A stretch of DNA of 64,000 nucleotides from Rhizophagus irregularis (taxonomy: Eukaryota; Glomeromycota; Glomeromycetes; Glomerales; Glomeraceae), in the NCBI RefSeq assembly GCF_026210795.1, contig NC_089445.1:310001-374000 (forward strand), in the 5' to 3' direction. Below, piece after piece: positions 1 to 64,000 of this stretch. Under the pieces are notes generated by a model. That model saw nothing but the letters and a program-made list of their open reading frames with translations, ran no database searches and was not told the origin of the DNA. The first letter of the stretch is position 1. Each line of letters opens with the position of its first letter. The position numbers were made by a program, and so were the translations under genes.

Positions 1-900
1 TTTCCATCTTTAACCGATAAAGGTAATATTGATCATTGACAAAAGATAACAAGGTGACACGTCCCCCACTCCTTAATTTAGTAAATCTTGACATGAAAGA
101 GATAAGATTATTTAGCATATTTTTTTTTTCCCCCTGATCTTATTTATTTAAGGTAAAAAGTTAACAAATTGTTTTATTTTTAATACTATATTTTTCTCAT
201 AATCTCATGTACATTAATAATGACATAATTTTTCATCTTAGATTTATTATTTTACTCGGAGAAAAAAAAAAATTTTTTTGTCGTTTCTGTGGGAATTTTT
301 GAAACTAAAAAAAATAAAGGGTCTTTTTAAGTAGATCAAAAAATTATCTACGCCCAAAATAAAAAACGCACACACCAATCGTTAATCTTTTTTTTTTTCT
401 TTTTGACTTTATATTGAATTTTTTTTTTCCTTTTTTCTCGACATTTTTTTTTTTTTTTTTTACTCAAAAACACAGGTTAATAATCCTGTCTTTTCTCGGT
501 TAGATTTCAAATGATTTCATGTGATTATTTGTGGATTATTTGTGAAAAGGGGATTTTCTTTCTACAAAATTATTTCTTCCGTATCATTCCGATTTTAGAT
601 TCACGAGAAAATCATGTGATGTGAAACTGTTCCCAACAAATTTTTTTTTGATTTCATACCCATTGAAGGTTGTCTTACGAAGATCGTGATGAATGGATGA
701 TGAATATTAGTGGATCGTGGATCGAAAATAGATTGATTATTTGGTCCAACTAACTAAGTTTTTTGAATTGTTTAGTATAGCATTTATGTAACATATATAC
801 GTCAAATAAATACTTTCAATATTAATTATGAATAATAATTTGAATGATCTAATGAATCTATTCCCAAGTTATGTCAAGTTATTTCTAATTTTAAATAACA
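1..900. other. Non-coding AT-rich stretch
   Basis: No open frame of note on either strand. The stretch has many A/T homopolymers and a pyrimidine-rich tract around 380-470. That tract could belong to a promoter of a minus-strand gene beyond the left edge, but nothing here proves it. Confidence 0.5.
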
Positions 901-904
901 GTAC

Positions 905-2830
905 CACTTAAATGCTTTGCTCTCATACCTACCAGTCTACCACTCAATGGATGCGACTAACGTACTCATTTATTAGGAACGGGTTAGTTAGACATTATTG
1001 AAACTCAAACTAACACAGTAACACTCCCTCTCGCTGATATATAGAGATAAAGGAACCATTATAAAAAAAAGCTCTTATAATTCAATACTTCATACTTTAT
1101 TAATTAGGTTATTTTTATTGGAAAATTTTAAATACTATTTAAATGCTATGCTCAATGGATGTATATGGAGACTATTCTAAATGTCTCAAATTTTTTTTAG
1201 TTATATAAAATATAAATGTCCGCTTATAGATAACGTACTCATTTATTAGAAACGGGTTAATTAGACATTATTGAAACTCAAACTTCAAAGCCACTAACAC
1301 TCCTTCTCGCTGATATATAGAGATATCAAAAGGAGCTCTTATAATTCAATACCTCAAAAATTCAGACATATCTTAGATTATTTTTAAATACCATTTAAAT
1401 GCTTTACTCTCATTCTAATATTCTATCTACTATTCAATGAATGCGTCCTAAATAAAAGAATACAGTATTCATTTATTAGGAACGGATTGAAATTCAAACT
1501 TAAAGCCACTTACGCTCAGATCGTAATTTTCGATAGGGATGTATAGGATAAAGGAACCATCATTATAAAAAGAGCTCTTGTAATTCAATACTTCAATAAT
1601 ACAGAAATTTTACTCTTAGGTGGCTAATTTTAAATGGTTTACGGTACATTTCGCCGAAAGGTTTCGCCGAAAAATAGGGCCAACATTATGCAGAATTATA
1701 AATAACTCAGGCCAGAGATTATTTTTCAGCGAAATGAGCGAAATGTCCCGATACCGTCCTAAATAAGTTCCAAAATTCGAAAACATCACGACTAATCTTA
1801 TCATGGTCAAAGCCAAGTCCTTCTTTCATTAAATGATATGCTTCACAAATAAGTTGCATGTCACCATATTCAAGACCATTGTGGACCATTTTAACATAAT
1901 GCCCAGCGCCAGTTTCACCAACTCAATCGCAACATTGGTTCATTACCAACTTTTGCAGTAACGGATTGGAAGATCGGTTTTAATTTTTTCAACTAAGGGA
2001 GTACCATCTTCATCTTTATATCTCACAATATCTTTAGTAATATCAATCAACCAAGAAGGAGTCTAATTCACAAAAGTATACACTAACGTATTCATTTATT
2101 AGGAACGGGATAGATGAAATTCCAGGATAGATACTATTTTTGCTCTCATTCTAATATTCTGTCTATTTCTCAATGGATACGTTCTAAATAAGAATATGCT
2201 GACGTACTCATTTGTTACCAGGAACGGGTTAGACGCTATTGAAACTCAAACTTCAAAGCCATTAAAGTTCAGATCTTCTCCTTCTCGCTGATGTATAGAG
2301 ATAAAGGAGCCATCATAAAAAGAGCTCTTGTAATTCAATACTTCAAATTAAATACAGATATATTACTTTTTAGATTATTTTATTGGCTAATTTTAAATAC
2401 TACTTAAATACTACTTAAATGTTTTGCTCTCATTTTAATATTCTACCTAATACTCAATGGATGCGACCTAAATAAGAATACGCTAACGTACTCATTCATT
2501 AGGAACGGGTTAGGCATTATTGAAACTCAAATTTCAAGCCACTACCAGGTTCCATTGAATTAGCTTTTAGCTTAGATAGGTAGAGTTTTATAAGGTATTT
2601 TTTTTTGTATTTCAATGACCTATCCTCTTTTCTGTGTCTTCTTTCCTGGTTTAAAATAAAAATAAAATTATATTCCACACTTGTTTCGTCAGTATTACCG
2701 CCTCTTTCTTCGCCCATATGACGCTCAAATCTTTTCCTCCTCGCTGATATACAAAGATAGAGGAACCATCATAAAAAGAGCTCTTGTAATTCAATATCTT
2801 AAACTTTTTTAAATATGATATACTGTATAG
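905..2830. repeat. Degenerate repeat array, unit about 230 bp
   Basis: About five diverged units follow each other in the same direction. Each has recognisable blocks: TTTGCTCTCAT, CTCAATGGATGCG, ACGTACTCATTTATTAGGAA, CTCGCTGATATATAGAGATA and AAAGAGCTCTTGTAATTCAA. Units begin near 905, 1130, 1375, about 2085 and 2385, and the last is extended by extra sequence. On the minus strand the block around TTGGCTAATTTTAAATAC reads NESKAFK-stop-YLKLAN, which is the Sel1 repeat of the SLR genes at 4.3-32 kb. Part of the unit is therefore a decayed SLR gene. The 6-phosphogluconate dehydrogenase fragment (1767-2062) interrupts the array. Confidence 0.7.
1767..2062 (-). pseudogene. Scrambled fragment of 6-phosphogluconate dehydrogenase
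   Basis: Minus-strand translation gives two highly diagnostic pieces of 6-phosphogluconate dehydrogenase, the NADP-dependent oxidative pentose-phosphate enzyme. Near 1800-1925 it reads [19 protein letters not shown] and then [14 protein letters not shown], the substrate-binding core with the catalytic Lys and the HN motif. Near 2000-2062 it reads LIDITKDIVRYKDEDGTPL and VEKI, which in the enzyme lies downstream of the first piece. Here the downstream piece comes first on the strand, so the order is swapped. There is a frame break between AKVGNEP and the GETGAGH segment. This is a dead, rearranged gene relic. The family call is firm; the intact parent is not in the window. Confidence 0.8.
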
Positions 2831-2994
2831 TAAACATAATTCCATATCGATATATAAACTAATTATATATTATTGGATACTATAAATCAATGAATTTGTT
2901 TTATATTAAAATATAAAACTTAATGAAGGTCGATATCATTAAGGAGCATTTAATACATGTAAATTTAATCATATAATAATCTGATGCGTCGCCA

Positions 2995-3203
2995 TCCCTA
3001 TAAAAAATATTGTCCAAACATTGTTCAGTTTTTTGTTCTGAAAATCGACTCCGTTCCTTGGACATTCATTATGATATTGTACGTTTTTTATGTGGTTAAA
3101 AATTCTCAATCTCCGTATCTTGTATTTAATAGCGTGCGAGTGTCCGGAAAATTGATCCATTCCGAATATTTATCGGACAAACATTTTAACATTTTTTATA
3201 GGG
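2995..3203. mobile_element. Degenerate MITE-like inverted repeat
   Basis: The ends are inverted copies of CCCTATAAAAAATRTT, with GTCC-containing subterminal sequence on both sides. It resembles the better preserved element at 3341-3506 (shared TCCCTAT end and TGTCCGGAAAATTG internal motif). The target duplication is unclear. It is probably an older member of the same family. Confidence 0.5.
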
Positions 3204-3340
3204 CATTAGAACCATTTATTAAACAAGTCAAATATTATTAAGCGCAGCAAATATACCAAGAAAGTATATTTAGTAATCTTATATAAGACATTTTATAGTT
3301 TAACTAATTATATGTTGTAGTATGTATAGTATGTATAGTA

Positions 3341-3506
3341 TCTCTATAAAAAAAGAATGTCCGGAAATTGATATAGAAAATGTCCGGAAAATGAAAAATG
3401 ACCGGAAAATTGCAATATTCCGGCTGAGCCTGAGCCCTCCTGGACATTTTCCAGACATTTTCCGGCCATTTTCGATGACAATTTCCGGACATTCTTTTCA
3501 TAGGGA
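3341..3506. mobile_element. 166-bp MITE with TA target duplication
   Basis: Long terminal inverted repeats start TCYCTATRAAAARAATGTCC and continue with GGAAATTG. The arms carry repeated TCCGGAMATT motifs and meet around a short GC-rich centre near 3420-3440. The element is flanked by TA on both sides (3339-3340 and 3507-3508), as expected for a non-autonomous Tc1/mariner-type element. It encodes nothing credible; frames on both strands simply mirror the inverted repeat. Confidence 0.75.
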
Positions 3507-3539
3507 TATATATTATATTTATTATTAAATTTTGTAAAT

Positions 3540-4328
3540 TATTAAACAAAAAGTATTAAATCAAAGATTAAATAATTGACTTATAAATCTGTAACGGAGT
3601 ACTTATTTGGTTTAAATGATCCAATCGGTTTGACGGATCCGCTCATACAATTTTTATAATAAACTCCCGCTACTATCCATTATTATGCTAATACATAATA
3701 ATATGAGATAATCGATCAAAATAACAATTATGTTAAATCTGTAACTGATAATCATAAATTCTAATATGATATCGTTATTAATATCACAAATTCACAATTC
3801 ATTTAAACTCTTCGGCTCACTGAAAAAAATCGCCGTATCGAAATTTATAAGTTTAATATAACTATTTATATATTTATATAGAAAAATCTTAAAAAATCGC
3901 TTTATCATGAAATTCGTTATATTGCATACTCGTTATATCGAGTTCTGTATATATAATCCTCGTAATAAGATTCTATTAATTATCGAAGAAGAAAAGATAA
4001 ATTTAAGTTTAAAAGTACGGCATACATCTTACAGTCAGTTTCTGTGTACGACCTTTAAAGCTTTAATTATAAAATCATAAACTAATTTCATTAGATAAAT
4101 TTCACTATCAAAATTCTTGTCCGAGTGTCTCAGTCTGCCTTTAATTTAATATAGCGAATATAACGAATCATATTGTATTCGTAATTATTTAAATTATTGT
4201 AGTTAAAACTCTGTAAAGGTTAATATAAAGTTTTAAATCTCCTTTTATTTAATAAGCTTTTCTTACTATAATCTTAAAAATCACAATAAAAATTAAGAAA
4301 TAATATTATCGTTATAAAAGTTATTAAT
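3540..4328. other. Intergenic region downstream of the first SLR gene
   Basis: No gene seen. Around 3830-3960 and 4140-4180 there are TTCGTTATAT-type motifs that recall the inverted ends of the pogo-like element at 41156-41623. They are probably remnants of an old copy. The remainder is AT-rich sequence. Confidence 0.4.
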
Positions 4329-5624
4329 TTATAATGAGTAATACCCTGAACAATTCAAAAAATCATTTAAGGCAAATGAATCTTTTTCACCAATATATTT
4401 TTTAAACCATATTGCAGATAATTCTAAATTTTTATCAATTCCAATACCATCCCTGTAACATTTTGCAACTGAATAAATTGCTCTATATTCATAATTATTG
4501 GCTAATCTCAAATACCATTTAAATGCTTTTTTTTCATCCTTGTTAATAGAATTATTAAGATAATATTCTGCTAGTTCAAATTGTGCATCAATATTACCAT
4601 TTATCGCAGCTTTTCTAACCCAATAAAATGCTATTTCTTCATCAAGATAAAAATAATGATTTGCTACAAAATATTGACTAGTACTATGTCCTTTTTTTGC
4701 AGCTCTTAAATGCCATTCAAAAGCTTTATTTTCATCTTTTAAAGTGCCTTGTCCATTAAAGTAACGAACCCCCACATTTTTTATTGCATGTTTATATCCT
4801 CCTTCAGCAGATTTTAAATATAATTCAAACGCTTTCTTCTCATCCTTTGTCACACCACATCCGTGATCACAACAATAACCTAATTTATACATTGCTTTAA
4901 TATTTCCTCCTTCTGATGATTTTAAATACCACTCAATTGCCATATTATAATCTTGTTTGATGTTAAAACCACCATTATGATAACAATTACCCAAATGATA
5001 TTGTGATACATTATCACCATTTTCTGCATCTTTTATATGTAATTTGTAATTTTTTTTTCTATATAAAATAACATCTTCATAAAGAAATATAATGTAAAAA
5101 TATTGTAAAATTACTTCATTTAATTTTCTTATATCTTCATTATAACAGAAAATAGTGCTGTCATTCTCTTGTTCAAGATTTGATTTTTGATTATTTTTAA
5201 CACAATCAGAAAATATTTCAAGTGCTTTATTACCATCAATTTCACATCCAATTCCATGTTGATAAAAATATCCAATTAAACTTGAATAATATGAAATATT
5301 TTCTGAATAACTTGCCATAAAATCAAGTACATCATTGGCATTTAAATCATATTCAAATAAAAAATTATTTATAAATTCACACAAATGATTAATATCATCC
5401 TCAGATTCTAAATTTAAAAGAAGTGTATACAATTCTTGTAATAATTCTTGTAATAACTCATTAAGATATTCCGTAGAAGGAATTGTTAAAGGATATACAA
5501 AAATTACTGAATCTTCTTCATATACAAAAACTTCTGAATCTGATGATGAATTATTCTTTTGTTTATCATTTGATTCAATATTATTATGATTCTTATTATT
5601 GTTTTCTTCTAAGTTATCAGACAT
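4329..5624 (-). CDS. Sel1-like repeat protein (SLR1)
   Basis: This 431-residue protein has an Asn/Ser-rich leader (residues 1-50), a helical Leu-rich segment (about 53-110), a degenerate Sel1 unit (113-146, SSLIGYFYQHGIGCEID) and about six clear Sel1 repeats from residue 200 to 411 (A..WYLKS.EGGNIKAMYKLGY type). Sel1 repeats are paired alpha-helices that form superhelical protein-binding scaffolds, so an adaptor or assembly role is likely. No kinase or other catalytic domain, signal peptide or membrane segment is visible. The start ATG is preceded by TTCAAT, as in the sister genes, and lies about 70 bp downstream of the conserved 5' element. Relative to its sisters, the repeat at 320-335 has lost a loop of about ten residues. 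The single exon looks intact. The precise function is unknown. Confidence 0.9.
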   Translation of the reverse strand: MSDNLEENNNKNHNNIESNDKQKNNSSSDSEVFVYEEDSVIFVYPLTIPSTEYLNELLQELLQELYTLLLNLESEDDINHLCEFINNFLFEYDLNANDVLDFMASYSENISYYSSLIGYFYQHGIGCEIDGNKALEIFSDCVKNNQKSNLEQENDSTIFCYNEDIRKLNEVILQYFYIIFLYEDVILYRKKNYKLHIKDAENGDNVSQYHLGNCYHNGGFNIKQDYNMAIEWYLKSSEGGNIKAMYKLGYCCDHGCGVTKDEKKAFELYLKSAEGGYKHAIKNVGVRYFNGQGTLKDENKAFEWHLRAAKKGHSTSQYFVANHYFYLDEEIAFYWVRKAAINGNIDAQFELAEYYLNNSINKDEKKAFKWYLRLANNYEYRAIYSVAKCYRDGIGIDKNLELSAIWFKKYIGEKDSFALNDFLNCSGYYSL

Positions 5625-5691
5625 ATTGAATAGTAATTAAAAAGAAAATTTAACAATGTAATGGAAAAGAATGGCTTTTTATTATTGCTTC

Positions 5692-5730
5692 TTGTGTGAT
5701 GTTGCACATGCATGTACAAATTTATACAAA
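5692..5730 (-). promoter_or_regulatory. Conserved SLR 5' element (SLR1)
   Basis: On the minus strand it reads AAATTTGTACATGCATGTGC followed by AACATCACACAA, ending about 70 bp before the ATG. The same block stands before every SLR gene in the window while the sequence around it differs, so it is a likely promoter or 5' UTR signal. Confidence 0.55.
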
Positions 5731-5739
5731 TTTTTATTT

Positions 5740-7200
5740 GTTTATGTAATGATCTTCAAAATTTTATCTAATAAAGAACTTTAGTAAATAAAATATTACG
5801 ATAAATTTTATGATATAAAGAAAGAATATTTAATTTTGTTTAAAGATTCGTACATTTAAGAAGTCAAAAATTATCGAATATGAGTTATATGTACGTTTTA
5901 TATAAGCATTAATTTATTAAATACAGTATGATGTTAATAATATTTTACGTGAAGCCGTTAAAAATTTACTGTGACTTAGCCTAAAACTTCATAAGAAATG
6001 AACGTGATTATAATTTGGTAAAAAAATATTTATAATTTATGAATCATAATCACTTTAAAACTGTTCAAATATATATTGAATTTGTTGTAAAATTATATTT
6101 GACTGTGGAATTACGCATGGAAACGGAAATTTAATAACGTGTCACGCCTTTCAATGTCAACATTTGAGCGTGGGCTGTCCATAGCAGTGTTCGGCAAATG
6201 ACTTGAAATGACCAAATGATTCAAATGACAAATGACAAATGACATGTCATTCCAATGCTTAAATGACAAATGACCTTTGGTCATTTGAATGTAATTTTGG
6301 TCAGCATTATAATTTTTGCCTACATTACATTCATTATTTTTTAATTATAGTCACATGATTATTTATGTGATCAAATGATTGAAATGACCAAATGACAAAT
6401 GATTATGAATAATGACAAATGATTTCATAAATCATTTAAAAGGTCAAATGACCAGGTCATTTCCGAACACTGGTCCATAGTCAAATGTGAAGAATTATTG
6501 ACGTTTGAATGTGGGCCACCCATACTTAAATGTGGATTAGTGTTCATATTAAAGTGCGAACTAGTGATACTTGATGTGGGTTATGTGGATGGGTGACACT
6601 TGAATAAGGATCATTATTGACACCGACGGACACATTTGCATTTCGTGTAAGTAATTAAATCATAATTCATAATATTTTGTTTGTGATTTAATCAAGTATT
6701 ATTTTTGTCTAAATAGTAATTAATTGTACATTAATTACTCTGTACTTCGCACAATTTACTCGCTAATGACAAACATGTAATAGATTATTATTATTCACGG
6801 TATTTTTTCACAAACTGTTGGATCGCTATTTCTTGGAGTTCAAACGTCCATTAAAAAGTAAGTTCGAAGTATGTTATTCTAATGTTTGAATGTATTATGT
6901 TATTCTTATATTTGAAAATAAAAAAATTCACATAAAGTTTGAGTTCTTTAATCCTTATTTAACACATTTATGATAATATTGTGACCTTTAATTCTTATTT
7001 GATACATAGATATTTTAGTTTATTACCACTTACATAAAAAAATTTTTATGTAACCTAGAGATTTTTCTTTTAAAGGACCTTTTTTATTTGTAATACTGTA
7101 TAAAATAAAATAAATAGTTACAATTTATTATAACAATTTAAAGATAAAATAACTTATTGATATTGAAAAAGCATATATACACACCATTAAAAAATTGGTT
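5740..7200. other. Intergenic block duplicated at 8.25-9.54 kb
   Basis: No gene seen. The block matches 8250-9540 in order. Shared segments include GGAATTACGCATGG with CGGAAATTTAATAA (6110 and 8840), TTTGCATTTCG (6630 and 8950), AAATCATAATTCAT, and GGATCGCTATTTCTTGGAGT (6820), which corresponds to GGTCGCTATCTCTTGGGAGT (9147). The duplicated unit is therefore an SLR gene plus its flank. The hAT-like element at 6185-6472 is present only in this copy. Confidence 0.6.
6185..6472. mobile_element. Non-autonomous hAT-like element, 288 bp
   Basis: The ends are CAGTGTTCGG and its inverse CCGAACACTG. They are flanked by a perfect 8-bp target duplication GTCCATAG (6177-6184 and 6473-6480). An 8-bp duplication and a CAGTG terminus are typical of hAT transposons. 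The interior is made almost entirely of AAATGAC/GTCATTT motifs in both orientations and can fold on itself. It has no coding capacity. Confidence 0.85.
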
Positions 7201-7221
7201 TTGAATTTACAATTAATATTA

Positions 7222-8250
7222 TCATTTTGATGCTTTATATTTTATAAACCACCTTGTAGCTTCTTCTAAATTTTTATTAGTTCCAATGCCATCTCTATAA
7301 CATTTTGCAACTGAATCCATTGCTCTTTCAATACCATTATTGGCTAATTTCAAATACCATTCAGCTTTTCTATTCTAATAAAATCCTTTTTCTTCATTTT
7401 TTGGAATATGTTTTCTATCATTATAGTAATTTGCTACTTTATATTGACTGTAAGAATGACATTTTTCTGCAGTTTTTAAATAAAATTCAAAAGCTTTGTC
7501 TTCATCTTTAAAAGTACAAATCCTGAAATAACAACACCTTCCCAATTCATTTAATGCAAGCTTATATTCTCCTTCAGCAGATTTTAAATACAATTCAAAT
7601 GCTTTCTTCATATCTTATATAACATCATATCCATACTGATAACAAATACCTAATTCAAATTTAATATTTCCTCCTTCTGATGATTTTGAATACAATTCAA
7701 TTGCCTTACTATAATCAATTTTCGTACTAAATATATCATAACAATCATAATAACCTATATAATATTGTGATACACTATCTCCTTCTTCAGCATTTTTAAT
7801 GTGTAATTTGTAGTTATTTCTTATATATAAAATAATTTCTCTATAAAGGAATATGAAATAAAAATATTGTGCAGTTATTCCATTTAGTTCTTTAATATTC
7901 ATCATGAAATTTTTAGGTAGATCGATCCATGTAATTCCACATGGATTAGTTCATACATTCCCATATAACCTACATCGAATTTTGTGGACCTACGCATAGG
8001 GTATTTGGAAAATATTAGAACTATTCGGATTTCCACATATTTCCACAATATTCGATGTGGATTTCTATGTGGATTTTTATCGCTATTGCAGAAAGTAATG
8101 GTCTCATTTTTTGACTAAAAAAACTTTTCTAATATTTCTCTTTGATTATTTTTGACAGCATCAGAAAATATTTCAAGCGGTTTAATTTCATCAACTTTAC
8201 TTCCAATTCCATGTTGAATCTTATTGTTTTCTTCAAAACTATCACAATCA
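7222..8250 (-). pseudogene. Broken Sel1-like repeat gene (SLR2)
   Basis: It is closely related to SLR3 (9547-10863) but decayed. From the 3' end, the terminal repeat AKCYRDGIGTNKNLEEATRW is preserved and ends at a TGA at 7222-7224. The repeat before it has lost about 38 residues, and a TAG stop interrupts FY-NRKAEW near 7377. One further frame break lies near 7615. The gene is then split by a MITE (7904-8084). Beyond that, the N-terminal domain is truncated after HGIGSKVDEI and fused directly to a scrap of the leader near 8220-8250. Its upstream region still carries the conserved SLR 5' element (about 8272-8310). It is a dead copy. Confidence 0.8.
7904..8084. mobile_element. MITE inserted in SLR2 (family with AAATTTTTAGGTAGATCGAT end)
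   Basis: The left end reads GAAATTTTTAGGTAGATCGA and the body contains AGAACTATTCGGATTTCCAC. Related copies lie at 8414-8643 (inverted) and 12557-12777. The boundaries are set by comparison with the uninterrupted coding sequence of SLR3, where TCATCATTG is continuous. The right end is shorter than in the sister copies, so this copy is truncated. Confidence 0.7.
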
Positions 8251-8413
8251 TATTAGTAATGAAAAAGTGGCTTTTTTTGTGTGATGTTGCACATTGTTAT
8301 ACAAATTTCTTTTTTATATGTCGTTATTGTTCAAATTTTATCCGAAGAAATTTCGTAAAATATTACGTGTATCATAAAGAATAATTAATTCTGTTAATTT
8401 CGGAAAAATTCGT

Positions 8414-8643
8414 ACAATTTAACATCAGAAAATTTTTTCCACTAAAAAATCCACATAGAAATCTACATCGAAATATGTGGAAATCCGAATAGTTCTAATA
8501 TTTTCCAAATACCCTGTGACAAAACACGTGATATTTTATGCGTAGATCCACAAAATTCGCGAAGGTCATATCAGATATGGGAATGTGTGAAATTCCACAT
8601 ATTTCCGAACTAATTAATGTGGATCGATCTACCTAAAAATTTA
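8414..8643. mobile_element. Second copy of the AGGTAGATCGAT MITE
   Basis: This is an inverted orientation copy. Read on the minus strand, it runs from AAATTTTTAGGTAGATCGAT through CACGTGTTTTGTCACAGGGT to GTGGAAAAAATTTTCTGATG. It matches the copies at 7904-8084 and 12557-12777 over most of its length. Confidence 0.7.
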
Positions 8644-8649
8644 AGTCAT

Positions 8650-9546
8650 CGAATTTATGTAATAATTTATTAAATAATAATATTTTACGCGAACGTGATT
8701 TTAAATAATAATTATTATTTTTAGTAAAAATATTTATACTGTAATCTATGATCGCGCGTCACATGGACATATTTAAACCTGTTCAAGGATTAAAAAATAT
8801 AGTAAATTCTTATGTGAGAATTTATTGTTACGCATTGGAATTACGCATGGCAACGGAAATTTAATAATGTGACACGCATTTCAATGTTTCTTTTTGTCCA
8901 TTCTGAAAACAATTCTTCATTTCATCATTATTTGACACTACCACTTTTGCATTTCGCAAAATTCCTTCTTACATAACTAAATAACAAAATAGATCTTATA
9001 GTTCCTAGTAAATCATAATTCATTATGTTTTATTGTGAATTTGTGATTTAATCATTCAATTTTTTATAATTCTAGTATATTTCACATATTAATATAAGTC
9101 ACTCGCTCATCTAATAGATTTTTTCACAACATGCTCTGGGTCGCTATCTCTTGGGAGTTCAAATGCCCATTTAAAAGTATGTTGTTAAGTTTGAATTATA
9201 TTATTCTTATCAGTTTAATTTTGATATTTGAAATAAAAAAAAAATATAAATAAAATTTGAGTCCCTTATTCCCTATTTATATATCTTTAGGCTTGTTATC
9301 ACTTACACATAAAAATAAAATTAAAGCTCAAAGAGTTGCTGGAATTCTTTTTATTCTACAAGTTAATTAACTGAAGTATTAAAAGCAAGCGAATTTACGT
9401 AACCTAGCAATCAATAAAAAATTTGGTTTAAATGCCATTTTATTATTTTATTTATTTGTATATGAAAATAAAACAATCTCTTAATATAATGAAATAAAAA
9501 AAATTCCTAATAGTAATTTATTAAAGATAATTATATTGAAAAAGCA
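8650..9546. other. Intergenic region between SLR2 and SLR3
   Basis: No gene seen. It is the second copy of the block described at 5740-7200, without the hAT-like insertion. Confidence 0.5.
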
Positions 9547-10863
9547 TCAATATATATTTACACCATCATAGTATAGAAAACTATCTACTTCAAATAATAT
9601 ATCATCATATTGTTTATTCCACTTTGTAGCTTCTTCTAAATTTATATTAGTTCCAATGCCATCTCTATAACATTTTGCAACTGAATCCATTGCTCTTTCA
9701 AACCCATCATTGGCTAATTTCAAATACCATTTAAATGCTTTTTCTTCATTCTTGTTAATAGAATTATTAAGATAACATTCTGCTAATTTAAATTGAGCAT
9801 CAGTATTACCATTTATTGCAGCTTTTCTATTCCAATAAAATCCTTTTTCTTCATTTTTTGGAACATGTCTTCCATAATTATAATAATTTGCTACTTCATA
9901 TTGACTAAAATTATGACCTTTTTCTGCAGCTTTTAAATAAGATTCAAAAGCTTTGTCTTCATCTTTAAAAGTACAACGACCATAATGATAACAATTCCCT
10001 AACTCATATAATGCACGTCTATACCCTCCTTCAGCAGATTTTAAGTACAGATTAAATGCTTTTTTCTCATCTCTTATATCCTCATCCCCATATTCATAAC
10101 AAATACCTAATTCAAACATTGCTTTAATATTTCCTCCTTCTGATGATTTTGAATACCATTCAACTGCCTTACTATAATCAAGTTTAGTACTAAATATATC
10201 ATAACAATAATAATAACCTATATAATATTGTGATACATTATCTCCTATTTCAGCATTTTTAATGTGAAATTTGTAGTTAGCTCCTATATATAAAATAACA
10301 TCTTTATAAAGGAATATGGAATAAAAATATTGTGCAATTATTCCATTTAGTTCTTTAATATCATCATTGTGGAAAATAATGGATTCATTTTTTTGATCAA
10401 ATGAAAATTGATCAAATAATGTTTTTTGATTATTTTTAACAGCGTTGGAATATATTTCAAATGCTCTAATTTCATCAATTTTACATCCAATTCCATGTTG
10501 ATAAAAATATCCAATTAAACTTGAATAACATGAAGTATATTGTGAATTACTTATAATTTCAAATACATTATCAGAATCTAAATCATATTCAAATAAAAAA
10601 TTTTTCACAAGATTGTATAAATTATCAATTTCAACTTGAGAATCCATATTTAAAAGAAATGCATGCAATTCTTGTAATAATTCATTAATATATTTTATAG
10701 TAAGATTATTAGGAAAAAGTGCATTATTATTAATTAAAGGAGGATTTATTGTAGTATTAAATGAGGATTCGTCTGAAAAATTACTCTTTTGTATATCAAT
10801 AGATTCAGTAACATTAGTATCATTATTAATTTTATGATTATTTTCTTCAATGTTATCGGACAT
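9547..10863 (-). CDS. Sel1-like repeat protein (SLR3)
   Basis: A 438-residue single-exon protein with the same plan as SLR1: Asn/Ser/Thr-rich leader, LLQELHAFLLNM helical stretch, the degenerate unit SSLIGYFYQHGIGCKID, then about six Sel1 repeats ending with AKCYRDGIGTNINLEEATKW. It is the closest intact relative of the pseudogene SLR2, which has the same CYDIFSTK insertion in the first repeat. The start is set by ATTCAAT before the ATG, the same context as in SLR1, and by the shared N-terminus MSDNxEEN. It is probably a cytosolic scaffold or adaptor. Nothing in the sequence gives a more exact role. Confidence 0.9.
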   Translation of the reverse strand: MSDNIEENNHKINNDTNVTESIDIQKSNFSDESSFNTTINPPLINNNALFPNNLTIKYINELLQELHAFLLNMDSQVEIDNLYNLVKNFLFEYDLDSDNVFEIISNSQYTSCYSSLIGYFYQHGIGCKIDEIRAFEIYSNAVKNNQKTLFDQFSFDQKNESIIFHNDDIKELNGIIAQYFYSIFLYKDVILYIGANYKFHIKNAEIGDNVSQYYIGYYYCYDIFSTKLDYSKAVEWYSKSSEGGNIKAMFELGICYEYGDEDIRDEKKAFNLYLKSAEGGYRRALYELGNCYHYGRCTFKDEDKAFESYLKAAEKGHNFSQYEVANYYNYGRHVPKNEEKGFYWNRKAAINGNTDAQFKLAECYLNNSINKNEEKAFKWYLKLANDGFERAMDSVAKCYRDGIGTNINLEEATKWNKQYDDILFEVDSFLYYDGVNIY

Positions 10864-10943
10864 ATTGAATAATAATTACAAACAGAGAAAAAAATAAAAA
10901 GCATGGAAGTAACGAATGGCTGGGTTTTTATTTTATTTATGTT

Positions 10944-10985
10944 TATTGTGTGATGTTGCACATCAACATACATAAATTATTTTGA
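10944..10985 (-). promoter_or_regulatory. Conserved SLR 5' element (SLR3)
   Basis: The minus strand has ATGTGCAACATCACACAA about 85 bp upstream of the ATG, matching the block in front of SLR1, SLR2, SLR5, SLR6 and SLR8. Confidence 0.55.
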
Positions 10986-11764
10986 GAAATTTTTTAGTGA
11001 TTTTAATTCATATTGATGTTTTATTATGAGATATAGATTAACCTTTCCATGGGAAGTCTGGAATGTAGCCACTTTTCACTTATAAAAGGTTTTTTAAGTG
11101 AAAATTATTGTAAAAAAAAAAATGACCTATTTTTTGTTTAACCGATCATACGAAATGATGATCTGATGATCTCTTAAATATCTGATGATCTCCTAAATAT
11201 AAATATTTTAAGTATTTTATAAAATATTTATTATATACATTGAAGATTTATAATGAAAATCTAGTATAAGAAAAGATTTTTTTTGTTAAATTTAAATTTA
11301 TTGGAATTAATAAATTGGTAAATTATTAATTTAATAGAGACGAAATATAATATTTATGAAACCAAGCAGAGTAGAAATTTTTGGAGTACAAATATAATTT
11401 ATTGTTTAGCTTATTGTATTTATTTTTAATCGTAGTAATTACCTCAATAACCAAAGGATATTACGCCAGTTCTTTTATGCTTAAATGAAATAAGCAGTGT
11501 ACTAGTATGTAAATAGAAGGGTTATTAATACGTTATTTATAAATGCATTCAATCTGTCATGAATAGAAATAAAATTACATTAAATTTATCAATTATAATG
11601 CGCATATACAATACTATATTTTATATATATGTTAAATAAACAAAAATTCTCATAAAAAAGTAAAAAAATTAACAATACCGTAATACAGCTAAGTAAAGTA
11701 AAAAAACTAAACATATAAAAGTATACGATTAATAAACTTTCAGGATTTTTTTATTTCAAAATTT
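10986..11764. other. AT-rich intergenic region
   Basis: No gene or repeat that I can support. It forms the turning point between the minus-strand SLR genes and the rest of the window. Confidence 0.4.
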
Positions 11765-11905
11765 TGTAATACGAGATTATGAATTGTCGGGATTTTGACA
11801 TTTGGGATTATGATCTTTGGGATTATGAAATTCTGGGATTGGTATTACGAGTTTTGGGATTATACATTTCGGTATTTTGTTTTTTCAGGATTTTGAGCGT
11901 TGGGA
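11765..11905. repeat. GGGATTNTG motif cluster
   Basis: Roughly ten copies of GGGATTTTG or GGGATTATGA-like words occur in tandem with variable spacers. The reading frame that crosses them is a by-product. The same word forms the ends of the 9-bp-duplication MITE at 53681-53825 and a cluster at 36630-36705, so this may be a scrambled or expanded relic of that family. Confidence 0.55.
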
Positions 11906-12556
11906 CTCGAGATATATACAAATTAGTTATATTAGATAATAATTTAATCTATTTGATACGTCAAATGTCAAACATTCGCAACATAAATTGTCAGTCAGCT
12001 TCATCACGTGACAAGAAGGATAGTAATATTAATCTAATGCAAATAAAAAAATTTATATACAGTATAATTGAAAGAAATTTTACTAGTTATCTGTTATCGG
12101 TTATTTACTATTTTTTTGTAGTTTGTTATATAATATTATTTTGATTTATTTTAACATTTTATATTTAAATCAAATTTTTACCACCATAAACTGCCACTAC
12201 ATATAACACAACTATAATTCGATCGCTTTTATATTTAAAAAAGTGTTTTTATGTAGCATCATTATTATGTTATATAAAATTAACGATGTGCTGTACTAAA
12301 ATAACCATAATTTCTTGGATTTTATTTTAGTGATTATATATGATATAATGAGAAATTTGAAAAATGATCCTCTAATTTTAAAACTGAAGGTGATAGTAAT
12401 AATGAATTATAGATTTAGTACGGAAATCGATTTCGAATAAAATTGTTATTATTTATAATTTTTTTTATTTAAATTCAACAAGTAATAATACTTTATTTAA
12501 AAGGAATTTTTTTTATTTATTTTTAAAACAAGACGGATAAAATATATTTGGTACAT
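11906..12556. other. AT-rich intergenic region
   Basis: Nothing recognisable on either strand. Confidence 0.4.
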
Positions 12557-12777
12557 GCAATTACATCATGAAATTTTTAGGTAGATCGATTCATGTAATT
12601 CCACATGGATTAGTTCGGAATCCCATATAACCTACGCGGATTCACATCAAATTTCGCCGAAATACCACGTGTTTTGTCACAGGGTATTTGGAAATATTAG
12701 AACTATTCGGATTTCCACAATATTCAATGTAGATTTTATGTGGATTTTTAGTGGAAAAAATTTCCTGATGTAATTGC
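12557..12777. mobile_element. Third copy of the AGGTAGATCGAT MITE, with outer inverted ends
   Basis: This copy shows the full ends: GCAATTACATCA on the left and TGATGTAATTGC on the right, just outside the AAATTTTTAGG and GGAAAAAATTTCC blocks. Internally it shares the CACGTGTTTTGTCACAGGGT and CTATTCGGATTTCCAC segments with the two other copies. Confidence 0.7.
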
Positions 12778-12800
12778 GTGTTGATGCTCTAATACATTTG

Positions 12801-13140
12801 AAATTTTTAGGTAGATTATGAACCGGAGTTACCCTGGATGCAGTGTTGGGCAATTGGACAAGTTTTGGACAGGGTTTTGGACAGGGTTTTAGACAATTCT
12901 CTTATGTCCAAAACCTTGTCCAAAACCTTTAAAGTTAAAAATTGTGTCCAAAACTCATCACTGCCTGGATGCATCCAGGATAGTACCCGGGATTTTTGAC
13001 CAATTACCCTGGATGTTATTCTGGATGTATCTAGGGATGTACTGTATCCAGGGTAAACTAGGGATCCATCCGCCAGGGTAACTGCTCGGGATTTTTGATT
13101 AGTACGGCGCTTCATAGTAGATCGGTCTAATTCCATATGG
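12801..13140. mobile_element. Fourth AGGTAGATCGAT fragment carrying an inserted element
   Basis: AAATTTTTAGGTAGAT (12801-12816) and GTAGATCGGTCTAATTCC (13117-13134) are two pieces of one family member split by an insertion (12817-13116). That insertion has TATGAA..TTCATA ends and a GTAGAT duplication at its borders. Its body is an imperfect inverted repeat of TTACCCTGGAT and ATCCAGGGTAA words. Confidence 0.65.
12841..12963. mobile_element. hAT-like MITE nested in another element, 123 bp
   Basis: The element begins CAGTGTTGGGCAATTGGAC and ends GTCCAAAACTCATCACTG. It is flanked by a perfect 8-bp duplication CCTGGATG (12833-12840 and 12964-12971). It contains repeated TTTTGGACAGGG words and is non-coding. 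It sits inside the TATGAA-ended insertion, giving three nesting levels. Confidence 0.85.
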
Positions 13141-13906
13141 ATTCATTAAATTTAAAAAATCTTTTTAAACTTTTTTAGCATATACTGTGATATGGATAGA
13201 TAAATATAAGATTCTAGGTTGATATTATATACATTATAATGACAAAATAATAATGACTCCGTGGGCGGAATAGGTTTTTTTTTTCTTTTATAAAATAAAA
13301 AAATAATTAGTTTTGCGAAGTGCATCGTCACGTGCCGAAGACAACGTGTTTTGGACTAATTAGAGTGTGACCAATTAAATTATAATATTAGATCACATGA
13401 TTTTATTACTCCTAAAAATCCATAACTATATAAAAAATAATTATAAAACATTGTTATTTAAACTATCATAGTATCAAACAAACTTTAATCTATTTTAACG
13501 ATGAAAATAATGAAAATTATAAAAACATATTTACAATCTAATTTTTTTACGTGTATCATAAATCTTTGTTATTAAAATAAATTTATCACATTAAAAGATT
13601 TTTTCCTTGTGTCATATACTGTAACGCATAAAAAAATTAAAAAAGTCGCGATAATAAAGAATTTCGTCCCCAAATTTTAATCAGCGTTAAATTTTTTTAG
13701 ACTGAAACTTGCTGTATGGAGCAAGCCAAAAATTTTAACGTCAAATTATTTGTTCTTTGCTTAAATAAAAAGTCTACTCATTTGCTATTGAAGCATTACT
13801 TTTAAGCATGGCCAATCAGTGATTTTGTACCATTTTAGTAATTATGACGAATTATGGCTCAAGCTGAGGTATTTACTGTCAGCACTTTTGTACTTTAAAT
13901 ATTATA
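13141..13906. other. Intergenic region before the nuclease-like pseudogene
   Basis: No gene seen; AT-rich. The 150 bp just before 13907 would contain the promoter of the broken gene, but no clear TATA box stands out. Confidence 0.4.
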
Positions 13907-15066
13907 ATGATGTTCTCGCTATTCCGTCACGTTACAAAGTTTCCTCGATCTTCTTTTCCTAATTTACTTTTCACAGGAACTAAAGAAACTAAAGGAACTA
14001 AGAGAACTATGAGAACTCAACCTAAATATGAACAAGATGAACAAGATGATGCTCAACTACTGAGAGTGAGCTTCCAGCCTGCTTCTTTCAAAGATGTTAT
14101 TCCCGCCCTACAGGGCTCTGGTACGTCGTTTCAAACAATTGTCTTAGCGAAACACTAACATTTCAAATATCGTGCAATCACAGTTCCGGAAGAATATCTT
14201 CTTCCTGAAATCAATCGCCATAAAGTCGGAAACCCAGATTTTCAAGTTGACAAGCTCGATAAGGTTTCGAATCGAGTTAAAACGTTCATTGATAAAATGC
14301 GTATCGTTGTGGAGAATGAAAAGGATACAACAGGCACAGACTCTAATATTGACACATTGGTGGACGATTTGCTTCGTATTGCCGATTTGAATTGCTGGCC
14401 CTTAAAGATACTGTGAGTAATGAGGAAAGTACTTTTTGTGAGTGACTTAGTTTGTTAAAAGTTTGTTCTATCAATATCCAGAAATCATCCGCTACGCAGA
14501 ATAATCATTAAAGGAAAGCCTTTCGCTTCAGCAGACCTCGACTTTGTGGTTACTAATCAAAACCTAAATATGGTGGTTATAGAGGTCTGAACATTTCGCT
14601 AATATTTTGATTATTTTGCAAACCCATATTCAAGCTAAAAAAAATCTTTTAAACAGGATAAACATATTAAAAACGTCCATTCATCAAATGGTTTTGGAGA
14701 AACACTAATTGCCGCAAATATTATTGCTTGTGGAGATGAGGATATACGTGACACTGATAATGAGAAACCTATTGATAAGACCATATTTGCCATGCGCGTT
14801 ATTTCAACGTATGTGACATTTTACAAGGCAGAGATCCCTGCAAAATATTGGTCCGAACTTAGTCATGGTTTACCAAAATCGGAAGTTATTATTAAAAGAT
14901 GGCCAGGAGAAAATGCTAAGCGGAAAGGTCTGGATTTAGTAGAACCAGATGGGAGATGAAAAGTGCTAGAAGCGTTAGCTAACATCCGACAATTTCTTCT
15001 GCGCCACGAAAAACCAGTAAGTGACATCCGTCAATTTCTTCTGCGCCACGAAAAACCAGTAAGTGA
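13907..15066 (+). pseudogene. Broken three-exon gene with PD-(D/E)XK-like motif
   Basis: The exons are 13907-14412, 14482-14584 and 14657 onward. The introns are 14413-14481 (GTGAGT..CAG) and 14585-14656 (weak GTCTGA donor, AACAG acceptor), and the phases fit. The frame reads continuously except for a TAA (14156-14158) and a TGA (14957-14959). Exon 2 reads ASADLDFVVTNQNLNMVVIE and continues in exon 3 as DKHIKN. An acidic D followed by a hydrophobic strand and E-x-K is the core pattern of PD-(D/E)XK nucleases, followed here by a GETLIAANIIAC helix. I believe relatives of this layout are common as uncharacterised, Crinkler-associated proteins in Rhizophagus, but I cannot confirm that here. The copy is dead because of its two stops. 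Confidence 0.65.
14982..15065 (+). repeat. 42-bp in-frame tandem duplication
   Basis: Two copies (14982-15023 and 15024-15065) differ at one base (CCGAC against CCGTC). Each ends CCAGTAAGTG, so the duplication also doubles a consensus-like 5' splice site. Its length is 14 codons. Confidence 0.85.
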
Positions 15067-15179
15067 TTTATACATGACTCCAATAACTAGAGTACCTAAC
15101 AGTCCTAACTGGTGGGTGTAATCACATGATTATATTATTTGACTGTGCATTATGTTATATTTGAATATGAATACAAATT

Positions 15180-15515
15180 ATTATAACTTTCAATTTTTTC
15201 GCCAAGAACTTTATTTTTACAATTACATAAATCATGCCCAGTTTCTTGGCACCCTTTACATCGCCTTTGTTTCTTATTATTATCCGTTTCTTTATTTTCT
15301 AATAAGTTACCCTCATGATCGACCTTCACTTTCTTTTCCAATTTCGCCTTCACTTAAATATCTATTTGGGAGTCGTCCATGACGGACGACGCCTGGATTA
15401 AAGCATTTAATTTCATTTTCTTTTTCATTAACATCTTTATCAATTATCTCTTGTTGCTTTTGTAATAAACTCTTGTTGTTTATTATCAATGAAATTTTGA
15501 AACATTCCATTTACT
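15180..15515 (-). pseudogene. C-terminal remnant of a MULE/FAR1-like transposase with zinc knuckle
   Basis: One minus-strand frame reads KCFNPGVVRHGRLPNRYLSE and then breaks. The next frame continues KAKLEKKVKVDHEG and ends in RRCKGCQETGHDLCNCKNK, a CCHC zinc knuckle (C-x2-C-x4-H-x4-C). The NP..RGRPP.RYLSE then zinc-knuckle order is common at the C-terminus of MULE/FAR1-related transposase proteins. The upstream body is absent and at least one frameshift is present. This is a fragment, not an active gene. Confidence 0.6.
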
Positions 15516-15519
15516 TCAT

Positions 15520-16168
15520 TAAAACAATCTAATTTTTGTGATATGATATGATCACACAGCCGGTGATGATCACCTATGGTTATACTTTTATTTAATATGA
15601 TAAAGTAAAATATTTTTAAATTAGAAAATTATTTTTTCTAACTAATAAACTCAGAATAAATACTTTTAAACATTACTAGTAATAAAAATTCTTTAATTTT
15701 TGCGAAATTATAAATATTAATAAGAATGTTAATGTTAGAACAAAACCATTAATATTTGGGAAGTATTTTTAAAAATCTTTACATGCATATATATTAATAA
15801 AATATTAATTGTTACAAAATTACTACATCAATAAAAAAAAGTTATAATGTAAAATTAAAAGATAATAAGTGTCGGAGGAACAGGATTTTGAATTTCAGGT
15901 CAATGATTTTTGTATTATAACGGGTTCTTGATCGTCAGGATTCGTAAATCCCTTTAGGGGAAAAAAAAGTACCATCCCCCATCATTAGCAAAAACAGATA
16001 CAGTATATTTCATATGAACACAGCAGAGTATTAATATTCGAATTTTAATAAAATAAAATGAATTATTTCAATCATTCTATTGAAGAAATATTTAAGTAGT
16101 AATGAGGATAACCAATAATGAAATATTTTATTTTTTATCAATAAAAGGCTGTTAAAACGACTTAATTA
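15520..16168. other. AT-rich intergenic region
   Basis: No gene supported. Confidence 0.4.
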
Positions 16169-16344
16169 CAGTTCACCCTCACTATAGTGAATCCCATGGG
16201 CTGGAGATTAAAATTCGTTATAGTAAGAAATTCACTATACTGAGGGTCATTTTATTATATATAAAAATAAATCTGTACCCGAACTTTTCTTCATTATAGC
16301 AAGTTATTCACAATATAAAAATTCACTATAGAGAGGGTGAACTG
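16169..16344. mobile_element. 176-bp MITE with CAGTTCACCCTC ends
   Basis: The left end CAGTTCACCCTCACTATAGT matches the inverse of the right end, CAGTTCACCCTCTCTATAGT. TA precedes the left end, but the right flank has lost a clear TA. The internal TTCGTTATAGTAAG and TATAGCAAGTTATTC words recall pogo/Tigger-like elements (compare 41156-41623). Confidence 0.7.
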
Positions 16345-17399
16345 CTGTAGTTCTTTATCAACTCCAGTATTAATTCCTATTGGTCACCTCAATAACTATT
16401 TAATATAAATTTTTCATTTAAAATAAACATTAACCGGTTGAAAACCGGTTAAAAATATTTTAAATTTTTTTTTTTTTTGACCGCAGATTGTACATACAGT
16501 ATGTATTAAAGCTTTAAGCTGGTGAGCACGTGATTGCAATCACATGCCTTTGGGCCGTATTATATTCTATGGTCAAATGTTCAAAATCGGTTAAGATGCA
16601 TTAACTCGTCTTAACCGCTAATATACTTGATAATACAAAAAAATAAAGGATTTTACGGCTAAAGAAGGTTAGAAAATTTATTGGAATTTTTGTTTTCATT
16701 ATTGAATTTTAAATTTCTTATTTTTTTTTTAATTCAGACTTTATCTTTCAGCGTGAATTATCAAAGGCAATGATATTTGACGATCTTTAAATGCGGAAGA
16801 ATAATTTACGCAACCATTACAAGAAATAATAACTTACTTAGAAATCACTATGAACACAAATAATTTGGTTAAGTTGATAAATAATGGAACTTTAAACTAT
16901 GTTAATTTGAAATTTTTATTACTATATTTACTATTATCTCAATATTGTACAATGATTAGCTATTGATAAAAGTACTTAATAGTGTATATGTTCTATGTAA
17001 ATACTGGACATTTTTCACGAATTTTATTGATCACTTTATAATAGTGATACACAAATTTTGGTCAACTTGATATACAAAATTTTGATTACTTAATAAATAA
17101 GATACACGAAAAAGGTCTCAGTTGCTTACGTCAGTCATACATATCCAATAACTTTATTATCAGTTATCATCTACAACATGGCCGATAACAATTACGAATA
17201 TGATCTTATGGGATACCGGATATACAGTAATACAATAAATACAATATCATATATCGTATGGGATCTTGCCATAAATTTACTTAACGTGAAATAATCTTCT
17301 TATATTATTATACTGATTCCACTTAATTCTGGCCCGCGCTATGTTTACCAAATAAATCCAATTTTGTTAAATTAGGCTTACCAAGATCGTCTTCTGTAA
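16345..17399. other. Intergenic region before the plus-strand SLR array
   Basis: No gene seen. A short tandem AACCGGTTGAAAACCGGTT lies near 16431, and TATACAAAATTTTGATTAC-like words recur near 17045-17090. Confidence 0.4.
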
Positions 17400-17430
17400 A
17401 AATTTGTGCAGCACTATGTAACATTGCACG
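17400..17430 (+). promoter_or_regulatory. Conserved SLR 5' element (SLR4), diverged
   Basis: AATTTGTGCAGCACTATGT is followed by AACATTGCAC, ending about 75 bp before the SLR4 ATG. It is the most diverged example of the family element. Confidence 0.45.
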
Positions 17431-17502
17431 AAGCAATAAATAAAAAGCCACTTTACTCATTTCTCTCGTACCTTTTTTTTTATTTCGTTCATATTATTCG
17501 AT

Positions 17503-18654
17503 ATGTCTTATAACCTTGATATTAATAAAAACGAAAGTAACAATAAAATTATTAATAAAGTTTTCAAAGAATTGTTACAAGAATTATATGTTGTTTTTTT
17601 AGATATAGAAGATCATAATACTCTTCGATTAAATGAATTTATACATAATACTTTACTTGAATATGACTTAGACCCTAAAAACGTATTTGAAACTATGAAA
17701 ATTAATTCTCAACCAGATTTTAGTTATTCAAGTTTAATTGGAATTTTTTATCAATATGGAATTGGGTGTGAGCCAGATGAAATTAAGGCATTTGAAATAT
17801 TTTCTAATGCCGTTAAAAATAATAAAAAAGAAATAATAAAAAAATTTTCTTTTGATCAAAAAAATGAACCAATTACTTTTTGTGACGATAATATTAAAGA
17901 GTTAAATGAAATAATTACACAATATTTTTATTCTTTATTTCTTTATAAAGATATTATTTTAAATAAAGCGAAAAACTACAAACTTTATGTTAAAAATGCT
18001 GAAAATGGAGATTCAATATCACAATATTATTTAGGTAATTATTATTATAACAAAATAGATTATAATAAAGCAATTGAATGGTATTCAAAATCATCGGAAG
18101 GAGGAAATATTAGAGCGATATATAAATTGGGTAATTGTTATTATTATGGATATGGGGTTATGAAAGATGAAAAGAAAGCACTTGAATTATATTTAAAGTC
18201 TGCAAAAGGAGGATTAAGTTATGCATTACGTAGCGTGGGAGATTGTTATTATTATGGACGAATTATGAAAGATAGAAGTAAAGCTTTTAAATGGTATTTA
18301 AAAGCGGCAAAAAAAGGTGATTTTCAATGTCAATATTTAGTAGCAAAGTGGTATCATAATGATGGAATACATGATCCAAAAAACGAAGAAAATTGGTTTT
18401 ATTGGAATAGAAAAGTTGCAATTAATGGTAATATTCATGCTCAATTTGAATTAGCGGAATATTATCTTAACAGCAATTCTATTAATAAGAATGAAAAGAA
18501 AGCATTTAGGTGGTATATGAAATTAGCTAACGATAATGAACCAAGAGCACTTTATATAGTTGCTAAGTGTTATAGAGATGGTGTTGGAACTGACAAAGAT
18601 TTAAAGGAAGCTATAAAATGGAGTGTAAGATATGAGGAATCAAAGGTCTTTTGA
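17503..18654 (+). CDS. Sel1-like repeat protein (SLR4)
   Basis: This 383-residue protein is the shortest intact family member. Its leader is only about 20 residues (MSYNLDINKNESNN). It is followed by the LLQELYVVFLDIE helical segment, the degenerate unit SSLIGIFYQYGIGCEPDEIK, and about six Sel1 repeats ending AKCYRDGVGTDKDLKEAIKW. It lacks the C-terminal tail (PQITLNDFLNGSDID type) of SLR5-SLR8. It is a single exon, with TTCGAT before the ATG. The 3' flank holds the conserved ATATTAATAAATAAAGGATA block. It is likely a non-enzymatic scaffold; function unknown. Confidence 0.9.
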   Translation: MSYNLDINKNESNNKIINKVFKELLQELYVVFLDIEDHNTLRLNEFIHNTLLEYDLDPKNVFETMKINSQPDFSYSSLIGIFYQYGIGCEPDEIKAFEIFSNAVKNNKKEIIKKFSFDQKNEPITFCDDNIKELNEIITQYFYSLFLYKDIILNKAKNYKLYVKNAENGDSISQYYLGNYYYNKIDYNKAIEWYSKSSEGGNIRAIYKLGNCYYYGYGVMKDEKKALELYLKSAKGGLSYALRSVGDCYYYGRIMKDRSKAFKWYLKAAKKGDFQCQYLVAKWYHNDGIHDPKNEENWFYWNRKVAINGNIHAQFELAEYYLNSNSINKNEKKAFRWYMKLANDNEPRALYIVAKCYRDGVGTDKDLKEAIKWSVRYEESKVF

Positions 18655-18768
18655 AGATTAATGCATAAATTAATTTTATGAAATTATACCTTTGAATTTG
18701 AAAATATTATTGGGAGTTTTTTTTTATTTCATTACTATAGGATTTGTAGAAACAGGCATTTATTTATA

Positions 18769-18800
18769 TATATTAATAAATAAAGGATATTTAAATTTTC
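18769..18800 (+). promoter_or_regulatory. Conserved 3' element with AATAAA (SLR4)
   Basis: TATATTAATAAATAAAGGAT with ATTTAAATTTTC lies about 120-145 bp after the stop. The same block follows SLR5, SLR6, SLR7 and SLR8, so it is probably part of the 3' UTR and polyadenylation signal. Confidence 0.5.
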
Positions 18801-19580
18801 AACAAGACTTCTCGCGTATTAAACTATAAATATATATTTTATAATTTTATAATTTATAACCGTCTAACATCGTTTTTTGTTTACAGATAGGTGTCACGAG
18901 CGAGTTATTTGTAACATAAATTATGTATAAATGAAATATTATTTAGATATAATTGTAAAGAAAAAACTTTTTTTTTTATCGCTTAAAACAGGGCATTTCA
19001 CTCGCACAAAATGCAAGATTGTATATTAGATGATGACAAACAACATTTATTTTAAAATTAGGCATAAAAGATGGAGCTCTATAGATTACATTTTAATCCT
19101 AAACTCCATTTCCAGACGTAACTTATACAGCAAAACAGAAGGGTACATTTTATGCAGGATGCATGGACGCTCATTAATAAGAAATGTATATTTTCTAGAA
19201 AATATAACCAATAGGATGTTAAAAGTTTTCGTAGTGGCGAATCTAATAAATCACCCCGATTATGGCTTTTGATGGTCCTTTAAAATTTTTGCTATTATTC
19301 GTTTCACTCCTGCGGAATTTGAACTAAAGGAGTTCATAATAAAACTATTAGTATGCTATGAGTATCATTTTATGAGATTTCTTTATTAGATAAACATCCA
19401 TTCTTTTAATAGTTAAAAATTCAATAAAAAAAAAAATATTAATATTTCTCGATTTCATTATTTTTTCTTAACCGGTATTTTGTTGAACCGGCATAAGAAA
19501 TTTGTACAACCATAATGTACTGTTACATCACGCATAAAAAAAATCACGTTTAACATAGTTACTTTTTGTTGAACAAACAA
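18801..19580. other. Intergenic region between SLR4 and SLR5
   Basis: No supported gene. A partial, out-of-place copy of the SLR 5' element (AAATTTGTACAACCATAATG, near 19499) precedes the real one, suggesting a small duplication upstream of SLR5. TTTCTTTATTAG with a downstream TTAATAGTTAAAA (19378-19422) is shared with the SLR6 upstream region (22130-22185). Confidence 0.4.
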
Positions 19581-19617
19581 AAGAAATTTGTGCAACCATA
19601 TGTAACATCACACAAAA
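19581..19617 (+). promoter_or_regulatory. Conserved SLR 5' element (SLR5)
   Basis: AGAAATTTGTGCAACCATAT is followed by GTAACATCACACAA, ending about 65 bp before the chosen start at 19683. An upstream in-frame ATG at 19566 lies before this element and is therefore unlikely to be the start. Confidence 0.55.
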
Positions 19618-19682
19618 ATAAACTAATAAGAAAATCTTTTGTTTCATACTTTGTTTTTCATCCTATTATTCTATTATTCAAC

Positions 19683-21065
19683 ATGACTTATAACTTTGAT
19701 GATAACGATACCGAAAATAATGATTCTACTTCCATTATTGAACCTATTGATTCACAAAATAGTATTTTTTCACTCAAATCAAATATTGTTAAATATGAAT
19801 CCCCTTCCTTCAAATTTAATATTACGACGAGTCCTTCTTTAATAATTAATAATATACTGTTCTTTAACAATTTTATTACAAAATTTTTTAAAGAGTTATT
19901 AAAAGAATTATATACACTTCTTTTAGATATAGAATTTAAAGATGATACTGATATATTAAATATATTTATAAATAATTTTTTATTTGATTATGATTTAGAC
20001 CCTAAAAATGTACTCGAAATCATGACCAGTAATTCTCAAAATATTTTTTATTATTCAAGTTTAATCGGATTTTTTTATCAAAATGGAATCGGATGTGAGG
20101 TTGATGAAATTAAAGCATTTGAAATATTTTCTAATTCAGTTAAAAATAATCAAAAAGCGTTATTAAACCACTTCACTTTTGATCAAAAAAATGAAAGCAT
20201 TAGTTTTTGCAATGATGATATTAAAGAGTTGAATGAAATAATTACACAATATTTTTATTCTTTATTTCTTTATAAAGATATTATTTTAAATAGAAGAAAT
20301 AATTATAAATTTTATATTAAAAATGCTGAAAAGGGAGATTCAGCATCACAATATTATATAGGAAATTATCATTATATCAAAAAAGATTATGATAAGGCGA
20401 TTGAATGGTATACAAAATCATCAGAAGGGGAAAACATTAAAGCAACATATAGTCTGGGTGTTTGTTATAATTTCGGACTTGGTATTAAAAAAGAGGAAAA
20501 GAAAGCATTTGAATTATTTTTAAAATCTGCGGAAGGAGGATATAAATATGCATTAAATGTAGTGGGATATTGTTATTATAATGGATATGGTATTTTAAAA
20601 GATGAAAATAAAGCCTTTGAATTTTATTTAAAAGCTGCAAAAAAAGGTCATGGTACAAGTCAATATTTAGTAGCAAATTGGTATAATGATGGAAAACATG
20701 TTTTAAGAAATGAAGAAAAAGGATTTTATTGGAATAGAAAAGCTGCAATAAATGGTAATGTTAATGCACAATTTGAATTAGCAGAATATTATATTGATAG
20801 TTCTATTAATAAAAATGAAAGAAAAGCATTTAAGTGGTATTATAAATTAGCCAATGAAAATAAAGTAAGAGCAATTTATTTAGTTGCAAAATGTTATAGA
20901 GATGGAATTGGAATTGATAAAAATTTAAAAGAGGCTACAACATGGATTAAGAAATACGAATTATCAAAGTTTTTTGGAAAACCACAAATTACCTTAAATG
21001 ATTTTTTGAATGGCTCAGACATTGATGCTTTTTCGATATCACCGTTTACAAGAATGTGTTATTAA
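19683..21065 (+). CDS. Sel1-like repeat protein (SLR5)
   Basis: This protein is 460 residues long from the ATG at 19683. An in-frame ATG at 19566 would add 39 residues, but it precedes the conserved 5' element, and MTYNFDDND matches the N-termini of the sister genes. Order: Asp/Asn/Ser-rich leader, the TTSPSLIINN motif shared with SLR6 and SLR8, the FFKELLKELYTLLLDIE helical region, the degenerate Sel1 unit SSLIGFFYQNGIGCEVD, a RNNYKFYIKNAEKGDSASQY first repeat and about five more, then the tail PQITLNDFLNGSDIDAFS. It is a single exon with no catalytic domain. It is probably a protein-interaction scaffold. Confidence 0.9.
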   Translation: MTYNFDDNDTENNDSTSIIEPIDSQNSIFSLKSNIVKYESPSFKFNITTSPSLIINNILFFNNFITKFFKELLKELYTLLLDIEFKDDTDILNIFINNFLFDYDLDPKNVLEIMTSNSQNIFYYSSLIGFFYQNGIGCEVDEIKAFEIFSNSVKNNQKALLNHFTFDQKNESISFCNDDIKELNEIITQYFYSLFLYKDIILNRRNNYKFYIKNAEKGDSASQYYIGNYHYIKKDYDKAIEWYTKSSEGENIKATYSLGVCYNFGLGIKKEEKKAFELFLKSAEGGYKYALNVVGYCYYNGYGILKDENKAFEFYLKAAKKGHGTSQYLVANWYNDGKHVLRNEEKGFYWNRKAAINGNVNAQFELAEYYIDSSINKNERKAFKWYYKLANENKVRAIYLVAKCYRDGIGIDKNLKEATTWIKKYELSKFFGKPQITLNDFLNGSDIDAFSISPFTRMCY

Positions 21066-21281
21066 AAAAAAAAATGTTGATCTGTCAAGATCTTTTTTCG
21101 GTAAATATATAGTAAATTCATGGAGATTATTTAGGGTACTAGCAAATTCACAAAGTTTTTTAGAAAAATATGGATACTATATAATGTAAATATACAAATA
21201 ATATTTGAACTTTTTCTTATTTCATTATATAGAAAGAATTTATAAAAAAAAACTTTTTCTTTTACTATTTTATTTTTTCAT

Positions 21282-21318
21282 AGTATATTAATAAACAAAA
21301 GGATATTTAAAAATTCTG
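21282..21318 (+). promoter_or_regulatory. Conserved 3' element with AATAAA (SLR5)
   Basis: AGTATATTAATAAACAAAAG is followed by GATATTTAAAAATTC about 220 bp after the stop, matching the blocks downstream of SLR4, SLR6, SLR7 and SLR8. Confidence 0.5.
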
Positions 21319-21508
21319 CAATTTATAAAAATTTCGATACTATAAATAATATTTTACTAGACACTATTTTAGGCTAACCTGCACAAAATAAATTTCTCTG
21401 TTCGTCTCAATAATAATAATAATTCTTCATAATTACACATTATGAATTATAATTTATGAAATTGTTTAATGAAGCATATTTTTAATTATCTACAATTCCT
21501 GCTGCATA

Positions 21509-21693
21509 CCGTAAAAGGGGGACCATAGTACTCCAGATATGATATAAATTTCAGAGACCTTAAACCCGTGAGTTTTTATTATAAGTAGGTAATATATAAA
21601 ACTTATATAATGATTGGGTATTATCATGCGTAATTCCTAGGGGTTCTTTTTTGTAGGGTACTGTGCATGGGGTACTGTGGCCCACAAATACGG
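21509..21693. mobile_element. 185-bp TA-flanked MITE
   Basis: The ends are CCGTAAAAGGGGGACCATAG and, inverted, CCGTATTTGTGGGCCACAGT. TA flanks both sides (21507-21508 and 21694-21695). The ends differ at several positions, so it is an old copy. No coding. Confidence 0.65.
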
Positions 21694-21818
21694 TAGTTTC
21701 CAACAGAGTTACGGTAATTTTAACTAAAAAATTAACGGCTTCGCATATTGGATAAAAATATTATCAGATTAGGAAGCATAACTGTAATTGAAAATTATTA
21801 AATTGAACAAACTTTATA

Positions 21819-21999
21819 CTGTATCCTTCGATTTTAAGCACACCACCACGACTTTTAGCGAAAAGAAAAAAAAATATATTTTCAGACTTACAGATTTATT
21901 ATAATAATCATATTAAAAGACTTCCGAATTTAAACACCATCCAGAATTTCAATGTAATTTTCTAGATAAAAAAGTGGTGCTTAATTCGGAAGAATACGG
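21819..21999. mobile_element. 181-bp TA-flanked MITE
   Basis: The left end CTGTATCCTTCGATTTTAAG pairs with the inverted right end CCGTATTCTTCCGAATTAAG. The subterminal GCACACCAC and GCACCACTT continue the pairing. TA flanks both sides (21817-21818 and 22000-22001). No coding. Confidence 0.65.
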
Positions 22000-22284
22000 T
22001 ATTTGTTGTTATTCCTATAACTTCATAAATTTTGAACTAACGAATAAAAATAATCTTTCGTTAATAAAGAATTGTCATAATAATAATAATAAGTATTTAT
22101 GGCGCCGTACGAGTAATGTATTACAAAATTTCTTTATTAGGTAAACTTAAACTAGATTCACATACAGTATTTTAATAGTTAAAATTTATTTAATAAATAT
22201 ACTAACAATCCAAGAAAAGCAACAAAAATTTATGTAATCGCAAATCCTTTATTTCTTTCTACCTTGAAGATCGTATGGAACACA

Positions 22285-22326
22285 GAAACTTGTACAACAT
22301 GTACAACCATATGTAACATGACACAA
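22285..22326 (+). promoter_or_regulatory. Conserved SLR 5' element (SLR6)
   Basis: ACTTGTACAACATGTACAAC is followed by CATATGTAACATGACACAAG, ending about 52 bp before the ATG. The TTGTACAAC half is repeated here. Confidence 0.55.
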
Positions 22327-22377
22327 GGAGAATAAATAAATGACCTTGTCTCATACTTTTTCATTTCATTATTCAAT

Positions 22378-23760
22378 ATGACTAATAATAACATTAATAA
22401 CAATAATAACGAAGATAAAAACAATACTTCTATTATCGACTCCATCTCATTCGAATCAGATATTGTAAATTATGATTCCTCTTCATTTAAATTTAATATT
22501 ACAACAAGTCCTTCCTTAATTGTTAATAATATACTATCCTTTAATAATTTTGTTACAAAATTTTTCAAAGAGTTAATGCAAGAATTATATGTTACTCTTT
22601 TAAATATAGAATTTGAAGATGGGGATTATACTACTGATGATAAATTTAATATATTTATAGATACTTTTTTATTAGAATATGATTTAGATCCTAAAAATGT
22701 ACTTGAAATTATTATAAGTAATTCTCAAAATATTTTATGTTTTTCAAGTTTAATTGGATTTTTTTATCAACATGGAATTGGGTGTGAGGTTAATGAAATT
22801 AAAGCATCAAACATATTTTCTAACACAATTAAAAATAATCATAAAGAAATTTTAAGTCAATTTTCTTTTGATCAAAAAAATAAACCCATTAGTTTCTCCA
22901 ATGATGATATTAAAGAATTAAATGGAATAATTGCACAATATTTTTATTCTTTACTTCTTTATAAAAATGTTATTTTTCATAGAATAGATAATTACAAATT
23001 ACATATAAAAAATGCTGAAAAAGGAGACGATGTATCACAATATTATATAGGTAATTGTTATTGTTATGGTATAAACACAAAAAAAGATTTTAGTAAAGCA
23101 ATTGAATGGTATTCAAAATCATCAGAAGGAGGAAATATCAAAGCTATGTGTGGATTAGGATGTTGTTATGAGTATGGATATGGGGTTATAAAAGATAAGA
23201 AGAAAGCATTTAAATTATATTTAAAGTCTGCTGAAGGAGGATATAGACGTGCATTATATGAGTTAGGGAATCGTTATCATTATGGAAATTGTACTTCTAA
23301 AGATGAAGATAAAGCTTTTGAATGTTATTTAAAAGCTGCAGAAAAAGGTCATAATTCTAGTCAATATTTAGTAGCAAACTATTATTATGATGGAAAAGAT
23401 ATTCCAAAAAATGAAGAAAAAGGATTCTATTGGACCAGAAAAGCTGCAATTAATGGCAATGCAGATGCTCAATTTAAAATGGCAGAATATTATATCAACA
23501 ATTCTATTAGTAAGAATGAAAGCAAAGCATTCAAGTGGTATATGAAATTAGCTAAAGAAAATAAGTTAAAAGCAATTTATTTAGTTGCAAAATGTTATAG
23601 AGATGGCATTGGTACTGATAAAAATTTAAAAGAGGCTACAACGTGGATTAAAAAATATGAATTATCAAAGCCTTATTTTAAACCGTATATCACCTTATAT
23701 AAGTTTTTGGATGGCGCAGATATTGATGTATCTTCAATAGCGTCACATACAAGAATGTGA
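22378..23760 (+). CDS. Sel1-like repeat protein (SLR6)
   Basis: A 460-residue single-exon protein. Its Asn-rich leader (MTNNNINNNNNEDKN) leads to the NYDSSSFKFNITTSPSL motif, the FFKELMQELYVTLLNIE helical region and the degenerate unit SSLIGFFYQHGIGCEVNEIK. About six Sel1 repeats follow, with a CYCYGINTKKDFSKAIEWY first unit, ending AKCYRDGIGTDKNLKEATTW. The C-terminal tail YITLYKFLDGADIDVSSI corresponds to that of SLR5, SLR7 and SLR8. The start follows TTCAAT. It is likely a cytosolic scaffold; no more specific role can be read. Confidence 0.9.
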   Translation: MTNNNINNNNNEDKNNTSIIDSISFESDIVNYDSSSFKFNITTSPSLIVNNILSFNNFVTKFFKELMQELYVTLLNIEFEDGDYTTDDKFNIFIDTFLLEYDLDPKNVLEIIISNSQNILCFSSLIGFFYQHGIGCEVNEIKASNIFSNTIKNNHKEILSQFSFDQKNKPISFSNDDIKELNGIIAQYFYSLLLYKNVIFHRIDNYKLHIKNAEKGDDVSQYYIGNCYCYGINTKKDFSKAIEWYSKSSEGGNIKAMCGLGCCYEYGYGVIKDKKKAFKLYLKSAEGGYRRALYELGNRYHYGNCTSKDEDKAFECYLKAAEKGHNSSQYLVANYYYDGKDIPKNEEKGFYWTRKAAINGNADAQFKMAEYYINNSISKNESKAFKWYMKLAKENKLKAIYLVAKCYRDGIGTDKNLKEATTWIKKYELSKPYFKPYITLYKFLDGADIDVSSIASHTRM

Positions 23761-23872
23761 AATAGGGATTTTTCTTTTGAATTTGAGTATAGTATCAGGA
23801 ATTTTCTTTTTAATTGTGTAAAGATCGTAAAAGTAGGCATTTATTTAATTTTATCAGTTATTATAATTTATA

Positions 23873-23907
23873 TTTATATTAATAAACATACGATATTTAA
23901 AAATTCG
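23873..23907 (+). promoter_or_regulatory. Conserved 3' element with AATAAA (SLR6)
   Basis: TTTATATTAATAAACATACG is followed by ATATTTAAAAATTCGAC about 115 bp after the stop. Confidence 0.5.
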
Positions 23908-24779
23908 ACTGAACTTTAAAGCTTTGGAAGATATGAATGAAATTTGGATAACTTCCTAACATTATTCTTGGCTTACAGATAACATGTTTGTCACAAGTAA
24001 ATTATTATTTTAAAAGGATATTATTGTAAGGGAATTTTTACAACTAAGTTCATCCTGATAATTTTGCAACAATACGTGATATGAATTACGATCATTTTTT
24101 TGACATCATAAATTAAAAATCTTATCCGACGAGAAATAATAACAAATTGTGTTTTTATAACTGAAGGCATAATTCCGATAATGTTTGCGTAACATTTTAT
24201 AATTATATACCGGTACGTGTTACATTTAACAAATAAAATTGTACTAACAAAATTCGGACTTACGGTACTCTCAAGTACAATAGTCTACAAGAATCACATT
24301 CAGTTACTTAATAGTTAAATGATAAAAATGAAAGCAGCAATAATTCATAATATTTGTAAATATTACTATTATTTTCTTTTTTTTTAGATCCTTTTGACCC
24401 ACCCGTATCAATTTTTCAAATAATCTGGGATTTTTTTTTTCTTTACATGATTTTAAGTTTTTAACATCATGATATAAACCATTTAATCAATGTACTATTA
24501 TCATAATAATAATAATAGTATCTTTCAATTGTACTAACTGACTTTATTGAATTTATCGCATTCATTTTCTGGTATTTTTCCAAAAATAAATGTCCTTAAA
24601 TAATTTTACCTGCCTTATTTTTAATTTGACGGAGATCAAACTTCAGTGTTTCGGGCGAAACTAATACTTAGTTTCATCTAAAATGATCTACAAATGCATT
24701 CCAAAGTTAGGTTTGGAAGAATGGCTTGATTTTTGAAAATAGTTTTACCCGAAACACTATCGTACTATTTGTTATACAA
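23908..24779. other. Intergenic region upstream of SLR7
   Basis: No gene. Contains a short hAT-like inverted element, annotated separately (24644-24759), and A/T-rich sequence. Confidence 0.4.
24644..24759. mobile_element. Short hAT-like inverted element, 116 bp
   Basis: The left CAGTGTTTCGGGCGAAACT pairs with the inverted right end TAGTGTTTCGGGTAAAACT. The ends look like hAT termini, but I see no matching 8-bp flanks, so the call rests on the inverted ends alone. Confidence 0.5.
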
Positions 24780-24806
24780 ACAAAAGAAATTTGTACAACC
24801 ATACAC
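24780..24806 (+). promoter_or_regulatory. Conserved SLR 5' element (SLR7)
   Basis: AAGAAATTTGTACAACCATA lies about 45 bp before the SLR7 ATG at 24850. The second half (GTAACATCACAC) is missing here. Confidence 0.5.
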
Positions 24807-24849
24807 GAATAAATTGTCTTGCATTCTATTTTTTGTTCTACTATTCAAT

Positions 24850-24874
24850 ATGTTTGTTAACTTTGAAGACAATA
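24850..24874 (+). pseudogene. Detached 5' end of SLR7 (first eight codons)
   Basis: ATG in the TTCAAT context is followed by MFVNFEDN, then the sequence runs into the inverted end of a transposable element at 24875. Left alone, the frame ends at TGA after MFVNFEDNTLLTT. The missing continuation resumes at 27522. Confidence 0.8.
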
Positions 24875-25239
24875 CTTTGCTAACAACTTGAAATTTTTTA
24901 AATGTATTGTAAAATTAATATTACAGTACATTATATACAAACCATGTTAAGATACTCGTTATTGGTCTTGTAGGGACATAGTACAATAGTTAGTATAACA
25001 TCAATTGTAATATTAATTTATTCATGTATATTTAATATAAATTATAGCAAATTATTGTAAAATATATTGTAAAATTTAATTATGGTAACTTTAATTATAA
25101 AATACATTTCCTCTCATTGGTATTTAAAAAAAAGAAAAAAAGCGAAACATTAATAAAACGTTTTGCCAAAAAAAAATCATTTCATCAAAATCTTGCTAAA
25201 AGAATTAAATTCAAAAAAAAAATATAGTCCTGATTTCTT

Positions 25240-26800
25240 TTTCCATGCGCCCAGACCCGTCTAAAAAAAAAAATTTGAAACGTCAATATATGTTTCATTA
25301 TAATAAATAAACTAAGACGAAAAAAAACTTACTATAACAAAATCTTACGCATCCAAAGAGACTCGAAGAAATATCTATAAAAAAAGAACTATTAATATCT
25401 GTTCGTTAAATAAAGGAAAATTTTAAAAACTTACAAATTGTCACATCCAGGAGACCAAAAAGCCGTCTAAAAAAGAAAAAGAAATAAGTAACCATTTTTA
25501 AAAGACGGAATAAAGAAATTTAAAAAAAATAATACTCCACCAAAGTCCCGCGTCTAAAGAGCTGAAGAACCGCCTAAAAGAAGAAAAATTGAAGCATTAG
25601 AAAATGTTTTGTTAAATAAACGTTTCATCAAAGAATAATTCAAAAAAATCTCTACCCTACCGAATTGTTACATGTCCAAAGACTCAGTCATCTAAAAAAA
25701 GAAAAAATCAAAACATTAGTATATGTTTCGTTGTATATGTTTCGTTGAAATATAGATACTTCTGATTTCTTACCGAATCTCACGTGTCTGAAGGGCGAAA
25801 CGAAGTCAAAATCTAGAAAAAGAAAAATTAGTATCAAAGATGTCATAAAAAATAAATATGCAATAAAAACAAAATCTTTCTTCTGCTAAAACCTCAAAAA
25901 AAAGAAGCATTGAAACCTACAAAGAAGAAGGACAACTATTAGTAATTAAGACAAAAAGATAAAATAAGAATAGAACACACTCACCTAGAAATCGATAAAA
26001 CCTAAAAAAGAAACATGGAAGAGCCACCAAAACCTAAAAGTAAAAAGAAATCGAAGTCTACATCTACAAAAAAAAGAAAGGAGAAAGTTAATAGCAAAGA
26101 CAAAAAATATAAGAAAAACCAGAAGAACTACCATTTTCAGGGACGGAAGATCGGCAAACCCTAAAAGAAGAGAAAACTAAGAAAAACGAACTGTTAATAA
26201 AGTTCGTTAAAATAAAATAATCAAAGAAAAAAAATTAAGAATTACCATGCTGAAATCCCATTTCCAAAGAGACCTTAGAGAAACGCCTAGATGAAGAAAG
26301 TAAATGAACTGTTAGAAAATGTTCATTAAAACAAAAACAATTAAGGAAAAAAATTTAACTAGCTTACTGAAATTTCACGTCCAAAGAGACCAAAAGAACC
26401 ACCTAAAAAAAAAACTAAACCGTTAGAAAATGTTTCATTAAAATAGATAAGAAAAAAAATTTATCACACAAAGAACCAAGTCGTCTAAAAAAAGTTAAGA
26501 AAATGAGCTATTAGAAATTGTTCATAAAATAAAAACAATTAAATAAAAAAAATAATGAAAAACTTGCCAAAATGCCATGTCCAAGTAGACCGTAAGAACC
26601 ATCTAAAAAAAAAGAAAAAATTGGTAAAATAGATAATTAAGATTTAAGAAAAAAAATTTTCACACCATATTCCCACGTGTCTAAATACTTGAAGTCTAAA
26701 AAAAATTAAGAAAAATAACTATTAGAAATCGTTCGTTAAAATGAAACAATTAAAAAAAAGACAAACTTACCAGAAATTTGCACCTAAGGAGGGAAACGCT
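25240..26800. repeat. Array of about 13 diverged units of 100-120 bp with splice-like borders
   Basis: Each unit has, on the plus strand, a CTTACC-like box, a core around ACGTCCAAAGAGACC with GAAGAACCACCTAAAAAAAG, then TTAGAAAATGTTTCATTAAA and an A-rich tail. On the minus strand a core of about 32-45 bp is bordered by TTTTTTTAG (3' splice-like) and GTAAG or GCAAG (5' splice-like). Good examples are near 25430, 25770, 26363, 26565 and 26766. Two or three units near 25880-26130 are irregular. The cores do not keep a common length modulo 3. It may be a decayed exon array, a minisatellite or a transposon-internal repeat. Confidence 0.6.
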
Positions 26801-26814
26801 TAAGATTTCTTCAA

Positions 26815-27060
26815 CAAAAAGTGCGAGAGAAGCGGGAAAAGAGAAAGAAAAGAGAAGGGAAATGTAAAAGTAAAGGGAAAAGGGAGAAAAGAAAAGGAAA
26901 GAACAAGGGAGAGATGAAAGAAGGATACGAAGGGAAGTAAAAGGGTGAACGAAGGAAAAGGGAAGAATGAAAAAAAAAGTAAAAAAAAGTTTAAAAGAAA
27001 AAAGAAAAGTTTAAAAGAAGAAAAAAAAAGTTTAAAAGAAAAAAAAATGATCGAAGTCAT
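26815..27060. repeat. Purine-rich (GA) tract
   Basis: About 245 bp are almost purely A and G on the plus strand, with GGGAAAAGAGAAAG and AAAAGTTTAAAAGA words repeated at the right end. The minus-strand frame that spans it encodes only Phe/Leu/Ser/Pro low complexity and is not a credible gene. Confidence 0.75.
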
Positions 27061-27521
27061 TGAACTGCGGATTATATCACATGCACGTGATACATAATTT
27101 TATATAAATAGGGCCATAGGGGTTTCTCCGAAATTTGAATTCTTTTTTTTTATATTTTTAATATATAAATTTTACGAAAAGCCCGTAGGGTTTTTAATGT
27201 AATTAGATTATACACCTAGTATATATTAACGTTAATGGTAATTAGATTATATTATAAATAATTAATTGTGAAATTCATTATACAATATTTTGTACAATAT
27301 ACACATAAGTAAAATCTTGTGAAACATTGTAAAAAATTATAAGACTCATTGAAAAATGTATCAGAATTATATATTTTACAATTGAATGTGAATAAATTAA
27401 TATTAAAAATGGATTGTTAGAAATATTGTACTATATATTTTTTCAGATTTAAAATACCTTGTACAAGGCTTGTACAAGGATCGCACAATGCATTATGAAA
27501 ATTTAGCATTGTTAGCAAAGT

Positions 27522-28814
27522 AATAACGAAAATAACAAAAATAATTCTATTATTGAATCATCAAATAATGTAAAATCCGAATCCTCCTCATTAAAATTTG
27601 ATATTATTGCAAAAAATCCTTTAATTATTAATAAAATTTTCAAAGAATTGTTACAAGAGTTACATGATATTATTCTTTTAAATATAGAAGATTATACTAC
27701 TGACCAATTAAATGAGTTTATATATAATTTTTTACTTGAATATGATTTAGACCCTAAAAATGTATTTGAAATTATGACAAATAATTTACAACCCATTTTT
27801 TATTATTCAAGTTTAATTGGAATTTTTTATCAATATGGAATTGGATGCGAGGTTGATGAAATCAAAGCATCAAAAATATTTTTTAATACTGTTAAAAATA
27901 ATCAAAAAGTGATAGTACCAGATCAATTTACCTTTGATATTAGTTTCTTTGATATTAAAGAGTTGAATGAAATAATTACACAATATTTTTATTCTTTATT
28001 TCTTTATAATGATATAATTTTAAATAAAAGAAATAATTACAAATTCCATATTAAATATGCTGAAAAGGGAGATTCAATATCACAATATCATATTGGTAAT
28101 TGTTATTTTTATAATATAAACGCAAGACGAGATTATAATAAAGCAATTGAATGGTATTTAAAATCGTCAGAAGGAGGAAACATTAAAGCAATGTATAGAC
28201 TAGCATATTGCTATGCTTGTGGATATGGGGTTAAAAAAGATGAGAAGAAAGCATTTGAGTTGTATTTAAAGTCTGCTGAGGGAGCCGGAGGGTATAAACA
28301 TGCATTATGGGTAATGGGAAATTATTATTATTATGGACTTGGAATTTTAAAGGATGAAAATAAAGCATTTGAATTTTATTTAAAAGCTGCAAAAAAAGGG
28401 CATAATATAAGTCAATATTTAATAGCAAATTATTATTATGATGGAAAATATATTCCAGAAAATAAAGAAAAATGGTTTTATTGGAATAGGAAAGCTGCAA
28501 TTAATGGCAATGCAGATGCTCAATTTAAACTAGCAGAATATTATACCACCAATTCTAGCAATAAAAATGAAAGCAAAGCATTCAAATGGTATATGCAATT
28601 AGCTAATAAAAAAAAGTTAAAAGCAATTTATATAATTGCAAAATGGTATAGAGATGGCATTGGTACTGATAAAAATTTAAAAGAGGCTACAACATGGATT
28701 AAAAAATATGAATTATCAAAGTCTTATGGGAAACCACAAATCACCTTAAAAAATTTTTTGAATTGCTCGGACATTGATGTTTCTTCAATAGAGCCGTATA
28801 GTACAAGCATGTGA
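27522..28814 (+). CDS. Sel1-like repeat protein SLR7, 5' end displaced by a transposon
   Basis: The frame is open for 430 codons from 27522 with no suitable ATG near its start; it begins NNENNKNNSIIESSNN. With the eight codons at 24850 the ancestral protein was about 438 residues. Order: Asn/Ser leader, IIAKNPLIIN, the FKELLQELHDIILLNIEDY helical region, the degenerate unit SSLIGIFYQYGIGCEVD, then about six Sel1 repeats with a small SAEGAGGYKHAL expansion, and the tail PQITLKNFLNCSDIDVS. No internal stops have accumulated, so the insertion is recent or a shortened or rescued transcript is made. The TAG just upstream (27513-27515) sits in GTTAG of the element end and could act as a splice acceptor. 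Confidence 0.75.
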   Translation, partial: NNENNKNNSIIESSNNVKSESSSLKFDIIAKNPLIINKIFKELLQELHDIILLNIEDYTTDQLNEFIYNFLLEYDLDPKNVFEIMTNNLQPIFYYSSLIGIFYQYGIGCEVDEIKASKIFFNTVKNNQKVIVPDQFTFDISFFDIKELNEIITQYFYSLFLYNDIILNKRNNYKFHIKYAEKGDSISQYHIGNCYFYNINARRDYNKAIEWYLKSSEGGNIKAMYRLAYCYACGYGVKKDEKKAFELYLKSAEGAGGYKHALWVMGNYYYYGLGILKDENKAFEFYLKAAKKGHNISQYLIANYYYDGKYIPENKEKWFYWNRKAAINGNADAQFKLAEYYTTNSSNKNESKAFKWYMQLANKKKLKAIYIIAKWYRDGIGTDKNLKEATTWIKKYELSKSYGKPQITLKNFLNCSDIDVSSIEPYSTSM

Positions 28815-29003
28815 TTAACTTTTAGTAGATTATTCTTCGAATTGGGTATTCAATAGATTTTGGCGATCACGTAGCAAGCAATTCATGGGAATTTTTAAAG
28901 AAAAATATGGAGATATAACTTAAATACCCAAATAAGAATTTTTGTAAATTAATTTTGGAAGGATTAGTAAAAAACCAGAGTTGCTGTTTTATTTTCTCAA
29001 ATG

Positions 29004-29026
29004 TTTAATAAACAAAGGATATTTTA
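29004..29026 (+). promoter_or_regulatory. Conserved 3' element with AATAAA (SLR7)
   Basis: GTTTAATAAACAAAGGATAT follows SLR7 by about 190 bp, a shorter version of the block behind the other plus-strand SLR genes. Confidence 0.45.
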
Positions 29027-29342
29027 AAAAAATTTCAATACTATTTGATGATTACAATTACTAAAAAAATTATACCAACATCATTTTTGGTTAATTTACG
29101 GAATATTCTCTGTTCATCCTAATAATTAATGATTTTGCACTACATACTATTATTTACGATACATATTTTCAACTAATAATAAATTAACGGCTTTGCATAG
29201 TATTGAATAAAATATTAGCAGATTAAGAAGTTTTAATATTATATTTAGTAAATTATTAACTGTCAATCTAATTAAATATTACAAAGGAATATCATGATAA
29301 AATTATTATAGTACTGTACGAGTAACAATATTTATGAAGATA

Positions 29343-29474
29343 CCGTATTTTGCGGTATATAAGCACCCTTTTTGTATTTAATGCCGGCCAAGATCCTCAT
29401 GATTCTGGCCAAAATCGCCATAATTCTGGTCAGAGTGCTTATTTTCGGGGGTGCTTACTAACCGCAAAATATGG
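29343..29474. mobile_element. 132-bp TA-flanked MITE
   Basis: The left end CCGTATTTTGCGGTATATAA and GCACCC pair with the inverted right end CCATATTTTGCGGTTAGTAA and GCACCC. TA flanks both sides (29341-29342 and 29475-29476). The centre has ATTCTGGCCAAAAT and ATTCTGGTCAGA words. No coding. Confidence 0.75.
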
Positions 29475-29550
29475 TACTCCTATTTCGTGTATATATATAT
29501 ACAGCATATATTTCGTTCTTTTATGAAGATCGTACTTTTTGTTGGACACA

Positions 29551-29593
29551 AGAAATTTGTACAACTTGAACATCCATATGTAACATGACACAA
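29551..29593 (+). promoter_or_regulatory. Conserved SLR 5' element (SLR8)
   Basis: AGAAATTTGTACAACTTGAA is followed by CATCCATATGTAACATGACA and CAA, ending about 48 bp before the ATG at 29641. The in-frame ATG at 29608 is closer to the element and not matched by the sister genes. Confidence 0.55.
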
Positions 29594-29640
29594 AAAATCC
29601 CTTTCTCATGCCTTCTGTTTTTCAATTCCATTATTTCAAT

Positions 29641-31017
29641 ATGACTGATGATAGCTTTAATAAAAATAATAACAAAAATAAAAATAATACTTCTATTTTT
29701 TCATTTGAATCAAATATTACAAATTATGATTCCTCTTCATTCAAATTCAATTTTACAACAAGTCCTTCATTAATTGTTAATAATATACAATTCTTTGATA
29801 ATTTTATTACAAAATTTTTCAAAGAATTAATTCAAGAATTATATTTTATCCTTTTAAATATGGAATATGAATATGGAGATTATAATTTTAATAATGTTAA
29901 ATTAATTATAAATACTCTTTTATTAGATTATGATTTAGACTCTAAAAATGTACTTGAAATTATGACAAATAATTCACAAAATATTTTTTGTTATACAAGT
30001 TTAATCGGAATTTTTTATCAATGTGGAATTGGATGTGAGGTTGATAAAATTAAAGCATTAAATATATTTTTTAATGCTGTTAAAAATAATCAAAAAGCAA
30101 TATTGGACCAATTTTCTTTTGATCAAAAAAATGAAACTATTTGTTTTCGTAATGATAGTTTCTATAATAATGATATTAAGGAATTAAATGAAATAATTAC
30201 ACAATATTTTTATTCTTTACTTATTTATCAAGATATCATTTTCCATAGAAAGGATAATTACAAATTACACATAAAAAATGCTGAAAAAGGAGATGATATA
30301 TCACAATATTATGTAGGTAAGTTTTATTGCATCAAGCAAGATTATAATAAAGCAATTGAATGGTATTCAAAATCATCAGAAGGCGGAAATATTAAAGCAA
30401 TGTTTGAATTAGGTGTTTGTTATGAGCATGGGTACTATGAGGTTATAAAAGATGAGAAAAAAGCATTTAAATTTTATTTAAAATCTGCTGAAGGAGGGTA
30501 CAAATGGGCATTATATAGAGTTGGAAATTGTTATCATTTTGGAGAATGTAGTACTTTTATAGATGAATACAAAGCTTTTGAATTTTATTTAAAAGCTGCA
30601 GAAAAAGGTCACGTTTATAGTCAATTTTTAGTAGCAAGGTGGTATTATGATGGAAAATATATTCCAAAAAATGAAGAAAAAGGATTTTATTGGAATAGAA
30701 AAGCTGCAATTAATGGCAATATAGATGCTCAATTTAACATGGCAGAATATTATATTAACAATTCAATTAATAAGAATGGAAGCAAAGCATTCAAGTGGTA
30801 TATGAGATTAGCTAATGTAAATATTTTAAAAGCAATTTATATAGTTGCAAAATGTTACAGAGATGGCATTGGAACCGATAAAAATTTAAAAGAGGCTATG
30901 GAGTGGATTAGAAAATATGAATTTTCAAGGTTTGGTAAAAACCCACAAATCAACTTAGATCATTTTTTGAATGGCTTAGATATTGATATTTCTTCACTAC
31001 CATTATACACGTTTTAA
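29641..31017 (+). CDS. Sel1-like repeat protein (SLR8)
   Basis: This protein is 458 residues long from the ATG at 29641 (MTDDSFNKNN, TTTCAAT context). An in-frame ATG at 29608 would add 11 residues. It shows NYDSSSFKFNFTTSPSL, the FFKELIQELYFILLNME helical region, the degenerate unit TSLIGIFYQCGIGCEVDKIK, a longer loop before DIKELNEIITQYFYSLL than in its sisters, about six Sel1 repeats and the tail PQINLDHFLNGLDIDISS. It is a single exon, apparently intact. It is most similar to SLR6 in the leader. A scaffold or adaptor role is inferred from the repeats only. Confidence 0.9.
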   Translation: MTDDSFNKNNNKNKNNTSIFSFESNITNYDSSSFKFNFTTSPSLIVNNIQFFDNFITKFFKELIQELYFILLNMEYEYGDYNFNNVKLIINTLLLDYDLDSKNVLEIMTNNSQNIFCYTSLIGIFYQCGIGCEVDKIKALNIFFNAVKNNQKAILDQFSFDQKNETICFRNDSFYNNDIKELNEIITQYFYSLLIYQDIIFHRKDNYKLHIKNAEKGDDISQYYVGKFYCIKQDYNKAIEWYSKSSEGGNIKAMFELGVCYEHGYYEVIKDEKKAFKFYLKSAEGGYKWALYRVGNCYHFGECSTFIDEYKAFEFYLKAAEKGHVYSQFLVARWYYDGKYIPKNEEKGFYWNRKAAINGNIDAQFNMAEYYINNSINKNGSKAFKWYMRLANVNILKAIYIVAKCYRDGIGTDKNLKEAMEWIRKYEFSRFGKNPQINLDHFLNGLDIDISSLPLYTF

Positions 31018-31126
31018 ATTATCCTTCAAATTAGATACTAGATATTCACGAAAAGTTGTTAACATGCTTAGATTTTACCGATCAACGTTACAAAATTTGC
31101 TTTTCTTCACTATTTTTATTTTTTTT

Positions 31127-31160
31127 CGTATATTAATAAATAAGGGATATTTAATATTTT
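31127..31160 (+). promoter_or_regulatory. Conserved 3' element with AATAAA (SLR8)
   Basis: CGTATATTAATAAATAAGGG is followed by ATATTTAATATTT about 110 bp after the stop. Confidence 0.5.
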
Positions 31161-31611
31161 TATAATTTTATTTATCTTAATATCAATTTTAGTTAACCTG
31201 CATAAAATATTTTTGCAACGATGACATACCATGAATTAATTGAATTATGATTTATGATAGACCATATTTTTAATTAGCTACAAGCTCACTCGTGCAGTGT
31301 TTTAACTGAGTTACGATAATTTCAACTAATAAATTAATGGCTACCTACTTACTGTATTTAATAAATTATTATATTAAATGAATGAATTGCATATTTCAGT
31401 TTGTTGCTTCAATGGTTGGGAAAATTGAGTTAAAAATTCCCGAGAAAAAAAAAATTTACCAATGGCAAAGTATCTTACTGTATCATTTGTGGTGACTTTC
31501 TTTCACAATCAAGCCGTAGTATAGTTGGTGGTGGTTGCAAAGTATAATTTGAACTAACAAAATTAAATATTCCTTCGCTATAAAAATATAAAATTGAGTA
31601 GGGAACTCGTT
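31161..31611. other. Intergenic region between SLR8 and the SLR9 fragment
   Basis: No gene seen; AT-rich sequence partly resembling other SLR flanks (for example ATTAATGGCTACCTACTTAC near 31335 against the ATTAACGGCTTTGCATAGTA region near 29194). Confidence 0.4.
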
Positions 31612-32017
31612 ATGGTAACAGACATAATGTTTTAAAAGATGAAAGTAAATTTTACATATTCTTGATCAATATTTAGTAGCAAGGTGGTCTTATGATGAAA
31701 AATATATTTCAAAAAATGAAGAAAAGGATTTGTTGGAATAGAAAAGCTGCAATAAATGGTATTCTTGATGCTCAATACAGGCTAAATTAATATTTTTATA
31801 ACAATAATGAAGACAAAGTATTCAAGTGGTATTATAAATTAGCCAATGAAAATAAGGCAAGAGTAATTTATTTAGTTGCAAATTGTTATAGAGATAGCAT
31901 TGGAACCGATAAAGGTCTTGTACGAAATAACATGAGTGTGGAAAACCGCAAATCAACTTAAGATTTTTTGAATGGCTTTAAAAATTGACGTTTTTTCAAT
32001 ACCTATTATATACAGTA
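31612..32017 (+). pseudogene. 3' fragment of a Sel1-like repeat gene (SLR9)
   Basis: A decayed copy of the last three Sel1 repeats of the plus-strand SLR genes: GNRHNVLKDESKF, then QYLVARWSYDEKYIS, then the RKAAINGILDAQYRLN repeat, then FKWYYKLANENKARVIYLVA, then CYRDSIGTDK and a tail. Several frameshifts and stops break it, and the N-terminal half is absent. It marks the right edge of the SLR array. Confidence 0.8.
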
Positions 32018-32316
32018 TGAAAAGTTTTATAAAAGACATCCCCCTTTTATAACTACTAGTTATAGGCCCTATAGAGATAAGGTTTAGCCAAGAAAAACTT
32101 ACTATTAGATTTACGTAAACCTATACTCCTACAGAGTCTGTGCGAATTGACTTACTTTTAATTTGAAGATTCTATTAATATTTTATTATGGAAAATAATT
32201 TGTAAAAAGCAAATCTTTTTATTATCATTAATTTTCATATACTCTATTAGCAAACAATACAAAAATATTCAAAAGGAAATTATAATAATTAACGTTATTG
32301 AACAACCTTTATTTAA

Positions 32317-32592
32317 TTAACCTCGCCTAAAACTTTTAATTTCATTTTTTCGTTCCAGTATATTGTCGTCCGTAATATCTCCCGTATAAATTTCCTTTTT
32401 ATAGTTAGTACACGGTTGATCTTTAACAGAATCTATTGGAAAATCGATGATGATTTTTCGGTTTTTTTTCGATTTACGTTTCGGTTTGCGGTTAACTGCC
32501 GATCCGCACATGATCGATGTGTAGCGGTAAGGTTGATACGAGGAACTGCCATTATTTAACTTGGCGCCAGTTGTAACGGTGGGGTTTATCAT
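32317..32592 (-). CDS. Small hypothetical protein with basic cluster
   Basis: A 91-residue frame beginning MINPTVTTGAKLNNGSSS. It has a lysine/arginine cluster RKPKRKSKKNRK (about residues 36-47) that could be a nuclear localisation signal, and a charged C-terminus ILERKNEIKSFRRG. Its base composition is clearly less AT-rich than the surrounding sequence, which favours a real or once-real gene. No domain is recognised. It could be a fragment of a longer gene; there is no clear splice evidence. Confidence 0.4.
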   Translation of the reverse strand: MINPTVTTGAKLNNGSSSYQPYRYTSIMCGSAVNRKPKRKSKKNRKIIIDFPIDSVKDQPCTNYKKEIYTGDITDDNILERKNEIKSFRRG

Positions 32593-34680
32593 GTATTTTA
32601 TTACTAATGATAGACCGGGTTTGGATAATCGAGATTATGATAATTGTGTTTTTGTAGATATTAGTAATAATAAATTGTATAGATAGATAATAAAGACAAT
32701 CTATACTTTGTTTGCAAATGTATTTTGTATTATTATCACTAACTTGACCTGCATAATATATTTTACAATGAGGAGGGTCAAGATGATGCCACCAGGAGGC
32801 AAAAGCATGAAGTTCAGAATTTTGATTTCTCGCTCTAGTTCTGAAGTATCATTTCTATATAGTTCATAGCTATTTCTTCGCTAACTTTTAATAAAAGTTC
32901 TATAGTTTCAACATTCAACCTCGTTAGATGGAACGTGGTGGTTTTCCGAAAACTTGATTATTTTTCGTGAAAACTGACTTGGGTAATTTTCCTAAAACTC
33001 TCCATCGTGATCTTATATGTTAATCACTGATCGTACAACCTAAACTGAATTTCAGCACCATAATACGATCAGCAATCAACAAACTCTTTCAGTATGATAG
33101 CATGATTAGCATGTGTACTTTTTTACATAATAACGCAGTAAAAAAAAAGAAAAAAAAAGCTATTTAATCGCTCTAGAAATTTTTTTTTAAAAAAAAATAA
33201 AAAATAAAAAATGAAAAAAATAAAAAAAAATTTAATAATTTTTTCCTGAGCACTAATTTTAATGCTCCACCTGCCACTCCTTTTTATCATTATAATTACC
33301 ATACTATTAAATACCAAAAACTTTAACCATTAAATCTCATCTTTTTCGTTGGTCAATTGGTGAAATACCTCTCTTCAAAACAATGGTTTAAAGAATAATC
33401 ATAATACATCCATAACTAAAAAGTCCTTTGTTATTAAGAATGGGTCTTCCAAAAGTAATTGATGATAATTATCAAAATTTATATACAGTATTTGGTTATT
33501 TTAATAAGTTTCAGTTCAATTATCACGTGATCAATTTAACTAATTAGATTAGTCGGTTAATATTAATAAGAGTGAAATATTAATAGACATATATCTTACT
33601 AATAAAATAATCATTGTGGATAGTTGGTTAATATAATGTAAAATCAAGTAATTTTAATTTGGACTTTGGAGACCCTTCGATCCTATTAGGATATTTTATT
33701 ATATCAATTTTTTGTTATTTGTTAGTCGGTTAATATATATTGATCCACTTTGTAGAACACATATATATTAATAGACATCTATTTAGTAGATCATGTTTTT
33801 ATTGATAAATAACTCAATCTTAGTTATTGCAATAAAAATCTTGCTTTTACGAAAGGTTACTAAAATATTGAAATGATAAATATTTTTTTTTTTATATATA
33901 TATTTATAATAATATTTTTGTAACTTAATTTCAAATATATTGAAAAAATTTGTAAAAAAATCTTTCCTATTGTATTTTTTAAATAATAACATTCATTTAA
34001 TTTTAAATTACATATCATTAAATATTTATTTTATACAAATACGAAAAAATTTTGATCATTTAAATATCAGATAATTATCAAAGTGGTAAAAATTATATTT
34101 GTTTGTTTATCAAAAAAATTAATACTAAATGTTTTAGATATGGCAAGAAAATTTGATAGATAAAGTTATTTCTTATTTCTTTTAAACGGCAAACATGCTT
34201 TTTAAGCAAAAATAAATTATTATACAATACTATAAGAAAAAAATCATATACTTGATCGCAGTGATGGTATTAAAGTGATCTAAATGACATCTAGTCATTT
34301 AAAATTAGATTATGTGATCTTTGAGCATATCTGCGAGAAAAAAAGAAATCCGTGCAGCGAAAGTAATCACTTGTCCATTAATTCCAAAATATAGCGCTTC
34401 AGATTTTTCTAATAAAGGTTGGAGGCTTGGAGCATAATTTTAAAGCATCATAATTCTGGTCAAAATTATTTATGCAATTTCAATGTCTCGATTGTCTCGT
34501 GGATAATATCACGTGACATTATAAATGTAATTCTGCCCAGCATCATAAGTTTGGCCTGAATTATACAAACATTATATTTAAATGACTCAAATGACAAAAT
34601 GACTCGAATGACTAGGTTATTATTCAAGGGTCATTCAAGGAATGGCCAAATAACCTGATCAATTGATCGTATAAAAGATT
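32593..34680. other. Long non-coding stretch
   Basis: No gene that I can support. It contains A/T homopolymers near 33130-33250 and a cluster of AAATGAC/GTCATT words at about 34275-34640. Those words resemble the interior of the hAT-like element at 6185-6472 and are probably a decayed relative; no clean ends were found. Confidence 0.45.
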
Positions 34681-34682
34681 TA

Positions 34683-34895
34683 CCGTAGTAACACCACCAA
34701 TTTTATAATTAAAATTTCACCCCACGTGTCCGGTGACAGTTAAGGGTTGTGAAAAAAATAATTTCGGAAGGCAAAAAAAAACTAAGTCCCTCAGATAAAT
34801 ATAAACAGTGAAAACGCGGTGGGGTGTGATGCCGGTGATGAATATTATTAGGTCACGTGGGGGTGAAAAATTTAGTGGTGTTACTGGGGAAGTGG
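34683..34895. mobile_element. 213-bp MITE with AGTAACACCAC ends
   Basis: The left CCGTAGTAACACCACC, with AAATTTCACCCC and ACGTG, pairs with the inverted right end CCCCAGTAACACCACTAAAT, TTTTCACCCCC and ACGTG. TA flanks both sides (34681-34682 and 34896-34897). The minus-strand frame crossing it is a by-product of the inverted repeat. Confidence 0.6.
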
Positions 34896-34899
34896 TATA

Positions 34900-36060
34900 A
34901 AAGTAATAAAACACATGATCTATGCTGATCATTTTTTTCGTTTTCTATATTATCAGTTATGTTTATCATAGCGGCTATCACCACTTTGGATACTATTTTT
35001 TTGAAAAAAAAAGAGAATTTTATATTTGGATATAATGGAATAATAAAAATAATATACTAGTAAAAAATAGTTTTATTTGACTTAATTTAGTTAAAATCTG
35101 CGTATAAAAAATCACGCCATAATTGACCATTTTAGTTTTGAAAAAAAAATCTTGGATGATAATATTTTCAATCGTTCTTCATTTGCTAAAAGTAACCATT
35201 TTTTAATTAACTTTTAAAGTTAACTTAAAATCATTATCCCACAATTCTTCTATATTAATGCATCGCATCCTTTTCGGAAGGTGGCACCGTGGATTGGCTG
35301 TTGGGCTAACTGAAGTATCGAGACGCACGTACAATACTACTGTACGAAAAGTAACGTAACGAATTCGTATACATGTACGTATGCAAAAAAATTTTCTATA
35401 TTGATTTCCTTTTAAGATGCTGATCCTCCATTTTTTTGGCATTGATTTACTAATTGTGTAATACATTTGCCATGGTCTCTATTTGCATATCAAACCAACA
35501 AATCTTTTAAATGGCGGGTGTAAATAATTACAATATATTCCCTCATGAAAAATATTCCTCATTTTATGCCATTTACTCGTCATATAATTAAAAATAGGGT
35601 TGACCAGTCATATACCTTTTTCGCTTTAAACTATGAAATATTAATGATAGTAGAAATATGTATCATATGTCATTATTATCTTATTTTAGTTACAATTTGA
35701 CTTTTGTTTGTATATAGAAAAAGGAAATAAATAACTGAAATAATAATAAACAAATAAACAAGCAAAATTCGACACATTTTCAACCAATTAAAAGAATTTA
35801 GAATAATGATTATTGTAAAAAAAAATTCATTCAATTCTTAATTAGGTTAACTTAAAAAAATTATAGTTTTCCCATGCTATCAAAATAAATCTTAATTTAG
35901 ACCAATTGCAGTATTAATAAATAATTATATTTGTTATTGAATGGAATATTTGAGAAGATATAAAAAAATTATTTATTGACAAATTAATTATACTCTTTAA
36001 TTACCTTTTTTTTTTAATTTCATTATTAATAATTGTCTATTTTTGTAAATAATCATTTTA
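34900..36060. other. Intergenic region with one weak minus-strand frame
   Basis: A minus-strand frame at 35203-35466 ends in CHLPKRMRCINIEELWDNDF and TLKVN. The last 35 residues look protein-like, but the rest does not, and no family is recognised. Otherwise the stretch is AT-rich without features. Confidence 0.3.
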
Positions 36061-36068
36061 AAATCATT

Positions 36069-36232
36069 ATCATCACCGTTTTCAAAAATGGTGTAGGCAG
36101 TTTATTCCGTAATTGTATATCGAATGCCGGTTTTCATCCGTTTTTGTCCGTTTTTTGTCCTGTATTCGACGTTTTCTTATTTTCTTAATCTAATATAATT
36201 ACATACACCATTTTGAAAACGGCGATAATTGA
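36069..36232. repeat. Inverted repeat, MITE-like
   Basis: CACCGTTTTCAAAAATGGTG with TA on the left pairs with TACACCATTTTGAAAACGGC on the right. Between them is a CCGTTTTTGTCCGTTTTTTG stretch. No coding, and the target duplication is not resolved. Confidence 0.5.
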
Positions 36233-36629
36233 TATGAACATTTTATTGTTTGTTAATATTAATCATTATTAATTAATAAATAAATAAAAAATTCTATTAT
36301 TTGATTATTTGTGAATGCAAAATATCAAACAACTTTAATCACTTTAGAATGTACAAATACAGAATATTATGATTAAAATAAAATTGTAATTCCAAATCGA
36401 GAAGAGGTTAATAAACACCTTCATTTAATGCAATTCTGCTTATTAAAAGTAGATATTAACGTTAAGATGTTTATAAATATCTATAATTGTTTTGCATTAA
36501 CAGTTAACATTAAACTTGGATGCCGAAACTTTTCAGCTATATGCTGAAGTTGAAATACGTGACGTCTCACAATCTAAAAGGAAATTACAGCAGACGGTAC
36601 GGTTTTCGGCAACAATTTGAATTTGAAAT

Positions 36630-36705
36630 TTGGAGATTTGGGATCTGAGATTTTAGATTTGGGATTTGGGATTTAGGATTCGGGATTCGGGATTTAGGAT
36701 TTTGG
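36630..36705. repeat. GGGATTT(G/A)GGATT simple repeat
   Basis: About ten tandem variants of GATTTGGGATTTAGGATTCG-like words. Related by motif to 11765-11905 and to the ends of the element at 53681-53825. Confidence 0.6.
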
Positions 36706-36766
36706 CAAAATTAAATCTCATTTCGGCATATCTGATTGATATGTAGATTTCGGCGCCCAAGTTTAA

Positions 36767-36955
36767 TTACAGCTGTTTTCATAAGACCTGGGACAAAATA
36801 AAATTTTGAACCCGACCGCCGACCCGCCGATCCGGTATTTTTAGCTGGGCACGTGATCCATATTTGATAGAAAATAAATAACTGAACCGGATCGGCGGGT
36901 CGGCGGTCGGGTTCAAAATTTTATTTTGTCCCAGGTCTTATGAAAACAGCTGTAA
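36767..36955. mobile_element. MITE with perfect 70-bp inverted arms
   Basis: The left arm (36767-36836) and right arm (36886-36955) are exact reverse complements over 70 bases; I compared all positions. The 49-bp loop contains GCACGTGATC. The arms begin TTACAGCTGTTTTCATAAGA and include a GC-rich CCGACCGCCGACCCGCCGAT block that stands out from the AT-rich surroundings. TA lies outside CAGCTG on both sides, so a TA target duplication with CAGCTG ends is plausible. Perfect arms imply a young or gene-converted element, and a transcript would fold into a long hairpin. Confidence 0.85.
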
Positions 36956-38182
36956 CATATTTTTTTTTATGCATAAAATCAAATATTATCTAATACATGA
37001 TATTTAATCTCGGATTCTGATATTACATGTGAAGGATTTTATTGCATAACAATATTATTATTAATATCTCTAATATAAATTGGAATGGCATACATGGATG
37101 GAAATAATGAATATGTAATAGTTATTTCATGATTTTCACGGCTGCTGAAAATCATGATATTCCGTGAAATAACAGATTTATCTCACGGTACTATCCGTAC
37201 CATAAAGCCCTTTAATATACTTATTTTGACTAATTTTTATTTCAATATTGATCCATCTTTTTAAATAAACACCACCTGTGAGAATATCAAGAAAAAAAAA
37301 TCACAAATTTTAACTAGGAACCATAATTATTAAACTATAACGTTGCAGTTCATGTATAAATATGTTATAGGTTTTCTTTTTTAATCGATTCCTGCATGTT
37401 TAAGAACCCAGCCAAAAACTAAAAAAAAAAATTTAAAAATAGTAGTTAAAGAATTACTGCTGATTTTGAGTAGTGGATATATGGTTAATTACATATGCTG
37501 TAAATATATTTGATGGTTAATGAGATGGTTTTTCGACCATATATTACGTGTTATATATAGACTACAGTCAAGAATAATTTTATGATTTTTCTTTATATGA
37601 CATCAAGAAAAAAATAATTTTTTATTATTTTATTATGAACCGAATCCTCGCTTATGATAAAAAATCTTTTCTATTAAAATGGTTTAAAATTAAGCAATAA
37701 ATTTCCTATAAATGAGTAATTAATTGTGAACAAATTTGCAATTCATATTACCATTTACCAATATTTCTTTAAAAAACAAAAATGTTGTATATGCTTGCTT
37801 CGGTTTCAATTTTTTAATATTTAAAATTTTGAATCCGATTATGATTAATACATAAGTACACTTGTAAAATCTTTTAATGATTTGAACAATTGTATAATAA
37901 TTAAGTAAAATAATTCGCGACTTTATTATATGGGATACCGATAATGTTTAACGAAAATAAAAACCTCTCGGGGTAATAAAAAAAAAAAAGAAATTTAAAT
38001 TTTTGACGAATATATGCATATTATATACGATTTAGTAAATAAACTTTGTACTATAATAGTATTCGATAACGAAAAAAAAACGAAAAAAAATTTAATGATA
38101 TAAGAACTTTCTATATTTATAAAATATTCTATAAATTCAACAAAAAAATTTATGAAATATATATATATTTTTGTTATTTTTT

Positions 38183-38590
38183 TCATGAATCAAATTGCGT
38201 ATCAGTGATACTAATCCAATCATCGAAAATTCGGTTATATTCTTCATCTTCTGGCGATAAAGAACCTTTCGTTGTATAATCATCAGAAGTTCGATGGTAT
38301 TCTTCGCCCGACGATGAAAAATTCGATTTAAGACAACGATCGTCAAGAATCACACGTAACTCTTCCGTAGGGTGGTTGTGTGTAATGTAACTTATAACTT
38401 CCGTATTATCAAGTAGCCTTTTCCGGTTTGCATGCTCGAAAAATTTGTTTTTTAATTCGTCTGGAATGTATCTCCAAAACTTCCCTGATTCTTTTGCTTG
38501 TTGCTTAGAGTTTAATAGGGAATAATGATTATTCAAAGTGTCTCTTGCCAATCGTTTAAAAATGAAAAAGGAGTTTTCATCTCTTTTTTT
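38183..38590 (-). CDS. HMG-box protein (HMG1), start broken by an indel
   Basis: The open frame reads KKRDENSFFIFKRLARDTL, then the helix-2/3 part SGKFWRYIPDELKNKFFEHA and NRKRLL. This is the N-x-F..F, W and K-x-x-F-x-x-x-A pattern of a sequence-specific HMG box, as in fungal MATA-HMG proteins. After it come a VILDD motif, LKSNFSSS and the acidic/aromatic EDEEYNRIFDDWI. A likely transcription factor. In this frame a TGA (38591-38593) precedes the box and there is no ATG. An ATG at 38659-38661, correctly placed after the TATA box, is one base out of phase across A-runs (A8 at 38584-38591). It is either a pseudogene start or a homopolymer error. Without it the open part is about 135 residues. 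Confidence 0.75.
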   Translation of the reverse strand, partial: KKRDENSFFIFKRLARDTLNNHYSLLNSKQQAKESGKFWRYIPDELKNKFFEHANRKRLLDNTEVISYITHNHPTEELRVILDDRCLKSNFSSSGEEYHRTSDDYTTKGSLSPEDEEYNRIFDDWISITDTQFDS

Positions 38591-38715
38591 TCATTATTTT
38601 TTTTTTTCATTTCTTTTTTTTTATTTTTACATTTTTTATTGGGTGTTGTTCTATTTTTCATTTCGAGGTTTTGAGTAAAAATACTGAAGAGCAAAAAACA
38701 AAAAATTGAGCCGTT

Positions 38716-38722
38716 TTATAGA
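38716..38722 (-). promoter_or_regulatory. TATA box of HMG1
   Basis: TATAAAAC is followed by GGCTCAATT on the minus strand, about 55 bp before the ATG at 38661. HMG2, HMG3 and HMG4 share the box and, with variation, the downstream CTCAATT element. Confidence 0.6.
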
Positions 38723-41155
38723 GCGTCAAAACATATCCTTTCACCGGAGCGATCAAAATAAAAAAAAAATTATAATAAAAATCTTCGTTATTGTTACGTC
38801 AGTGTGCATAGCCAATTGAAAGGTTTATTATAATATCTCATTATACAACTAAACAACAAAGGAAAATGGAATAATTTAAAAAAATTTACTTAAACTAAAA
38901 GAAGTATTATTTTCTTTCATTATAAAAGAAACCACGCATTTGATTGAAATTTACAAAATGGGCAATATAATCATATTTATAAAAAAGAAACATTGATAAA
39001 GTGTAATACGATTAAAATAAGCATAAATTTATTTCTAATTCAAAAGATTATAAAATGATTTGATTTTATAGAAGAATCTAGTCTTCAATTGGAAATACAG
39101 TGTTAAATTTTGATTGGATATTAAATGATTCAATCGAGAATTTCTAGCACATTGACCGCTTTTTTTGTCGCACGATCATCTTTGATTATCTCAAAAAATG
39201 GAAATAAATGATATCCAACATCCAATGTTAAGCTTATCATTTATATCACATGACAATCAATTTAGCTTTTTTATTGGAATATTTTAAATTTCTCATTAAT
39301 TCGCCATAAGTAATTACTTCTGCATTTAACACTTCTGTAACACGGTACCACTCTTTTTTTAATAAAACAAATAAAACAAACCATTATTTCGGCATAATTT
39401 ATCAATTTCAAAAAAAAAAACACCAAAAAATCTCAAATATATATACCAAATACGCATAAGGAATATAACTCAAATTTTGCCATATTTTATTAAAAATTAA
39501 AGTACACATTATACATGTTATTATTATTATTTTTCTAAAAAAAAATGCGTATTTTTTTATTAGCTAAAATGTTGCATACTTTTGTAATAATAATATTTTT
39601 TTAAAATCAATATAATAAAATAAAGAGTAAATGATAACAGATAACATAAATTAATTGTAAATTATAAATTTTCTTCATTGACATTCATGCGTGTGTGAAT
39701 TCGGAGTTCCATAATCCGCTTTTACTGAAAGCTATGACCATTTGGCTGTTTTTGTACTCAATTACTTTAAAAAAAGTTTCTAATTTGGCATAATGAACAT
39801 AGTTAGTTTGTTGCAATAAGACTGAATGGGTGTATAATACGCCTATTTAGGGGTCTAAGCATATGACCGATTCAAAGTTTTGTGCGTTCATTTATATTTC
39901 ATTGTTTCACTCAAGCCGAAAATAGATTATTAAATTAAAAAATTTAAATTGGTAAAAAGTCAAAGAGATTTATCATTATCGGAATAGAGCGATAGTACAT
40001 TGTACCTTAAACTATTTATATAAAAGCGAATGGTAAAAAAAATATAAATCAAGGCGTTACACGACAATTTGTTTGATTAATCAATGTTACAATCTAATTT
40101 AGAAAATACGTGTCATATTTTTTAAAATGAATATTTTTTAATTTTAACAATGAAAGTGGATTTTTATTATATGATAAATTTCATGTGCGTAAAAAGAGGG
40201 TGTGGTCTGAAATAAAAAAAACCCCCTAAATATTAACCACCTGATCCAAGATAATCAATTTTATTTGATATCCGTTCAGTGTTGTTCCTGTTTAAGGAAT
40301 TAATTAGCCGCAATTCACCAACTGATTTATCGGCACGTGATCAATAATAGCAACGGTTATATATATTTTTTTTTCGATCATTCTTTTACAATAAAAAAAA
40401 AACGATTTTTATTTTTTCAAATAATACTTAGTAAAAAGCAACATATAGTTATCAATTTTTGCTTTCTCTACAATTTTATTTAGAGAGAAAATGGAGTTTT
40501 AATATCAATTTATACTGGAGTCAACTTTTTATAATATATGATCGGCAAAATGATCCACTACCGTTTCATGTAATATGTATTTGTATATATTAAATGTAAT
40601 ATTTTATGTTTAATATTTTGCGGTTTTGAATTAACTTTGTATCAAAATTATATATACTATAAATTCAAAAGCCATTGTTGTAAATTTTTGCGTTCTCATC
40701 TCGTGTCAAAATTATTGGTCGGAAATGTCATATTGTGCCACAGAATGCATTTATGTAATAGTTATTTCACGGAACTGTGGATAATTGGATATCAATGATT
40801 TTCACGGCGCAGCCGTGAAAATCGTGACTCTCGTGAAATAACTGATTTATCTCACAGTATCCGTCCTTTAATATACTTATTTGACTAATAACGATAGACT
40901 TTTTATTCCAATATTGATAGACTTTTTACTCATCTTTTTAAATAAATACCACCCGTGAGAATATCAAGAAAAAAAATCCCAAATTTTAACTAGGAACCGT
41001 GAGATTAATAATTATTAAACTATAACGTTGTAGTTCATGTATAAATATGTTATCGGTTTTCATTTTAATCGATTCCTGCATGTTTAAGAACCCAGCCAAA
41101 AACTAAAAAAAAAAAAATTTAAAGAAATTACTGCTGATTTTGAGTAGTGGATATA

Positions 41156-41623
41156 CAATCGGCTCGCGTTATAACGAATTTGGTGTCCAGGCCGATCTGA
41201 CCTTCGGTATAAGAAGATTTGTTATTATTATAGGAAAACCTGGTATAATAAGGGAAAATTTTGTACTGTATATTACGGTATATCGCATTACAATTGAAAT
41301 TGAAATATAACTTAAAATAATTCCTTTTCTATATATTTTCTTTTATAAATTTTACATATATTCTATTGCCACAAGTAGTAACATTTAAAATTCGAAATTT
41401 TTATAAAATAGTGTGTCGTTATAATATAAAATTCGTTACAATGTGAGTCATTTTGTATACTGTTTATACACTTTACTTCGTTATACGGTATACAGCATTA
41501 ATTAGTAAAATTCGGTATCAGGTATAGTAATTTTTTTTATATGTCAAAATCCGTACACAGTGAAAATCTCCGTTGTACTAAATAATTCGTTATATCGAAA
41601 TTCGTTATAACGCGAGCCGACTG
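41156..41623. mobile_element. Pogo/Tigger-like MITE, 468 bp, with empty site
   Basis: The left end CAATCGGCTCGCGTTATAAC pairs with the inverted right end CAGTCGGCTCGCGTTATAAC, both followed by GAATTT. It is flanked by TA (41154-41155 and 41624-41625). Copy 1 of the duplication shows the uninterrupted site GTGGATATATGGTTAA, so the insertion occurred after duplication. Interior CGTTATA words repeat. No transposase. Confidence 0.85.
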
Positions 41624-41802
41624 TATTGTTAATTTCATATGCTGTAAATATATTTGATGGTTAATTTCGAACCTATATTACGCGTTATATACAGATTACA
41701 GTCAAGAATAATTTTATGATTTTTCTTTATATGACCTCAAGAAAAAAATATTATTTTCTTATTAACCGAATACTCACTTATAATAAAAAATTTTTTCTAT
41801 TA

Positions 41803-42853
41803 GGCCACACAAATTCGAATTTTCGCTTCACTTCACCCGGCCGGGTCACTTTTTCAAATTTCAATAAAAAAAAGTTTATATATAAAAAATTTATCATGTG
41901 ATCAGAACGTAATTTTATTGGCCATCCTTAACCTGATCCACCGGTCCAGATGCTTATTCTGGACCAGTCAACTTTTGATTGGCTAATCAGCCCTTTTATT
42001 ACATAACTCCGGCATAATTTATTTTATCTCTTACTCTTCCTATCTTTCACTCTTTCTCTATTCTTTTTTGTGGTATGTTGGTACTTAGTATTTCATATTT
42101 CATTTCAGTTTGTATATTTTAATTTTAATTGTATTTATTGTAGTTTTATGATAATACTAAATGTTTTTTATTTTCTTTTTGAAGAGTTTTATGATATATT
42201 GATATTCTGGAAATCAAGTGTTTTTTTTAAGTTTTGGGGTTAAGCAAAGTTGTTCAAAAAAGGTTGTAACTTACACATTTATAACAAAACTTTTAAAGCT
42301 AATATAATACTATTACTTTGTACTTTTGTTTTGATATTAACGTTAAAATAATTTTAATAATAAAATTACAGTAAAAAATAATGTAAAGACCTTTTTTATA
42401 AAGTTATATATGCAATTTTACTTATTTATTAATAAAGTTTAATAAAATGCATACCAAAATACAAATTTTAAATAACATATTACTTTAAAACGGTAGTATT
42501 AAATGCTTTAAAAAAAGGCATTTCGTAACTTTTTTTTTAAAAAAAACGCGAATTGTTTTTTTTTCCAAGACAAATGTTACACAAAACAATCTCATCCAAT
42601 TAGATTTGCTGGTCCAGGATAAGCATCTGGACCGTGGCCCAGGATAAGGATGCTCAATTTTATTGGCGGGTAAGTTTATCACGCGGCTGAGAACTTCTAG
42701 AGCGAAAATAAATTCCTCCCTTTTAAAAGTCAACCAATCAAATGTCACGATTTTATATATAAACTTTTTTACTAATAAACAATAAACCCCGGGTCCCCGG
42801 GTCGATTTTAAATTTCAATGTTACGTGAACCGAAAAATTGAATTTGTGTGGCC
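41803..42853. mobile_element. PIF/Harbinger-like element, 1051 bp, with empty site
   Basis: The ends GGCCACACAAATTC are inverted, followed on both sides by a long subterminal inverted repeat of roughly 200 bp. That repeat includes AAAGTTTATATATAAAA and GGTCCAGATGCTTATYCTGG. A TTA duplication flanks it (41800-41802 and 42854-42856); copy 1 keeps the empty site TTTTCTATTAAAATGG. GGCC termini and a TTA duplication fit PIF/Harbinger. The 600-bp middle has no convincing transposase, so it is non-autonomous. Confidence 0.85.
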
Positions 42854-43420
42854 TTAAAATGTTTTATAATTAAGCAGTTTTAATAATTTTAATTATAAAT
42901 GAGTAATTAATTGTGAACAAATTTGCAATTCATATTACCATTTATCTATATTCCTTTAAAATCAAAATGTTGTATACTATGCTTGCTTCGGGTTCAATTG
43001 TTTAATATCAAAATTTAATTAATTATAATAAATGAATGCGATTATGATCAATACATAAGTACACTTATAAAAGCTTTTAACAATAATTAAGTAAAATATA
43101 ATTCGCGACTTTATTATATGGGATACCAAGAATGTTTGGCGAAAATAAAACCTCTCGGGTAAAAAAAAAACGAAATTTAAATCAAAAAGCTTTTTGACGA
43201 ATAATCTTTATCTCTAGTCTTTGATACGAGAAGGAAACGTATATATAATATAAATTATCGTATATATTCTGTACATGAGTATATTTCGAAAAGAAAAATC
43301 TAAAAAAAATCGATGGGAACTGAAAGAAGTATGTAATATAATATAAATTAACGCATAAACTTTGTACTATAATAGTATTCGATAACGAGAAAAAAATCAA
43401 ACTGCATCAGCGATGATAAT

Positions 43421-43825
43421 TTAATCACAAACTATCCATTCACTAAAATTTCGATAGAATTCATCATCTTCTGATGATGATAAAGAATCATCAGAAGTTT
43501 GAGTTTCATGATTTTCATCCGACGATGAAAAATTCGATTTAAGACAATAATCGTCAAAAATTATACATGACTCTTCCGACTGGTGATGATTGAAATAATA
43601 TATTCCCTTTCTACCACTTCCGTATCTGTCATCCCCGGCGTGCTCGATAAATTTATTTTTTAATTTATTACTAGGGATAAAATTCCAAAATTTTCCAGAC
43701 ATCTCCACCTGTTTTCTAGGGTTCAGTTGCGGATAATGGTTCCTGGCTAGTTTATGGAAAACGATGTACGCATTTACACTTCTTTTTTTTGATTTTATAT
43801 TTTTTATTGGGTATTCTACTATTTT
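43421..43825 (-). CDS. HMG-box protein (HMG2), start broken by an indel
   Basis: A paralogue of HMG1 in the second block. The frame reads KKRSVNAYIVFHKLARNHYP, then MSGKFWNFIPSNKLKNKFIE and HA, a good HMG box. It is followed by CIIFDD, LKSNFSSSDE and the acidic/aromatic EDDEFYRNFSEWIV, ending at a TAG or TAA-type stop at 43421. The frame opens just after a TGA at 43826-43828. The ATG at 43827-43829, after the TATA box and encoding MKNSRIPNKKYKIKK, is one base out of phase across an A8 run (43783-43790). Likely a nuclear transcription factor, or its pseudogene. If the A-run is a sequencing error, the full protein would be about 136 residues. Confidence 0.75.
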   Translation of the reverse strand, partial: KIVEYPIKNIKSKKRSVNAYIVFHKLARNHYPQLNPRKQVEMSGKFWNFIPSNKLKNKFIEHAGDDRYGSGRKGIYYFNHHQSEESCIIFDDYCLKSNFSSSDENHETQTSDDSLSSSEDDEFYRNFSEWIVCD

Positions 43826-43880
43826 TCATTTCGAGGTTTTTTGAGTAAAAAATACTGCAGAATAAAAAAAAAATTGAGCC

Positions 43881-43887
43881 GTTTTAT
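43881..43887 (-). promoter_or_regulatory. TATA box of HMG2
   Basis: CTATAAAACGGCTCAATTT on the minus strand, about 56 bp before the ATG at 43829. Identical in sequence to the HMG1 element. Confidence 0.6.
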
Positions 43888-43920
43888 AGAGCATTTTTTC
43901 TTTCAAAACATAGTATAGCC

Positions 43921-44150
43921 TAGTAGTCAAACGAACCAAGCCCAAGCCGGACCGATGGGGTCGACTCGGTTTGACTTGAAGATTTTTAAGTCATGGTCCG
44001 GTTCGGTTCGACTTGACTTGTCAAGTTGATGGGACCAATGGAAAGTCAATGGGACCGATATTAATGACCCCATCGGTTCGACTTGGAAGTCAATCGGTTT
44101 GGTTTGACTTTGGCTCCAAGTCGGACTGAACTGGACCGTTAACAACACTA
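43921..44150. mobile_element. hAT-like MITE upstream of HMG2, 230 bp
   Basis: The ends TAGTAGT and inverted TAGTGTT are flanked by GTATAGCC (43913-43920) and GTATAGCT (44151-44158), an 8-bp duplication with one mismatch. Copy 1 lacks it (AAAACATATCCTTTCACCG is continuous). The interior consists of GGTTCGACTTG and CAAGTCGAACC-type words. It lies about 30 bp upstream of the HMG2 TATA box and might alter promoter function. Confidence 0.75.
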
Positions 44151-46200
44151 GTATAGCTCTTTTCACCGAAGCGATCAACGCAGTCATAAATGAAAAAAAA
44201 AAATTATAATAAAAACAAATTCGTTATTGTTGCGTTAATATGCATAAACAATTGCAAGTTTATTACGGCGGTGGTTATTATAATACCTCATTAATTGAAA
44301 TGGTACAACTAAATAACAAAAGAAAATGGAACAATTAAAAAATAATTAAAAAATTTACTTAAACTAAAAGAAGTATATTTTCTTTCATTATATTTTCATA
44401 AAAGCAACCACGCATTCGTGATTGAAATTTACAAAAATGGGCAATACAATCATATTTATAAAAAAGAAATATATTGATAAAAATGTAATACGATTAAAAA
44501 AAGATTTTTTACATTAATTTATTTTTAATCAAAAGATTGTAAAATGATTTGACTTTATAAGAGTCTAGTCTTAAATTGGAAACACAGTGTTTAAATTTTG
44601 ATTGGATATGAAATGATTCAAATCGAGCACATTGACCGCTTTTTTTGCGTACGATCATCTTGAAAATGGAAATAACGACATCCAATGTTAAACTTATTTT
44701 GTACTATCACGTGACTCTTTTTAATTTATTAAGTACTTTAAAAATTAAAGTACACATTATACATGTTATTATTATTATTGTTCTAAAAAAAATGCGTTTT
44801 TTTATTAGCTAAAAATGTTACATACTTTTGTAATAATAATATTTTTAAAATCAATATAATAAAATAAAAAAGTAAATGATAACTGATAACATAAATTAAT
44901 TGTAAATTATAAATTTTCTTCATTGATGACATTCATGCGTGTACGATTTCGGAGAGTGCAACATGCGATTTCGGGTTCCATAATCCGCTTTTACCGAAAC
45001 CTGATGACCATTTGGCTAATGTTTTTGTACTCAATTCTTTTAAAAAAAGATTTAGGAAATCACACTGAGTTATTCGGAATAAATTTCCCAGAATTATTTT
45101 TTTAAAGGTACTAATAAAATGCTTTAAAAAAAGTTTCTAACTTGGCATAATGAACATAGTTAGATTGTTGTAATAAGACTGAATGGGTTTATAGTACGCC
45201 TATTTAGGAGTGACCTTCGTCACTAAGCATATGACCGATTCAAAGTTTTGTGCGTTCATTTATATTTCATTGTTTCACTCAAGCCGAAAATAGATTATTA
45301 AAAAATTTAAATTGGTAAAAAGTCAAAGAGATTTATCACTATCGGAATAGAGCGATAATACATTGTATCTTAAACTTATCAGCATAATAATATAACCATA
45401 TAAGTCGATTTATATAAAAGCGAATGGAAAAAAAATATAAATCAAGGCGTTACACGACAATTTGTTTGATTAATCAATGTTACAATCTAATTTAGAAAAT
45501 ACGTGTCATATTTTTTTAAAATGAATATTTTTTAATTTTAACAATGAAAGTGGATTTTTATTATATGATAAATTTCATGTGCGTAAAAAGAGGGTGTGGT
45601 CTGAAATAAAAAAAAACCCCTAAATATTAACCACCTGATCCAAGATAATCAATTTTATTTGATATCCATCCAGTGTTGTTCCTGTTTAAGGAATTAATTA
45701 GCCGCAATTCACCAACTGATTTATCGGCACGTGATCAATAATAGCAACGTACGGTTTTATATATTTTTTTTTTCGATCATTCTTTTACAATAAAAAAAAA
45801 CCGATTTTTATTTTTTCAAATAATACTTAGTAAAAACCAACATATAGTTTTCAATTTTTGCTTTCTCCGCAATTTTACTTAGAGAGAAAATGGAGTTTTA
45901 AATATCAATTTATACTGGAGTCAACTTTTTACATTTATAATATATGATCGGCAAAATGATCTACATCACTCTGGGGAAGTTATCACTACCGTTTCATGTA
46001 ATATGTATTTGTATATATTAAATGTAATTATTTTATGTTTAATATTTTGAAAAGATATCTGTAAAATCTGTCGCGGTTTTGAATAAACTTTGTATCAAAA
46101 TTATATATACTATAAATTCAAAAGCCATTGTTGTTGTGTCAAAATTATTGGTCGGAAATGTCATATTGTGCCGTGGATTTTCACGGCGCAGCCGTGAAAT

Positions 46201-46860
46201 CAGAATTTGATTATTTACCTGGATATTTTATATGTTGACGATTTTCCCCGTATTCTGGCAAGTACATCTCCCAAGAACTCAAAATTTTGTATTATACATG
46301 AGATATTAATAGTAAATGCCTGATTTGGCTATATTTTGAGATCGGCTCGAAATCCTTAAATAAATGTGGTTTCAAATCATTTTTATGTAAAAAATAAATA
46401 TTAACTCTTAAGACTTTAAACAATAGAAAGTTGAAATTAAAAAAAATGTGCAAATTATTGTAGCATAGTGATTTTCGGCAAATATAATTTACATAATTAA
46501 AACAAACAACAAATTCACTATTAAAAATTAATAAATTCATAATTTATAATATTCATATAAATTTGTGGTACAGCAATTTGATAAACTTTGCCACGAAACT
46601 AGTGATTTTATTTATTTATTTTATTACGATCTATTGATCCGTCAATCCGCCAATCCGCGGATTTATCCGATTTGAAACCATCCGGATTGTAACACTACGA
46701 TGCAGCATTTTGACACAGTTTATGAAAAATTAAGATCATTTAATTGGAAAATAATTTAGCCAGAGTTAAGTAGATGATATCCAGTTAAAATTCGGCCAAA
46801 ATTTTGCCAGGATTAATAAAATTCTAATAAGGGCGAACAGTCAAAGCTTATGTTCTAAAG
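46201..46860. other. Intergenic region
   Basis: No gene supported. AT-rich, with GGATTTATCCGATTTG-like words near 46660 reminiscent of the ends of the hAT-like element at 47562-47775. Confidence 0.35.
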
Positions 46861-46868
46861 AATACCGA

Positions 46869-48280
46869 ATGACTTACGGGCGAGCTCAAGGAAAAAGACC
46901 TGATATGATGCTTTGTAGGATACTTGAGAAGGGTGAACAGGTCCCAATTTGGATATATGTCCATTGTCTCGAAGAATCTTGTTTGTTGAGGCGAAGCACT
47001 TTTCAATTTCAAAAAACAGTGCGATATGTGGTTATAATTTGTATAAAACCGCGCTCTTTGTCAAGGCGGTGTAAATAAGGCAATGCATATCACGAGGAGT
47101 TAAATCCGGCGTTCGGACGTTTGGGTGCGCATATATGTGTATGTGGTATGTTTATTTATTCTTTCCCACTTTTTGGCCATCATGGACACATCACCTTCTT
47201 GTAAAACAGGAGGGTATATAAATCTATGTACAATGGACCTAGAATTTGACGGTAATATACCGTTTTTTTGTACTTTCTGAGATCAAATTGGCTACGCATA
47301 TTTCCGAATTCAACCTAGTGAGAAAGTTAATATCTGACACATACTTTTTCAAGGTAAAGCTTTCTTCTTGATGATTCTTGATGGGTTAAACATTAATTTT
47401 CACATACGTATATTTTTTTTCGTTTCCATTCACACCAGAGGCATCAAACCGCACCACCGCCAATATGCAGGGCAACTCGGGATCAAACCAATGCAAATAG
47501 TGGTAATGATACCAGTGCGCAACCTCAATCGAGAAGAAATTCTTCAAGGCGGTCTTCGAGGTAGAGTTTCGATCCGTAGCGGTTTTATCCGGTTTTTATC
47601 CGGATACCGGCTCGGTTAATTTAGGTTGGGACCACCAAAATTAATAAAAATTTATGGAATAATATTATTTTAATTCTGGCCGAAATTATAGTCCACTCAA
47701 AGCCGAAATTTGTAACCTTTTTTAATCATAATCCCACGTTAAAATATTTGAGGTTTTATCCGGATCGAAACACTACTTCGAGGTAGAGCTCTCCAAGGGT
47801 CACTCGTGAACAGGAAAGATTCCAGGGCCTGTTGCAAGAGTTATCTACGCCTGCCAAGGGTGAAGCCGAAAATGATGATGATGCCAAGGAGGATGGTAAT
47901 GGATCTGTATCACAAAGCTTAACCCGATTATATCAAAAGGCAACTCGCGCAAGATTACGTGTTGCAAAGGCGAATTAAGATGAAATTTTATGCTGGTATA
48001 GATATGTTGAAGAATTTGAAAATAGGGCTAGGGATATTAGATCTCAAGATTCATCGGTTACCGATCTAACAGCTAGGAGTCGAGCATACCGTGAAGTTGC
48101 TCAACATCCTCCAGGTATTACAGAATCGAATTTGCGTAAGAAAATCCAGAAGGCAAAAAATATATACAAGTTGTATGTGAGGATAGGAACAAACAAGATC
48201 AAGCGGGTGAAATCATTTAGTAGTACCCAGATTCAAAGTATTATAGACCGTTTCTCTATGCAATTGTCTATCACGTGATT
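46869..48280 (+). pseudogene. Decayed conserved gene with intact intron and hAT insertion
   Basis: Coding pieces in order: MTYGRAQGKRPDMMLCRILE (46869); LCTMDLEFDGNIP (about 47224); LSEIKLATHISEFNLVRKLI (about 47275); an intron 47354-47438 (GTAAAG..CCAG, phase 0); a Ser/Arg/Gln-rich linker; then, after a hAT insertion, VTREQERFQGLLQELSTP, LTRLYQKATRARLRVAKAN and a C-terminal region EEFENRARDIRSQ..SRAYREVAQHPPGI..LRKKIQKAKNIYKLYVRIG. At least one frameshift near the T-run at 47263-47269, a TAG at the insertion and a TAA after KAN kill it. I believe the C-terminal region is common in uncharacterised Rhizophagus proteins, but function is unknown and the recognition is from memory. Confidence 0.6.
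47562..47775. mobile_element. hAT-like MITE in the pseudogene, 214 bp
   Basis: The ends TAGAGTTTCGATCCG and inverted TAGTGTTTCGATCCG are flanked by a perfect 8-bp CTTCGAGG (47554-47561 and 47776-47783). GGTTTTATCCGG occurs just inside both ends in inverted orientation. No coding. Confidence 0.85.
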
Positions 48281-49060
48281 CCGTTCTTCACGCTGTCCAT
48301 GACTACTGCGCACATCGACGATGTTTTATTTGGTTTAGCATTTAGCGTTTATTAATTAATAAAGTTTGCCCATATCGGGCTTTATCTTTAATTTTAATAG
48401 TGTATCCTACATGTGGGTGGTGGTGTGAGGGTGTGAACATTATATGAATGATTGTAGCATAAATCTAGGCACTTGCCAGCAACCTTCTCAGTATCTCAGT
48501 ACTAAATCACGGGGTGACCTGTCAATCAGAAATAAATTGGTTGTAAGGAGCAAAGAAATAACTTGATGGCTCGCATTAAATGATAACCTCATGCATTTCA
48601 TTCGCTACCTCTACTTTATTTACTGAAAAATTGATAAAGTTGCAGTGCATCAAAAAAAAAAATTATTGTTTACGTGAACAATTTGTTTTATATGTAAATG
48701 TATTGAAGTGCTCCGAAAATCGAGCCCGGAGAGTCTAATTCGGCTTACAATCAATGATGACCGGCTTTGGGATCGTTGCTCGGCCCGAAAATTTATTTAC
48801 TACTTTATTGTATTTCTTTTTTTGGAGGGAATCACATGACATTCTGATCATGTCAGCCATTAAATTTTAGATACAGAAATTGATTTTATTTCGAAAATTA
48901 TAGAAACATTGTAGGTCAGAGCCCTGCAAATTATTTGTAAAGCAAATACTAAAAGCGATATTGTATAGGTTTGAAAAAGGTGTATTTTACATAAAAGTCA
49001 TAAAAGCCAATAATAGAGAAAAAAAAATATGTAAACCTGTGATCATAGTAGTTTATGAAA
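48281..49060. other. Intergenic region
   Basis: No gene supported. Contains an AATAAAG near 48358 that could terminate the decayed gene. Confidence 0.35.
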
Positions 49061-49992
49061 TTAAAAAACTGTGCCATTTTTCTTGTTTTTCTTTTTTTTC
49101 CCTTTGTTCTTCTTCTGGGGTTTTTTATAGAATTCCTCAGGTTTCTGGGGTTCTGGACTTTCCTGACGTATAAAAGCATGTGTAGTACGTTTAGCTTCAG
49201 TATCTGAAAGAGAGAAGATTGGTTATACAAAGTTATGTTAAGAAAATAATCAAGATTTACACACATACAATACTCGAATTCAAAAATACTCCCATCATCA
49301 CCGATATTCCATGCCACCTCGCCAGTCCAGGGTTTTGTTTTCGCCTCTTCCAAAGAATTCCCAAGTGGCCACAATACACCAGACATCATATCTAACTCAA
49401 AAAGTCGACCATAGCAATCTAAAAAAATTATTCCATATTCACGCTTCCCAACGAGTATGATATGGTTAAAGCCAAAATTTTTAACTTCGTCGAAATATGA
49501 TACATAATCCGATTTTGCATTCATACACTCGGTAAGACTTGATACTTCACAGGGCCCTTGGTTAGCAGCAACTGCAAGTTGGTGACGGTTGGATTCACTT
49601 TCCATAATCTCGACTACCATAGATAAATTGCTGCAACACCCTTGAGATTCAATGAGTGTGCTACCCTCTGACACATTATGCAAGGGTCTCTGACTATCAT
49701 CTTTTCCAATTCTATAGCGTGGCTGTACAAATCGACATGATGTCCATCTTGTCCCTTCATCGCTTCCCACGGCACACATTCTGCGCAATTTCCCCATGGG
49801 CGTTTGCATATGCTCAATTCTTGCACTGTTAGGACAAGATTTACCCCTTGAAATACCGTCATTTTTTCTAACCTCTTCGTTGTTACCTTCGCTTTTATTT
49901 CGTCCACATTTATTCTTGTTAGTTACCTTGTCGGTTTCAGGAAATCCTTTACAAGTTGTCTCATCCATTTTTTTGGCGGGCTGTCCAACCAA
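49061..49992 (-). CDS. Uncharacterised protein with one intron and a probable frame break
   Basis: The C-terminal part reads YFDEVKNFGFNHIILVGKRE, YGIIFLDCYGRLFELDMM and LWPLGNSLEEAKTKPWTGEV. A 65-nt intron (49204-49268, GTATGT..TTTCAG, CTTAAC branch-like site) then joins FEY to YTEAKRTTHAFIRQESPEPQ and a Lys-rich end (NKGKKKKNKKN) stopping at 49061. The intron keeps phase, giving 288 residues from the ATG at 49992. However, between about 49655 and 49800 the neighbouring frame (CAECVPWEAMKGQDGHHVDL, YSHAIELEKM, DPCIMCQRVAHSLNLKG) looks more protein-like, with paired cysteines that might bind zinc. The gene probably changes frame near 49640-49660 by an indel. No known domain recognised; function unknown. 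Confidence 0.5.
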
Positions 49993-50582
49993 GTAGAAAA
50001 ACTAGCACAAGGATAGAAATCGCATCCCGTGCTACTTACTTTCTTTTTTTAGGAACTATAAAAATTTGATAAAAAAATATATATAATATTCTGTTCTTTC
50101 AATAAAAAAGTAAAAAATCAAGTAAACACGAAATTGAGAATTAAATACCTCTTTGTAAAAAGAAGTCTGTAATTAATTAATCACCGTAACGAATCAGTAA
50201 AAAAAATGAAATGAATCAGTAAAAAAATCTAATGATGTAATTAAAGTTAAACATTTTACTGCTCTACAAGTCATAAGATAATTGTGACAACCTATGTAGC
50301 AATTCTAGCCGTGATGTAATTTTTTTTTTTACTTTGTTCTCACACAATAAATATTATATTTTTACAATTTTTGGGTGTGTGTGTAATGCACTGAAATGAT
50401 AATGATCATTCCCTCAGTATTCCGGGATGTTCACAAAAAATGGTTGAAGACTTTTTTAAAATCTTTTTTTAAAATAAATATGAAAAAAAGAGGGGTACAA
50501 AAATGAATCTGATATTTCTAATAGTATAAGTTGATAAAGAATCACAATAAAGAAATAATTTTTAATTTTACAAATATAACTA
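49993..50582. other. Intergenic region
   Basis: Nothing recognisable; AT-rich. Confidence 0.35.
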
Positions 50583-51011
50583 GGACCCCGGACAATTATA
50601 ATTAAGGTCATATCTTCTATGCTAAAAATTTACCCTTGTCATCCTGAACTTACTTTTAAAGCTATAGATACAAAACTTTGTAATAATAATTGCCCTCCTA
50701 TTATCTATAATTTTGTTACTTAAAAAGTAATATTTAATAATGGTAATTTTTATTTTTTTTGTATATTTCTATGTATACCGATAGTGAAAAAGCGTATATT
50801 TTTTTGCCAAATTTTGCCTGTGTAACGATACTTATCTCAAATTCTAATCAGTAGATTTACAAGATTTTGGTATCAAAAGATTCTTCTCTTCAAAAGAAAC
50901 ATTTTTTTCTATGGTAAAAAATAATATTAACTTAATAAAATTACATGTTAAAAGAAAAATAAAGTTCAAAACATAGTAAGATATGACCTCAATTATAATT
51001 ATCCGGGGTCC
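50583..51011. mobile_element. 429-bp TA-flanked element with about 40-bp inverted ends
   Basis: The left GGACCCCGGACAATTATAAT with TAAGGTCATATCTTC pairs with the inverted right end GGACCCCGGATAATTATAAT with TGAGGTCATATCTTA. TA flanks both ends (50581-50582 and 51012-51013). The middle is AT-rich without a transposase. A Tc1/mariner-like MITE is the best reading. Confidence 0.8.
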
Positions 51012-51013
51012 TA

Positions 51014-51929
51014 TTTTACTAATACTGAATATATTTAAACTAATTATGTTGATTTATATTTGGTTAAATTTATTGACATATTATTATTCATACTAATTCG
51101 CTAAAAACACTATAAATTGACGAAATTAATATAAATCACTAATTTGTTAACAGATTAGTTTTTAATATTATTTTAGATGAGAGGTGATACCTAAACCTTT
51201 TAATAATCATCCTGGAGGTTTCATTTTCTTTTTGACATAAGAGATGATCTTATTCATTCAGCCGAAATATGTATATCTGACAGATCCAAAATCAACTTAT
51301 GCAATTTCCACAAAAACATTAAACTTTACTTTAATATTAAATGGAGGAAAATGAAGAAATGTTTTTTATCTCAAATACATATGCTCATTCTTCAAAACCT
51401 CATCTACTATTAATATAGGTTACATTCGCAATTGGAAAACAGAAGTAGTATGCGCTCAACTATATTTGTCTCAACTTCAATTTAAAGATTATAAGGAACA
51501 GAGGTTGGCTACGCTGAGAGGGGAGATACGTGAGGAAATTGGAACAGTTTGGGGTTCGGTAGTCCAGCTGATTTAGTTATATTAGATAGATCGGTTAGCT
51601 ATAGGGTTTTTGTTGTCCTACGTCACCTCTATGTATGTATGTTCTGTATATCATAATAAATAAATGGAACATAAAAAAAAATGAGATGAGTGTAGGTTCA
51701 AGGAGATTAGTATAGTATGTGAGTATTGTATGACGTAATAACTGATGTTGAGTATAGTGTATGAGTATGATGAGTATGTAACATTTAAAACATGTATTGT
51801 ATTAATTAATTTGCAAAGAGTAATGAGTATAAAATGCGGATTTCATTTTTATTTAATTAATGCAAATTTTTATTTTTATAATTTACTATTGATAAAGCTA
51901 TTCTAACTTCAATAAAAATATTCTAACTT
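51014..51929. other. Intergenic region
   Basis: No gene supported. The stretch at 51440-51650 is less AT-rich and ends with AATAAATAAATGG, which might be the 3' end of an old transcript or retroposed copy, but no frame persists. Confidence 0.3.
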
Positions 51930-52158
51930 CTAATGTAACTTTAACTCCCGCTCCTTCTCAAGGTTGGACAGTTCCATTACACGAACTTTTGCTTCACGTT
52001 CTCTTAATAAAATTTCACGTTCTTTTAAAGCTAGTTCGATATTCAAGCTCATTGAAATCTAAGTTTAAATTTTCTTTATTATTATTATCATCACAATTAT
52101 CATCAGAATCAGAAATTGTGACAATTGTTTTGGTTTTCTTGTTAGATTTGCGCGTCAT
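51930..52158 (-). pseudogene. Small Ser/Asp and coiled-coil protein gene, frameshifted
   Basis: From the ATG at 52158 the frame reads MTRKSNKKTKTIVTISDSDD, an Asn/Asp run, then NLNLDFNELEYR. A one-base shift then leads into LALKEREILLREREAKVRVM, ELSNLEKERELKLH and a TAG at 51930-51932. The second half has a strong charged heptad-like pattern typical of a coiled coil. Such short basic-then-coiled-coil tails occur at the ends of transposon-associated DNA-binding proteins, but the family cannot be named here. It is likely a decayed copy. Confidence 0.55.
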
Positions 52159-52159
52159 A

Positions 52160-53680
52160 AATGAATTATTATTTTAACAGCCACATTTTTCGTAATATAT
52201 ATTTCAGATTCTTAAATTTGGCTATATAATTATTAATAATTTTTTTATTATATTAGAGTTGTAATATTTAACTAAAATCATATTAAGTTACCTCTAAAAT
52301 AAGGTCCTCTTCATAAATAGTGTCTTCTTCATTAGTAAAATTTGTTATCCATAATTTGAAATTGAAAAAGAAAGTAAAGTTCGATATGAAAAAATTTTTG
52401 ATTATCAATATTATTTATAGTATGTTACACGGATATAATTGATTATTGTAGTACATATAGACGCAATAATTGCAACATACTAATATACGCAGTAGTAGGT
52501 TTACAAAATATACAACTCTGTATATCATTTCACATGACTATACCTGTGCACCCGAAAGACTGTAAGACTGTATAAATCGCGTATAACATTTTAACCGTCA
52601 TACCGATCACGTGTATGTTTATCTGACGTTGCAGAGCAACGGGTTCAACGGCTAGTATATAAATATATTTTTACAAATATACCACTCAATTTTATATTTG
52701 CTGTTTAGTAATCATGAAAATTGTTGAATCAGTGTCACAACTTTGACCATTATTATATCTAAAAATTCTTGTAGATAGGGCATGGAATCGAATTAGAGAA
52801 CCTAGCTAATTCGATTATCCTAAATCCAATTCGAATATTGAGAAAGCCAAATTTGAATCCGAATTGGCTAACTCTGGCCATAATTTTGCCAAATTCGAAT
52901 TTAAATTCAACCCTACCAATAACTGATAAATCATTTATATGGTTGTGAGTTTTGTGATTTTGTACCGTTAAAATATTAAAATTTCCCAAATTTTATTATA
53001 TGATGAATATTGATATTATGACATAAAAAAAAACATTTGTATATTGAAATTACAATATATAAAATATAAATATATTAATAAATACGACTAAAGTCCTAAA
53101 GCTACTATTTATTAATATGATTCTTTAAAGTTGAGAATTAGATTGGTAAATGGAATAAACTTTCAGATTGATCGTATTCCCTCTAACTACTACCGACTAC
53201 GTTTTTTTATTTCTCATTTATAATTGTCTATTAACTGTCATAATTTTTTTATCTTGGAAACGGAAATTACATCTTCACGTGCCGTCACCTTGCGTAGAAT
53301 TATATAATCCTTCGTTACACTTCGGACTATCAAAATACATACAGTATTTCGATAGTAAAAGAATAATAATTATATCAAAATTGGACATGGGATCTTTGAC
53401 GTATTTGATTTAGATACTGTATATTAGAGTTCGTTTTGCACTTCGGATTTTTTTGCACAACAATATTAATAATGTCACCTAAAATGAATTGATAGATTTT
53501 AGTAATATAGAATAAATTGGCATACACGAAAGTAATTATTACAATGAAGCACAAAAATATAAATTTTGAAGAGTTCAGCTAGCAAAACCTAAAAAATTTT
53601 TTTTTAAAAAAAAGAGAGAAGTTAAAAACAAAATGAACGAAATTGAAAAAATTGAAGATTCATCAACTGCTGATCTTTAG
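52160..53680. other. Intergenic region with one inverted element
   Basis: No gene supported. An inverted element at about 52776-52915 has ends TAGGGCATGGAATCGAATTA and, inverted, TAGGGTTGAATTTAAATTCG, without a clear target duplication. The phrase TTTAGTAATCATGAAAATTG at about 52706 recurs at about 56904. Confidence 0.4.
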
Positions 53681-53825
53681 GGGTCTGGTACGAAATCCCG
53701 ACAGGTACGAAATCCCGAACTCTAATGCTGGTCAAACCCATCACGTGACTCTTCATAACGCGGGCCATTTGTCGGGATTTTGTACCATTCGGGATTTTGA
53801 ACCGTCGGGATTTTGTACGGATCCC
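53681..53825. mobile_element. 145-bp MITE with 9-bp target duplication (MULE-like)
   Basis: The left end GGGTCTGGTACGAAATCCCG pairs with the inverted right end GGGATCCGTACAAAATCCCG. A perfect 9-bp duplication GATCTTTAG flanks it (53672-53680 and 53826-53834); 9 bp is typical of Mutator-like elements. The ends consist of tandem GTACRAAATCCCGA words. No coding. Confidence 0.85.
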
Positions 53826-54809
53826 GATCTTTAGTGGTGTATGGTTAAGTGTCATACTGTATGTATGATGTATTGATATACAGTATGTAAGTCAGACCAT
53901 ATAAGATAATATATTAGGTAGTTAATGGAATGTTTTTTTTTTGAACTTATATTACGTGTTATGTACAAATTACGATAGAATAATTTAATGATTTTTTTCT
54001 TCACACATCCTAAAGAAAAAAATAATTTATTATCTTTTTCTTGTGAACTTAAATTCTTATGACAAACAATTTTTTTTTTATTGCTTCAAATATAATCAAT
54101 TTTAATTGACTATAATGTGTAATAAATTGTAAACCAACTTATTCTTTTATAAAAACAAAAAGTTATATATGCTTAACCTCAGAGTCAATTCCTAAGAATT
54201 AATTAAATTTTAATAATAAGTAATAAGAATGAATTATTTTTTATATACTGTATGTAAAATTAATACGACAAACAAATATGATGTACTTAGTCATTGTACA
54301 TTACGTCTAAAATGACACTGGAAAAGCCAAAAGCTTTTATAAGTATTAAGTAAAATAATTCACGACTTTAAATAAGAACTGAATGTTTAGCATGAATTTA
54401 AAAAAATTATTCTCTCGAATAAGAAAAAGCATCATACAAAGATCAAAATGAAATTTAAAGTTTAATAAATATTTCAGCGTAATAATCTTTATTCTAATTA
54501 ATCTTTATGATATTTGAAGAATTAACGATACATATATAATATAGCATATATAAAAAAATAAACGATAATCTATAGAAAATTTTGACGAAACGTATATATA
54601 ACTTAAATTAGCTTACATACTCTGTACATTAGTAATATTTTCGAAAACTAAGCGAACGAAATAAAGAAAATATTCGACGGCCGCCGAGGAAGGAAATGTA
54701 TAAAACTAGCTAGCGTTATATAGCCGGAAAATAAGTTAACTAAGATGTACCCATATAATAATACAATAGCACATAAATTGAACGATATTCACGAAACGAA
54801 AAAGAAAAT

Positions 54810-55214
54810 TTAATCGTAATTAACGAAGTTATCGAAGATTTTGTCATATTCATCATCATCTAAAGAGCGCGGTTGTGGTAAAATATTCGGGGTTGAGTTA
54901 TGACTAATGAGATCATCGTATATAATACATAACGTCGAATTTTCTCTTTTAAAATTTATTTCTTTGCCGGAGATGGGACTATAACCTTCTTTAATTTCCT
55001 TTAGTAGTCTCTTTCTATTAGCGTATGTGGTAAATTGGTTCTTAAGGTCATTTGGTAAGGAGCCCCAAAATTGTCCTGTAGTCTTCATGGTATTTTTCGA
55101 ACGTATCTCTTTGGCAAAAGTTTTTCTATAAATATTAGAGAAAATTATGTAGCCATTTTCATTCTTTTTTTGACGTCCATTAGAACATTTATTAGTATTC
55201 GACGATTTAGTCAT
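54810..55214 (-). CDS. HMG-box protein (HMG3)
   Basis: A 134-residue intact protein from the ATG at 55214 (MTKSSNTNKC). An in-frame ATG at 55259 lies upstream of the TATA box (55247-55253) and cannot be the start of a transcript from that promoter. The HMG box spans about residues 15-75: KKNENGYIIFSNIYRKTF, then TGQFWGSLPNDLKNQFTTYA and NRKRLLKE. It is followed by STLCIIYDD and the acidic/aromatic C-terminus DDDEYDKIFDNFVNYD. A nuclear DNA-binding regulator of the MATA-HMG type is the likely role; in Rhizophagus this family is known to be expanded. It is the best preserved of the three block copies. Confidence 0.85.
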   Translation of the reverse strand: MTKSSNTNKCSNGRQKKNENGYIIFSNIYRKTFAKEIRSKNTMKTTGQFWGSLPNDLKNQFTTYANRKRLLKEIKEGYSPISGKEINFKRENSTLCIIYDDLISHNSTPNILPQPRSLDDDEYDKIFDNFVNYD

Positions 55215-55246
55215 AACTGCAGACCAAAAGAGCGAAAATTGAGTTG

Positions 55247-55253
55247 TTTTATA
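55247..55253 (-). promoter_or_regulatory. TATA box of HMG3
   Basis: CTATAAAACAACTCAATTTT on the minus strand, about 35 bp before the ATG at 55214; the matching element in HMG1 and HMG2 is TATAAAACGGCTCAATT. Confidence 0.6.
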
Positions 55254-56650
55254 GAGCATTTTTTTCTTTCAAATGTGTTGCGTCAACATGCGTAAAATTG
55301 TTCGAGATGATACAACCAAATGATATCACAAAAGAAAATGGAATAATCAATTAAATTAATTAAAAAAACTAAACCAAAAGAAGTGTTATTACTCTATTAT
55401 ATTTTTATAAAACGTAATACGTAAATGTGCATCGTAATTGAAATTAACAAAGAACGATTACTTAAATCATATCTGTAAAAAACTTATTGGTGAAATGCAT
55501 GATTCCTATGAGAGAAAAAAAAAAAATCTTTTTTTAAATAATAGAATTTAAACAATTTTATTTTTATAATCAAAGTCAATATAAAAAGTGATTCGGTTTT
55601 ATAAAAGATCAAATATGTAATAATATAGCGCAAATGTAGATAAAATTGGAAATCTATCAATGATCATTCCAAAAAGGGACACAGAGAAACATCTGTCACG
55701 TGAGAAATAAATCTATAATATCATTTTAAATTTCTTATCATTTATTATTAATCAACTTTAAATATATACCAAAATTTAAAACATATGCCGAAATTATTGA
55801 ATACAGATTTAAGGAAATAACTCAACCTCTTGCTTGCTTTAAATTTGTTTATTAATAATATGTAATTCTAGAAAAAAATGATTTTTCAACATTTATTTTT
55901 CATAAAAAAAATGCGTTTTGTCAGCTATAAAATGATTACATAGTATATTATTAAATTTAACATTACAAAAAGTACTAAATTTGATAATAGATTATATAAA
56001 TTAGCTGATTATAAATTTCCTCATTTGAAATTCATTAAATTCAAATTTCGTCAGTTTCTGCCGAAAGCCGATAACCATTTGGCGAACGAGCTTTTCGGTA
56101 CCCTTAAAAAATAATGAATAATATTACAAATTCGTTAGATTGTTGCGTCACTAAGCATAAAACAATCAAAGTTTGTGCGTTAATTATACTTCATTACTCT
56201 ACCAAAGCCGATAATAAATTTAATTCGGTAAAGATCTTTTGCCAAGGTAAATGATATTTACATAGAAAGTTAGTTAGCGTATGTGCATTTTAACAGAAGC
56301 GAATGGAAAAAAATATTCACGAAAATTGGATCAAGGCATTACACTCATCAATCCATCACAATCTAATTTTAGAAATATGAATCAATATTTTTAAGTATGT
56401 GACAATAAAATGCATGACTTCATTATGTGAAAAAATTTTCACGATCTTAGAATCAAACAATGAAACGGTTGTAAAAAAAAAGAGTCTAGTCTAAATTAAG
56501 ATAAACAAAGCTAAATTTTGATTGGCTGCTGTAAGAACATCAGCATTAGGATCTGCAAAACACGGGTGACGAAGGATCAACTTGATTAATCGCGGCTTAT
56601 AACTTATTCAATTCGCAGTATGCGGATTTGTGCCACAGAATGCATTTATG

Positions 56651-57463
56651 TTATATTTTAATTTGGTCTATTTAAGTTTGTTTATCAAAAATTTTGGGAA
56701 ATGAATACAAAGTGGGTACTATTTCCCTTTCAAGTTCTTTAGGCTATTTTATTTGATTTAAACCAATTTAAATTCCTTGTATTACGGCAACGAAATATGC
56801 CTTCATCATACCTAAGGTACTTATTATTTAATTCGTTAAACCTAAGATAAAAATAATTTTTTATGCCATCTTGGATTATATTACTAACTTTATATTTAGC
56901 CATTTAGTAATCATGAAAATTGTTGAATCCGGGTATCTAGAAACTCTCGTGGATTTTGCTTTATACTCGGTAAAATAACAAATTTTACATGGTTAATGCC
57001 TAATTATCTTTTTGAGATAATTTATATGAATTTTGCAAAAAAAATTCATATTCTTTTAAATATTAATAAAATTTTTATCAGTTTCAGAGATACAAATATA
57101 CTTTTTATAACAGAGAAATTTTTCTTAGCTAATTTATAATCTGTGATATAGATTATATTAGTAATAATAACAAGTGAAAAAATATTTTTGAATTTATATT
57201 AATGAATTCATAACCTTCAATATAATGAATTTTATTACTGCAATAAAATATAATTATAAATTATAAATTTTTTTTACAATGATTCATGTTTAGCTTAAAT
57301 TTCGATTTATTTTTTATATTTTAATCATAAATTTGATATAATACATAATAAAATCATAAAGTATTAAAAAAGACGGAAGTGGGAGAGTAAAAAATAAAAA
57401 TACATAATGTAACTTAAAAGTATACTTTGTACATATATTACTAGTAATTTTAGTTAATAATTA
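56651..57463. other. AT-rich intergenic region downstream of HMG4
   Basis: No gene seen. Contains TTTAGTAATCATGAAAATTG, shared with about 52706. Confidence 0.35.
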
Positions 57464-57850
57464 TTAATCCTTATAGTATTTGTCATAATCGAAGAATTCT
57501 TCGGAACTCAAATCGCTCGCTACTGGATGTGAGCTTAGATCCGAAAAAATCATTACTAACGATTTATTGTTACCCGGCTCGTCGATATTGGAAGCCTGTA
57601 CAACAGTTAGATCCGGGTTTTGCTTTAAAACCCGATCATCGTTTGCGAACTTTTTATACTGATTCTTTTCAGTATCAGTAAGTGCATTCCATTTTTCTGA
57701 TGCTACCTTCATCCTTTTTTGAGGAGAGTGGTTTGGATAATCATTTTTCAAATAGTTTTTTATAAACTTGAAATAAAACGAAAATCCATTTGGCGCTCTC
57801 AAAGAACGCGAAACATGATTTCTCCTTGAGCGATTTGAGTTTGTTTTCAT
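57464..57850 (-). CDS. HMG-box protein (HMG4)
   Basis: A 128-residue intact protein with the most canonical HMG box in the window: basic leader MKTNSNRSRRNHVSRSLR, then APNGFSFYFKFIKNYLKNDY, PNHSPQKRMKVASEKWNALT and DTEKNQYKKFAN (box at about residues 19-78). The core W and the EK..YK..A helix match sequence-specific HMG boxes of SOX/MATA type. The tail has KSLVMIFSDL (compare CIIFDD in HMG1-3) and an acidic/aromatic end EEFFDYDKYYKD. It is a single exon, with its ATG about 43 bp after the TATA box. It is probably a transcription factor of the MATA-HMG family and an older paralogue of HMG1-3. Confidence 0.88.
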   Translation of the reverse strand: MKTNSNRSRRNHVSRSLRAPNGFSFYFKFIKNYLKNDYPNHSPQKRMKVASEKWNALTDTEKNQYKKFANDDRVLKQNPDLTVVQASNIDEPGNNKSLVMIFSDLSSHPVASDLSSEEFFDYDKYYKD

Positions 57851-57889
57851 GAGGCCTGCAGAAAAAGAATTGAGCCAAAATCCTTACTC

Positions 57890-57896
57890 TTTTATA
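57890..57896 (-). promoter_or_regulatory. TATA box of HMG4
   Basis: TATAAAAGAG and, further down, GGCTCAATTC on the minus strand before the ATG at 57850. Same two elements as HMG1-3 with about 10 bp more between them. Confidence 0.6.
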
Positions 57897-57899
57897 GTT

Positions 57900-60820
57900 A
57901 TTTTTTCATTATAAATAAACAAATTCATTAATACGTTGCGTCAGTAAGTATAAAAAAATCACTCTTATAAAAGAATATAGATTATTAAAGAAATTAAAAT
58001 TATTAAAAAAAGCTATCATCAAAGTCCACAATAGGCAGAAACAGCATCAAAGATGCATTCATGATTTAAATAACAAGGACATATGGAAAAAAATAATAAA
58101 TTTGCCAAATGAGAATAATAGTATGATTATTTATTTTTATTTGGTGACAATTCGTTTTTAAAGAAATATTATTTTTTGATTAATCTTTCTTTTTACATTC
58201 CGATTATATTAAAAGATATAAACTATATTTGTAAAAATATTAACAATAAAATGTATGACATATTATACAAAAAAAATTCTTTCTTTTTTTTTTTTAAAAG
58301 GAATATAGAATAAAATAAGTCTTATATTTTAACGTGTTGAAAGAAATTTCTAAAATAAGCAACACACATATCTGATTTCGATTGGCTAATAATATGTAGT
58401 GTAATAATTTACAAGTTATAACATCAAATTTAAGTCATAGCATTTTTATTTAATGAAGTTTATGAGGCTAAAGGTGTTAAAAACCGTGAAATCCGATTAT
58501 CACAGGAAAGGAAAGTTATTTCTTACTAAATATTTACAGAGTATATTCTTTTCCTTCCATTTAAGGAATAGATCTCGACGATGATCAAATTGTTCCAATT
58601 ATTCGATTTATGTTTTTCTTACCACTAAAATCCCGAAACCAGAGACCGTGCTACCAAATATATGTTCGTGAAAGCCATCACACTACCTTTGTGTAACACG
58701 GAAATATCATTGAGTCGCTTTACTACAGGAGCGAAAATCCTATCCTAAATAACCTTGATCAAATCCTTCTATTTTTTTAAGGGTTATTGCTGACACCTGA
58801 CAGGCAGCTTTATTATTATTATGCAAACTTGGATGTTATATTTAAACAAAGTGATCCGTGGGTACATACGTACCTTGGCCCGACAAAATGTGGAATTTCT
58901 AGTTATCATATGGAATTTGATAAAGCACCTTAAGATTGTCAATACCTATTAGTTATCATCTATTATATTTAATCTATTATTTTTTTCTGCTAAACATCAA
59001 ATTGCAATGTATAAAAATACTGTATAATAATATTTCATAAATAAAGTATGATTCGAAAATTTTCCTTGAATAAACTTATGATACTTTATATAAATTAAAA
59101 TATTTTATTAAATGTAGTATTGCATCAAAAATTTACAAATTTTTATAGATAGTATTATAATTATAAATAAGCACCTACCACTTTGGTGGAACATACGAAG
59201 TGTGGTGCAACAAGCAAGCATTGAAGAGCTGAAGGCACTAGTTATGTGCCGGAAGAGTAACGGGTCGTAAAATTAAAATTCAACAAATCTAAACGGATGT
59301 CTCTACCTATTAGGATTAGTAAATATTTTGCCCTCCCAATATACAAAATGGGAATTTGGAGGATTACTAAAGCTCTCTTGTAAGAAAGGATTTCGAAAGT
59401 ATTCATTATTTTGACAGCAAAAATATAATTATTGTAGGTAGGTAGCACCATCTTCCCGTTTCGGCGTTTCGTGGTGATCAATCTGTTGTTATAGTAATGC
59501 CTAGAAATATCATTAACGGTGTGAGATTGGACTGATTGCATTGCAATGTCTAAGCTCAATTAAAATATTTATAAATTATAAAGCATTTACCTTTACAACT
59601 CTTTCTGTAGCAAAAGACTTCGTTAAACATAAAAGTATGAATAAATTTTATGAAAATTTGATGTAATATTTCGAGCGAAACTCATTATGTTATGAATAAT
59701 CTTATGTGTTTGATAGTTCTTCGAACAATAATATGTAACATTTCTAACTTACCATTAGTTACAAGTGGATGTCCATATTGTCTTAAACTGGCGGTTTATG
59801 AACGTATATAATATAATGTTCAACTTGTGGAAAGTTATGTGATTTGATAATTATATATATACTTTTTTTTAAAAAGATAAAATGGGATGATATCGATGGT
59901 AATTTATTTATAATTTGTTTTTATTTTATTTTTTTAAAAAAAAAATCAATTCTATTTAAATTTTAGTTTGCAACAGAAGGGATCGTGTCCATTCCAATTA
60001 CAACTAAGAGAGGTGGTAATAAATAATATCTTTTTTTTGGTCTGATAACTTCAATTTTTAACAAAAGAAAATTATAAAATGAGAATACTATTGTACTTGT
60101 AAAGAATATTAATTTATAAGCATAGTAACGGTCAAAATCTTTATTAAATTTATTTTATTAAGAATAGAATGCACTCTTTCTATCACTCGACCAAAAAATT
60201 CTTAAGAAAAAGTAGCTTTACACATACAGACACACTAGGATGAGTTTGATAATAGTTTTTTGTTGAAGACGGATATGTTTCAAAAGTTTTTAAGAAAATG
60301 GAAAATGACTTCAAACAAAGGAACAAAACATTTTACAAAACAAAATGATAAAATAGAGAGCCAATTATCAAAAGAAGTAGGATCAAAACAAAGCTCCGTA
60401 AGCTATAAAAGGATCAGTTGTATGTACTGGGTCTACAGTTGGATAGTCATGTAAAGGCCATACATGGGAAATGACAACACAACCTGCCTTTGGAGGATAT
60501 ATAGGCAATATAATATAATGGGTACCAAATCCATAATAACGCTGCAGATCATATCAAATATTAACGTATCAGTCGTATCCTTATGAACATTTTTTTAGTA
60601 TTCTATCTTTATTGTCCTTATGAATGAAAGCAAAGTAAGGAAGGACTGATAAAACAAAGGAGTAAGGTCTCATTAACCACATAGTTCCTTTTTTGCTAAA
60701 ATAATAACCAAGATGATATAATTTTATTCTTATTTTTATTTGTATAAAATTGTTCATTTTATGTCATTTTCTTTTATTTATGAAATACCTCTCCATTTTT
60801 TGGTAATTAATTCCTAAATA
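57900..60820. other. Long stretch without a supported gene
   Basis: Mostly AT-rich. A minus-strand frame at 59242-59559 (HTVNDISRHYYNNRLITTKR..) with a possible upstream intron (GTAAATG..CTTAG, near 59546-59592) might be an exon of an unknown gene, but no family is recognised and support is weak. A plus-strand frame at 60260-60454 (FLRKWKMTSNKGTKHFTKQN..) is equally unsupported. Confidence 0.3.
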
Positions 60821-60827
60821 TCAGTCA

Positions 60828-61557
60828 GAGAGAACATCAAGAATAATCAGATCACCACTATAGTCTTCAAATAATATTTTCTCACCATCTTGATGCAAGA
60901 AGATGGTCAAATTCTTTTCCAATCTTATAATGATTAGTAATCTCAGAGCAAATATTACAGCACTGAAAGAAAATTTAAGGTATTATCTATCAGCATTAAA
61001 TGTTTGAGAGTTTGAAAGGCAATTCCAAGCCACCATATATATCATGATCTAGATGTGAGGTCAATTGTTTTAAGGTGGAACGATTATGTACCTTTCTCAT
61101 GTTATATATCTTTTCATTGGGATTTTTTCTATGTATATATGGAATCAGAACCGGAAGCACATAGTGGCCATGGAGAGTACTTGACGCAGGGTTGAAAGGA
61201 TTAATTAGGATGTTTTGTTTACCATGCCAGCCTTCACCATGTTTTTTTTTTTGGTTCAATAGTACTTTGTTTCTTTTTTTTTTTTAGATTATTAAATTGC
61301 ATAGAAGTTTTTGAGTCTGACATAATAAAGATGTTTAAAGAGAAAGTCTTGCTTTCTGGTAAGTCAGCAATGTTACTGCACCAGAATAAAAATTTGGAAA
61401 TTTTAGTTATGTTACTAAATTTGAAATATTTTGCCAACAAACGAAAAATACCTTTCCTAGTACTTTCTTTCTTGTATAAAAGAAATTTTTTATAAGGCAT
61501 TAATTTGAACAGTGGTATAAAAATAACTATCAGAAATGTGTGTGAGAACGGGTACAT
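60828..61557 (-). pseudogene. Broken coding-like sequence of unknown family
   Basis: On the minus strand three successive frames look protein-like. They are FRLLAKYFKFSNITKISKFL, with FWCSNIADLPESKTFSLNIF (61234-61557); GKQNILINPFNPASSTLHGH, with YVLPVLIPYIHRKNPNEKIY (60996-61259); and DGEKILFEDYSGDLIILDVL, ending SD (about 60828-60960). Frame changes fall near T/A runs. The pattern suggests a decayed gene or transposon fragment. I do not recognise the family. Confidence 0.35.
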
Positions 61558-61559
61558 AA

Positions 61560-62938
61560 AAAAAAGTAATAAAAAATAAGAAAGTTCACTCTAGGCAACT
61601 AAAAATGTGCGAACTATTCTTTTAATATTGTGGTCTAATATAAAGAGTGATTATTTATTATCCCGATATGCAAATATATGAATCTTGACCCGTCACGGCG
61701 TCACGTACATGAAACACCTGCATGCACGTTGTCGATCCTATTCATGGTTTATCGTAAAATATCGTGCATGCAGTCTTTTTTTTTTAAAAAACAAGATTTT
61801 TCAGTTTTTTTGGATTTTCCACATGATGAAAAAAAAATCCTCTCAGCACCAGGATTTTACTAGGGAGAATGGAAAATTTCTAATAACAGCAATACAGGTA
61901 TTTATTGCGGTTTCGAATTAGTGTAATGGGTAAATTTTTTTAATAAATAAAAATCCGCTGCGGAATTATTATGAAAAGTGATCATGTGGACAGATCCAAT
62001 TTAACAATCAAATTAACAAAGTAAATTTTTTTTTCAATTAGAAAAAAATAAAAATAAAAAAATTAATTTTTTATTAAATAAAAATAGAACTGATAAATAA
62101 TAGTTATTGGTTGGGGGGGTAAAATATCGGTCACCCCGAAGGGGTGACACGATATTTTATCCACCATAACCAATAACTAGATTATTGCGTCAGTCACGCA
62201 AGATCATGCTATTATTATAGTAAGAGTATATAAAAAGTATAATTAAACTGCAAATATATTTGATATTTAGCCAATAAAAGAAAAATATCAATTATTTAGC
62301 CATCAACAAAAAATATCAGTCCGTCAAAATCTGCATGATCCTATTAGACTGACCAATAACCATTCTATATAATGTTGATACATAATTATGATTACAATTA
62401 ATAAACCAAAAAATAATTAAATTTTCTTTTTTTTAACGAAAAGTACGAAAGTAATATGATTTTTCAATATTAATAAATACAACTGACATTACTACACTTT
62501 TGAAGATATATTTTCAATTTTCATTTAATCTACAAAAGATTATTTCATAATAATAACAAGTTTTAACTAAAGTCATAATTAACATATAGGGTATCTAAAC
62601 TAGAGTTTCATGTAGATAGTAAAACTGAAAATAGTAAATTTGTCGATCATTTATGATCACGTGATAACATAAATCTCAAGTAATATTATCTGTTATTTAC
62701 AAAATTATTGTTGAGTATAATAGAAGATTTTGCAAAATAAAATGGATTTTAGTTTATCTCAAATTAAGCAATAATTTGAGCTTTACAGAAATTTTCTGGT
62801 GCATAAAACTAAAATTTTAAAAATTTATTAAGAAGTTTATATATTAATTTATATATAAATAAAAATTATTGATAATTTGTTAAGTATCATAGTAGAATTT
62901 GCAAAATAAAATGGATTTTAGTTTGCATAAAATTTAAC
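61560..62938. other. Intergenic region downstream of the P450 gene
   Basis: No gene supported. A strong hairpin at 62098-62184 is listed separately. AATGGATTTTAGTTT with preceding TTGCAAAATAAA occurs twice (about 62732-62755 and 62889-62922), a short direct repeat. Confidence 0.35.
62098..62184. repeat. Near-perfect hairpin (about 39-bp arms)
   Basis: The left arm has AATAGTTATTGGTTGGGGGG and TAAAATATCGGTCACCCC; after a GAA loop, the right arm is GGGGTGACACGATATTTTAT, then CCACCATAACCAATAACT. A few mismatches and a small bulge interrupt the pairing. No flanking duplication was found. It may be the core of a MITE or a folded transcript element. Confidence 0.65.
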
Positions 62939-63936
62939 TTAAACCCTCTTTTCAAAAATCACACCAGCAGTACTTGTTTCAACTGGTAATGCCGTAAAAC
63001 CCGTTCCTCTGCTTTCTTCAATTTTACTACTTACTGTACGAAAATTATATTTTAAGATAACGTTATGCATAAAAAATTTAATATTATTTACAGCAAGTTG
63101 TCTTCCAGGGCATCTAAATAATTTAATAATAACTGAGTTGTTGACTTACTGTACTACAATACATATATACATAAATATACTCACGCGTGTTTACCATTTC
63201 CAAATGTCAAAAAATTTTTAGTGACTTTTGATGCTATATTTATATCTAAATGTCTGAATGGTTCAAATGATTTTGGTTCATCTCGATAAACATCATCAAT
63301 ATAAATACTAGTTATACAATTTTTTGGTATTTGCAATCCATTAGAGAACGTATAATCTTTCTTTACGAGATGGTCAATTCCCGCAACATTTACACTTAAT
63401 CTTAATGTTTCTCTAATAAAACTATCTAATTTTTTCATATCACTAAGAGCTTCAAATGGAATTATACCATTTACATTCGTTTCTTTATGAACTTTTAATT
63501 GTTCTTCATATAATTCTTGCATGTACTCGGGTCTTGATGCTAAACTTAAAATAACATTTGTAATGGCTATTGCCGTTGTATGAATTGATGCAAAAATGAT
63601 TAGATATATTCTGTCTAAAAGATACGGACAACTAATATTATTAGGATCATGTTCTTCCATTAGATCTTGAAGATGATCATCAGGACGTTTCCAAGAGTCA
63701 CCATATTTTTCTTTCTCTTGTAAACGTTTACGTACTTGCTTTTCTATATGTTTAAGGAGTGGTTTTCGATGTTTATCTGCTGGATTATATAATCCTAATC
63801 TTATCTGAATACGATTAACATATTCTTGAAGTCCTGGATAAATTATATCAAGAAATGGTGGAATAGTTAAAAATATCATGCTATCTATTATAAAGTTTGC
63901 AAATGAATTTAAAACTTCTTCATGTTGTGATTCCTC
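62939..63936 (-). CDS. Cytochrome P450, 3' part (5' end outside the window)
   Basis: Two exons are visible: 63185-63936 and 62939-63113, joined over a 71-nt intron (63114-63184, GTGAGT..TTTAG). Splicing restores the haem-binding signature FGNGKHACPGRQLA (F-x2-G-x3-C-x-G), with the Cys haem ligand coded just after the junction. Also visible are the I-helix region LIIFASIHTTAIAITNVIL (its usual A-G-x-x-T appears as A-S-x-x-T), the K-helix FIRETLRLS (E-x-x-R) and FEPFRHLD (PERF-like). The exon at 63936 follows TTTTTATAG, and the N-terminus with the membrane anchor lies beyond the right edge. P450s are haem monooxygenases, usually at the ER membrane. The substrate cannot be told; the sequence style recalls fungal terpene/sterol-type P450s. 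Confidence 0.92.
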
Positions 63937-64000
63937 CTATAAAAAGAAGTAATTTTCTTTTAAAACTTTTTTTCTTTCAAAATTAACTAGTATCATAAAA

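Follow-up and report, generated by a model that had tools for sequence, protein, structure and literature searches.

This locus raises the question of what a stretch of roughly 2.65 kb is doing inside an otherwise intact Sel1-repeat gene of Rhizophagus irregularis, and whether that gene, a member of a tandemly duplicated set in this fungus, can still give rise to a protein. Positions without a contig label refer to the window, by which we mean the whole stretch of 64,000 nucleotides that was analysed.

An insertion in codon 9 of a Sel1 gene

The insertion point lies in codon 9, directly after codon 8, of a 438-codon Sel1-repeat gene. Codons 1-8 occupy 24850-24873, codon 9 is split between 24874 and 27523-27524, and the residual frame runs through 429 codons (27525-28811) to a TGA at 28812-28814 with no internal stop, which gives 8+1+429 = 438 codons. 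The residual part carries Sel1 repeats (Pfam PF08238, E 6e-37, five stretches). When the flanks are joined with one TA removed they read MFVNFEDNNNENNKNNSIIESS, which is colinear with MTYNFDDNDTENNDSTSIIEP of the uninterrupted paralogue E. The first-pass annotation had described a 2.65-kb TA-flanked element past codon 8 of an otherwise intact gene, whose removal together with one TA restores the frame and whose downstream codons contain neither stop nor frameshift; all of this is confirmed, including the inverted ends, the TA duplication and, on recount, the total of 438 codons.

24763..24803, + strand: retained first part of the upstream motif, 90% over 41 bp to paralogue E
24850..24874, + strand: ATG, codons 1-8 and first base of codon 9
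24873..24874, no strand: target duplication TA, left copy
24875..27520, + strand: non-autonomous DNA transposon with A-rich degenerate internal repeats
24875..24886, + strand: left terminal inverted repeat, CTTTGCTAACAA
27509..27520, - strand: right terminal inverted repeat, the same 12 bp on the other strand
27521..27522, no strand: target duplication TA, right copy
27525..28814, + strand: residual 429 codons and stop, Sel1 repeats PF08238

The element measures 2,646 bp, has 12-bp perfect inverted ends with the termini CTTTG..CAAAG (CT..AG), and its inverted arms pair 24873-24910 with 27485-27522. It is non-coding; the single ORF of at least 60 aa wholly within it is an 86-aa F/L/S-rich frame, and Tandem Repeats Finder reports three short arrays inside. 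With up to one mismatch the 12-bp end matches the window twice, exactly at the two termini in opposite orientation, compared with a chance mean of 0.49 in 100 shuffles, of which 7 reach two matches; by themselves the ends are thus not far from chance. They are taken as real because other places in the genome carry them too, again arranged convergently.

The two gene halves can be compared with three uninterrupted neighbours.

19683..21065, + strand: paralogue E, 72% amino acid identity to the residual gene; upstream motif at 19588-19615
22378..23760, + strand: paralogue F, 70% to the residual gene; upstream motif at 22299-22326
29641..31017, + strand: paralogue H, 67% to the residual gene; upstream motif at 29566-29593

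The 5' flank has five non-self matches (41-120 bp), one of which sits upstream of a gene of the same subfamily, namely paralogue E. At the protein level the downstream half likewise matches E best, while by synonymous distance F is slightly closer than E to the interrupted gene. The assembly yielded no further copy of either half. The earlier suggestion that the halves might belong to different paralogues was thereby put to an alignment in which both appear to fit one family, and they are likely, though not proved, to derive from the same paralogue. The dN/dS values of the interrupted gene against E, F and H (0.40-0.56) resemble those among E, F and H (0.42-0.61) and give no sign of long decay.

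A small, recently active transposon family

A search with the element against its own genome returned at least 65 matches, among them near-full-length copies on C11 (97%) and C17 (96%). Two sister copies of near-full length diverge by 0.8% and 2.3%, and many other copies are partial. The family is small and recently active. Among the titles and passages of the literature that were consulted, none describes the insertion or the 12-bp end, the end sequence itself not having been a query.

A 2-bp target duplication agrees in 13 of 13 complete copies examined, a 3-bp duplication in none of them, and the types are TA (5), TT (5), AA (2) and TG (1). The TA duplication noted in the first-pass annotation therefore holds for the Sel1 copy and is not a property of the family. 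This set comprises the complete copies with both ends within 7.1 kb, drawn in part from one genome listing of family ends that gave the best 100 of 104 matches. It leaves out three pairs whose ends lie further apart (C16:874401/887441, 13 kb, and C3:5354726/5394637, 40 kb, both with TA on both sides; C23:3636281/3672888, 36 kb, with AA on both sides), the partnerless ends L016, L051, L052 and L054-L057, and L053, which has no recognised end. In L038 (C18) and L039 (C13) a related left end is followed by a transposase; these two were not counted as insertions because their 12 flanking bases are identical and they may be one duplicated stretch.

Three further copies lie in genes.

C13:910766-914031: copy in a kinase coding exon
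C1:5393554-5397724: copy in a dehydrogenase coding exon
C4:2950913-2955108: copy in a kinase intron

In both exon copies the frame reads on past the element and is as restorable as that of the Sel1 gene. The copy on C4 lies inside an apparently genuine intron (GTAAGT...ATCAG).

Relationship to CACTA/EnSpm and Plavaka transposons

L010 is a 7.1-kb complete copy at C22:3633070-3640165 with a degraded transposase and with ends related to those of the Sel1 element (75% over 212 bp with E 3e-34, and 68% over 256 bp with E 1.5e-12). In an hmmsearch, four of its ORF fragments, all on the minus strand, matched a group of transposases from this genome (best 1.8e-56). An alignment of that group (10 sequences, with the L038 protein included and L010 excluded) was compared by hhalign with alignments from this same genome, one of Tnp2-type proteins (4 of 6 excised PF02992 loci; 95.1%, E 3.1e-8) and one of Plavaka-type proteins (6 PF18759 places; 95.2%, E 2.9e-8). 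The latter two reach only 62.6% with each other, and the controls stayed at 0.2% (Sel1 alignment) and 0.1-0.5% (ten column-shuffled alignments). Against Pfam, ten L010 ORF fragments gave sub-threshold matches alone, with no PF18759 at E<=1, and a scan of four ORFs from two longer relatives found neither a transposase model nor PF18759 at E<=1; PF02992 had no match in either set. PF18759 is absent from C22:3633070-3640165 and present in at least 123 places elsewhere (123 of 180 candidates scored), and PF02992 is absent from the C22 relative among the matches listed (150 of 393 candidates scored). The longer relatives also show one sub-threshold BAH match (E 4e-5). As no Pfam transposase model matched, the superfamily call depends on comparing the profiles of small alignments (10, 4 and 6 sequences) with one another, and this places the family near the CACTA/EnSpm and Plavaka transposases.

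For the wider CACTA/EnSpm-Plavaka clade (CMCT), 2-5 bp duplications and, "in most cases", CA..TG termini are described (PMC12730594). The present family has a putative DDE transposase homologue in a copy with shared ends and a duplication of 2 bp, inside that range, and its termini are CT..AG instead of CA..TG. It resembles Plavaka, whose duplications are given in the same source as 2 bp (PlavakaA) and 2-3 bp (PlavakaB), in being fungal, in its 2-bp duplications and in its related transposase profile; it differs in its ends, as Plavaka termini are given as TGT..ACA or CATCA..TGATG (PMC12730594), and in a transposase group that falls short of Pfam PF18759. With CACTA/EnSpm (CMC) it shares short inverted ends, the 2-bp duplication and the profile relation to the Tnp2-type proteins of this genome, but it lacks CACTA or CA..TG ends and 3-bp duplications.

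Tc1/mariner elements are defined by their TA target, and the TA duplication of the Sel1 copy and of four more among the 13 complete copies could suggest such an element or another strictly TA-targeting transposon. This identity is contradicted by the remaining eight copies with TT, AA or TG, as the family is not restricted to TA, and by the CACTA/Plavaka-like transposase in the relative with shared ends; we consider it next to impossible.

Age of the insertion and fate of the gene

What is found here is an ordinary, recent transposon insertion into a Sel1 gene, an event of a known type that is resolved base by base. We hold with considerable confidence that a recent, probably trans-mobilised, non-autonomous insertion with TA duplication, which disrupted the gene and left its frame undecayed, is the best explanation of the whole. 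A cut-and-paste transposon would have entered codon 9 and duplicated the TA, most likely moved in trans by a CACTA/EnSpm-Plavaka-related transposase of the L010 type acting on the shared ends. Translation from the gene's own ATG, as read from the sequence, would give MFVNFEDNTLLTT and stop within the element, and the gene is very probably broken by the insertion. At best, an N-terminally truncated protein might be made from a putative new promoter inside the element.

The downstream frame is probably open because there was too little time for decay, to judge from the divergence of the sister copies. The element has 12 private substitutions in 2,604 ungapped columns and is 0.8% from its nearest copy; with this as its maximum age, the residual frame should have gathered 0.43 stops, and the probability of none is 0.65. 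Had the frame gathered indels at the private rate of the element, about three would be expected there and none is present, so either the insertion is younger than this bound, or the A-tracts of the element are richer in indels, or the frame is under selection. As the insertion is young, retained function need not be invoked to account for the intact frame downstream. Of the two options in the first-pass annotation, a recent insertion or a transcript that still makes protein, the first is supported, with 0.8% divergence from the nearest copy, and the full-length protein through splicing is not supported.

A truncated Sel1 protein could also arise if transcription restarted in or past the element and translation began at a downstream start. 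The 429 open codons with five Pfam Sel1 stretches would permit it, and all TE superfamilies of R. irregularis are reported to have expressed members, CMC-EnSpm being among the most represented (PMC8647823). Against this, the upstream motif of the gene itself is damaged and lies at a distance of 2.6 kb, and the youth of the insertion already explains the open frame, which makes such a restart unlikely. The state of this motif raises the further thought that the gene was already dying, so that insertion into what was then a pseudogene would have been neutral. The interrupted gene lacks the second part of the motif, which reads TGTAACATCA in E and would lie between 24803 and 24804. In an alignment of 8 paralogues and a recount of the motif core in 11, 9 of the 11 keep the core at up to three mismatches and 8 at up to two, compared with 7 and 0, respectively, of 200 stretches of 500 nt drawn at random from the window, and the interrupted gene reaches 6 mismatches at best, like random stretches. 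One of the two exceptions, C20:3257213, has a match that begins late in the protein, so that 500 nt may miss its start. The other, at C17:265046, has an open frame with the core absent (best 5 mismatches), and for that reason the absence of the core is no mark of a dead gene and our initial estimate, already low, was lowered. The partial loss tells slightly against an active gene, but with an undamaged frame and paralogue-like dN/dS, prior decay seems to us rather unlikely.

It had also been called conceivable that the element is spliced out. As a new intron it would use TTAG of the right repeat as 3' splice site and a GT in the host just upstream, and a near-full-length protein would result. 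This is possible on paper: GTTAAC at 24856, beyond the ATG the sole donor in frame with the TTAG acceptor, would with TTAG at 27515 give an open 434-codon frame beginning MFQSNNENN. By eye, both other exon insertions have a phase-matched upstream GT in their flanks as well (GTTAAA and GTGGGA, at 10 and 25 nt from where the left duplication ends). In eight coding stretches, such a GT lies within 30 nt of 914 of 4,042 AT-only target sites (0.226) and within 60 nt of 1,651 of 3,892 (0.424), so that three of three would occur by chance with about 0.012 and 0.076, respectively, an estimate that is suggestive only as the distance window was set after the sites had been seen. The C4 copy sits in a kinase intron, and for the soybean TgmR* element, a CACTA element in the intron of a MYB gene, removal from the transcript together with the host intron is described (PMC4219821). 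The parallel extends to a CACTA-type element in a gene and to the C4 copy, and not to the Sel1 insertion, which is exonic.

Donor sites prefer G at +5 and usually A at +3. All three candidates are poor, as +5 is not G in GTTAAC and GTTAAA and GTGGGA has no A at +3. The left inverted repeat, unlike that expected of an intron or introner, contains no GT, so that the donor would fall in the host exon; intact paralogues are uninterrupted at the same place, and the predicted intron would be 2.66 kb long. We therefore give little credence to splicing out of the Sel1 element. The right end of the family reads TTGTTAGCAAAG in all 13 complete copies, and all three recognised exon copies have an in-frame GT..TTAG solution within 25 nt. 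It is conceivable, and in our view quite improbable, that this end acts as a portable 3' splice site and that exon copies are partly tolerated as ready-made introns that borrow their donor from the adjoining upstream exon.

Implications

The recent insertion described here belongs to a CACTA/Plavaka-related non-autonomous family with recent gene insertions in an arbuscular mycorrhizal fungus, and a view of the family as TA-only is corrected. Members of the expanded Sel1 and kinase families are among the genes that it struck. The Sel1, kinase and dehydrogenase exons and the kinase intron offer four ready sites at which presence or absence among strains, excision and splicing can be followed.

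Insertion site and the interrupted gene

A non-autonomous DNA transposon splits a Sel1-repeat gene within its ninth codon. The first-pass annotation had described a TA-flanked insertion after codon 8, a frame that is restored when the element and one TA are removed, and an uninterrupted frame downstream, and all three points were borne out by the window sequence:

24850-24873, codons 1-8 of the interrupted Sel1 gene; codon 9 is split by the element
24875-27520, element; its 12-bp inverted ends are perfect, and a TA flanks it at either end
27525-28814, residual Sel1 frame, 429 codons from 27525, TGA at 28812-28814

Joining the flanks without the element and one TA gives MFVNFEDNNNENNKNNSIIESS, and the uninterrupted neighbouring paralogue E (19683..21065) reads MTYNFDDNDTENNDSTSIIEP at the same stretch. 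The residual protein contains five Sel1 stretches (PF08238, E 6e-37), and its best matches genome-wide are the neighbours E (72%), F (22378..23760; 70%) and H (29641..31017; 67%). Apart from itself, the 5' flank matches five places in the genome over 41-120 bp, and one of these (41 bp, 90%) sits upstream of E. Among the best candidates scored in the 146.7-Mb, 32-contig assembly, where the window spans C17:310001-374000, neither half of the gene was found twice, and a second allele therefore appears to be absent from it.

Another paralogue in the window (7363-7902, minus strand) shows two in-frame stops by tblastn, one TAG and one TAA, so that the Sel1 array contains a decayed member in addition to the one that is interrupted. 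A TGA flagged in the member at 17533-18657 is the normal stop codon of that member.

Element family and target duplication

The element has at least 65 matches in its own genome, including two near-full-length sister copies:

C11:2342831-2345474, near-full-length sister copy
C17:2004211-2006875, near-full-length sister copy

It differs from these by 0.8% and 2.3% and is young relative to them. In the three-way alignment (2,604 ungapped columns), 12 substitutions and 6 indels are private to the window copy. As the sole ORF of at least 60 aa lying wholly within it is a low-complexity frame of 86 aa, the element is non-autonomous. Searches with degenerate end patterns, allowing 3 mismatches, gave 82 genome matches in one case (19 with the reversed control) and 104 in another (33), so that a fair share of these matches is due to chance.

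In all 13 complete copies examined, each with both ends lying within 7.1 kb, a 2-bp duplication matches, and a 3-bp duplication does so in none. The TA flanks noted in the first pass hold for the window copy but not as a family rule, since the duplications comprise 5 TA, 5 TT, 2 AA and 1 TG, which makes a TA-only transposon unlikely.

Two copies on contig 13, L013 (C13:1576984-1580394) and L014 (C13:910766-914031), are each 3.3-3.4 kb long, and one of them interrupts a kinase gene. Their identity of 97.6% and 99.7% in two aligned blocks indicates recent activity of the family. At C16:874401-887441, two ends of the family, both flanked by TA, are separated by 13 kb; a large insertion nested in a single copy may have pushed them apart.

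Two more of the 13 complete copies lie in coding exons, where the flanks minus one duplication read through (judged at the junctions only), and a further copy lies in an intron:

C13, exon copy, protein-kinase gene, ...GIDE/FIKDTIYNA...
C1, exon copy, short-chain dehydrogenase gene, ...NPVKG/NYANTKL...
C4, intron copy, kinase gene, GTAAGT...ATCAG

Pfam recognized kinase pieces on the right flank on C13 (E 1.1e-12) and the left flank on C4 (E 4.8e-14), as well as the 5' piece of the C1 dehydrogenase (E 2.1e-10); L088:1-327, the sole exon piece touching a copy that was scanned in this way, matched no Pfam family. A preference of the family for signalling genes is countered by PMC8647823, according to which CMC-EnSpm elements are under-represented beside most subgroups of expanded signalling genes.

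State of the interrupted gene

Unspliced translation from the gene's own start meets a stop after 13 residues, and the function of the gene has presumably been lost. Splicing of the element out of the transcript as an intron would have as its sole long in-frame products those from the donor GTTAAC at 24856, joined either to TTAG at 27515 or to an AG at 27659. An in-frame GT was read by eye near the site in both other exon copies too, and the chance of finding one at all three sites is about 0.012 at 30 nt and 0.076 at 60 nt, but this estimate rests on a window chosen afterwards and the donors at all three exon copies are poor, so that we regard such splicing as very improbable.

On whether the gene still functions, the open residual frame says little: the upper-bound age set by the 12 private substitutions predicts 5.9 substitutions and 0.43 stops for it, and the probability of no stop is 0.65. 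On the other hand, at the element's rate 3.0 indels would be expected, and none is seen. Compared with E, F and H, the interrupted gene has dN/dS values of 0.40, 0.55 and 0.56, near the range among these intact paralogues (0.42-0.61).

A 28-bp motif, TTGTACAACNNTATGTAACATNACACAA, is found at five genome places with up to 3 mismatches (one for the reversed control) and is nearly private to the Sel1 subfamily of the interrupted gene. Four of the places lie upstream of subfamily members, and the fifth precedes the broken member at 7.4-7.9 kb by 375 bp:

19588-19615, 28-bp motif
22299-22326, 28-bp motif
29566-29593, 28-bp motif
C8:4366731-4366758, 28-bp motif, dispersed subfamily copy on contig 8

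The motif may be a promoter or 5' UTR element of the subfamily. When its 17-nt core was recounted in the 500 nt upstream of 11 paralogues, it was present with up to 3 mismatches in nine and up to 2 in eight, whereas random 500-nt stretches of the window reached 2 mismatches in 0/200 and 3 in 7/200 cases. Part of the upstream motif of the interrupted gene is gone, its best core match having 6 mismatches. This loss is unusual but no proof of a dead gene, because the paralogue at C17:265046, whose frame is open, also lacks the core (best 5 mismatches); for C20:3257213, likewise at 5, the 500 nt covered may not reach the start of the gene.

Candidate transposase source

L010, a 7.1-kb relative on contig 22 (C22:3633070-3640165), has the same ends as the element, and its end regions align to the element with 75% identity across 212 bp and 68% across 256 bp. 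Its minus strand carries ORF fragments belonging to one transposase group of the R. irregularis genome; one fragment of 122 aa matches 149 genome places, and four match the profile of the group (best 1.8e-56).

In L037, another relative, a transposase of this group (1108-2505, minus strand) has a stretch weakly resembling BAH (PF01426; its E of 4e-5 does not reach the curated cut-off) before the region alignable with CACTA-type transposases, and such a stretch is unusual ahead of a transposase of this kind. A second reading frame with a Gly/Arg-rich end, ..GRGREGFGRRH in L010, is common to the longer copies (L009 4056-4316 and L010 6199-6645, plus strand).

Pfam gave no family name for the C22-group fragments, with both the PF02992 and PF18759 models failing. 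In profile-profile comparison, the C22 group (10 sequences) matched the Tnp2-type alignment (4 sequences from PF02992 places) with 95.1% and the Plavaka-type alignment (6 from PF18759 places) with 95.2% probability, and these two, at 4 versus 6 sequences, matched each other with 62.6%. As controls for the C22 group, a Sel1 alignment gave 0.2%, and the Tnp2-type and Plavaka-type alignments, each column-shuffled five times, gave 0.1-0.5%. Judged from these profiles, the C22-type engine is likely related to CACTA/EnSpm-Plavaka transposases. As the termini printed in PMC12730594 for Plavaka and EnSpm proper are unlike those of the element's family and both Pfam models fail, it was filed as neither of the two. 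We infer that the element was mobilised by a transposase of this C22 type.
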